Shown here: one piece after another, positions 1-38,221 of the stretch
How the letters are laid out: every line of letters starts with the position of its first letter
Position numbering within the stretch: the stretch's first letter is position 1
Translations under genes and position numbers: made by a program
NCBI GenBank assembly: GCA_017537925.1
Contig: JAFYJW010000072.1
Coordinates: 1-38,221 of the forward strand
Direction of reading: 5' to 3'
DNA length: 38,221 nucleotides
DNA from: Synergistes sp.
Lineage (GTDB): Bacteria > Synergistota > Synergistia > Synergistales > Synergistaceae
Notes under the pieces: model-generated
What the model saw: only the letters and a program-made list of their open reading frames with translations
Database searches by the model: none
Told to the model about the DNA's origin: nothing

Positions 1-240
1 GAAGTGGGGTATATGTTGGTACAGTCTTACGGAAATGGCTGTCAGCTTATAAGCGCCGAAGCGCAGGTCTCATATGAAAGGATGCGTTCATGCCGGTGAT
101 ATATTCCGTATTTTCCGCTTTGAGGCTCTCTGTCATGTCCGTGCGTCGCATCTCTTTACCGGGTAAATATACAGCACATATATGAGGATTTTATGAGGCG
201 TGTATGTAAATTTCAGGAAGAAGCCAGGCTCACTGCATGG
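1..240. other. Left-edge stretch without a recognisable gene
   Basis: No gene could be supported here. The plus strand is open in frame 1 from the window edge to a TGA at 97-99, giving about 32 codons that resemble nothing I know. It could be the tail of a gene cut by the window edge or chance. The rest of the stretch shows stops in all frames and no tRNA-like or repeat structure. It ends at the carbamate kinase terminator. Confidence 0.3.
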
Positions 241-263
241 AAAAGCCGGCCCGAAGGCCGGCT
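241..263 (-). terminator. Intrinsic terminator after carbamate kinase
   Basis: A perfect 8-bp stem (AGCCGGCC/GGCCGGCT, 244-251 with 256-263) is closed by a loop that reads TTCG on the minus strand, the extra-stable tetraloop sequence. It is followed on the minus strand by TTTT (244-241). It lies about 45 nt after the arcC stop codon and has a T-tract only in that direction. Confidence 0.85.
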
Positions 264-308
264 CAGATACTTCTTCTGAAATATGCGCCGCGCTTCGCGC
301 ATATTTCG

Positions 309-1304
309 CTATGCCATTGTTATTACAGTTCCCGTTTTGCCTTCAAGCGCATCTATCGCCTTTGACAGCGACGTGATTATGGCCTTTTTGCCAGGGAAGC
401 GGCGAGCGAACTTAATAGCCGCCATGACCTTGGGCTCCATGCTGCCCGCGCCGAACTGCCCTTCTTCCATATATCTGATCGCATCCTGCACCCTGATATG
501 CTCAAGCGCTTTCTGATCGGGGCGGCCAAAGTTGATATAGACATTTTCGACCTCGGTCAGTATGAGCAGGATATCGGTCTCCATATCTTCGGCAAGGCGT
601 TCTGCGGCAAGGTCTTTATCTATGACCGCGGCTACGCCTGTCAGGGAGCCGTCCATATTCTCTATCACAGGGATGCCCCCGCCGCCCGCAGTGACCACTA
701 TCGTCGTGTCCCACAGACGCTTTACGGAATCCAGCTCCACTATCCTCTTGGGCTTCGGCGAAGGCACGACGCGGCGCCATCCGCGCCCGGAATCTTCTTT
801 CATCGTCCAGCCGTTTTCTTTAGAGAGCTTTTCTGCCTCTTCCGCGTCGTAAAAGCGTCCCACAGGCTTCGTGGGCTTCTGAAACGCGGGATCGTTCTCA
901 TCGACTATGACCTGAGTGACTATCGTGACTACGGGGATGCTCCTGTTTCTGTTCCTGAGAGCGTCGCGCAGGCTCTGCTGAATCTGATAGCCTATATAGC
1001 CCTCGGTCATAGCGCCGCAGCAGTCGAAAGGAATCGCCGGAAGCTGATCCGGCTGAGCGGCGGCCGCGATCTCCTGCTGGAGGACAAGACGGCCTACCTG
1101 CGGCCCGTTTCCGTGAACTACTGCCATCTCAAAACCGCTGCAGCTGATTTCGGCAAGGCTCTCACATGTTTTCTTGACAACGCGCAGCTGCTCTTCGGCA
1201 GTAGGAGGCGTGCCGGCCTCCATAAGGGCATTTCCTCCAAGCGCTATAACTACCTTTGTTGCTCTGGAACCGCTCTGGGCAGAGGCTATTGTATGCGGGA
1301 CCAT
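309..1304 (-). CDS. arcC: Carbamate kinase
   Basis: The 331-residue product belongs to the amino acid kinase family and should catalyse the reversible reaction carbamoyl phosphate + ADP to carbamate + ATP in the cytoplasm. It is the ATP-yielding last step of arginine deiminase, agmatine or purine-derived carbamoyl phosphate catabolism. The N-terminal phosphate-binding segment VVIALGGNAL, the HGNGPQVG motif, the VTAGGGGIPV stretch and the C-terminal GSMEPKVMAA segment are all classic for this enzyme, and the length is normal. A GTG 18 nt upstream is possible, but the ATG at 1304 has AAGGAG 9 nt ahead and is preferred. No arginine deiminase or ornithine carbamoyltransferase gene is adjacent, so the source of carbamoyl phosphate is not visible here. 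The gene has its own promoter (1364-1393) and terminator (241-263), so it is probably monocistronic. Confidence 0.95.
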   Translation of the reverse strand: MVPHTIASAQSGSRATKVVIALGGNALMEAGTPPTAEEQLRVVKKTCESLAEISCSGFEMAVVHGNGPQVGRLVLQQEIAAAAQPDQLPAIPFDCCGAMTEGYIGYQIQQSLRDALRNRNRSIPVVTIVTQVIVDENDPAFQKPTKPVGRFYDAEEAEKLSKENGWTMKEDSGRGWRRVVPSPKPKRIVELDSVKRLWDTTIVVTAGGGGIPVIENMDGSLTGVAAVIDKDLAAERLAEDMETDILLILTEVENVYINFGRPDQKALEHIRVQDAIRYMEEGQFGAGSMEPKVMAAIKFARRFPGKKAIITSLSKAIDALEGKTGTVITMA

Positions 1305-1363
1305 ATTATCGCTCTCCTTCACACTGATTATTTGGCTGTCGATGGATTACTGTGTGCAGGAGT

Positions 1364-1393
1364 ATTATAAACCTTAAGCACAAAAAAGTTCAA
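1364..1393 (-). promoter_or_regulatory. Sigma-70-type promoter of arcC
   Basis: Read on the minus strand: -35 TTGAAC (1393-1388), an 18-nt spacer, and a perfect -10 TATAAT (1369-1364). Transcription should start near 1357, leaving a leader of about 50 nt before the ATG at 1304. Confidence 0.7.
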
Positions 1394-1491
1394 TAATAAT
1401 TTTTCACACGGCCAGCAGTATGCGCTGTACCGGCAGATCTGTCTGATTCAGGGCGGATCAATAATAAATTTTTTTGATATACAGGGTCAAT

Positions 1492-2433
1492 TCAGACCAT
1501 GTGAAGGATGTTTGCCCACACCGGTATGGCGAATATGCACATGATAGTAGTTGACGCGACGAGGTCGGCCGCATAGTCTCCGTCCATGCCCATGCCGCGC
1601 GCCAATATGAAACAGTTGACCGCGGTCGGCATCGCGCTCATCATTACCGTGACCTTCAGCATATTCTCAGATACGGGGAAAAAGCAGAACAGAAGATACA
1701 TAAGCGCAGGATTCAGCGCCAGCTTCACGAGCATGTCAAACCATGTTCTGCGTATTATACCGGCAAAAGCTCCCAGGTTAGAAAGGTCAAGCGAGCCTCC
1801 GAGAGCAAGAAGGGCTACCGCTGTAGCTGCATTGCCCATCAGCTTCAGGGTCTCATCAATTACAAAATGTATATGAATTCCGGATAAGGCAAATACGACG
1901 CCGGCTGAACACGACAGAATCAGCGGGTTTGTGGCAAGTCTCTTCAGAATGGTAATTATCCCTTTCGCTGACATCCTGCCGTGCATAATTATCTCGCCTG
2001 CCGCAACGGAAAGCAGCTGGAATGATACTGCGGTAACGGCAAGGTAGACCGCTGCCTCGCTCATCCCGCTGCTTCCCATCGAAAGCTGTATTACAGGAAG
2101 GCCGAGATAAACGTTGTTCCCCCTGAAAGAGGCAAAAACCGACGTGGCGGTGCGTCTAAGATCCCCTTTGTGTATAAAAAAACGGGCTGAGATATAGGCA
2201 AAAAGCATCGTCAAAAGGAAACAGATCGTCGTAGCGTAAAAAAGATTAGTCTGGGAGAGAGCGCTGCGACCCGCAAGGTAGGAAGTCCGGAAAAGAAGGG
2301 GCGGAAGGATCACATAAAAGAGCGTCCTCATAAGCGCCGCTATATCATCGGCGGAATAAAACCCGTACGCACGGAGCCGGTTGCCTATAACGATTATTAT
2401 CAACAGCGGCAGAACAAGAAATATCCCCAGCAT
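1492..2433 (-). CDS. AEC-family (auxin efflux carrier type) permease
   Basis: This 313-residue, highly hydrophobic protein has about ten membrane segments and the usual two-repeat look of the AEC/Mem_trans family: five helices, a polar linker near residues 150-165, then five helices. The N-terminal part contains VILPPLLFRTSY and the start of the second half contains LLALGGSLDLSNL, both typical of the family. Bacterial members move malate, malonate, other small organic acids or amino acids across the inner membrane. The substrate cannot be read from the sequence. The ATG at 2433 has AAGGGGA about 7 nt ahead. It lies divergent from the enoyl-CoA hydratase gene and upstream of, but probably not cotranscribed with, carbamate kinase, which has its own promoter in the 187-nt gap. 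Confidence 0.88.
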   Translation of the reverse strand: MLGIFLVLPLLIIIVIGNRLRAYGFYSADDIAALMRTLFYVILPPLLFRTSYLAGRSALSQTNLFYATTICFLLTMLFAYISARFFIHKGDLRRTATSVFASFRGNNVYLGLPVIQLSMGSSGMSEAAVYLAVTAVSFQLLSVAAGEIIMHGRMSAKGIITILKRLATNPLILSCSAGVVFALSGIHIHFVIDETLKLMGNAATAVALLALGGSLDLSNLGAFAGIIRRTWFDMLVKLALNPALMYLLFCFFPVSENMLKVTVMMSAMPTAVNCFILARGMGMDGDYAADLVASTTIMCIFAIPVWANILHMV

Positions 2434-2465
2434 CGAGCCATCCCCTTATCATATGTCATCTAAGT

Positions 2466-2471
2466 ATTATA
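2466..2471 (-). promoter_or_regulatory. Possible -10 element for the AEC permease
   Basis: A perfect TATAAT on the minus strand lies about 30 nt upstream of the permease start. The hexamer 17 nt further upstream (GTCATG) is a poor -35, so this is only a partial promoter prediction. The rest of the 207-nt divergent gap (2434-2640) holds no gene I can support. Confidence 0.4.
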
Positions 2472-2640
2472 GCCCATGCCGCACCTGCCATGACATAAAA
2501 ATAACGGCGCTTACCGTTTGCCTTACGGCAGAAATCATTACGGATACGCCCAAAAATTGCAGGTATGACGCGCATGGAGAAGTCTGATATTCTATACTTA
2601 TATCGGCCGGCCGGCAATATTTTTGAACGGAGATGCAAAA

Positions 2641-3420
2641 ATGGATCAAAACAGTGTGATCGTAAAAAAAGAAGATAAGACGGCATGGGTGACGATGAAC
2701 AGGCCGGAAGCGCTTAATTCTCTTGCGCCTGAGCTATGTTCCGCGCTTGTGGAAACGCTTGCCGAATGCGAGGCGGACAGCGGCATACGTGCCGTAGTGC
2801 TTTCAGGGAACGGAAAAGCCTTCTGCGCCGGCGGCGACCTGCGTACTATCGCAGCGTTGGGCGGTATTGAAGAAGCACGCGGATATGTCCGCTCGGCCGG
2901 AATGATCACCTCGGCCATCATGCGCTCAAAAAAGCCGTATATAGCAATGGTTGGCGGAGCTGCCGCAGGCGCGGGCTTCAATATTGCTCTTGCATGCGAT
3001 TTCATCTGCGCCTCATCCAACGCTAAATTCTCACAGGCTTTCTGCTCCGTCGGCCTGATATCCGACTGCGGAGGCAGCCTGCTGCTGCGCCGCGAGGTCG
3101 GAACGCGCGCAGCGAAGGCACTTATGTTCCTTCCGCGCACACTTTCGGCTGACGACGCGATGCGGCTCGGCCTGCTCTTCAGCCTTACTGCGCCGGAAAA
3201 GCTGTACGAAACAGCGGCTGCGCTTGCGTCGGAGCTGGCGGCTCAGCCGCCGATCGCGCTTGCTCAAATGAAGAAACTGCAGAACGAAACAGAAGCGATA
3301 GAAGAGATACTGCGCAAAGAAGAGGAGATACAGGCCCGGCTGATGATCGGCGAGGACTGCAGGGAGGGCATAAAAGCATTTTTTGAAAAGCGCCGTCCCA
3401 TATTCAGCGGAAAAAGCTGA
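2641..3420 (+). CDS. Enoyl-CoA hydratase/isomerase family protein
   Basis: The 259-residue product is a crotonase-superfamily enzyme acting on acyl-CoA thioesters in the cytoplasm. The oxyanion-hole segments are present: GNGKAFCAGGDLR near residues 58-70 and IAMVGGAAAGAGFNIALACD near 102-121. The usual C-terminal helical trimerisation region follows. At the position where hydratases carry the second catalytic glutamate, the sequence around SVGLISDCGGSLLL has aspartate (D147-C148), so the reaction could be isomerisation or another crotonase chemistry rather than plain hydration. The substrate is not predictable. A TTG start six codons upstream is possible, but the ATG at 2641 has GGAG 8 nt ahead. 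It stands alone on the plus strand. Confidence 0.88.
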   Translation: MDQNSVIVKKEDKTAWVTMNRPEALNSLAPELCSALVETLAECEADSGIRAVVLSGNGKAFCAGGDLRTIAALGGIEEARGYVRSAGMITSAIMRSKKPYIAMVGGAAAGAGFNIALACDFICASSNAKFSQAFCSVGLISDCGGSLLLRREVGTRAAKALMFLPRTLSADDAMRLGLLFSLTAPEKLYETAAALASELAAQPPIALAQMKKLQNETEAIEEILRKEEEIQARLMIGEDCREGIKAFFEKRRPIFSGKS

Positions 3421-3555
3421 AGACAACGCATAAAGGGGCGTTATCTGCTTTATCTGCTTCAGCACATCGTGCAGCATATGTGCGGCGGACTGTCAGATCA
3501 GACGGCGGACAGCGGGGGCTCCGGGACAACAGCAGTTTTAAGGCCTGCTATACGC

Positions 3556-3561
3556 TATAAT
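3556..3561 (+). promoter_or_regulatory. Possible -10 element upstream of the MBL hydrolase
   Basis: A perfect TATAAT lies about 85 nt upstream of the proposed CTG start of the MBL gene. No good -35 hexamer sits 16-18 nt upstream of it. Beyond this element, the 226-nt gap from 3421 to 3646 shows nothing I can support. Confidence 0.35.
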
Positions 3562-3646
3562 AGCGGAAGGAACATACGCACCCGCTGTAAGAGCAGAGAG
3601 TTTGATATTCTGCCTGGACTGACTGCCCCGAAAGGCGGAAACGAAA

Positions 3647-4498
3647 CTGAAAATAATCAGAAAAGTATCATATGCGGCATTACTATCACTTACAGCGTTG
3701 CTTGCGTTTTTTGCGCTTTCGGCCGCAGCCGCTCCCCGGCTGCGCTATTACGGCGTGGACGCAGGCCAGGGAGACTGTTCGCTTTTTATACTGCCAGGAG
3801 GGGAAACTATCGTTATCGACGCAGGCCCCGAAAAGACCGCGCGGCGGACAGTGCGGTATATCAAGTCATGCGGGGTCAAAAAGATCGACCTGCTTGTCGC
3901 AACGCATCCCCACGAAGACCATATAGGCGGCATGAGGGCGCTTTTAGCGGCGTTCCCGGTGGGTACGATATGGGACAGCGGCTTCAGTTACGGCTCTTTT
4001 ATACAGGAAAGATTCTACCGTGATATAAAAAAGAGAAACATCCTGTTCAAGACGGTAAAGCGCGGAGATACGGCAAGGCTGGGCAACGTGAATCTGCAGG
4101 TACTGGCCCCGGCGCGTCTGATCACAGGCACAAGAAGCGATGCAAACAACAACAGCATAGTCCTGCTTATTACTTACGGGAACATTTCATTTCTGATGAC
4201 CGGAGACATGGAGCGCGAGGAGTATGCATCGATACGCCCGCTGCCGGGGGCTACGGTGCTTAAAGCTGCTCATCACGGCAGCAGCAGCGGCATGGGCAGA
4301 CAGCTTATGCGCGACGTTTCTCCGGAGATCGTGGTTCTGAACTATGAGAAAGAGAACAGCTACGGATACCCGCACAAAGAGACGGTAGCGGAAATAAGGC
4401 GTTCGGGAGCAAGGCGTTTCGATACCGCAGACGGCGCGGTCAGGCTGTATACAGACGGCACGTCTTTGATTTTCGACGGGAAGAGGGAAATAAAATGA
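3647..4498 (+). CDS. Exported metallo-beta-lactamase-fold hydrolase (ComEC C-terminal-like)
   Basis: This is a metallo-hydrolase resembling the soluble C-terminal domain of the competence protein ComEC. The metal-binding motif H-P-H-E-D-H lies at residues 87-92, and the TGDME and KAAHHGSSSG motifs near 186-213 supply further ligands. From the CTG at 3647 the protein is 283 residues and begins with an ideal signal peptide: a basic n-region (KIIRK), about 20 hydrophobic residues, then an alanine-rich cleavage region before the YYGVDAGQGD start of the fold. The only later standard-type start, TTG at 3698, would cut the signal peptide in half; a stop at 3620-3622 limits the upstream side, and no ATG, GTG or TTG lies between. 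AAGGCGGA precedes the CTG by 7 nt. The likely role is an exported nuclease or phosphodiesterase. The stop overlaps the start of the DUF3006 gene. Confidence 0.8.
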   Translation: MKIIRKVSYAALLSLTALLAFFALSAAAAPRLRYYGVDAGQGDCSLFILPGGETIVIDAGPEKTARRTVRYIKSCGVKKIDLLVATHPHEDHIGGMRALLAAFPVGTIWDSGFSYGSFIQERFYRDIKKRNILFKTVKRGDTARLGNVNLQVLAPARLITGTRSDANNNSIVLLITYGNISFLMTGDMEREEYASIRPLPGATVLKAAHHGSSSGMGRQLMRDVSPEIVVLNYEKENSYGYPHKETVAEIRRSGARRFDTADGAVRLYTDGTSLIFDGKREIK

Positions 4499-4725
4499 CG
4501 GAAATGCGCATGGCAAAAACAACGGTCCTTTTCGTCGATGCCGTAAACGGCGGCACGGCAAGACTACTGCCGAAGGAGGGCACGGCTTTTGACTTTCCTT
4601 TGAGATTTCTGCCGGAAGGCATACGCGAGGGAGCGTGCATAAAGTTCACCGCTGCGCTGCAGGACAATAAAGAAAGACGCAGCAAGACCGACGATCTTCT
4701 TCTTAGCCTGGATAATAAAGAATAA
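4495..4725 (+). CDS. DUF3006-family small protein
   Basis: This 76-residue protein matches the pattern of the DUF3006 family: a first beta strand (TTVLFVDAVNG), a central segment ending LRFLPEGIREGACIKF, and a charged C-terminal tail. Family members are small, probably beta-barrel-like, of unknown function, and are often encoded beside ComEC-like MBL hydrolases, as here. The start overlaps the stop of the hydrolase gene in an ATGA arrangement, so the two are translationally coupled. It has no signal peptide although its partner does, which argues against a simple secreted complex. A start four codons later (the second ATG) is also possible, but the ATGA overlap supports 4495. Confidence 0.72.
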   Translation: MTEMRMAKTTVLFVDAVNGGTARLLPKEGTAFDFPLRFLPEGIREGACIKFTAALQDNKERRSKTDDLLLSLDNKE

Positions 4726-4879
4726 AACGAAAACCGCAGCTGGATTTCAGATGGGGCTGTGAAAGAGTTTCTGTAAACAGGTTTCCTGTGATACCGGTTT
4801 TTCCCGGCAGCCAGGGGAATCGGCCGCCCGGTCTGCCGCACGGCTGATTATCATATGAATCATAACTGACGTTATATGA

Positions 4880-4907
4880 ACAGCGGACGGAGCCCTCCGT
4901 CCGCTGT
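4880..4907. terminator. Bidirectional terminator between DUF3006 and cupin genes
   Basis: A perfect 13-bp inverted repeat (4880-4892 and 4895-4907) is separated by 2 nt, so the real loop would use the top few pairs. It is followed on the plus strand by a T-rich run (AGTTCTTCATTATTTT). It lies between two convergent genes and can serve both. The remainder of the 4726-5020 gap shows no supportable gene. Confidence 0.72.
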
Positions 4908-5020
4908 AGTTCTTCATTATTTTAATCAGCAAATCCGGCTGCAGCGTGAATTTTGGAACGATCAGCCGCTATGCTTTCCGCCGTTTTATAAAAACGCCGC
5001 CGGAACGGTTATAAACTGTT

Positions 5021-5446
5021 TTAAGCTTCTTCTTTTTTTTTCGCGCGCTCTTCACGCATCGCGTATTTCTTCGCGTGCGGATCGCCGCAGGTAGGCACTA
5101 TGCAGAAGAATTCGAGCGGGATATCCGCGTCGTTCTTATATTCGTGAACAAGACCGCCGGGGACTCTTGTCCAGTAACCTGTCTTCATCTGATACGGCAC
5201 TCTTTTGCCGGCTTCCTCTTCAACTTCCACTACTCCGTCCCCGGAAAGCGTGAACATCAGATGATCCCAGTCGTGGACGTGCGCAGGAATCGATTTGTGC
5301 GGCGGGAGAATGAAGTGACGCATCACATAATCTTTCCAGAACCTGTCGGGACCGAAAAGCGTCCTTTTTTGGATATCGGGGGCAAGCGCCGAAGCGTTCT
5401 GCAGCGGCAGCTCATATATCGAACCGTAGTATTTTCCTTCGCTCAT
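5021..5446 (-). CDS. Cupin-domain protein
   Basis: The 141-residue product is a single-domain cupin. Motif 1 is visible as PAHVHDWDH (metal-ligand candidates H56, H58 and H62) followed by a glycine turn and VVEVEEE. Motif 2 contains VPGGLVHEY, with H101. It is cytoplasmic, with a lysine-rich tail (ERAKKKEE). Cupins range from small sugar- or amino-acid-modifying enzymes to ligand sensors, and the sequence does not say which. The ATG at 5446 has GGGAGG 9 nt ahead and is chosen over an in-frame start 16 codons upstream that lacks one. It lies downstream of the molybdoenzyme gene, separated by a hairpin (5506-5533), so cotranscription would need read-through. Confidence 0.8.
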   Translation of the reverse strand: MSEGKYYGSIYELPLQNASALAPDIQKRTLFGPDRFWKDYVMRHFILPPHKSIPAHVHDWDHLMFTLSGDGVVEVEEEAGKRVPYQMKTGYWTRVPGGLVHEYKNDADIPLEFFCIVPTCGDPHAKKYAMREERAKKKEEA

Positions 5447-5505
5447 TGGACAGTTCCTCCCTTGTCTGTTTGCGTTGCAGTACAAGTCTATCATGAAAAG
5501 GCAGG

Positions 5506-5533
5506 GGCCGGCATGAAAATATTCATGCCGGCC
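5506..5533 (-). terminator. Hairpin between molybdoenzyme and cupin genes
   Basis: A perfect 12-bp stem (GGCCGGCATGAA with its complement) has a 4-nt loop, 32 nt after the molybdoenzyme stop. On the minus strand the downstream sequence is CCTGCCTTTT, so the T-run starts several nt late. It may be a weak terminator, or an RNA-stabilising hairpin that lowers cupin expression relative to the upstream gene. Confidence 0.55.
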
Positions 5534-5565
5534 TCCTCAGTTAGCTTTTAATTTACGCCTGGATA

Positions 5566-8409
5566 TTACTTCTTTTCCTCAAGAGCGGCTTTGATTCTTG
5601 CCGGGATGGCAGGAATTGTCTTCACGCGGGCTCCGCAGGCGGAGTATATCGCGTTGCATACCGCTGCGTGCGGTCCGGAAAGCGGCATCTCGCCTGTTCC
5701 TGAAGCGCCGAACGGTCCGAGAGGACGCGGCACTTCTGAGTGGATCAGCGTGAGGTCGTCTGTAATATCTTTGATGTACGGGAAGCCCATCGTTACGAAG
5801 TTGTTGTACTTCGACTCGTCAAGGAAGTCCTCGGAAAGCGCAAGCCCGATGCCCTGCGCAACTCCGCCGTACTGCTGGCCGTCAACGACGAGGTAGTTGT
5901 TGATGACTCCAACGTCGCCGACAAGGACGAACTTCTCGCAGTGCGCCTTGAATGTCTTCATATCAACGGAGACCATCGCGAGGTTGACGGCAAACATATG
6001 GAATCCGAACGGGATACCTTTACCGCTGTCTTTGTCGTTGCCGCAGCAGCTCTCTACAGTACCGTCCCTGTGCAGTATCTGCGCTTTGAAGTTGCCTTCA
6101 TAGAATGTCGGTATGCCTTCGGCTTTCATTTCCGCGTATGTGCGGTATGTGCCGTCCGGCTTGCGCATCGCATCAAGAAGCTTTTTGCAGCTGTCGACTA
6201 TCGCGTTGCCGGTCATCGTCTGAGAGCGGCTTGCCGCGGCTGCGCCGCTGTTCGGGCAGCGTGCGGTGTCGTTCATGAAGAGCTTTATCTGATCGGGGGC
6301 GAGTCCCAGCGGTTTGAGCGCTTCATGCGCCGTACCGAGCGTACCCATGTCGGCTCCCTGTCCGTGATCTTCCCATGTGTTGAAGATCATTACGCTTCCG
6401 TCTTCAAGCAGTTCTATATTGCTGTTGGACTCGTCCGCTCCGTCGTCGTTGGCGTTGTAGATGCTGACCGAAACGCCGACGCCGTATTTCTTTTCGGGCG
6501 TCGAAAGCTCCTTAGCTTTCTTTTTCATTTCCTCATATATCGGACGCGCCTTTTTCATCATGTCGGGCAGCGGGAATACTTCCGGCGCATAGCCTGACGG
6601 GAACTGTCCGCGCGGATTCTCCGTGAACGGCTCCCATTCGAGCAGGTTCTGCTCGCGGAAATCGAACGGATCCATGCCGCATTCGTACGCAAGCATATCC
6701 ATAGCCGTTTCGGTGCCCCAGTATATCTGCGGCGAGCCGTAAGCGCGGAAAGCGGAGCTCCAGCGGTGGTTGGTCCATACAGTGTATGCGGTTACGCGCA
6801 TATTGTCATACGCATAGGGCGAGAAGAAGAACTGACCGCTCTTGTTCGTGAGGTCGTTCGCGGATTCGCTGCACGGACCGTGGTCGATCCAGCACTTGCT
6901 CTCTACTCCTATCAGCTTGCCCTTTTCGTCCGCGCCCGCTCTGATGTGCATGAACGACGGCGAGCGCTTCGGGGTGCGCTGGTTGTGCTCTTTCATGTTG
7001 ACGCGCATGTATACCGGGCGTCCGGTGGCCATCAGCGCTACTGCAAGATACTGTTCGTTCGTGACAGTCGTCTTGTAGCCGAAGGAGGCGCCCATGTTGT
7101 TTTCGATTATGCGGATCTTCGACGGCGGAAGTCCGAGACCGCGTGCAAGCTTGACTATCGCGAAGTAGATAGCGCAGGATTTGGAGTGGATCGTAACGCG
7201 TCCCTCTTCGTCGTAGTACGCATATCCGCAGTCGGCCTCAAGAACCATATGCGGCTGGCGCGAGCTGTAGAACTCATCGTCCACCTTATGCGGGGCATTC
7301 GTGATCATGTCATGCGGATCCTCGCCCTTGACGAAGCAGCGCTTGTTCCATGCGTTCGGCATACCGTCGATGCCAGGGCAGTCGTCGAATACGCTGACCG
7401 CATCCGGCTTGATGGCGTCGCGGACGTCGACGAGCTCAGGCAGCGGCTCATAGTCGACCTTGACCTTCTGTGCAGCGGCGCGAGCATGCTCTTCGTTGTC
7501 GGCTACTACTACCGCTACGATATCGCCCCACTGACGGATCTTGTCGCCCTCTTCGACCATTATGCGGCGCTCCCAGCCGTCGGTGACGGCGGAATCACAT
7601 CCTACCTGGCCGCGGAGGCGGTTTGTGCCCTTGACGTCTTTATATGTGCAGACCTTGACGACGCCTTCGCACTTCTCTGCTTCGCTTATGTCGATCTTGT
7701 TGACCTTTGCGTGGCGCACGCCCTCAAGAGCATACGGATATGCGAAGAGGAACTCCTCCGGGAGCTTCAGGCGATCGTCGTCGCCGAAATCCCAAAGTCC
7801 TGTAGCTTTGAATACCGCGCTCGGACGCGGATAGCTGGAGTTCCAGATCTTGTCGCCGGGTTTGTACATTTTGGCGAGATCTTCGATCTTTTCTTCGCCG
7901 CGCAGTATCGCAGCAGCCTTCATCACCGCGTCGACTATCTGCTTGTAGCCGGTGCAGCGGCAGGCCATCCAGTTCTTCGCAAAGAATTCGCGAACTTCTT
8001 CGCGGGTCGGGTTTTTGTTCTCGTCAAGCAGCGCCTTGCCGCACATGATGAAGCCGGGTGTGCAGAAGCCGCACTGGATAGCGCCGCAGACTATCATAGC
8101 CCACTGCAGGGCGTGCAGGTTGGCCGGTGTGCCGACGCCTTCGATCGTAGTGATCTCGGAGAACTCGGGAACGTTCTTCCAGCGCGTGATGCACGCGCGG
8201 ACGACCTTGCCGTTCAGGATGACGTTGCAGACGCCGCACTGACCGCAGTTGCAGCCGCGCTTTGTGCCCGTCATCTTCAGCTGTTCGCGCAGAACGGTCA
8301 GCAGCGTCACATCGGGTTTGCCGATAACTCTGCGGGGAACGCCGTTGATCGAAAGCTTCTTAACGACATAGCTTCCTTTGAGCTGCTCTTCTGTCATTTC
8401 CTTTGCCAT
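5566..8409 (-). CDS. Molybdopterin aldehyde oxidoreductase (xanthine oxidase family, fused 2Fe-2S subunit)
   Basis: The 947-residue chain combines an N-terminal iron-sulfur region with the large Moco-binding region and lacks the FAD domain of xanthine dehydrogenase. This is the layout and size of the Desulfovibrio-type aldehyde oxidoreductase (Mop). Cluster one ligands are C53, C58, C61 and C73 (C-x4-C-x2-C-x11-C), with an extra C55. Cluster two ligands are C113, C116, C150 and C152. The Moco region carries FRAYGSPQ and the C-terminal GTGEMPLSG, whose glutamate is the expected catalytic base. It should hydroxylate an aldehyde or a heterocycle in the cytoplasm and pass electrons through the clusters to a separate acceptor. 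The ATG at 8409 has GAGGAG 8 nt upstream. No Moco-insertion chaperone or FAD subunit is adjacent. A palindromic operator-like repeat overlaps its promoter. Confidence 0.92.
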   Translation of the reverse strand: MAKEMTEEQLKGSYVVKKLSINGVPRRVIGKPDVTLLTVLREQLKMTGTKRGCNCGQCGVCNVILNGKVVRACITRWKNVPEFSEITTIEGVGTPANLHALQWAMIVCGAIQCGFCTPGFIMCGKALLDENKNPTREEVREFFAKNWMACRCTGYKQIVDAVMKAAAILRGEEKIEDLAKMYKPGDKIWNSSYPRPSAVFKATGLWDFGDDDRLKLPEEFLFAYPYALEGVRHAKVNKIDISEAEKCEGVVKVCTYKDVKGTNRLRGQVGCDSAVTDGWERRIMVEEGDKIRQWGDIVAVVVADNEEHARAAAQKVKVDYEPLPELVDVRDAIKPDAVSVFDDCPGIDGMPNAWNKRCFVKGEDPHDMITNAPHKVDDEFYSSRQPHMVLEADCGYAYYDEEGRVTIHSKSCAIYFAIVKLARGLGLPPSKIRIIENNMGASFGYKTTVTNEQYLAVALMATGRPVYMRVNMKEHNQRTPKRSPSFMHIRAGADEKGKLIGVESKCWIDHGPCSESANDLTNKSGQFFFSPYAYDNMRVTAYTVWTNHRWSSAFRAYGSPQIYWGTETAMDMLAYECGMDPFDFREQNLLEWEPFTENPRGQFPSGYAPEVFPLPDMMKKARPIYEEMKKKAKELSTPEKKYGVGVSVSIYNANDDGADESNSNIELLEDGSVMIFNTWEDHGQGADMGTLGTAHEALKPLGLAPDQIKLFMNDTARCPNSGAAAASRSQTMTGNAIVDSCKKLLDAMRKPDGTYRTYAEMKAEGIPTFYEGNFKAQILHRDGTVESCCGNDKDSGKGIPFGFHMFAVNLAMVSVDMKTFKAHCEKFVLVGDVGVINNYLVVDGQQYGGVAQGIGLALSEDFLDESKYNNFVTMGFPYIKDITDDLTLIHSEVPRPLGPFGASGTGEMPLSGPHAAVCNAIYSACGARVKTIPAIPARIKAALEEKK

Positions 8410-8462
8410 TTGAAAACTCCTCTCGAAATAATTTGTAGTGCCGGATTTTCAAAGCTTTTTTG

Positions 8463-8482
8463 TGCAACATTGTTGCAACAAT
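8463..8482. promoter_or_regulatory. Operator-like TGCAACA repeat and palindrome
   Basis: TGCAACA occurs at 8463-8469 and again at 8474-8480, exactly 11 bp apart, or about one helical turn. The overlapping 14-mer ATTGTTGCAACAAT (8469-8482) is a perfect palindrome, and 8463-8477 is a second palindrome around a single T. The cluster spans the predicted start of transcription of the molybdoenzyme gene, a typical repressor position. The binding protein is unknown. Confidence 0.6.
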
Positions 8483-8484
8483 AG

Positions 8485-8513
8485 TCTATAATCTTTATAT
8501 AAATAGTACTTAA
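8485..8513 (-). promoter_or_regulatory. Promoter of the molybdoenzyme gene
   Basis: On the minus strand: -35 TTAAGT (8513-8508), a 17-nt spacer, and -10 TATAGA (8490-8485), predicting a start near 8478, inside the palindromic repeat. The hexamers are imperfect, as expected for a regulated promoter. Confidence 0.5.
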
Positions 8514-8610
8514 GTTCACATCGCCAGACAACTTTTAGGTATGAAAAGAAACTTTATGCGCTTTTTATTTATATTTATGCTCTATAAAATTCACACACAA
8601 GTAAATTCAC

Positions 8611-8647
8611 AAAAAAAAATGAGGCTCTGTTTCTCTTGCCTCATTTT
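8611..8647 (-). terminator. Intrinsic terminator after the response regulator
   Basis: A 10-bp stem (AAAATGAGGC, 8616-8625, with 8638-8647) and a 12-nt loop are followed on the minus strand by a run of nine T residues. It lies 35 nt after the response regulator stop and just before the molybdoenzyme promoter, so the two genes are separate transcription units. Confidence 0.85.
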
Positions 8648-8681
8648 CCCTGCTTTTTCTGTTTTATTATCTGCAAAAAAT

Positions 8682-9377
8682 CTACAAAAGAGCCATTCTG
8701 TAACGCTTTTCCGGCCTTCCTACGCGCCTGTAAGCATATTCCACCGCCACACGCTCGCTCATTGTCAGAAATTCAAGATAGCGGCGCGCGGTCGAACGTG
8801 ATATCCCCAGTTTCTCGCCGACCTCTTCGGCCGAAAAAGCCGCGTCGTGTTCTTTAAGGAATGTTTCTACATCGTTCAGACACTTCAGCTGCAGCCCTTT
8901 CGGTATCGAACGGTTGCTGTTCCACGAAGGTTCCCTGCTCTTCATGGCAAGAAGGGTGTCCAGGTCTTCCTGTCTCCACGGACGAGTTCTTCCTGTAAGC
9001 GAATGATGATATATCTGATAATTTTTCAGCGCGGTACGCAGGCGGTCAAAAGAAAACGGCTTGACCAAAAATTCAAAAACGCCTGCGCAGACGGCTTTGC
9101 GCACAAGCGCGGGATTCTCTCCCGACGAAACGACTATGTAATCTGTGTGGGGGTACGATCTGCGCAGTTCATCGAGGTGGGCCATCGCGTCGAAATCTTT
9201 CATGAAGAGATCAAGCAGAACAAGATCGACGTCGACGCATTTCATGGCATCAAACAGCTCTGCGCCCGTCGCGGCGCACTTCAAAAGGGTAAAGGCGCTG
9301 TCATTTATGACTATGTCTGAATACAGCTTCTGCAGCAACGGATCGGACTCTGCTATCAGGACCTTGAGACTCTGCAT
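8682..9377 (-). CDS. CitB/DcuR-type response regulator
   Basis: The 231-residue protein has a receiver domain (about residues 4-120) and a C-terminal helix-turn-helix domain. Receiver residues are in place: acidic pair E10 and D12, phosphoacceptor D56 in VLLDLF, S84/S85 in the switch strand, and K106 in VKPF. The helix-turn-helix AEEVGEKLGISRSTARRYLE (about 183-202) is typical of the CitB/DcuR/DpiA group, whose members control uptake and use of di- and tricarboxylates. No histidine kinase gene is next to it, which is unusual because the group normally pairs with a CitA/DcuS kinase. The ATG at 9377 is preferred over GTG at 9383, because AGAGGA would be only about 4 nt from the GTG. It has a strong promoter and a long structured leader. 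A target could be the molybdoenzyme promoter, but this is inference. Confidence 0.88.
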   Translation of the reverse strand: MQSLKVLIAESDPLLQKLYSDIVINDSAFTLLKCAATGAELFDAMKCVDVDLVLLDLFMKDFDAMAHLDELRRSYPHTDYIVVSSGENPALVRKAVCAGVFEFLVKPFSFDRLRTALKNYQIYHHSLTGRTRPWRQEDLDTLLAMKSREPSWNSNRSIPKGLQLKCLNDVETFLKEHDAAFSAEEVGEKLGISRSTARRYLEFLTMSERVAVEYAYRRVGRPEKRYRMALL

Positions 9378-9387
9378 CTTCACTCAT

Positions 9388-9588
9388 CCTCTCTCCACCG
9401 ATACGCCAACGGATGCGGAAGAATCGGCGAAAAGAGAGCTTCGCGAAGACCACAGAAATATTACTCTGCCAATCCTTCCCCTTTCCAAAACGGGAGGCGC
9501 CTTCGTTTCCAAAGACACCCATTGGTCTTGCTCCGTAATATAAATATCCGCAGGAGTTTCGACTCGGGGATTTATTCTTTTTATTTCA
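9388..9588 (-). ncRNA. Structured 5' leader of the response regulator (candidate cis-regulatory RNA)
   Basis: On the minus strand an outer helix pairs 9541-9535 with 9464-9458 (ATATTAC/GTAATAT) and, after an internal loop, an inner helix pairs 9525-9521 with 9473-9469 (CCAAT/ATTGG). The inner helix closes a three-way junction. Arm A (9519-9496) is ten uninterrupted pairs, three of them G-U, capped by GAAA, a GNRA tetraloop. Arm B (9495-9477) is UCCC/GGGA plus UUU/AAA across a G-G mismatch. Further on, CTCTC (9437-9433) and CGCC (9429-9426) can pair with GGCG (9407-9404) and GAGAG next to the Shine-Dalgarno sequence (9395-9391), which would hide it. This looks like an aptamer plus expression platform; no known class is assigned. 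Confidence 0.5.
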
Positions 9589-9594
9589 ATTAAA

Positions 9595-9622
9595 ATTATA
9601 GCAAAACAGGCCTTCAAGTCAA
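9595..9622 (-). promoter_or_regulatory. Strong promoter of the response regulator
   Basis: On the minus strand: -35 TTGACT (9622-9617), a 16-nt spacer, and a perfect -10 TATAAT (9600-9595). The predicted start is near 9588, about 210 nt before the ATG. The rest of the gap up to 9737 holds only a weak hairpin. Confidence 0.8.
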
Positions 9623-9684
9623 GAAAATTTCGATTTTTCGTCCTTTTTTACCATGTGCGTCATTCTCTGCCATGGCTGCAAAAG

Positions 9685-9698
9685 GAGAAACGGTTCTC
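9685..9698 (-). terminator. Weak hairpin after the glycan operon
   Basis: A short stem (GAGAA/TTCTC with a 4-nt loop) is followed on the minus strand by CTTTT, about 40 nt after the last gene of the glycan block. It is the only terminator-like element before the next promoter, and it is weak. Confidence 0.3.
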
Positions 9699-9737
9699 AA
9701 AAAATGAAACTATCTTCGGTGCTGAAGGTCGGAATGA

Positions 9738-10811
9738 CTAAAGTGGGCGGACAGCGGTTTTTACTGCGGTAAACCATCTGTCGTCTTCGCCCTGTCCGGA
9801 GAAGTAGAGCTTATATATGCCCTTTTCGTCTTTTATCAGAGAGCCTTTGTAGAGGCTTTTTTTGCAGAATGAATATTTTCCTGCCTCAAAAATATCGCCT
9901 GTCACGTTCCAGACAGTCCCTCCGTCTCTGCTCGATGCAAAGGCTATGCCTCTGCCTGACCTGTAATTCCCGGCATGCTGCCAGCAGAGCGTCATAATAA
10001 GCTCCTCTGAGTCTCTTTCTGTTATGTCTATATGCCAGGGTTCCGTACCCTGAGGCAGGCCGCGTATCTCTGCCGGCACTGCGCCGCTCCATTTGTCAAC
10101 GCTGCCGCCTGCGGCTCTCATAACGGAAAAGACCCCGTCTTTTCCGTTAACGTACCAAAGCAGATACTCTCCCTCTTTTTTTATCAGAGCGGGAGACATT
10201 ATGACAGCAAGGTCCCTGCGGTCATGGAATTCCGTCATAATAACGGAGGGGCGGCTCCAATTGACGCAGTCATCCGTCTCCGTAAGAAGGAGCTGTACCG
10301 AGGCGCCCTTTCCCATATATTCGGTGCGGCGGTAGATCATGATAACTTTGCCGTTCTCATAATGCAGCATGGGATCCGAGTTATAACCGACCCAAGAGGA
10401 CGGAGGAGCTATGACGGGAGACTTTCCCCCCTGCGGGATGCGCCATTTCTCTCCGTCGTCGCTCACAAGAAATTCGGGGTTTTCAAAATATTCTATGCCG
10501 CGCGGCAGCGGAGTGAGGGCCATAATGTAACGCCATCCGCCCTTTCCCGCTCCTTCCGGGATATACCTTACGCACGGGTGTACACACTCGCCGAAGCCGG
10601 ACGTACATGAAAGATCAAGTATGCGGATATTCTGCGGCAGGTCCTCCGCGTAAGGCAGCGGGTTGCCGCAGGAATAGAGCCTGCGCGCAAGCTCATGCTG
10701 GTTTTTGTTCCAGAGTTTCTTAAGATGCCAGGAAACGCTCCGCGGGAAAAACGGCCATCTGACAGCCGCCTGCATTCCTATACGCAGCAGCTCGCGCTTT
10801 ACTTTGTTCAT
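9738..10811 (-). CDS. Five-bladed beta-propeller glycosidase-like protein
   Basis: The 357-residue protein looks like a GH43/GH32/GH62-type five-bladed propeller. Repeated blade signatures are visible: FLVSDDGEKW, SDPMLHYENGK, LLLTETDDCVNWS, ALIKKEGEYLLWYVNG, FASSRDGGTVW and YKLYFSGQGE. An N-terminal stretch of about 70 residues is basic and helical-looking, without a clear signal peptide. The fold binds or cleaves glycans in relatives, but I cannot assign catalytic acids with confidence. It is the last gene of the glycosyltransferase block, and its start overlaps the stop of the upstream GT4 gene (ATGA, 10808-10811), so it is made together with it. A role in trimming or recognising the glycan built by the cluster is plausible. 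Intracellular location, inferred from the lack of a signal, would be unusual for a hydrolase. Confidence 0.7.
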   Translation of the reverse strand: MNKVKRELLRIGMQAAVRWPFFPRSVSWHLKKLWNKNQHELARRLYSCGNPLPYAEDLPQNIRILDLSCTSGFGECVHPCVRYIPEGAGKGGWRYIMALTPLPRGIEYFENPEFLVSDDGEKWRIPQGGKSPVIAPPSSWVGYNSDPMLHYENGKVIMIYRRTEYMGKGASVQLLLTETDDCVNWSRPSVIMTEFHDRRDLAVIMSPALIKKEGEYLLWYVNGKDGVFSVMRAAGGSVDKWSGAVPAEIRGLPQGTEPWHIDITERDSEELIMTLCWQHAGNYRSGRGIAFASSRDGGTVWNVTGDIFEAGKYSFCKKSLYKGSLIKDEKGIYKLYFSGQGEDDRWFTAVKTAVRPL

Positions 10812-11896
10812 TTGGCTTTTCCCTTCAGGCTGGCAAGACGTTCATAGATCTCAACGGTATCTGCCGCAACTGTGTCAAGCGAAAAACGCGATGCGCTCTT
10901 CACCGCTTCCCGCGAAAAAACAGGAAGCATTTCCCTGCGGGCAAGCAGCGAGAGCAGCTTTTCGGCAAGGAGCTCTGCGTCGCCCGGCTCGTAAAGCACG
11001 CCGTTTACACCGTCCGTCACAAGCTCAGGAGAACCGCCGATGCATGTGGCAACAGCGGGAAGCCCGCTTGCCACCGCTTCGAGCAGCATCACGCTGAACC
11101 CCTCCGGAAGCTCTGATGGGGAAACAAATATATCCGCGCCGCACAGCCAGTCTTTGATGTTTTCCACATAACCGGCAAATACGACGCTGCCGCTCACGCC
11201 TAAACGTGAAACTTCCTCTTTCATCGCGGCCATATGCGGACCGTCTCCGATAAGCCACAGAGCTGTATCGGCGTCCGGGCCTGATCTTTCCCGAAGAATG
11301 GAATAGGCCTCGATCAGACGCTCAAAACCCTTTCCGTCGTCAAAGCGCCCTCCTGCGGCTATCACAACGGTCTTTTCCCCGGCCGAATTACCGTCACGCA
11401 TCTTGCGCCGCATAGGTTCGTTCCTGCGGAAAGCGGATATGTCTATCGGGTTGTAAACCACCTGAAGCTTTTCCTGCGGGAAACCCTGCCCGGCCATATG
11501 ACGCGCTACCGCATCAGAGCACGGGAGAAGCAGATCCGCGTTCCTGTAATATTTTACCTTGGCGTGCTTGTCAACGGTGGAAACGACCGGTATGCGACCG
11601 TGCTTTCCCCAAAGACCGCCTATTGCCGCCGCGGAAGAAAGCCTCGTATGTATAACATCGGGCGCCGTTTCGCCGACAATGCGCCCGAAGCCGCGGCAAA
11701 AGGCCGGCAGCGAAGAAATAAGCGGCGTATATTCCAAAGTATCCACGCCGCTCTCCCGCAGACGCTTTGCGAGCGTTCCGCCTTCCCTGCAGACGGCCCT
11801 GTTTTGGACGCCCAGTTCGGCAAGCCTGCAGAGCAAAGCGATCCAGGACTCGCACCAACTCAGTCTGTTTTCGTCGACATAATGCAGGACACGCAC
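10808..11896 (-). CDS. Glycosyltransferase family 4
   Basis: The 362-residue GT-B-fold transferase uses a nucleotide-sugar donor and probably works at the cytoplasmic face of the membrane. The N-terminal acceptor domain opens with MRVLHYVDENRLSW. The donor domain contains VIAAGGRFDDGKGFERLIEA (about 189-208) and the E-x7-E motif in PEGFSVMLLEAVASGLPAV (about 273-291). The start is GTG at 11896 with AAGGA 8 nt ahead, only 5 nt after the stop of the previous GT4 gene. The sugar and linkage cannot be predicted. It overlaps the propeller gene by 4 nt downstream. Together with the other transferases it should extend a surface or protein-linked glycan. Confidence 0.88.
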   Translation of the reverse strand: MRVLHYVDENRLSWCESWIALLCRLAELGVQNRAVCREGGTLAKRLRESGVDTLEYTPLISSLPAFCRGFGRIVGETAPDVIHTRLSSAAAIGGLWGKHGRIPVVSTVDKHAKVKYYRNADLLLPCSDAVARHMAGQGFPQEKLQVVYNPIDISAFRRNEPMRRKMRDGNSAGEKTVVIAAGGRFDDGKGFERLIEAYSILRERSGPDADTALWLIGDGPHMAAMKEEVSRLGVSGSVVFAGYVENIKDWLCGADIFVSPSELPEGFSVMLLEAVASGLPAVATCIGGSPELVTDGVNGVLYEPGDAELLAEKLLSLLARREMLPVFSREAVKSASRFSLDTVAADTVEIYERLASLKGKAK

Positions 11897-11901
11897 GGCC
11901 G

Positions 11902-12936
11902 TTATCCTTTTTTCTTTGAGTACTCGCCGATCACTTCACGGTATATCGCTTCATCCTCGCCGACCATTTTTGCAAGCGTGGGCACGCTTTCGCGTGGAAT
12001 GGCAAGTTTAGCGATGCGCGTTTCAATAAAATCCAAAACAGCGGCGCGCCACGCATCGACGTCGCCGGGCGGCAGAAGATGTTCATTGCCTCCGGCCATC
12101 TCGGCGACAGGCGCGATATCCGAGGCAATAACAGGAATACCTATCTGAACCGCGCGAGCAAGAGTAAGCGGCATTCCTTCCGTGTACGAAGGAAAAAGAA
12201 GACAAGACGCGTTAGCCATATATTCGTCGGCTTTATCAGAGTATCCGTGGAACGTTACTTTTGAGCCGAGTCCGTGAGATGACGCAATTTCTTCAAGCTC
12301 TGAACGCATAGGCCCGTCGCCCACGACGTCAAGGGACCAATCCCCCTCCTGAGGCAGCGCGGCAAGTACATCCTGAAGTCCTTTGACCGGAGAAAGACGC
12401 CCTACGAATAAAAATCTCACCGCCCCCTGCAGGTTTTCCGGCTTCCAGGAGACTTTCGGTTCGTCGAGCCCGTTCAGCACCACGCGCGTGTTCTCATAGA
12501 AACAGTCCTTCATTGCCTCCCGCACCGCCGAACTCACGCATATTACGCATGACGCGCTGCGGTAGGGCGCGTAGATCCAGCGCGATTTGTTGCCGAAATC
12601 CACGTGGGCGGTGACTATATAAGGTATGCCGGCCTTTTTCGAGGCGATACGCGCGATCCATGCGGGGACGCGAGAATGAGCGTGAAGCAGCTGTATGCCC
12701 TGCTTACGGACAAAATCTGCTATTTTGCCCGCGCATATAAAGCAGAGCGCGGGATTTTTCTTTTGCACAGGCATTTCGATATGTCTGACTGAGTCCGAAA
12801 GCTGGCATGCCATTTTGCCTCCGGCCGATATCACCGTAATATCGTGCCCGCGCTTTGAAAGCTCGTTGGAAAGGTCTATAACATGCCGTTCCACACCGCC
12901 GATATCAAGTTCCGGAAGTATTTCTGCTATTTTCAT
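11902..12936 (-). CDS. Glycosyltransferase family 4
   Basis: This 344-residue GT-B transferase begins MKIAEILPELDIGGVERHV, the glycine-rich loop typical of GT4 enzymes. The donor-binding half contains RFLFVGRLSPVKGLQDVL and an E-x7-E-type segment around PSYTEGMPLTLARAVQIGIP. The ATG at 12936 overlaps the stop of the upstream GT8 gene (ATGA) and has AGGA a few nt ahead; an in-frame start 16 codons upstream would lie inside the GT8 gene and is less likely. It is distinct in sequence from the neighbouring GT4 (10808-11896), so the two probably add different sugars or linkages. The acceptor is unknown. Confidence 0.88.
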   Translation of the reverse strand: MKIAEILPELDIGGVERHVIDLSNELSKRGHDITVISAGGKMACQLSDSVRHIEMPVQKKNPALCFICAGKIADFVRKQGIQLLHAHSRVPAWIARIASKKAGIPYIVTAHVDFGNKSRWIYAPYRSASCVICVSSAVREAMKDCFYENTRVVLNGLDEPKVSWKPENLQGAVRFLFVGRLSPVKGLQDVLAALPQEGDWSLDVVGDGPMRSELEEIASSHGLGSKVTFHGYSDKADEYMANASCLLFPSYTEGMPLTLARAVQIGIPVIASDIAPVAEMAGGNEHLLPPGDVDAWRAAVLDFIETRIAKLAIPRESVPTLAKMVGEDEAIYREVIGEYSKKKG

Positions 12937-13946
12937 TTTTTCCTGCCTCTCAGCTTTGCAGCAAAAATATGCGGAAGCGTCCATATATGGGCGCGGAAGA
13001 TATTGTCGGACGCCTGTTTCTTAAGCCGCCTTAAGCAGTCCGACGAATGGATATGCGTATATGCAGGAGAAGACAGCCCTGCGAGCATAAGCCTTATCAG
13101 TTCGTTTTCGCTTTTGCAGTACGGGGTTAGGCGAAGATAGCGCCAGTAGAGGTCGTCGACATACGGGCGGGTACAGACGGCCCACGGCTTCAAAGCGCCT
13201 CCGGCCATGTGCCATATCGATCCGCGCAGATCGTCTTCGCCCGCGCCTTCGGCGTTTATGCGATTGAATCTTTCGTCTATCAGCAGCTTATCGTCGGCAA
13301 AAATATAATTGAGGCAGTCCTGATCGGCAAGCGTTATACACTTTTTATATCTGGCGTAGAAATCTTCTACCTCTTTCATGAAATCATATTCTTCACGAAG
13401 TTTTTTCAGATCCATAAGCAGAACGCCTGCGTTGAAATATTCGCCGCGGCGCACGCCAAGCATATCCCACACCATGGCAAGCCGCCGGGGCAAAGGCACG
13501 CCTCTTTTATAATCGAGAGACCAAACGTCAGGGACCACGGCGACCGCCGCCCCGCCGAGATCGACGTTCCAAAGCTCAGCTATGTCCATATTTACGACAA
13601 TGTCGCAGTCCAGGTATATCATCCGGCTGTTCACCGTTATATCCGGCAGCATCAGCCGGTAAAGCGTGCCCCGCGCACCGTCCGCAGTGAGCTTGCTGAC
13701 ATCGATGTTTTTATCGTCTATCATGCTTCCCGCGTTGATAAAATCAATTTCCTGCCCGAAGCTGTGCGCGGTGTCTTCAAGTTTTTTTCTGTTTTCCGCG
13801 GTAAGTGTTTCGTCATGGACTATATGCACACAGACCTTTTCTTCTGTGTTGGCAAAAATGGACGCCATGGTCACAGCGGCATGGCGTGAATATGTCCCCT
13901 TAGGGTCGCAGAAGGCAAGCGCCGTATGGATCGTCTCTTTCCGCAA
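12933..13946 (-). CDS. Glycosyltransferase family 8
   Basis: The 337-residue product is a GT-A retaining transferase of family 8, like LgtC and related LPS galactosyl/glucosyltransferases. The first strand is IHTALAFCDPKGTYSRHAAV. The metal-binding DxD sits in MIYLDCDIVV, and FNAGVLLMDL and DQDCLNYIF are the following family motifs. I place the start at TTG 13946, which has GGGGG 7 nt ahead and gives an N-terminus just before the first strand; GTG at 13979 would have its AAAGG only 2 nt away. The 142 nt between it and the upstream GT2 gene contain no supportable gene. The C-terminal 60 residues are basic, suggesting membrane association. Confidence 0.85.
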   Translation of the reverse strand: MRKETIHTALAFCDPKGTYSRHAAVTMASIFANTEEKVCVHIVHDETLTAENRKKLEDTAHSFGQEIDFINAGSMIDDKNIDVSKLTADGARGTLYRLMLPDITVNSRMIYLDCDIVVNMDIAELWNVDLGGAAVAVVPDVWSLDYKRGVPLPRRLAMVWDMLGVRRGEYFNAGVLLMDLKKLREEYDFMKEVEDFYARYKKCITLADQDCLNYIFADDKLLIDERFNRINAEGAGEDDLRGSIWHMAGGALKPWAVCTRPYVDDLYWRYLRLTPYCKSENELIRLMLAGLSSPAYTHIHSSDCLRRLKKQASDNIFRAHIWTLPHIFAAKLRGRKK

Positions 13947-14088
13947 TGGTCTTCCCCCAGACTTCGAAGCGCAAGGCACAGCCTTTGCGTCTTATATTCA
14001 ATAAACTGCGGCCGCTCCGCAGCAGGGCGGCTTCGGTTCCCTGTGCCGCATAAAGCGCGGAGTCTCCGGCGGCCGTACACTTCGCCCG

Positions 14089-15105
14089 TCAGCGATCCCC
14101 GTAGCCGCTGTACTTATTATAATACAGCGCCGGCAGCAGCAGCGCGGCGCATCCGCGCAGGAATACCTCCGGCTTGATGAAGAATGAAGCCCGGCTTTCA
14201 AATATCACGCGCCTTATCTCTTTTGACCGGATCATCGAACGGAAGCGCTCTCTCTGCCCGCTCATCGCATAATAGGAGAGCATACGCAGGCAGGCAGCCG
14301 GAAGCAGCATATGTTCGGCGAGTGTATGCAGCATCTTCCCTTTTGTATTCTTTTTTATGTATTCTGCCTCGCGAAAATGTGCCTCTGTGTGGTGCAGGTA
14401 GCGTTCGATCCTTGTTTCCCTGTCTTTTATCTCGGAACGCGAGCCCATTCCGTCGTGCTGGACATAGATGTAGAGGCAGTCCGGGATAAAAGAGCCTTTT
14501 TCCGCACGGCAGAGCATCTTTATCAAAAACTCGACATCTTCGCCGGCGCTGCAGCCTTCTTTGTAGCAAAGGTGATTGTCTTCAAGGAATTTTTTTCTGT
14601 AGAGCGTGGCGCAGTGCGGTATATCAAGCCTGTTGAGTATGCGCATCTCAAGTATTTTTTCTTTAGATGATCCTTCAGGGCAGATAAGAGGGAAATCCTT
14701 TACTTCTCCGGCTGAAACGTCGAGCGTCTTATAGCCGCAGGAGGCAAAGTCCGCTCCGCTTTCGTTCAGCGAACGGAAAAGGGATGAAATAAAATTGCTC
14801 TCAGCCATGTCGTCTCCGTCGAAAAAGAGCACGCAGCGACCGGATGATTCCCGCAGTCCCCGGTTTCTCGCAACAGAACAACCCATATTCTTCTCAAGGC
14901 GTATCACACGGAAGCGTCTTCCGCTGCGCTGCAGTATATCACGGGCACAGTCTGCGCTGCCATCCTGCGAAGCGTCATCCACCACGACGATCTCGAGGTC
15001 ACCGAAATCCTGCCGCACGAGAGAGCCAAGCGTCGACGGCAGTCTGTCTTCCAGATCATATACCGGTACTATTACGCTGACTTCTGCCACAGCGCAGCAC
15101 CACAC
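14089..15105 (-). CDS. Glycosyltransferase family 2
   Basis: This 338-residue (or 333-residue) enzyme has the GT-A family 2 fold: VSVIVPVYDLEDRL at the N-terminus, EIVVVDDASQDGS, NMGCSVARNRGL, and the metal-binding FFDGDD. The C-terminal 120 residues are basic and hydrophobic in patches, consistent with membrane contact. The start is uncertain. GTG at 15105 is the longest option, but its GGAAA lies too close; GTG at 15090 would give MAEVSVIVP, which better fits the family but lacks a clear ribosome binding site. Donor and acceptor are unknown. A gap of about 100 nt separates it from the previous GT2, larger than other gaps in the block. Confidence 0.85.
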   Translation of the reverse strand: MWCCAVAEVSVIVPVYDLEDRLPSTLGSLVRQDFGDLEIVVVDDASQDGSADCARDILQRSGRRFRVIRLEKNMGCSVARNRGLRESSGRCVLFFDGDDMAESNFISSLFRSLNESGADFASCGYKTLDVSAGEVKDFPLICPEGSSKEKILEMRILNRLDIPHCATLYRKKFLEDNHLCYKEGCSAGEDVEFLIKMLCRAEKGSFIPDCLYIYVQHDGMGSRSEIKDRETRIERYLHHTEAHFREAEYIKKNTKGKMLHTLAEHMLLPAACLRMLSYYAMSGQRERFRSMIRSKEIRRVIFESRASFFIKPEVFLRGCAALLLPALYYNKYSGYGDR

Positions 15106-15207
15106 TTTCCGGGTAATATTCCTGACAACATTTCTTCTTTCAGATCAGCGAACAGCCGCACAAACCGGGAAAAATTCCGCATATTACGCAGCTGTTCCGT
15201 TAACTTT

Positions 15208-16221
15208 TCAATCAAGTTCTCTTCCGCGTCTAAAATATTCTTTGAGTCCGTATTTACAGAAATAAAACGCCTTCACGCCAAAGAACTTTATAAGATACCT
15301 GTAAAAGAAGCGGCGGCGGAGTTTGTTGCTGTACCGTACAATACCGGCGCGTTCTGTCAGTTCCACGACGAGCTTTTCGTTGTATTTGCCGCTCATTTTC
15401 GCGCCGGCCAGCGCTCCAAAGTAGATCGAAGATGCATCTTCGCGCAGCGCTGACGCATATTCAGTAGAGAGCCCTTCACGGTTTGAAAATTCCATAAGAG
15501 AATCGCAGACCTTTATCATGTCGAAAAAATCTTTTTCGCGTTTCAGATACATCGTCGAGCCCGGCCTGTTCTTACGGTAGACATAGAGAGTCAGAGGAAT
15601 ATAGGCGGCTTCGGCAGCATATGCGAATATTTTCGGGCACCACTCCTCGTCCTCTCTGGTTATGCCCTCAAAGAAGAAAAGGCTGTGTTCGATCAAAAGA
15701 CTTCGTCTTATTATCTTCGTCCAGACAAGGGGTCTGAAAAAGCCCTCTCTAATCCAGGAAGCACACAGATGCTGACCGTTTCCTTCGGAGAGAGCCGGGC
15801 TTTCTTTTACCTCCCTCATACTGCCGCATGCCCCGTCAAGCTCGATGAAATCGTACTCAGCGATATCAATTGCCGGGTTTTCCCGCAGACGGCAGAGCGC
15901 CTTCGCAAGAGCATCCGGCAGGATATAATCGTCGCTGTCGAAGAAACAGACGTATTCGCCTGCGGCCGCCCTGAGCCCCGCGTTGCGCGCAGCGGACTGC
16001 CCGGCATTTTTCTGGTCTATCTGTCTGAAAATATGATTTTTTTTATACTCCTCAAGCAGCAGCGAAGTGCCGTCGGTCGAGCCGTCATTGACGATGATGA
16101 CTTCCGCCGAACCAGGCGGAAGCTGCGCTATGTTGTCAAAGAGCGAATCAAGGCATTCGGCCAGATAGGCTTCGACGTTGTATGCCGGTATGACTATGCT
16201 CAGGAAGGGTTCTGCCGGCAT
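15208..16221 (-). CDS. Glycosyltransferase family 2
   Basis: The 337-residue GT-A enzyme carries LSIVIPAYNVEAYL, EVIIVNDGSTDGT, NAGQSAARNAGL and FFDSDD (the DxD site), the full set of family 2 signatures. The region ITREDEEWCPKIF contains the ED pair common in GT2 enzymes as the catalytic base region. The ATG at 16221 lies 4 nt after the stop of the upstream ligase gene, so translation is probably coupled; no strong Shine-Dalgarno is visible. The C-terminus is basic with a hydrophobic segment. It is about the same length as its GT2 neighbour but clearly different in sequence. Confidence 0.88.
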   Translation of the reverse strand: MPAEPFLSIVIPAYNVEAYLAECLDSLFDNIAQLPPGSAEVIIVNDGSTDGTSLLLEEYKKNHIFRQIDQKNAGQSAARNAGLRAAAGEYVCFFDSDDYILPDALAKALCRLRENPAIDIAEYDFIELDGACGSMREVKESPALSEGNGQHLCASWIREGFFRPLVWTKIIRRSLLIEHSLFFFEGITREDEEWCPKIFAYAAEAAYIPLTLYVYRKNRPGSTMYLKREKDFFDMIKVCDSLMEFSNREGLSTEYASALREDASSIYFGALAGAKMSGKYNEKLVVELTERAGIVRYSNKLRRRFFYRYLIKFFGVKAFYFCKYGLKEYFRRGRELD

Positions 16222-16225
16222 CCAG

Positions 16226-17491
16226 TCACAGGTCTTTTCGCGAATCGGAATAAAGAGGCGATACCAGTATCGCGAGCTGCGACCAGAAAGGTATCAGATA
16301 TTCGCGGCTTGTAAAGAAATAGGATTCAAGCAGGCTGGCGACCGCTGTCGCAACAATGCCTAAGAATATTGCGTAGGATATCGCGGGATCTCCCTTTCCT
16401 CGCACGATATACAGAAACGCAAGCAGCGCGCAGGCAGCAATCGACGCGGTATAGAGCAGAGCGCCCGGGATGCCGGTGTGGAAGGCCGCCTGAAGATAGC
16501 TCGAATGAGGGTGATGCTTTCTGATCCTCGCAAAGTCATTGTAATCTGCCCAGCCGTAGCCGCCGAGTCTGCGGAACGATATCAGCTCCATCGCTTCCTG
16601 CCATATCTCGCCCCGGTCTGTTGTGAATTTGTCAAAGTTCGTGCCTGCCGAGAGAGAGCGTTCTATATTGTCACGTAGCTCGGCCTTTATCGTCGCACTC
16701 GTATTGTAAAGTAGCACAGGCACGGAAGTTGCCAAAAGCAGGAGCGCAAGCAGCGTTCCCTTATGCTTCGAAAAGCTGAAGCCGAAGCAGTGCCCGGTGA
16801 TAAATAAGGCGAAGAAGAGCTGCGCCATCACGGCGAGCAGTATCGTGCGGTAATATGTGACCAGCACAGCAGCAAAATTCAGAATGACCAGCACAGCAGC
16901 TGCGATGCGCACGGAGTTTTTGTTCCTTTTGTCGAACGCGGCAGCAAGCAGCCACGGCAAAAGGGACGCAAGTATCATGCCGGCAAAGGCCGCATGCTTG
17001 TCGAAAAGCCAGTCGTCTCTCACCGTGGAAAAATGCAGCAGAGCCCTGTTTACGATCGCTATCAGCGAATATGCGGCAGCGCTCAGCGCGGAGAAGCGGA
17101 AAAAATATTTTTCAAAAAAACTGTCCTTCGCAAAGATCATCACGCCCCAGCCGTAAAGCACGATCTCAAGCGGGCGCGCGGTACTCATCAGCCTGACCTT
17201 GAAAGGCTCCGCGCCCGCGGCAAGCGGTATAAAGACTACCCAGGCTGCGAGCGCAAGCAGCAGGAAACCCGCGGCAAGAGCCGCGCCGCTCCACTGTTTG
17301 ATAACGCCGCTTTTCAGACGTTCCCTCCTGAGCAGCAGCAGAGCGAGCAGGAAAAGGCCGCGCCTGTAGCCGTCTTCAATGAACCAGCCGAAGGATATCG
17401 ACAGCGCAAACAATATCTGCGCAGCGCAGAATCTTTTATCATCGTCTTTAAGTGCCTCTAATAATTTTCCTTTGAGGTCTTTTATCTCCAT
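16226..17491 (-). CDS. O-antigen ligase/polymerase family membrane protein (Wzy_C)
   Basis: This 421-residue protein has roughly ten to twelve membrane segments and a large periplasmic loop with Wzy_C features: TDRGEIWQEAM, RRLGGYGWADYND and HHPHSSYLQAAFHTGIPG, where the histidine and the arginine-containing segment are typical of O-antigen ligases. Such proteins transfer lipid-linked glycan to lipid A core (WaaL), polymerise it (Wzy) or attach it to protein (PglL/PilO type). The sequence does not separate these. The ATG at 17491 has AAGGTGG 10 nt ahead and lies 30 nt after gspF. It sits at the downstream border of the type II secretion genes and directly before the glycosyltransferases. A second ligase-like gene lies at the upstream border. 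Confidence 0.85.
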   Translation of the reverse strand: MEIKDLKGKLLEALKDDDKRFCAAQILFALSISFGWFIEDGYRRGLFLLALLLLRRERLKSGVIKQWSGAALAAGFLLLALAAWVVFIPLAAGAEPFKVRLMSTARPLEIVLYGWGVMIFAKDSFFEKYFFRFSALSAAAYSLIAIVNRALLHFSTVRDDWLFDKHAAFAGMILASLLPWLLAAAFDKRNKNSVRIAAAVLVILNFAAVLVTYYRTILLAVMAQLFFALFITGHCFGFSFSKHKGTLLALLLLATSVPVLLYNTSATIKAELRDNIERSLSAGTNFDKFTTDRGEIWQEAMELISFRRLGGYGWADYNDFARIRKHHPHSSYLQAAFHTGIPGALLYTASIAACALLAFLYIVRGKGDPAISYAIFLGIVATAVASLLESYFFTSREYLIPFWSQLAILVSPLYSDSRKDL

Positions 17492-17521
17492 TGCGCAGCT
17501 GCCACCTTTATAATATATTCC

Positions 17522-18691
17522 CTACCTGCCGGCCGCCGCCGAAAGATCGAATATCGGCAGAAGCACTGCGATAACGACAAATCCGACAAGACCGCCCATA
17601 ATCAATATTATCACAGGCTCCGCCAATGCGGCCCATTTTTGCATGGAGTTCTGGGCATACTCCCAGCAGTTCCTGCCGAGGCGTTCCAACGCGTCCGGCA
17701 GGCTGCCCCCGCTTTCGCCCACACGTATAACGGCAATGATCTCCTCCGGGAAAGAACCTTCTTTTTCAAGGGACTGGGAGAAACGGTAACCCTGCCTTAT
17801 ATGATCCGCTACCGCGGAAAGGCGCCCCTTCACCGTATCGAGCGGCTCTGTCAGCTTAAGGGCCTCCACCAGCGGCATGCCGGACTTAAGCAGCGTGCCG
17901 GTCTGGCTGAATATAAGAGAAAAGACCATATTGTCGCGTATATCCCGGAAAAAAGGAAAAGATATCTTCCTTCCCGTTGACCTGAGCCATAAAAAAACGA
18001 AAAAACCAGCGACAACAAACGGCAGAAAGCCGATGCGCACGACTGACGATAAGAATATAAGCAGCCTTGTGACAAAAGGCAGTTCAGCCCCTGATTCGAC
18101 GACCAGTTCAGTGAGCTTCGGGACTACAAAGCTCAGCAGGAAGACAACGACGCCGGTACCTACGACAAGCATCAGCAGCGGGTATGTAAGCGACGACTGT
18201 ATCCTGCGGCGCAGAGATATCTCGTTCTGTATAAGGTCTGCCGCCTTTTCAAGTATTCCGGGAAGCGAAGCCGACTTTTCTCCGGATTCGACCATTCCGG
18301 TAAGGCTTTCCCTGAAGACGCCCAAAGAGGTCATCGAAGCGGCAAGAGAGCGCCCCTCTTCCACCATTTCGCGCAGGCCGGCATAGACGGAGCTTACATA
18401 TTTGTCCGAAGTCTGTTTCTGAAGCAGGGCAAGGACTTCCGTCATCGAAAGCCCGCTTTTCATGAAAGAAGAAAGTGTCGTACAGAATGTATGCTGTTCG
18501 GAAAGCGTCAGCTTTCTTGCGTGCCGGCGCCACGGGAATAAGAACTCCCGCGGTTTCTGTTCATTTACCGACACCACAGTGTATTTTTGGGATGCGAGCC
18601 AGCGCAGAAGGTCGTTTTCTCCGGCGGCTTCCCTGCTTATCTGTTTTTTTTCTCCTGCGGCCGTATAAACTTCGGCCCTGTATAAAGGCAT
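17522..18691 (-). CDS. gspF: Type II secretion inner-membrane protein GspF
   Basis: The 389-residue platform protein has two T2SSF/PilC-type domains, about residues 67-190 and 270-388. They share repeated patterns (TFCTTLSSFMKSGLSMTEVL and FSQTGTLLKSGMPLVEALKL) and are followed by the membrane segments LMLVVGTGVVVFLLSFVVP and IILIMGGLVGFVVIAVLLP. GspF couples the cytoplasmic ATPase to pseudopilus assembly in the inner membrane. An N-terminal domain of about 60 residues precedes the first repeat, as is normal. The gene starts 2 nt after gspE stops. Length and order (E then F) match canonical gsp and pil operons; the presence of K, L, M and C genes in the same block favours type II secretion over a type IV pilus. 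Confidence 0.92.
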   Translation of the reverse strand: MPLYRAEVYTAAGEKKQISREAAGENDLLRWLASQKYTVVSVNEQKPREFLFPWRRHARKLTLSEQHTFCTTLSSFMKSGLSMTEVLALLQKQTSDKYVSSVYAGLREMVEEGRSLAASMTSLGVFRESLTGMVESGEKSASLPGILEKAADLIQNEISLRRRIQSSLTYPLLMLVVGTGVVVFLLSFVVPKLTELVVESGAELPFVTRLLIFLSSVVRIGFLPFVVAGFFVFLWLRSTGRKISFPFFRDIRDNMVFSLIFSQTGTLLKSGMPLVEALKLTEPLDTVKGRLSAVADHIRQGYRFSQSLEKEGSFPEEIIAVIRVGESGGSLPDALERLGRNCWEYAQNSMQKWAALAEPVIILIMGGLVGFVVIAVLLPIFDLSAAAGR

Positions 18692-18693
18692 TG

Positions 18694-20187
18694 CTAAACC
18701 TCGCCGACTACGCGCAGCATCTCTTCCGGAGAGGTCTCTCCGTCTCTTACCGCCTGGAGCCCGAGCTCAAAAAGCGTCGCAAATCCGTTTCTGCGCGCCG
18801 CTTCTTTCAGTTCGTGCGCCGGTACGGCGCGGGCGACAGCCTCCTGGATATCCGGCGTAACTTCGAACTGCTCGTAAAGGCCGAAACGTCCGTGATAACC
18901 TGTTCCGCCGCAGAATTCGCACCCTTCGCCGCGCCATGCGCGGTTTATCCCGTATTTCTGCAGGAATCCCGACGTGCTTACTTCTTTCCTGCAGTGCGGA
19001 CATATACGGCGCACAAGCCGCTGAGCCACGACTCCGAGGAGCGACCCCGCAATAAGGTAGGGCTCCACGCCCATGTCTGAAAGACGCGTAACGGCGCTTA
19101 TCGAATCGTTTGTATGAAGCGTGGAAAAGACAAGATGACCGGTAAGGGAGGCCTGTATGCCTATATGCGCGGTATCAAAGTCGCGCATCTCGCCTATCAT
19201 TATAATGTCAGGGTCCTGACGCAGAATGGAGCGCAGCGTGTTTGCAAACGTAAGCCCGGCCTTTTCGTTCACCTGTACCTGCCCGACTCCTGGCAGATCA
19301 TATTCTATCGGGTCCTCTACAGTGATGATATTGACCTGCGGACGCGCAAGCCTCTGCAGTATCGCGTAAAGGCTCGTACTCTTGCCGGAACCGGTAGGCC
19401 CGGTAAAAAGTATCATCCCGTTGGGACGGCATATCAGATTTTCCATCCGCTCCCGCTCGCCGGACTTCATGCCGAGCTCTTCCATCGTAAGAAGTCCCCG
19501 GGCCCTGTCCAGCAGACGCAGCACGAGCCGCTCGCCATGCTGTGTCGGCAGAGAACTGACGCGCACATCCACAAGTCTGGAACCGAGACTGATGCCTATC
19601 CTGCCGTCCTGGGGGACAAAGCGTTCGGCTATATCCATATTCGCCATTACCTTTATGCGGCTCGTAACAGGAGACTGGTGCCCTTTAGACAGCATGTACC
19701 TGTCGGACAGCACTCCGTCGATGCGGTAGCGCACCGCCACCCTGTCTTCATACGGTTCTATATGGATATCGGTGGCGCGTTCCTTAAGCGACTCCATAAG
19801 AATGCCGTTCACGAGCCTTACGACCGGCGCATCCGAGCTGTCGCTCATGACCTCCTGGCGCACAAGCTCCGAAAGGTCGTCTATTTCTTCTATCGCGTTC
19901 AGCGTCTCTTCGGCGACTCCGCTTTTTATATCGTATAGCCCGCGTATAAGATTCTGTATCTCGGAAGGTGCGAACAATCTGACGTCGGCGACAGCGCCCG
20001 CGGAAGCGGCAAGCAGCTGCGCCTCGACAACAGACGAATAATCCGCCGCCGCAAACGTCATAACTCCGCCGCTGAAGGCTATCGGGACAAACCCTTTGTC
20101 ACGCAGCACATCAAGGCTGACGCTCTCCGGTATCAGTTCGAGCACCTTTTCGGGTGTGGCCCCGAAATCTCTCAGGAGATCCGCCAT
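18694..20187 (-). CDS. gspE: Type II secretion assembly ATPase GspE
   Basis: The 497-residue cytoplasmic hexameric ATPase powers pseudopilus extension. It has an N-terminal MshEN/T2SSE_N-like region, an N2 domain, Walker A GPTGSGKST at 263-271, an Asp box (VEDPIEY), Walker B DPDIIMIGEMRD at 325-336, a His box (STLHTNDS), and a tetracysteine zinc module C396-x2-C399 with C423-x2-C426 typical of GspE/PilB. The ATG directly abuts the gspD stop codon, so expression is tightly linked. The N-terminal domain is of ordinary GspE length, suited to docking with the GspL cytoplasmic domain. Confidence 0.95.
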   Translation of the reverse strand: MADLLRDFGATPEKVLELIPESVSLDVLRDKGFVPIAFSGGVMTFAAADYSSVVEAQLLAASAGAVADVRLFAPSEIQNLIRGLYDIKSGVAEETLNAIEEIDDLSELVRQEVMSDSSDAPVVRLVNGILMESLKERATDIHIEPYEDRVAVRYRIDGVLSDRYMLSKGHQSPVTSRIKVMANMDIAERFVPQDGRIGISLGSRLVDVRVSSLPTQHGERLVLRLLDRARGLLTMEELGMKSGERERMENLICRPNGMILFTGPTGSGKSTSLYAILQRLARPQVNIITVEDPIEYDLPGVGQVQVNEKAGLTFANTLRSILRQDPDIIMIGEMRDFDTAHIGIQASLTGHLVFSTLHTNDSISAVTRLSDMGVEPYLIAGSLLGVVAQRLVRRICPHCRKEVSTSGFLQKYGINRAWRGEGCEFCGGTGYHGRFGLYEQFEVTPDIQEAVARAVPAHELKEAARRNGFATLFELGLQAVRDGETSPEEMLRVVGEV

Positions 20188-22266
20188 TTATCTCGGGCTT
20201 GTCCCCTGGGGGTCAGGCGCGGCGTCCTCTGCCGGCGCAGCGTCCTTTGCCGACGCGGCGTCCGCAGTTTCAGCGACATCATCGGAAACAGCCCCGCGTC
20301 TCGGATCGATCATATCGCGCGTTATGCCCTCCTGTTTTGTAGCCTTCTGATAATCTTTGTTGTTGCGCTGCAGAAGCGTCTCTTCCGCTTCGCTGAGCTT
20401 CTGTCCGTCGCGTATTATCTCGTTGGTTATCTCTGACGCATGCTGCGGCGTTTCAAGTATGTACGGCGTAAGGAATATCATAAGGTCTACCTTTTCGCGC
20501 TGACGTTCGTTCGATTTGAAGAGATTCCCCACGATCGGTATGTAGGAGAAGAGCGGCACCCTGTTCCGCAGTTCCTTCTCGGCCTCTTTGATGAGGCCGC
20601 CAATCACGACCGTCTCTCCGTTTGCGACAAGGACGCTCGTCTTCACTTCGCGCTTCGATGTTACCGGCGTGACGGAATTCGTTGTAGTCATGAGATCTTC
20701 TATGCTCTGCTCTATTTCGAGCGCCACAAGGTTGCCGCTTCTGATATGCGGAGTCACGTTGAGAATCAGCCCGACGTCCTTGTATTCATAGGAGTTCGTG
20801 ACGGAGTTCGTATTTGTCTGGTTGGTAAGGCTTCCTTTGAGCTGAGGTATGACCTGGCCTACCTGAAGCGTGCTCTTAAGATTGTCTGTGCACATCAGCC
20901 GCGGCATCGAAAGGACGTTTATCGCGTCAAACTTGTTGAGAAGCTTTATATATGCGTACACCAGCGCGGCGCCTTTTGTTTCTGTTATAGTGCCTATCGC
21001 ATTGCCGGCCTGGTTCGTGATCACCTTTTCTTCGGTCATCAGGTTCTGATAGAGCTGCTGCACGTCCGAGGGGACCGCGCTGTTGCCGAGCTGCATATTG
21101 CCTGCGGCAACGATGCTGCCGAATATGTCGCCGCCCCATGCGGCCCAGTCTATCCCCGCGCTGTTCAGCTTGTTGAGGCTTACCTCGGCAATAAGCCCGC
21201 GCAGCATGACCTGCTTCGGCTGGGTATCAAGGTTTTCAAGTATCGCCTTAAGAGAATTGTACTGCTCCTGAGAGGCCGTGAAGATGAGGCTGTTCGTCGG
21301 CAGGTCCGGAACGACCGTAGCCGGCATGACTCCTTTTTGATCCGGAGCAAGCTTTGCCGCCACGGCAAGTATCTGCGACATCTGCTCCGCGACAGTCTTC
21401 GCGTCGGCGTTTTTCAGCTTGTATACGTGGAAGTCCCCCGTGCGCGACGGCTTGTCCAGCGAGCTTATTATGCGCTCGCTCTCACGCAGGTTCTGGCTGC
21501 TTCCGACAAGAATAATGCTCCTCGTGCGCTCGTCGGCGACAGCGGACATGCCGGCAAGTTTTGAAGAGGCGTCCTTGGCCACCGAATTCAGCTGTGCTTC
21601 GAGCAGCTTTGCGCTGGCATACTGGAGGGTTATGACTTTTATCGTACGGATGCTGTCAGGCGCGTCTATCGCGCGTATCACCCCGGCAGCCCTCGAAAGC
21701 AGAGAAGCTTTGCCGACGAGCAGCACGGCGCTTCCGTTCCCCACAGGAGATATCTGTATCTGAGGTATCGCGGTCTTAAGCGGGGAAACGACATAACCCG
21801 CCTTTACGTATGAGAGCGGCACGAGCTGGACCATCACGCTTTCTCCAGGTTCTACGCTCTGATCTCCTTTTATCACCATATTGCTCATAGCGTCCCCTCC
21901 GGAGAGGGGGATGACCTTTGAATAACCGTCCATATCCTGAATGGTGAGGTTATTCATCTCCAGGACCGACAGCATCACCTGACGCGCTTCCTTAAGCGTT
22001 ACCGTTTTCGGTGAAACTACCGAGACCTTTCCGGATATGTCCGGGTTTACAAGTATGTTCTCACCCAGCAGCTCAGACATAAAACGTATGAATTTCGCCA
22101 TATCCAGATCTTTGAAGTTCAGCTGGACGCGTCCCGACGCACGCATTTCCCTGGCGGCTGTGACAAGGTTCTGCTCCTCCTGATCCGGCGCTTCCGCAGC
22201 GGACGCGCATGCGCCGATAAATATCGCAGCCGCTGCCAATACAGCGAAAAGTATAGTTTTTTTCAT
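20188..22266 (-). CDS. gspD: Type II secretion secretin GspD
   Basis: The 692-residue outer-membrane secretin begins with a signal peptide ending near IFIGACASA. The I-G-A-C could also be a lipobox, so the mature protein may be lipidated. An N0 domain (LNFKDLDMAKFIRFMSEL) is followed by N1-N3 repeats and the secretin core with GLIAEVSLNK, VPLFSYIPIVGNLFKS and VDLMIFLTPYI. The C-terminal tail of about 60 residues is rich in A, D and E with loose repeats (AKDAAPAEDAAPDP), possibly the site for a pilotin. I start at the ATG at 22266; the reading frame is open 18 codons further upstream, but that would put polar residues ahead of the signal peptide. It forms the outer-membrane channel for folded exoproteins. 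Confidence 0.93.
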   Translation of the reverse strand: MKKTILFAVLAAAAIFIGACASAAEAPDQEEQNLVTAAREMRASGRVQLNFKDLDMAKFIRFMSELLGENILVNPDISGKVSVVSPKTVTLKEARQVMLSVLEMNNLTIQDMDGYSKVIPLSGGDAMSNMVIKGDQSVEPGESVMVQLVPLSYVKAGYVVSPLKTAIPQIQISPVGNGSAVLLVGKASLLSRAAGVIRAIDAPDSIRTIKVITLQYASAKLLEAQLNSVAKDASSKLAGMSAVADERTRSIILVGSSQNLRESERIISSLDKPSRTGDFHVYKLKNADAKTVAEQMSQILAVAAKLAPDQKGVMPATVVPDLPTNSLIFTASQEQYNSLKAILENLDTQPKQVMLRGLIAEVSLNKLNSAGIDWAAWGGDIFGSIVAAGNMQLGNSAVPSDVQQLYQNLMTEEKVITNQAGNAIGTITETKGAALVYAYIKLLNKFDAINVLSMPRLMCTDNLKSTLQVGQVIPQLKGSLTNQTNTNSVTNSYEYKDVGLILNVTPHIRSGNLVALEIEQSIEDLMTTTNSVTPVTSKREVKTSVLVANGETVVIGGLIKEAEKELRNRVPLFSYIPIVGNLFKSNERQREKVDLMIFLTPYILETPQHASEITNEIIRDGQKLSEAEETLLQRNNKDYQKATKQEGITRDMIDPRRGAVSDDVAETADAASAKDAAPAEDAAPDPQGTSPR

Positions 22267-22350
22267 ACGTATATTCACCACTCCCGGACGTTGCGGCAGA
22301 CCGCGCACATCTATCATCATATTTTACTATTTTTCTTTATTTATTCAGCA

Positions 22351-22791
22351 TTATCTTATTTCTTCAGCCGCATCCCCGGACAAAGGCCCGGATTCGGCGC
22401 TTTTTTCCCTGCCGGCAGACGAACAGATGGTTATCGCACGGCCTTTTTTGTCTGTTACAGTTATTTCCCGCCACTTTATGAAAAAGTCCTTCGGGAAAAA
22501 GTCGGCGGAAGCGCCGAAACGCAGCTTCCCGAAATCTTCTCCGAACATCTCATTTTTTTTGATCTCCGACACCCAGCTGATATCCCCGCTTGTCCCTTTC
22601 CCGGCTATCCCGCCGGTAAATATTCCGGTCTCTATTGCCTCCGCTTCATTCAGCAGCTTCTGTCTCTCTGCCGTCTCCGCAAGCGTTCTCTGTGCTGTGA
22701 TCACCAGTTTGAGCGACGCCGCGGCAACCGAGGCCAGGAGCATTACGGAAACCATTATCTCTATAAGAGTGAAGCCGCAGCTCCGTGACAT
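22351..22791 (-). CDS. Minor pseudopilin, GspI-like
   Basis: This 146-residue protein begins with a short leader and the prepilin signature G-FTLIEIMVSVMLLASVAAASLK: cleavage after G6, then F1 and E5 of the mature protein, with a long hydrophobic helix. The mature part is small and lacks the proline at position 22 and the calcium-binding tail expected of the major pseudopilin GspG, so I read it as a minor pseudopilin, best matching GspI by size and position. It needs a prepilin peptidase that is not encoded in this window. It lies 4 nt after gspC and 84 nt before gspD. Confidence 0.7.
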   Translation of the reverse strand: MSRSCGFTLIEIMVSVMLLASVAAASLKLVITAQRTLAETAERQKLLNEAEAIETGIFTGGIAGKGTSGDISWVSEIKKNEMFGEDFGKLRFGASADFFPKDFFIKWREITVTDKKGRAITICSSAGREKSAESGPLSGDAAEEIR

Positions 22792-22795
22792 ACGG

Positions 22796-23773
22796 CTATT
22801 TCACCTGATATTTGAGATCGACCTGTTTGCCGTTCCTCAGCACGGAAACGTCAAAACGGCTCCCCGCCATCAGCGAATTTACCGCATTGGCGGCTTCACC
22901 CATGTTGGTTATGTTAACGCCGTTCACAGCCTGTATAACGTCGCCGGGGGCAACCCCGACATGTGCGAAGACACTGTCCTTATCCATGCGCTGGAGCAGC
23001 ATGCCGGAGCCGTCATCGGCAGGGATCAGACGCATCTTCTTCAGCTCGTCATAAGGATTCATCAAAAGGGCGTCGACAAGTTCACGCGGTATTGCGCCTT
23101 CTTTATCGGCGGAGGCCGCTTCTATGCCCGAAAAATCAAGCTTCGGACGCGCCTGCTGACTGCGGCGCTCCGGCTTGGGCGGCGCCTGCCTGGCAGGAGC
23201 AGGCGTTTTTGCGGAACTGCCTCCGGAAAGAGTCAGAAAGAGAGAATGCTTTTCCTTGCCGTCATGGAGAACAGCTTCTCCGTATCTTATCTCCCTGAGC
23301 TGATAGCCGCTTACATCCTGTCCCTTCAGATAAAGATGCGTTCCGTCCGGGGCGGATATCCAGGCGCCGATATTCGGGAGCGTGCCTTTAAGCGAAAGAT
23401 CCGACAGCGGCGACTTCTGCTCGCTTTTCCCGCCCGCGCGGACATCTGCGCCGAAAGGATCGGCGTCTGTAAAAGAAGCAAGTCCCACAGAAGCGCCTGC
23501 AACGGCAAAGGAGGGAGTGCGGCGGGCTGCTGCCGCTGCCGTTACCTTCTGCGCATCTGCGGAAAATGAGATGAGCATACCTTTCAGCAAAAGACATATG
23601 CAGAACCCGGCAAGCACGCCTCCTATAAAGAATACCGGAAGCGACGCGCGCGAATAAGCCGCGTTTTTCCCCCGCCCTCCGAAAATTCCGGCAAACACGG
23701 CAAAGAACCTTCTGCCGCGGGAGGCGGAAACGTCACCTGTCGTTCTGTCCTTCCCGAAAAAGGAAAAGCTCAT
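22796..23773 (-). CDS. gspC: Type II secretion protein GspC with PDZ domain
   Basis: The 325-residue protein has a cytoplasmic N-terminus, one membrane helix (about residues 44-65), a proline/alanine-rich linker, the GspC homology region (LKGTLPN to GKEKHSLFL, about 125-175) and a C-terminal PDZ domain (LQRMDKDSVFAHVGVAPGDV to the end). GspC links the inner-membrane platform to the secretin and may help choose substrates. The ATG at 23773 overlaps the stop of the upstream gene (ATGA) and has GGAG 9 nt ahead, so it is preferred to an ATG five codons upstream. The homology region resembles that of proteobacterial GspC, where it contacts the N0 domain of GspD. Confidence 0.85.
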   Translation of the reverse strand: MSFSFFGKDRTTGDVSASRGRRFFAVFAGIFGGRGKNAAYSRASLPVFFIGGVLAGFCICLLLKGMLISFSADAQKVTAAAAARRTPSFAVAGASVGLASFTDADPFGADVRAGGKSEQKSPLSDLSLKGTLPNIGAWISAPDGTHLYLKGQDVSGYQLREIRYGEAVLHDGKEKHSLFLTLSGGSSAKTPAPARQAPPKPERRSQQARPKLDFSGIEAASADKEGAIPRELVDALLMNPYDELKKMRLIPADDGSGMLLQRMDKDSVFAHVGVAPGDVIQAVNGVNITNMGEAANAVNSLMAGSRFDVSVLRNGKQVDLKYQVK

Positions 23774-24360
23774 TTCTCTATTCTCCATTCCCCGGGCTTT
23801 ATCTTTGTCAGCCGGAACGTTCCCATACTTTTTGCCATTTCAAGCGCTTTGTCGATCTCAGGCCCCGTCTTAAGCAGAAGCGACGCTTTTACAAGACTTC
23901 CGTCTCTTGCCGACAGCTCGGCGCTGCCGGCAAGAGATGTGCTGCCGGCAAATGCGATGTCGTCCAGCTTTACCGTGCCGTCCGACAGTGTAAGCAATGC
24001 GCTGCCCGACTTCCATTCCATAGGCTGGCGCGTAAGTGTGACAAGGCTGCCGCGGCCGGTCTCAATACCGCATTTCAGCCCGCGGGAGAAGACGGAAGCC
24101 GCGATCTTCGGCCTGAACAGCGCTTCGCTCAGCGTCAGCCTGAACATCGGAAAATCTGCAGTGATGCCGCCGTACCTGAAGCTTTTCTGGAAGAAGCCTT
24201 CCGCGGCCGACGACGATACGGTAACGTAGACGCCCTTTTCGGCAGCACGAGCAGCGGCGGTATCAGCCGCGGTAACGGCTGCAGTATCCCACGGCAGGAA
24301 GAACACGAGCCCGCATATTATTCCCGAGAGCAGCACTGCGGCGGCTGTTAATTTTCTCAT
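23770..24360 (-). CDS. GspN-like type II secretion protein
   Basis: This 196-residue protein has one N-terminal membrane helix or signal anchor (LTAAAVLLSGIICGLVFFLPW) followed by a beta-rich periplasmic domain (GYGGITADFP-like segments, then DGTVKLDDIAFAG and SAELSARDG). Size, topology and position after gspM fit GspN, a variable accessory component, but sequence conservation in this family is low and I recognise it mainly from context. Its start overlaps the gspM stop (ATGA, 24357-24360) and its stop overlaps the gspC start, so it is produced in step with both. If not GspN, it is a periplasmic anchor protein specific to this system. Confidence 0.55.
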   Translation of the reverse strand: MRKLTAAAVLLSGIICGLVFFLPWDTAAVTAADTAAARAAEKGVYVTVSSSAAEGFFQKSFRYGGITADFPMFRLTLSEALFRPKIAASVFSRGLKCGIETGRGSLVTLTRQPMEWKSGSALLTLSDGTVKLDDIAFAGSTSLAGSAELSARDGSLVKASLLLKTGPEIDKALEMAKSMGTFRLTKIKPGEWRIEK

Positions 24361-24827
24361 TCTTTAGCTCCGGTCACGGTAAGCGTCACGTTTATCAGAC
24401 GACCGTCCTTATTTGACGAAAACGCGCGAATCTCGGCCGTATTTACCGAAAGTCCGTTTTTACCTATATCTTCAGCCAGCTTGACGAATTCATCGCGGTA
24501 AAGCCTGTTCAGCTGCAGCACCAGTCCGGAGGGAGATGAGGCAAGCTGTGCCACGCGATCCTGCAGGCCGAGCTTCTCCACCACTTCGGAAAGGAGCGCA
24601 AGCGGCTCTTTCTCCGCCGCTGTCTCAAGCTGAGGATAGGATCTTATCTTCACGGCGGCGGAAAGCACCCGCCCCGAGTCCGACAGCAGTCTCTCGTTCT
24701 CTTTAAGCGACGACAGCGCAAAAGAAAACAGCACCGCTGCGGCGGACCATATCAGAAGCGCTGCCAGCGCGGCAGCCTTCAGACGTTTTGCTTCCGGCAA
24801 ATCTTTAAGCTCGCCAAGCGATATCAT
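24357..24827 (-). CDS. gspM: GspM-like type II secretion protein
   Basis: The 156-residue protein has a short cytoplasmic N-terminus (about 20 residues), one membrane helix (AAALAALLIWSAAAVLFSFAL), a coiled-coil-like stretch (KENERLLSDSGRVLSAAVKI) and a compact ferredoxin-like domain (LLSEVVEKLGLQDRV to the end). This is the layout of GspM and PilO, which partner GspL in the inner-membrane platform. It overlaps gspL by 4 nt upstream and the GspN-like gene by 4 nt downstream. Identification is by topology, size and order rather than strong sequence motifs. Confidence 0.75.
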   Translation of the reverse strand: MISLGELKDLPEAKRLKAAALAALLIWSAAAVLFSFALSSLKENERLLSDSGRVLSAAVKIRSYPQLETAAEKEPLALLSEVVEKLGLQDRVAQLASSPSGLVLQLNRLYRDEFVKLAEDIGKNGLSVNTAEIRAFSSNKDGRLINVTLTVTGAKE

Positions 24828-26029
24828 CTTACGTTCTCTCCCGCCGAGAGAGCAAGCGTAAAACGCATGCCGCCTCCCGGAATCTGCTGGACTCCGCCCG
24901 TCTTTGCAGAAAAACCGTTCCTGTTCAGCGCGTCGCGGAGCTTCTGTATGTCCTCCGTCTTTGACGCAGTACCCTCTACCTCCGTGCGTTCGGTCCCGTA
25001 ACGCAGAGAATCGATGCGCACCGCCTTTTTATCCGGCAGTTCCTCAAAAGCCGCCGCTATATCCGCAAGCGTCCTCTCAAGAGAGCTCCCGGAATATCCG
25101 CCGGAAAGCATATTCAGACGTTTTGCAGTGTAAGCAAGCGGATTCCCGCCGTTTGTTCCCAGCACGGCGCCGCATATCCCGCGCGGAGCTTCCTCCAGCG
25201 ACGCATGCAGGCGGCTGTTCTGCAAAAGCAGGGCCAGTGAAAGAAGAAGAAAGAGGACTCCGACCGCCGCTGCGGACTTAAGAACGGCAAAGCAGGCCGA
25301 CGAAAAAACATCGCACCTTTCGGCGGCAGCCGCGCCCTTCTTTGACAGGTCAAGGCGGGAAAGCGACGGAGACGCGGCAAATGAAGCTTCAGCGGCGCGG
25401 CGCAGAGCTTCCGCAGACATGCTGCCTTCGCTGAATACACGCACGCTCTCTGGGGGCATATCCGCTCCTTCTGCCGAAGCGTAGCGGCGCATCCACTCGC
25501 CGAGTTCCTCTGCGTTTCCTTCCGAAGAAGGCATATATTTGTAAAACTTAGGGACAGCTTCCTTGTCGAACCATATCGCGCACGATGACGAAGGCGAACT
25601 CCATACGGATATGCCGCCCTCTTCCATTTCGGCGGCAAACAGAGCGGGAGCGGGGAGAAGGATGATATCCTTTCCAAATCTCTTTTCGCATTCCTCTATC
25701 TCTTCTTTCGATACGAACCATGCGGCTCCCTGCGTCAGGTCCGGGCGCTGAAGCGTTACCTGCGGGACCATCGAAAGTTTTTCGGCAAGGGCGCCGAGCA
25801 CGGGGCGGAACGTGAAATTTATCGCGTCTCTAAGGCTTCCCCGTCTGCCGAAAGGAAAAGAGAACGGGCAAAGCACCGCGGTGCGCAGCGGTGCAAAAAA
25901 TACTCTTTTCCCGTCCGCGGCGTCGTCTGAACCGCCGAAGTAAGGAGGAAAACAAAACTTTATATCGCGCTTCGCCGACCGGCGCGTCTGAGAAGCTGAT
26001 CTTCCAAACAGATTTATGACTTTTTTCAG
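24824..26029 (-). CDS. gspL: Type II secretion protein GspL (CTG start proposed)
   Basis: This is an inner-membrane platform protein with a cytoplasmic actin-like part, a membrane helix (about residues 250-270, AVGVLFLLLSLALLLQN) and a periplasmic ferredoxin-like domain (LERTLADIAAAFEELPDKK to the end). The cytoplasmic part docks GspE. The first GTG in frame (25876) would give only 350 residues and leave a 180-nt gap after gspK in a block where genes otherwise touch or overlap. The frame stays open upstream and reads LKKVINLFGRSASQ from a CTG at 26029, with GGGAG 7 nt ahead; that gives 401 residues, the usual GspL length. No ATG, GTG or TTG exists in the extension. Identification as GspL rests on order and topology. 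Confidence 0.72.
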   Translation of the reverse strand: MKKVINLFGRSASQTRRSAKRDIKFCFPPYFGGSDDAADGKRVFFAPLRTAVLCPFSFPFGRRGSLRDAINFTFRPVLGALAEKLSMVPQVTLQRPDLTQGAAWFVSKEEIEECEKRFGKDIILLPAPALFAAEMEEGGISVWSSPSSSCAIWFDKEAVPKFYKYMPSSEGNAEELGEWMRRYASAEGADMPPESVRVFSEGSMSAEALRRAAEASFAASPSLSRLDLSKKGAAAAERCDVFSSACFAVLKSAAAVGVLFLLLSLALLLQNSRLHASLEEAPRGICGAVLGTNGGNPLAYTAKRLNMLSGGYSGSSLERTLADIAAAFEELPDKKAVRIDSLRYGTERTEVEGTASKTEDIQKLRDALNRNGFSAKTGGVQQIPGGGMRFTLALSAGENVR

Positions 26030-26057
26030 CCTGAATCTCCCTTTCCGGGAAAATAAG

Positions 26058-26972
26058 CTACTCTTCCCACTTCTCTATGATACATTTATTTTCCGTGCGG
26101 CGCATCGTTATCCTGTAATTTCTTGCCGCTGTTCCGCTTCCTGCCGTCACGTTCGTCTCAAGCATAAAGAAAGCGCTCTCATAGCCTATCACATTTGCCA
26201 GCTTTGTAGCAAGGGCCGCCGGGAATCCGGGCACCCGACGCAGATCTTCGATGCTTTTAAGAGGCGAAGAAAGACGGGAGGCAGCTACCAGGCGCGCTGT
26301 ATCGATCGTTATCCCGGGATCCAGCTTCGCTATCATTTCCGCTTCCGCAACGTTGATGTTTATTTTCTGCCCGTCCAGCGCTTCCAGATATCTCGCTGCG
26401 CCGCCGGGGCGTTCCCTGCCGCCCCACAGCAGATCATCGTCAACCCCGGGCACCGCTTTCAGTTCGCAGAGATCGGCAACAGGCCTGTTGATGTTATTTT
26501 CGTCCTCAGCGCCTCCCAATTTCTGGCTGCCGTCGGCATCCATAAAGTCGATGACCCGCTGAGCTAACTCTTCATGTCCCGCCTCTTCCCAGATGGCGTT
26601 CCACGCGTTTTTGTACTCTTCGCGCACAGTCACTCTGTCCGGGAGCAGAAGCGCGTTTAGCGGCATTTTGCCGCCAAGCGGCGTTATACGCACCGTAACG
26701 GCATATTCTCCGATTCTGAACCTGATGCTGCCTCCCGGCGCATAAAGCGGCTCATCGAAGCCGTCATAACCGTTCCGATCCGCCGCTATCCGTTCCCCGA
26801 CTATTTCCGCAGCCGTTTCCGCAACGCTGCGGCATTTCAATATATTTTCACGCGCCGCTTCGCGCTTTGATTCCGCGCGCGCAAACCATGCAAAAGCCGT
26901 CGCGGCCGTCAGCAGCAGAGTCAGCGAAAAAAGCACCGCTATGAAGATAAAGCCTTTACTTTTCCGCCGCAT
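26058..26972 (-). CDS. gspK: Minor pseudopilin GspK
   Basis: The 304-residue protein has an N-terminal hydrophobic helix starting KGFIFIAVLFSLTLLLTA. It lacks the glutamate at mature position 5, as GspK normally does, which fits its place at the pseudopilus tip. The large globular part includes the segment LNALLLPDRV and a saposin/SAM-like region with DADGSQ, INVAEAEMIAKL and LRRVPGFPAALATKLANVIG, typical of T2SSK. It overlaps gspJ by 17 nt upstream. GspK caps the pseudopilus together with GspI and GspJ and limits its length. Confidence 0.9.
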   Translation of the reverse strand: MRRKSKGFIFIAVLFSLTLLLTAATAFAWFARAESKREAARENILKCRSVAETAAEIVGERIAADRNGYDGFDEPLYAPGGSIRFRIGEYAVTVRITPLGGKMPLNALLLPDRVTVREEYKNAWNAIWEEAGHEELAQRVIDFMDADGSQKLGGAEDENNINRPVADLCELKAVPGVDDDLLWGGRERPGGAARYLEALDGQKININVAEAEMIAKLDPGITIDTARLVAASRLSSPLKSIEDLRRVPGFPAALATKLANVIGYESAFFMLETNVTAGSGTAARNYRITMRRTENKCIIEKWEE

Positions 26973-27612
26973 TAGGGAATCTCCCTGTATATGAATGTTT
27001 CTTCCCGTCCACTGTCAGTTCGGCCCTCAGCGCGGAAGGAAGAGCTCCTTCATATTCCTCCTGCCAATCCTTCCCCTCTCCGCAGACCATAAAGCGAAGG
27101 CCCGCCGCGTCATGCAGTATCAATGTCGCTTCCGACTCATCAAGCAGGTCGGTATCTATATCGACAGGACTGCCGCCATCTGTTCTATAAGAGATATCTC
27201 CGGATGTTTCAGTGGAAGCGCCGTCAGCCAGAAGCCAGCGGTAGAGCCCCGGCTTCCCGGCGCCGGCTTTGTCCTGCCCTGCGATCTTATATACAGTGAC
27301 TCCCGTGACCTCTCCCGCAGGCCCCTGCATCCTGCCCCATATCAGCAGCCTGTCGTCATCTTCCCTTGAAAGGCCGCTCCTGCGAATCACTTTAAAAGTC
27401 GGAAAAGTTGGGTTAAAGAGCGTGCCGCGCGCGTCATGAAATATTTTCTCCGCGGCGGCCGGAACGCTGTGCGCCGCGCCGTAACGCATCTGAGCCTCGC
27501 CTAAAGACCTCACTGTAAAAACGAGCGGAGCCAGTGCCGCGGACGCTATAACGGCGGCAAGCCCCGCTGCGAGCATTACTTCTATTAATGTAAAACCGCT
27601 GCGTCCCGGCAT
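26956..27612 (-). CDS. gspJ: Minor pseudopilin GspJ
   Basis: The 218-residue protein starts with the prepilin motif GFTLIEVMLAAGLAAVIASA (cleavage after the first G, F1 and E5 present) and a mature domain of about 190 residues, the size of GspJ. The mature part contains the DDRLLIWGRMQGP and GLRFMVCGEGKDWQEEY strands. The ATG at 27612 directly follows the stop codon of the upstream ligase gene (TAAATG), tying the ligase to the secretion operon. It overlaps gspK by 17 nt. It is the first type II secretion gene in transcription order. Confidence 0.82.
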   Translation of the reverse strand: MPGRSGFTLIEVMLAAGLAAVIASAALAPLVFTVRSLGEAQMRYGAAHSVPAAAEKIFHDARGTLFNPTFPTFKVIRRSGLSREDDDRLLIWGRMQGPAGEVTGVTVYKIAGQDKAGAGKPGLYRWLLADGASTETSGDISYRTDGGSPVDIDTDLLDESEATLILHDAAGLRFMVCGEGKDWQEEYEGALPSALRAELTVDGKKHSYTGRFPNAAEK

Positions 27613-29454
27613 TTATTTCCGGCGCTCATCGGAAGCAGCGGGAGCCTCGCCGAATACGTCCGGATGCAGGTAAGGCACAAGCAGGTCAAATAGCCTGCCG
27701 TTATCCGTCTGTCTTGCAATGTCTACCAGGTCAAAAAAGAGTTTCCCGTGCGGCCGGACCATAAAGCTGCGTACAAGCTGCTCCGTTCCCGCCTGCAGAT
27801 CCTCAGGCCTGCCCGTGGCCTTTGCTACGGCAAGCAGATGATATGCAAGCTGTTCATTCGCTTCGTCGCGCTCCATAAGGCTTTTCGCTGCGGCGTCTAT
27901 ATGGCTGCGCTGCAGCGCCGCTCTGTCGGTCAGAGTCGCCGCGCGAAGATGCTTGTCCGCGATACAGCCGGATGCAAGAAAGAACATTCCCGCAACAGAT
28001 ACCGCCGCCATAAAGAGGCCGAAGATCCTGTACACAGATCCCGCATGGGCGCCTCTGACGGAGCGCGCCGGCGGGAAAAGCTCCCTGTTTGCGGCAGCAA
28101 AGGCAAGCGACAGCCATATCACGATCTCGATGCGGTGGAACGGGCGGCTGAAGAGCGCGTCGAAACATATAAGAAAGATCAGTGCGCTCCCCCATAATGC
28201 CATATCGGACAAGGGCTTCCTCTGCAGAAGGCTCCGTACGAATGCGGCGAGCCACCACAGCGCGGCCGCGAGCAGCACCGCGGCGCCTATCATTCCCAGT
28301 TCCGCGAGCCACTGCAGATATTCGCTGTGCGCCCAGTATGTGAACTGCCACTTCATCCATGGGTGGGCACGCAGGGCGGCGCCCTGCGCTTCAAGATAGT
28401 GCCATTTGAAATGACCGAGCCCTACCCCGGCCAGAGGATGTTTTTTAACTACATTCCAGCTCGTTATCCATATCTCGCGCCTTGCGCCGATATTCGCCGT
28501 ATTGACAAGCATATCAGACGTTTTGCTGATAAGTGAATACGCGCGGCTCCAGCCGAAATGTCCCATGCAAATGTTTACCAGCAGCACAAGGGCAATGATC
28601 AGCGCCGAAGTCCCTACAGGCTTCAGAAGCTTTCTGCCTCTGCTCCTGCATATCACAGCGGCGGAGATGATCATTCCGACAAAAAGCGAGAGCACGCCGG
28701 CACGCGTGGTGGAGTTCCAAAGCCCCCATGAAACGAATGCCAGCATCAAAAGGTTAAGATACCTGATAAAGCGCAGGCGCTTTCCGGAGCTTTCCTCATA
28801 AGAAAGGCGCGTATAGACCACATGCAGTACGACGCAGTTCATTACCGCCATCGCCATCCAGAGTCCGAACATCTCCTGCTGCCCGGTGTTGCCGATGTAG
28901 TTGCCGGGAACGTTCATTATGAACGGACAGATGCCGTTCATACTCCTTACCAGCAGTTCCGCGAAAACTATATTGACCGCGGCGTTCAGATTTGCGAGCC
29001 ATAGGACGCACCGCAGGGCTTTTTCGCTGTCGAAGAGGTTATAGCAGAGCAGATACGACGCAAATAACGACGCGAAGAAAAACCACTCTTTCATATAGGT
29101 CGACTTAGCGAATATATTCGTCCAAAGCGGCTGCAGCGTGATAAAGGCGATCAGGAAGAACCACACCGCCGCAAAAGGGTCGAACCTGAAGTCTGTCCGC
29201 TCCGGTCCGCTGAGTGCAAGATGCGCGCCCGCCGCAAGCGATATCAGCGCTATCGGCGCCATCGTCCAGGCCCATTTCATTATATGCAGCGTGTCAAACC
29301 ATGAAATGCCGGAGTAAATCAGATTGGGCAGCGCAAGGGAAACAAAAACAAGCGGGTAGAAAAGCCATTTAGGCACAAGCGGGACAGCGTTCCCGAAGCC
29401 TGCCCTCAGTATGTTTTTTCTGTCAGTTACACTGTTTTTTTTCGAAGCTTTCAT
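27613..29454 (-). CDS. Wzy_C/PglL-like ligase with extra C-terminal domain
   Basis: The 613-residue protein has about twelve membrane segments and the Wzy_C loop: GARREIWITSWNVVKKHPLAG, VGLGHFKWHYLE and YWAHSEYLQWLAELGMIG. After the last helix (about residue 480) comes a soluble, helical tail of about 120 residues (KSLMERDEANEQLAYHLLAV, then RSFMVRPHGKLFF) that looks TPR-like, as in PglL/PilO-type protein O-glycosyltransferases. It should act on lipid-linked glycans at the outer face of the inner membrane. The position immediately before gspJ, with no gap, makes a protein-glycosylation role attractive, but O-antigen ligation is equally allowed by the sequence. The ATG at 29454 has GGGGT 8-9 nt ahead. 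Confidence 0.8.
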   Translation of the reverse strand: MKASKKNSVTDRKNILRAGFGNAVPLVPKWLFYPLVFVSLALPNLIYSGISWFDTLHIMKWAWTMAPIALISLAAGAHLALSGPERTDFRFDPFAAVWFFLIAFITLQPLWTNIFAKSTYMKEWFFFASLFASYLLCYNLFDSEKALRCVLWLANLNAAVNIVFAELLVRSMNGICPFIMNVPGNYIGNTGQQEMFGLWMAMAVMNCVVLHVVYTRLSYEESSGKRLRFIRYLNLLMLAFVSWGLWNSTTRAGVLSLFVGMIISAAVICRSRGRKLLKPVGTSALIIALVLLVNICMGHFGWSRAYSLISKTSDMLVNTANIGARREIWITSWNVVKKHPLAGVGLGHFKWHYLEAQGAALRAHPWMKWQFTYWAHSEYLQWLAELGMIGAAVLLAAALWWLAAFVRSLLQRKPLSDMALWGSALIFLICFDALFSRPFHRIEIVIWLSLAFAAANRELFPPARSVRGAHAGSVYRIFGLFMAAVSVAGMFFLASGCIADKHLRAATLTDRAALQRSHIDAAAKSLMERDEANEQLAYHLLAVAKATGRPEDLQAGTEQLVRSFMVRPHGKLFFDLVDIARQTDNGRLFDLLVPYLHPDVFGEAPAASDERRK

Positions 29455-29469
29455 AAGTATTGACCCCGC

Positions 29470-29496
29470 AAAAAGGCGCGGGCAAACGCCGGCGCC
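29470..29496 (-). terminator. Intrinsic terminator after dnaB
   Basis: The stem GGCGC-GGC (29475-29483) pairs with GCC-GCGCC (29488-29496) across one mismatch and an AAAC loop, and is followed on the minus strand by TTTTT (29474-29470). It lies 6 nt after the dnaB stop and only 16 nt before the ligase start codon. No good promoter is visible between it and the ligase gene. Confidence 0.75.
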
Positions 29497-29501
29497 TGCA
29501 A

Positions 29502-30860
29502 TTAATAGCCGTTGCCGTAACTGCTCTCAAAGCGCGAAAATTCGCGGAAGAAGACAAGGTCCACCTTGCCCGTCGGACCGTTTCTGTTCTTTGCGATGAT
29601 CATCTCCGCCGTCGCGTCTTTCATATCATTCTCCTGTGCGTAGTAAGCCTCGCGGTACAGGAAGGCCACCATGTCCGCGTCCTGCTCTATAGACCCGCTT
29701 TCGCGAAGGTCCGACAGCATCGGGCGTCTGTTGTTTTTGTCACGTTTTTCGACGTCGCGCGAAAGCTGCGAAAGGGCGAGCACCGGGACTTTAAATTCAC
29801 GGGCAATGCTCTTAAGCGTTCGGGATATCTCAGAGACTTCCTGCGTGCGGTTTTCTGTTCTGCGTGCCGCCTGCATCAGCTGAAGATAATCAAGTATGAC
29901 CAGTCCTCGCCCGGAACCGTGTTTCGAGAAGAAACGTCGGCATCGCCCGCGCAACTCGACTGTGTTGAGCTGGGATGTATCGTCAATGAATACAGGGCTC
30001 TTCTCTATGGAGGCAGCGGCTTCCTTAAGATGCTTCCACTGTTCGGTCTGCCTGTGGCTCGATTCAAACAGCTCCCTTATATTGACCTTAGCCTCGGAGG
30101 AAAGCATTCTCTGTACTATCTGTTCTGCCGACATTTCCAGGCTGAATATCAGGACCGGCACGTTTTCCTTAACAGCGGCATACTGCGCGATATTTATCGC
30201 AAGCGCCGTCTTTCCCATGGAGGGGCGGGCGGCAAGTATGTACAGCCCACCCGGCTGAAGCCCGGCCGACAGGCTGTCGAAGTCGCGGAACCCAGATGGC
30301 ACGCCCGTTACCGCAAGCCCGCCGGCAAGACGCTTTTCTATATCCTCCATAGCGGAGAGCAGCACCTCGTGCGTCGAACGCAGGTTTGACGCCTTTCCTG
30401 TGCGCGCTATCTCAAAAACGCGCTGCTCGGCCGTTTCGAGCGCGTCGTCGACTCCGACGTCCTCGCTGAAGCCGAGCTTGGATATATCGCTCCCCACGAC
30501 TATAAGCGAGCGGTGGACAGCCTTGTCGCGCACTATGTCCGCATGGAACTCCGCATTTGCCGTAGTGGTCACGGATTCGGTCAGGGACGCTATAAAGGAC
30601 ATATTCCCGATCGTCTGTTCAAGCCCCTGTTTTTTCGCCTCGTCGCGGAAAGTCAAAGCGTCTACCGCAAGATCCCGTTCGGCCATATCCGACATGATTC
30701 CAAACACCCTGCGGTGACGCGGATCGTAAAAATCATCGGGGGAAAGCCTTTCCATCACAACGGAGAGGGCTTCCGCGTCAAGAAGGCACGAACCTAAAAC
30801 GGAGCGCTCCGCTTCCAGGTTGAATGGCGGTATTCTGTCAAAAGCGCTGTTCTCTTCCAA
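29502..30860 (-). CDS. dnaB: Replicative DNA helicase DnaB
   Basis: The 452-residue hexameric helicase unwinds DNA ahead of the replisome. It has the N-terminal domain starting PPFNLEAERSVLGSCLLD, the linker, and the RecA-like domain with Walker A ARPSMGKT at 211-218, a DnaB-type VLIFSLEMSAEQIVQR segment, VILDYLQLM, LSQLSRDVEKR and LRESGSIEQDADMV. It ends with a short C-terminal FSRFESSY segment. Length is normal and there is no intein. It starts 2 nt after rplI stops and ends at a terminator. The order DUF2232-rplI-dnaB is common in Firmicutes-like lineages and Synergistota. Confidence 0.97.
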   Translation of the reverse strand: MEENSAFDRIPPFNLEAERSVLGSCLLDAEALSVVMERLSPDDFYDPRHRRVFGIMSDMAERDLAVDALTFRDEAKKQGLEQTIGNMSFIASLTESVTTTANAEFHADIVRDKAVHRSLIVVGSDISKLGFSEDVGVDDALETAEQRVFEIARTGKASNLRSTHEVLLSAMEDIEKRLAGGLAVTGVPSGFRDFDSLSAGLQPGGLYILAARPSMGKTALAINIAQYAAVKENVPVLIFSLEMSAEQIVQRMLSSEAKVNIRELFESSHRQTEQWKHLKEAAASIEKSPVFIDDTSQLNTVELRGRCRRFFSKHGSGRGLVILDYLQLMQAARRTENRTQEVSEISRTLKSIAREFKVPVLALSQLSRDVEKRDKNNRRPMLSDLRESGSIEQDADMVAFLYREAYYAQENDMKDATAEMIIAKNRNGPTGKVDLVFFREFSRFESSYGNGY

Positions 30861-30862
30861 TA

Positions 30863-31309
30863 CTATTCAGTCTCCACTCTGAGAGTCATATCGGCGTCTA
30901 TCCCGGGATAGAGCTTGATCTTAAAAGCGTATGACCCTATCTGTTTAATGGTATCGTCAAGCCTGATATCTTTTTTGTCGATCGCGGTCCCGTACTGAGC
31001 GGAAAGAGCGTCGGCCACCTGAGCGGACGTCACGCTTCCGAAGAGCTTCCCGCCGTCGCCTGCGCTCGCCCTGACCGATACCAGCTTGCCCGATAATTTC
31101 TTTTTCATCTCTTCCGCAGCCTTGCGAAGCTTCTCGTCGCGGGACTTCTGCGTTTTCTGAAGTTCACGGTATTCACGCACTTTCCCCGGCGTGCCCTCTT
31201 CTGCGAGCCCCCGCCCGATCAGATAGTTACGCCCGTAACCGTCCGAAACTTCTATCATATCGCCCTTTTTGCCGACCTTGGCCACATCCTGTTTTAATAT
31301 TACTTTCAT
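30863..31309 (-). CDS. rplI: Ribosomal protein L9
   Basis: The 148-residue protein has the highly conserved N-terminal domain MKVILKQDVAKVGKKGDMIEVSDGYGRNYLI, a long central lysine-rich helix and the C-terminal 23S rRNA-binding domain containing KLFGSVTSAQVADAL and a final beta strand ending DMTLRVE. It binds the base of the L1 stalk on the large subunit. It starts 1 nt after the DUF2232 stop and sits 2 nt before dnaB. Confidence 0.97.
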   Translation of the reverse strand: MKVILKQDVAKVGKKGDMIEVSDGYGRNYLIGRGLAEEGTPGKVREYRELQKTQKSRDEKLRKAAEEMKKKLSGKLVSVRASAGDGGKLFGSVTSAQVADALSAQYGTAIDKKDIRLDDTIKQIGSYAFKIKLYPGIDADMTLRVETE

Positions 31310-31310
31310 T

Positions 31311-32264
31311 TTATTTCCTCCTTATTTTTATCCTCTTCCGCAGGTCGTACCATATATCAAATATGCCGATCATCGAAAGCATGTAAGAGACCGGCGAGAA
31401 AAACACGGCAAGCACCAAAAGTATTGCGCCGATTACCGTATTGACCCTGAAGGCGCGCAGGAAAAACCACGACAGGGACAGCCCTTCCGCAAGGAACAGA
31501 GCGCGAAGCACCTCCATCAGGTTAAGCGAAAACATCTTAAGCAGCGCTGCATTTGGAAACGCTTTTGCCGCAATATCAAGAATAAGCGCGGCAAGCAGCG
31601 CCCAGAAAATATTATGAGGGAAACGCCATGAGCCAAAGGGCGGAAGCTGCGGTATCACCGTATCCGGCGAGTTCCTGAAATAAAGGCGCGCCGCGGCGTA
31701 ACAGAGCAGCGTGTCGGCCGCCGAAAAAAGTATCAGCATCGACGGCATCATGAGCGTTATGGTGCGGGTAAGGGCGTCTGCATATGAAGCCACATCGGCT
31801 TCGGAAAAAGAGAGCCCGTTCTGTGAAAACACAGACGAAAAGGAAGATATGATCGCCCGGGCGGCGTCACTCGAAATAAAAAAGGGATTGACCCCTGAAG
31901 CAAGCACAAATACGCCCATCAGCAAAAGCTTCGACAGGATGGAGACGGCAGCGGCGTACATGAAATAATCCGTACCTTCTTCACATTTCAGAAGCAGGAG
32001 TCCGGAGGCTATACCGATGATGCAGAACTCACATATATACACGAATGAATATTCCGGCCCCATCAGGGCATAGACGAGCGATATCCCGAAAAGCGCAGAC
32101 AGCGCCCCTCTGCGCCCCCCGAATTTCCTCGTAAGCAGCGCAAGCGGCACCGGAGCAATAAAAACAATAAAAGAAGAAAGGAAAGGCACGCTCATTCCTG
32201 CGACAAACAGAACAATGCCTGCCGCAGTCAGGCCAAACCATTCAACGAACAGGTTACCCTTCAC
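31311..32264 (-). CDS. DUF2232 family membrane protein
   Basis: The 317-residue inner-membrane protein has about eight hydrophobic segments. The recurring location just upstream of rplI and the C-terminal pattern (helices around RALFLAEGLSLSWFFLRAF and a final basic KRIKIRRK tail) fit the DUF2232/YybS family. Function is unknown; relatives may be transporter-like and are conserved beside L9 and DnaB. The start is GTG at 32264 with GGAGG 6 nt ahead; an overlapping ATG 2 nt upstream is in another frame. It opens the operon and has its own promoter and a short leader hairpin. Confidence 0.82.
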   Translation of the reverse strand: MKGNLFVEWFGLTAAGIVLFVAGMSVPFLSSFIVFIAPVPLALLTRKFGGRRGALSALFGISLVYALMGPEYSFVYICEFCIIGIASGLLLLKCEEGTDYFMYAAAVSILSKLLLMGVFVLASGVNPFFISSDAARAIISSFSSVFSQNGLSFSEADVASYADALTRTITLMMPSMLILFSAADTLLCYAAARLYFRNSPDTVIPQLPPFGSWRFPHNIFWALLAALILDIAAKAFPNAALLKMFSLNLMEVLRALFLAEGLSLSWFFLRAFRVNTVIGAILLVLAVFFSPVSYMLSMIGIFDIWYDLRKRIKIRRK

Positions 32265-32280
32265 ATCAGACCTCCGCTGT

Positions 32281-32297
32281 GCCGTTTTGATAACGGC
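32281..32297 (-). promoter_or_regulatory. Leader hairpin before the DUF2232-rplI-dnaB operon
   Basis: On the minus strand GCCGTT and AACGGC pair across a 5-nt loop, inside the predicted leader and 4 nt upstream of the GCGGAGG ribosome binding region. It has no T-run and so is not a terminator. It could affect mRNA stability or serve as a protein-binding site. Confidence 0.4.
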
Positions 32298-32314
32298 TGT
32301 AATAACATCTTTAT

Positions 32315-32343
32315 ATTATAACAGCAGCGGACACTATTTTTAA
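32315..32343 (-). promoter_or_regulatory. Promoter of the DUF2232-rplI-dnaB operon
   Basis: On the minus strand: -35 TTAAAA (32343-32338), a 17-nt spacer, and a perfect -10 TATAAT (32320-32315). The start is predicted near 32308. It lies just downstream of the rpsR terminator, which makes a fresh promoter necessary. Confidence 0.65.
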
Positions 32344-32379
32344 AAAGAGAGCGAAAATATACTGGCTGCAGCGGAAAGC

Positions 32380-32425
32380 AAAAAACAGCAGCCGGAAGAA
32401 ACGGTTTTTGCATCTTCCGGCTGCT
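32380..32425 (-). terminator. Intrinsic terminator after rpsR
   Basis: A perfect 13-bp stem (32387-32399 with 32413-32425) and a 13-nt loop are followed on the minus strand by G and six T residues. It lies about 36 nt after the rpsR stop and closes the rpsF-ssb-rpsR operon. Confidence 0.85.
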
Positions 32426-32461
32426 TTATGAACTTTAAGCCCGTGACATACCAGGCAGGTT

Positions 32462-32710
32462 TTAATCTGATGTGTAAGGAATGAGCGCGATCAGCCTGGC
32501 GCGCTTTATCGCGCGGGTAAGCTGGCGCTGGTGCTTCGCGCATGTGCCGGTGACGCGGCGCGGTATTATCTTGCTGCGTTCCGTTATATATCTTTTAAGT
32601 TTATCGATTTCCTTGTAGTCGATATGCTCGACTTTTTCCACACAGAAATGGCAAACCTTAGGCCTGTGTTTGCGGCGCTTGCGGTTGAATGCTGCGTTTT
32701 CCATCTGCAT
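32462..32710 (-). CDS. rpsR: Ribosomal protein S18
   Basis: The 82-residue small-subunit protein contains [20 protein letters not shown] and [14 protein letters not shown], the family core. It carries C20-x2-C23 and C57-x2-H60, so this is the zinc-ribbon-type S18 rather than the cysteine-free form. The first ATG (32710) has AGAGG 5 nt away and a second ATG two codons later has 11 nt; either is possible. It ends the operon with S6 and SSB, the standard arrangement. Confidence 0.97.
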
Positions 32711-32726
32711 CTACACCTCTTTCCTG

Positions 32727-33278
32727 CTAAAACGGTATCTCTACGTCTCCTGACTGGTCGCCCGGGCCTCCCAGCTCTGAAAAATCAAGCGGGAAACCGT
32801 CGTCGAAGCCGCTTTCTCCTCTTAAGCTGCCCAGGTCCGGCGCGGGCATTGCGTCGGATTGCGGCTGCTGGTGCTGGTATGCCGGCTGGTTCCCGTAGCC
32901 CTGCTGCTGGAAGCCTCCGGCCTGGTCACCCTCTTTGCGCGGAGCGCCAAGAAGCACTATGTTTTCAGCTACGACTTCCGTGACCCATCTGTGCTGCCCG
33001 GTTTTAAGATCGTCATAGTCGCGTGTGCTTATGCGCCCCTCAACGAGAATCTGACTGCCCTTCTTTACGTAGCGCTCTAAAAGATCCGCAGTAAAGCTCC
33101 ATGCCGTCACCGTGATAAAATCCGTATGACTCTGCAGTTCGCCGGTGGCTTTGTTCTTCCACTGACGCCCTGTGCAGATCGTAAAGCGGGCAACCTTCTG
33201 CTTGCTCGGCGTGAAACGCACTTCAGGGTCACGCGCGAGCCGTCCCATAAGTATGACTTTGTTGAAATCACGGGACAT
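32727..33278 (-). CDS. ssb: Single-stranded DNA-binding protein
   Basis: The 183-residue protein has the N-terminal OB fold (NKVILMGRLARDPEVRFTP to VLLGAPRKEG, about residues 5-112), a glutamine/proline-rich linker (GGFQQQGYGNQPAYQHQQPQ) and the acidic C-terminal tip ending DVEIPF, through which SSB recruits replication and repair partners. It starts 2 nt after rpsF. The linker is of ordinary length and the tip is intact, so it is the main replication SSB. Confidence 0.96.
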   Translation of the reverse strand: MSRDFNKVILMGRLARDPEVRFTPSKQKVARFTICTGRQWKNKATGELQSHTDFITVTAWSFTADLLERYVKKGSQILVEGRISTRDYDDLKTGQHRWVTEVVAENIVLLGAPRKEGDQAGGFQQQGYGNQPAYQHQQPQSDAMPAPDLGSLRGESGFDDGFPLDFSELGGPGDQSGDVEIPF

Positions 33279-33280
33279 GG

Positions 33281-33565
33281 CTATTTCTCCTCAAGGTTGA
33301 CGACCATATGGCGCACGATGTGAGACTTGAGCGTAAGCAGACGTTCAAGTTCCTTTACCTTAGCCGGGTCGAGCTTGAACGTGTAGAGAGTGTAGAAGCC
33401 CTCTAACTCTTTGTCGATGGGGTAGGCAAAACGCTTTTTGCCCCAGAGGTCGATCTTCTCCACCTCTGCTCCCAATCCGCGCACGATCTCGGCCGCATCT
33501 TCGGATACAGTTTTATGATCCTCGATGTCAGCCTTAAAAATCACTACCATTTCGTAAGACCGCAC
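33281..33565 (-). CDS. rpsF: Ribosomal protein S6
   Basis: The product is 94 residues when started at GTG 33565, which has GGAGG 8 nt ahead and gives MRSYEMVVIF, the standard S6 opening. A longer in-frame reading to 33622 is open but would add residues not seen in the family. Conserved features include DLWGKKRFAYPI and EGFYTLYTF. It pairs with S18 on the central domain of 16S rRNA, and the two share this operon. S6 and S18 are known in other bacteria to control such operons through a leader element; I did not find a clear one in the leader of about 60 nt. Confidence 0.95.
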   Translation of the reverse strand: MRSYEMVVIFKADIEDHKTVSEDAAEIVRGLGAEVEKIDLWGKKRFAYPIDKELEGFYTLYTFKLDPAKVKELERLLTLKSHIVRHMVVNLEEK

Positions 33566-33630
33566 GTACTTCACCTCCTCCCTTTGGACTTTGGTCTCTT
33601 TCTCAGAAGAGACAGGGAACACAATTGGAT

Positions 33631-33659
33631 ATAATACCTCAACAGAAAGTTTATTGCAA
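33631..33659 (-). promoter_or_regulatory. Promoter of the rpsF-ssb-rpsR operon
   Basis: On the minus strand: -35 TTGCAA (33659-33654), a 17-nt spacer, and -10 TATTAT (33636-33631), predicting a start near 33624. It overlaps the last codons of the upstream DivIC-like gene, so the operon can be both read into and started here. Confidence 0.7.
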
Positions 33660-33950
33660 CTTATCCTGCGAGGTGATCTCTATCTTATATATCCTGTCGC
33701 CTGAGCGCACAAGGTTGAACTGCTCCGTTGCAAGCCGCGATATTCCTTCCGGAGTGCTGTAGTAGTTTATATCCTGCTTAAGCTTCTGCGTTTTCCGCTC
33801 TTCCGCGACAAGCTCTTCCATGCGCTTGTCAAGCGTATCCGCGAGCATGTCGATCTTCCTTATCTCTTTGAAGAACGACGTCAGCAGTATCGCTATCAGA
33901 AACGTGACCGCCGCTGTAAACAGCACCCAGCGAAGCTTCGGAGCATTCAT
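33651..33950 (-). CDS. Septum formation initiator family protein (DivIC/FtsB-like)
   Basis: The 99-residue bitopic membrane protein has a short cytoplasmic N-terminus, one membrane helix (about residues 9-27, VLFTAAVTFLIAILLTSFF), a coiled coil (about 28-62, rich in charged heptads) and the small C-terminal globular end with TPEGISRLATEQFNLVRSGD. That is the layout of DivIC/FtsB, which works with FtsL and FtsQ/DivIB to activate septal wall synthesis. It follows argS by 24 nt. The name rests on topology and the conserved C-terminal segment. Confidence 0.8.
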   Translation of the reverse strand: MNAPKLRWVLFTAAVTFLIAILLTSFFKEIRKIDMLADTLDKRMEELVAEERKTQKLKQDINYYSTPEGISRLATEQFNLVRSGDRIYKIEITSQDKLQ

Positions 33951-33974
33951 TATGCCGGCGCGCCCCCGAAACAG

Positions 33975-35651
33975 TTACATTTTTTCCGGCGCGGATACGC
34001 CGAGTATCCCAAGAGCGTTCACAAGCGTCACCCGCGCCGCCTCCATAAGCAGGATGCGGCTCTTCATGAGGTTTTCTTCGACGCCTATGACATGCTGCGC
34101 GTTGTAGAACGAGTGGAAAGCTTCGGCAAGCTCGGAGACATAATAAACGATACGGTGGGGCGCCATCTCTTCAGCCGCCTTTGCCACCTCTTCGGGGAAG
34201 CGTGAGACCGCCTTTGCGAGCGCAACTTCTGTAGGATCCTGAAGCAGCGACACATCTAATTCCGACGCCGCGGGCATCGCTATCCCGCGCTCCGCAAGCT
34301 CGCGTTTTATGCTGCATATGCGCGCGTGCGCGTACTGTATGTAGAATACCGGATTTTCCGACGACGCTTTTTTCGCAAGTTCCAGGTCAAAGTCCACAGT
34401 GCTGTCGCAGCGGCGCAGTACAAAAAAGATGCGCGCGGCGTCGCTGCCGACTTCTTCCATTATCTCGCGCAGCGTGACTATCGTGCCGGCGCGCTTGGAC
34501 ATCTGCACCGGCTTGCCGTCGCGCAGAAGATTCACCATTTGTATAAGGAGTACTTCTATGCCGTCGTCCGGATAGCCGAAGGCCTTGTTTACGGATTTCA
34601 GGCGCGGCACATATCCGTGATGATCGGCTCCCCATACATAGATATTTTTCTCAAAGCCTCTGTCGTATTTATTCTTGAGGTATGCCACGTCCGACGTGAA
34701 GTATGTCGGGATCCCGTTCTTGCGTATAAGCACGCGGTCCTTGTCGTCCCCGAACATAGTGGAGCGGAACCAGAGCGCGCCGTCTGCCTCGTACGCGTAG
34801 TCGCGGGACTGGAGAGCCTGCATCGCGGGTTCGACAAGGTTGCGGTCGTAGAGCGACTGCTCTGAAAACCATACGTCGAACCTGACTCCGAAGTCTTCAA
34901 GATCCTTCTTTATCATTTCAAGAACCAGCCTGCCTGTCTCCTCCGAGAAGAATTTCACCGTCTCCTCAACGGGCTTTGCCGCAAGAGAATCCCCGTACTT
35001 TTCCACAAAGACCTTCGCTATATCTTCCATATATTCGCCGCGGTAGCCGTCTTCCGGCATCGGAGCTTCGTCCGCCCTGCCGAGCGCTTCGAAATAGCGG
35101 GCCTGCGCCGATTTGCCGAGCAGTTCCATCTGCAGCCCCGCGTCGTTGATATAATATTCTCTCTCGACGCTGTAGCCTGCGAAATCAAGCAGAGAGGCCA
35201 GTATATCACCTACTGCCGCGCCGCGGCCGTGCCCCATATGAAGCGGCCCGGTGGGGTTTGCGCTGACGAATTCCACCTGCACCCTTCGGCCTCCGCCGAT
35301 ATCGCAGCGCCCGTAGGCCGGTCCCTTTTCTATTGCACCGGCCACGGTCTGCCTGATCCAGTCCGACGAAAGCTTGAAATTCATGAAACCGGGGCCTGCG
35401 GCTTCCGCCTTTTCTATGACGCCGCCTTTGGGAAGCTTCGCGATTATTGCCTCGGCAAGGTCGCGCGGTTTTTCTCCGAAAGGCTTTGCAAGCTGCATCG
35501 CTATATTGGTAGCCCAGTCTCCGTGTCCTTCCTGGCGCGGTCTCTCGAAACGCACCGTGAAGCCTTCGGGAAGAGTGCACTGCTTTTCGGCGGCTACAGC
35601 TCTGACTGCCGCTTCAAGCACGCTTTTCAATTCATCAGTCATATTCTGCAA
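33975..35651 (-). CDS. argS: Arginyl-tRNA synthetase
   Basis: This class I synthetase of 558 residues charges tRNA-Arg. It has the N-terminal Add-1 domain, the HIGH signature as HMGH (138-141) within NPTGPLHMGHGRGAAVGDIL, a KMSKS-like QMSKRAGT, and the C-terminal all-alpha DALR anticodon-binding domain ending LGILGVSAPEKM. The start is probably TTG at 35651, which has AAGGGAG 9 nt ahead; an ATG three codons later lacks its own ribosome site. Length is normal for bacterial ArgRS. Confidence 0.96.
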   Translation of the reverse strand: MQNMTDELKSVLEAAVRAVAAEKQCTLPEGFTVRFERPRQEGHGDWATNIAMQLAKPFGEKPRDLAEAIIAKLPKGGVIEKAEAAGPGFMNFKLSSDWIRQTVAGAIEKGPAYGRCDIGGGRRVQVEFVSANPTGPLHMGHGRGAAVGDILASLLDFAGYSVEREYYINDAGLQMELLGKSAQARYFEALGRADEAPMPEDGYRGEYMEDIAKVFVEKYGDSLAAKPVEETVKFFSEETGRLVLEMIKKDLEDFGVRFDVWFSEQSLYDRNLVEPAMQALQSRDYAYEADGALWFRSTMFGDDKDRVLIRKNGIPTYFTSDVAYLKNKYDRGFEKNIYVWGADHHGYVPRLKSVNKAFGYPDDGIEVLLIQMVNLLRDGKPVQMSKRAGTIVTLREIMEEVGSDAARIFFVLRRCDSTVDFDLELAKKASSENPVFYIQYAHARICSIKRELAERGIAMPAASELDVSLLQDPTEVALAKAVSRFPEEVAKAAEEMAPHRIVYYVSELAEAFHSFYNAQHVIGVEENLMKSRILLMEAARVTLVNALGILGVSAPEKM

Positions 35652-35699
35652 GACATTACACTCCCTTGTAAAAATATTAAAATTAACGCTGTTTTCATG

Positions 35700-37529
35700 C
35701 TATTTTTTAAACGGCAGATCAAGGACCGGCCAGCGCAGCGCGGCAGCAAGCTCCTCTTTCATGAGCTGCGCGGTAAGGCTGTCCACAGTGCGCGTTTTAA
35801 CGGCCCACAGGCTGTCGGCAAGCAGCTCGGCCTTTTTCGGCCAATGGGTTATAGACTCTCTCAGCACTGCCTTCGTGCCTTCGCCGACCTTTTTGAGCGG
35901 AGGCATCTGAAGCATTTTGTAGCCTTTCGGCATATCCATTCTTACTTTCTGATCTATTATAAACGGGAAACGGAGCGTATACTGCTTTTCCTGCAGTATC
36001 ATCTCGCTGACGCGCATCGGGATCCCGCCGGGGAGACGAAGCAGCATATTGCCGCCGTGTATTATTCCCGGAACGCAGCGCACCGCAAACGTCATTTTGT
36101 AGCCGCCGGGCAGAGGATCTATTTTCTGGGGCTCAAGCCTCATTCCCGATATGGCAAAGTTGATTCCGTCGGCAAGGAATCCGGCAAGCCCGCCCATATC
36201 CGGCACTTTCCCGCCGGAAAAGAGTTCGCTCCAGCCGCCGGTGACGCCTACGTCAAGCGTTCCTTCGGCTGTGCCGTTTTCGGCCAGTACAAGCTTCCAC
36301 AGCAGGGAAAGCCTGTTGTCGGCAGACGAGCCGGCCGGAATCTTCTTTGAGATAAGTCCTTCGTCCGAAAAAGAGTATATATCTGCTCCGCCTATGGAAA
36401 AGGGCACTTTTGAAGCAGAGAACGGAAGCCCCGCTTTGTAATACGACGTTTTTGAAGCGCCGTCTTTTATTTCAAGCACAGGGGCCTCAAAGAGAGTCGC
36501 CGAGGCCGGCACCATCTCGTCTACCGGCATTTTTGCCTCCCACCAGAGCGAAACGTCAAAGCCGAGACCTTCAAGCCATTTCTTAAGGATAAATGTCTTT
36601 TCCCATTTGCTCCACGGCCCCTCCTGGGGGAAGAGGTCGTAAGGTCTGACATAATCCGAGGGATACCCTTCCAAAGTGCGCTGCGGAGCGGACAGATACT
36701 CCGCCAGTGCCGAACATACACGCTGCCTGTCCGTTTTTACCGCGGCCGGCAGCGGAACGGACGGTATAGAGCCCGCAAGCTCTTCAAGCTTTCTGAGGCT
36801 CTGGGAGGCCCCCTTTCTTGTGCTGAAGGAGAGCATCGGGCGCTCATTCAGAACAAAACCCTCTCCGTGCCATGGCAGCTGATTCATCGTCTGCCACTTG
36901 TAGCGCCTGACATTATTCTGTTCCGAGACAAGCGGTTCCTTCATATCGCGTCCTATCCAGAAGAGTTCCATGCCGCCCGGCAGCTCGACGCTTATGTTCT
37001 GCTCCCATATAGGCAGGCTGCCGGCCATGTTTATCGTTTCGTCCACTCCGTAGCTGCCCGGTCGTTTTTCGTGAATCGCTATCACCACAGCACGTCCTAC
37101 GGTCTCTTCCGGCACGTCTATCGTTACGACGGGCGCGCCGCCTGGCAGGATCACAGTTTTGACAGGAAGCTTCCCTTCAGATCTCCCCGTCATCGTGTTG
37201 TACCATGCCGCCTCCGCGACAGAGATCTCGCCTCCGGCAGGTACCGGGCAGTGCAGAGTCTTCCATTCGGCAGGCACATGCTCGCCCATCATTATTATTA
37301 TGCGGCGGTAAATATCCATTGACCCGTCCGCAAGGATCCTGGTCTCATAATCGCGCAGCCAGACCACTGCGCTGTTTACGCCAAAAGTTTCAATGGAAGG
37401 GACTTCTTTTTTCAGGCGGGCTATCTCGGCTCCGCTGTCCCACGCCAAAGCCGCGGAGAAAGAACATAATGCCGCAAGCACTGATGCGCATACAACTACA
37501 AAGGCTTTTTTAAGCACAGTATTTTTCAT
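35700..37529 (-). CDS. Exported DUF3857-like protein
   Basis: The 609-residue protein starts with a signal peptide (about residues 1-29, ending SFSAALA). The first 250 residues follow the DUF3857 pattern (VVWLRDYETRILADGSMDIY, then IAIHEKRPG). The middle (KWEKTFILKKWLEGLGFDVSLWW) resembles the part of a transglutaminase-like domain where a catalytic cysteine would lie, but I see no clear Cys-His-Asp set, so it may be inactive. The last 250 residues are beta-rich. It is periplasmic or surface-facing and of unknown function. It lies 16 nt after secA and 48 nt before argS. Confidence 0.65.
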   Translation of the reverse strand: MKNTVLKKAFVVVCASVLAALCSFSAALAWDSGAEIARLKKEVPSIETFGVNSAVVWLRDYETRILADGSMDIYRRIIIMMGEHVPAEWKTLHCPVPAGGEISVAEAAWYNTMTGRSEGKLPVKTVILPGGAPVVTIDVPEETVGRAVVIAIHEKRPGSYGVDETINMAGSLPIWEQNISVELPGGMELFWIGRDMKEPLVSEQNNVRRYKWQTMNQLPWHGEGFVLNERPMLSFSTRKGASQSLRKLEELAGSIPSVPLPAAVKTDRQRVCSALAEYLSAPQRTLEGYPSDYVRPYDLFPQEGPWSKWEKTFILKKWLEGLGFDVSLWWEAKMPVDEMVPASATLFEAPVLEIKDGASKTSYYKAGLPFSASKVPFSIGGADIYSFSDEGLISKKIPAGSSADNRLSLLWKLVLAENGTAEGTLDVGVTGGWSELFSGGKVPDMGGLAGFLADGINFAISGMRLEPQKIDPLPGGYKMTFAVRCVPGIIHGGNMLLRLPGGIPMRVSEMILQEKQYTLRFPFIIDQKVRMDMPKGYKMLQMPPLKKVGEGTKAVLRESITHWPKKAELLADSLWAVKTRTVDSLTAQLMKEELAAALRWPVLDLPFKK

Positions 37530-37545
37530 GGACCGCCCTCCGCTT

Positions 37546-38221
37546 TCAATTATTCTTTCCGCAGCACTGCTTGTATTTTTTGCCGCTGCCGCAGGGACAC
37601 GGGTCGTTGCGCCCGACCTTCTGAGCGTTTACGACAGGCTTTGTCTTCTGAGCTGTAGCGGTGACACCTGGATTTTCCATATCGTCATTGTACATTCCGC
37701 CGGAAGACGCCGGTATGTCAAGGGCTTCACGACTCTCATGCCATTTTCTGCTGCGGTTTTCCTGTTCCTGTTCTTTTGTCACGACCGATACTCTAAGCGC
37801 AAACTCCGTTATTCCTTCGCGCACACGCTCAAGCATTTCCTGGAAAAGGCTGAACGATTCGAACTGATATTCGATAAGCGGATCCTTCTGCCCTATCGCG
37901 CGGAGCCCGATGCCGCGGCGCAGCTCATCCATTGCGAGCAGATGTTCCTTCCAGTTCTTATCCAGGACTTCCAAAACTATATAGCGGAATATCTGACTCG
38001 AGAGATCGCTTCCGAGCTCTTCCGTCTTCTGCAGGAAGCGCGCCCGTATCTCTTCAAGGATTTGGGGACGCACCTTTTCCAAATCTTCCTGCGTCTCTAC
38101 GTTTTCAAGGGGACGCGAGATGCCCGGCCAGAAAAGCGCGTTGAGCCTGACCGCCGCTGCTTTCACATTCGGACCGTCCTCGCTGTTTTCCGCAAATATC
38201 CTGTCCAGCTGGGCCGCCGCC
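37546..38221 (-). CDS. secA: Preprotein translocase ATPase SecA, C-terminal part
   Basis: The gene is cut by the right window edge; the frame stays open to 38221. The visible 224 residues cover the helical wing/scaffold end ([38 protein letters not shown]), a variable linker and the C-terminal zinc-binding tail with [13 protein letters not shown]. That tail binds SecB or ribosomes in other species. SecA drives the Sec export on which the T2SS substrates, the MBL protein and the DUF3857-like protein would depend. Confidence 0.96.

Follow-up and report, generated by a model that had tools for sequence, protein, structure and literature searches.

A P3-lacking Moco-class aptamer before response regulator genes of Synergistota, probably acting as a translational OFF switch

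The Moco RNA motif (RF01055), described by Regulski et al. (2008, PMC2408646), combines the helices P1, P2 with a receptor region and P4 with a GAAA loop with a GGAAAGG strand, and its known members precede genes for cofactor synthesis, transport and enzymes. P3 was lacking in 58 of 176 of these RNAs, which were associated with tungsten-cofactor genes and were proposed to be Tuco sensors; deletion of P3 from the E. coli RNA abolished regulation and caused no switch of specificity (PMC2408646). The E. coli moaA riboswitch, which has P3, carries the Shine-Dalgarno (SD) sequence within P1, an arrangement read as repression (PMC2408646). Control of a response regulator (RR) by a riboswitch has been described for cmrRST of C. 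difficile, where a c-di-GMP riboswitch sets the level of the regulator through positive control of transcription (PMC12548384).

The locus considered here lies in a 38,221-nucleotide stretch of Synergistes sp. DNA (contig JAFYJW010000072.1, the window), where a leader on the minus strand runs up to an RR gene with its ATG at 9377. A preliminary description had placed this leader at 9378-9588 and read it as an aptamer plus expression platform, naming the Moco class as the first to test by an Infernal search. A scan with all 4227 Rfam families bears this out: RF01055 is the sole match above its gathering score in the window, cmscan aligning model positions 1-135 to the leader at 61.7 bits against a gathering score of 36, and the remaining matches around the leader fall far under their respective thresholds. 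The P3 columns of the model are deleted in this alignment, and by its sequence the leader is a Moco riboswitch of the RF01055 class in its P3-lacking form. The window leader shares the P1, P2, P4 and GGAAAGG core with the described motif and differs in standing before an RR gene and in having a spacer of about 80 nt with pairing elements of its own, which sets its SD about 80 nt away, unlike that of E. coli moaA. With cmrRST it has in common a riboswitch acting on response regulators, whereas the aptamer and ligand of that system are unrelated. The features of the locus are collected in Table 1.

Table 1. Features of the leader, the response regulator gene and the following gene in the window
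Feature	Position	Strand	Basis
Promoter TTGACT-16-TATAAT, extended TG	9622-9595	-	Consensus scan, 11/12 matches
Moco riboswitch aptamer (RF01055), P3-lacking	9462-9581	-	cmscan
P1 5' strand, UCCCC	9566-9570	-	Model alignment
P1 3' strand, GGGGA	9477-9481	-	Model alignment
P2 (GUC...CUCC / GGAG...GAC), including tetraloop-receptor region and loop	9525-9563	-	Model alignment
P4 with GAAA tetraloop	9496-9520	-	Model alignment
GGAAGGAUUGG, P1 end and tail, one strand of candidate anti-P1 helix	9469-9479	-	11 bp with 9427-9417
UUUUCGCCGAUUCUUCC, 17-nt putative switching block of expression platform	9417-9433	-	Pairing alternatives
Predicted SD-hiding hairpin, CUCUCUUUUCGCCGAU with AUCGGUGGAGAGAG	9388-9438	-	Minimum-energy folds, inferred
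SD of the RR gene, GGAGAGAGG	9388-9396	-	Read from sequence
DcuR/DpiA-like response regulator, 231 aa (Response_reg + HTH_64)	8682-9377	-	Pfam, NCBIfam
Intrinsic-terminator-like hairpin and T run, 3' of RR gene	8616-8647	-	-15.6 kcal/mol, z -3.2 for 8605-8675
Molybdopterin-dependent aldehyde oxidoreductase, next gene	5566-8409	-	NF045668, 1388 bits

The leader has the bounds of a 5' UTR, lying between the promoter and the RR start codon, and the position of the promoter would place the transcription start near 9588, in agreement with the extent first given for it. This promoter, upstream of the aptamer, was the only strong match in a scan of the locus, and a similar TTGAC/TATAAT-like pair is found immediately 5' of the aptamer in close orthologues; a start downstream of 9458, at odds with such a leader, is unsupported. 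The description of the leader as highly structured holds in part: it folds better than its shuffled versions (-74 kcal/mol), but only moderately so (z -2.2, with 7 of 200 shuffles equally good), and the match to the RF01055 family is far stronger evidence than this thermodynamic signal.

The helices proposed by eye fared unevenly. The ten-pair arm with the GAAA cap is real and corresponds to P4 of the Moco fold. The two helices thought to close the structure both fall outside that fold: ATATTAC/GTAATAT (9541-9535 / 9464-9458) occurs in the window only, its ATATTAC being located in the P2 loop, and at the closest orthologue locus (G002, RR 92-93% identical) ATATTAC is present with no GTAATAT downstream, while G001 has neither; CCAAT/ATTGG (9525-9521 / 9473-9469) is kept within the genus only, in 3 of 21 leaders. 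The covariation test named in the preliminary description speaks against this pair of closing helices. The second arm, UCCC/GGGA, competes with the conserved P1.

Conservation instead follows the helices of the Moco model, and P1, P2 and P4 covary across 29 RR leaders. Standard pairs occupy 490 of 522 cells in the Moco helices of these leaders, compared with a mean of 440 and a maximum of 450 in 500 shuffles that ignore relatedness, and both-side changes occur at 9 of the 18 pairs of the fold; such counts refer to sequences (28 of the 29 leaders are distinct) and not to independent events. Pairs were counted by script at anchored positions, because two MAFFT alignments had shifted the GGAAAGG strand by one column in some rows. 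The C-G core of P1 is paired in every leader, one of its pairs changing from C-G to U-A in 10; the outer pairs of P2 covary; and the GAAA tetraloop of P4 is kept in 29/29, with both-side changes at several P4 pairs. The 5' side of the P2 receptor reads CCUAA in 16 of the 29 and CCUG or CCUAC variants in the rest, the window having CCUGCG...UACGG.

RF01055 was found in 47 of 61 genomes, comprising the window's own and its relatives, and 130 matches were analysed by clustering the open reading frames downstream and annotating representatives. The RNA precedes the RR gene in 21 of these 61. When 188 Synergistota genomes were compared by coordinates and new loci were rescanned, the number of genomes in which it stands before a DcuR/DpiA-like RR gene rose to at least 29, in five families; at the level of sequence, a Moco aptamer between promoter and RR gene is a conserved arrangement. 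A scan of GTDB contigs placed close RR homologues in Synergistaceae, including Synergistes sp., and the RNA was found at four rescanned GTDB loci, which are already within the at least 29 genomes. It is present at all 19 close RR orthologues (at least 69% identity), and response regulators of 40-48% identity (families f5 and f3) are mostly without it, so that the pairing of RNA and regulator has been gained or lost within the phylum.

Two further RF01055 matches are short and divergent, scoring 40-42 bits, and their loops read GUAA and GCAA instead of GAAA (G041:C2:627877-627987 and G037:C91:43324-43434). An aldehyde ferredoxin oxidoreductase is encoded by the next gene in G037 and by the second gene in G041.

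The regulator carries PF00072 and PF20714 above cut-off, and its equivalog scores are under the cut-offs for DcuR and DpiA (111.6/262 and 87.8/264 bits, respectively); it thus appears to be related to DcuR/DpiA and, by the equivalog test, not orthologous to them. No kinase domain of the DcuS/CitA type (SPOB_a, PF14689) was detected in the window's own genome, whose completeness is 100. The next gene encodes a molybdenum-cofactor enzyme, as first described, and the terminator-like hairpin after the RR gene, which a pattern scan missed owing to its 12-nt loop, indicates that the oxidoreductase gene is probably transcribed separately. Neighbours of the RR gene vary by family and keep one theme, viz. 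aldehyde oxidoreductase and cupin in f1 and f10, modABC, xdhC and a moeA-like gene in f10, and aldehyde dehydrogenases in f2 and f10. Directly before the oxidoreductase gene of the window (8410-8681) no RNA-family match and no decayed Moco RNA were found. The window's genus is without the P3-containing Moco RNA that other f1 genera carry between a palindrome and the oxidoreductase start.

This palindrome, TGCAAC-N3-GTTGCA, lies upstream of the aldehyde oxidoreductase gene in many Synergistota, with further sites at L163:3410 and L164:2182; the window copy (8463-8477) is the only exact one in its genome. It was considered as an operator for the RR and is not favoured in that role, since in f9 genomes lacking an RR match it likewise precedes oxidoreductases, and it also precedes a FUR-family gene. 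In G184 it stands just before that gene (PF01475), a 45% homologue of which occurs in the genome of the window, and the palindrome is a candidate FUR-family operator.

How the aptamer might act on the RR gene can be read from the RNA that follows it. In the window's family the RR gene begins 57-114 nt past the aptamer, and predicted folds agree with the earlier suggestion that downstream RNA is able to pair with the SD and start region. The 17-nt block is identical in the three genus members and the rest of the spacer diverges. Its 3' part can pair over 11 bp with the P1 end and tail, giving a candidate anti-P1 helix that exceeds expectation from shuffled spacers in the genus (p 0.004, 0.004 and 0.012). 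With this helix formed, the SD-to-AUG region is predicted to be unpaired at 0.40, 0.53 and 0.46, compared with 0.19, 0.25 and 0.26 in the free ensemble. The anti-P1 state lies 3.8-4.5 kcal/mol above the closed, SD-hidden state, which is the predicted minimum even without ligand, so that opening would have to depend on the order of folding or on unmodelled factors. An anti-P1 element common to the whole family was also considered and rejected, as the pairing did not surpass shuffles in the majority of other genera, and the detailed platform is therefore claimed for the window's genus only. In the distant relatives G037, G046, G007 and G045 the arrangement resembles that of E. coli moaA, the SD of the RR gene being the P1 3' strand itself (AAAGGAGG or close) and the start codon falling shortly before the model match ends.

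These arrangements suggest that the riboswitch is, with good probability, a translational OFF switch, and the joint reading, of a P3-lacking Moco-class aptamer kept before RR genes and acting in this way, is likewise probable. Plentiful cofactor would repress translation of the RR: its binding would close P1, and the spacer block would then help to hide the SD and AUG. In the absence of cofactor, the block would instead be captured by the P1 tail and initiation would open.

The opposite sign of control, in which cofactor binding frees the SD and the regulator, being produced in the presence of cofactor, goes on to activate the molybdenum oxidoreductase, would make sense of a cofactor-using enzyme as the next gene, and the closed fold is indeed predicted already without ligand. 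It is nevertheless unlikely, since an SD inside P1 in four relatives permits OFF control only, since P1 cannot form together with the anti-P1 helix, the one of the two that opens the start region, and since known members of the class repress (PMC2408646). Slightly more improbable still is control of transcription, by termination or Rho access, in place of translation; the SD-pairing elements speak against it, as does a pattern scan of the window in which no terminator-like site was found between aptamer and ATG, even though terminators occur in part of the class (PMC2408646) and a GC hairpin and T run, seemingly a terminator, follows the first of two tandem RNAs elsewhere in the same genome. 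That the leader might be a protein-binding RNA, as the preliminary description had also allowed, the protein being the cofactor sensor, is very improbable and not needed. Owing to the instability of Moco, direct ligand binding by this class is unshown, and Regulski et al. left a protein possible (PMC2408646), but the same core precedes tup, modA, moeA, oxidoreductase and RR genes, with no link to one regulator. The translational OFF switch is retained as the preferred reading.

Considering which cofactor this switch would respond to, the absence of P3 and the gene context make Tuco the rather likelier ligand, as the two other RNAs of the genome precede a tungstate-transporter operon. All 29 RR leaders have a linker of 3-5 nt between P2 and P4 in place of P3, as judged by inspection of this linker. 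In the own genome, two tandem P3-less Moco RNAs about 220 nt apart (C37:9623-9744 and 9962-10082, L033) stand before a tupA-like operon, an arrangement found in 12 of the 61 genomes; TupA is the best family match but scores under the curated cut-off (313.7 vs 400 bits), and the label of the tup-type genes rests on this one member. The same genome encodes one AFOR_N protein (above cut-off) and three MoCoBD_1 proteins, which makes use of both metals plausible, and a profile search of it returned no PF00384 protein. It shares with the P3-lacking 'Tuco' subtype the TupA operon with its P3-less RNAs and an AFOR protein as well as the missing helix, whereas the enzyme next to the RR gene is of the molybdenum type and Tuco sensing by the subtype is itself a hypothesis.

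A competing possibility, less likely and still substantial, is that the same riboswitch senses Moco or both cofactors, that loss of P3 brings no change of specificity, and that the RNA reports general sufficiency to an oxidoreductase regulator. It gains from the molybdenum-type genes linked to the RR (oxidoreductase, modABC), from the outcome of P3 deletion in E. coli (PMC2408646) and from exceptions to the P3 rule, P3-less RNAs preceding 14 xanthine-dehydrogenase-type aldehyde oxidoreductases, one ModA-like gene and two MoeA-like genes. P3 is, however, absent in 53/53 RNAs before tup-type genes and present before modA (2/2) and moeA (2/2), and a P3-less RR RNA coexists with a long P3-type oxidoreductase RNA in 13 genomes (G009, G011, G014, G015, G016, G021, G022, G027, G029, G030, G034, G164 and G165), on one contig in 10 of them; in G164 and G165 the P3 form of the oxidoreductase RNA was read from its length only. 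P3 is also present in 12 of the 26 RNAs before xanthine-dehydrogenase-type aldehyde oxidoreductases, all 12 in the window's family f1. The P3-containing oxidoreductase RNAs of G016, G014, G029 and other f1 genomes have an extra hairpin in the P5 loop (CCUCCCGGGAUGC...GCAUCCGAAUUGG), and none was seen in P3-less ones.

With Tuco as the preferred ligand, a metal-choice circuit may be tentatively proposed, though it is more doubtful than the ligand itself: a P3-less Tuco RNA would set the level of the regulator and a P3-containing Moco RNA would act on the neighbouring oxidoreductase in most close relatives, two subtypes reading two metals in one locus. The chances are about even that the RR adjusts molybdenum- or tungsten-linked aldehyde metabolism, cofactor shortage raising the regulator.

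The RNA class and its P3-less subtype are already known, and what is of interest here is the RR as a target and the pairing of loci with and without P3. The literature searched, which leaves many journals uncovered, yielded no report of an RR gene preceded by a Moco RNA; the expectation that a regulator would be an unusual target stands for the Moco class within that literature and does not extend to riboswitches at large, for which cmrRST is a precedent (PMC12548384). Tuco sensing by P3-less RNAs has been based on gene association since 2008 (PMC2408646), and the 13 genomes that carry both forms, in 10 of them near each other on a single contig, provide a ready-made direct comparison of Moco versus Tuco. 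A regulatory gene is also added to the targets of the class, and through this response regulator the level of a cofactor would become the level of a whole regulon.
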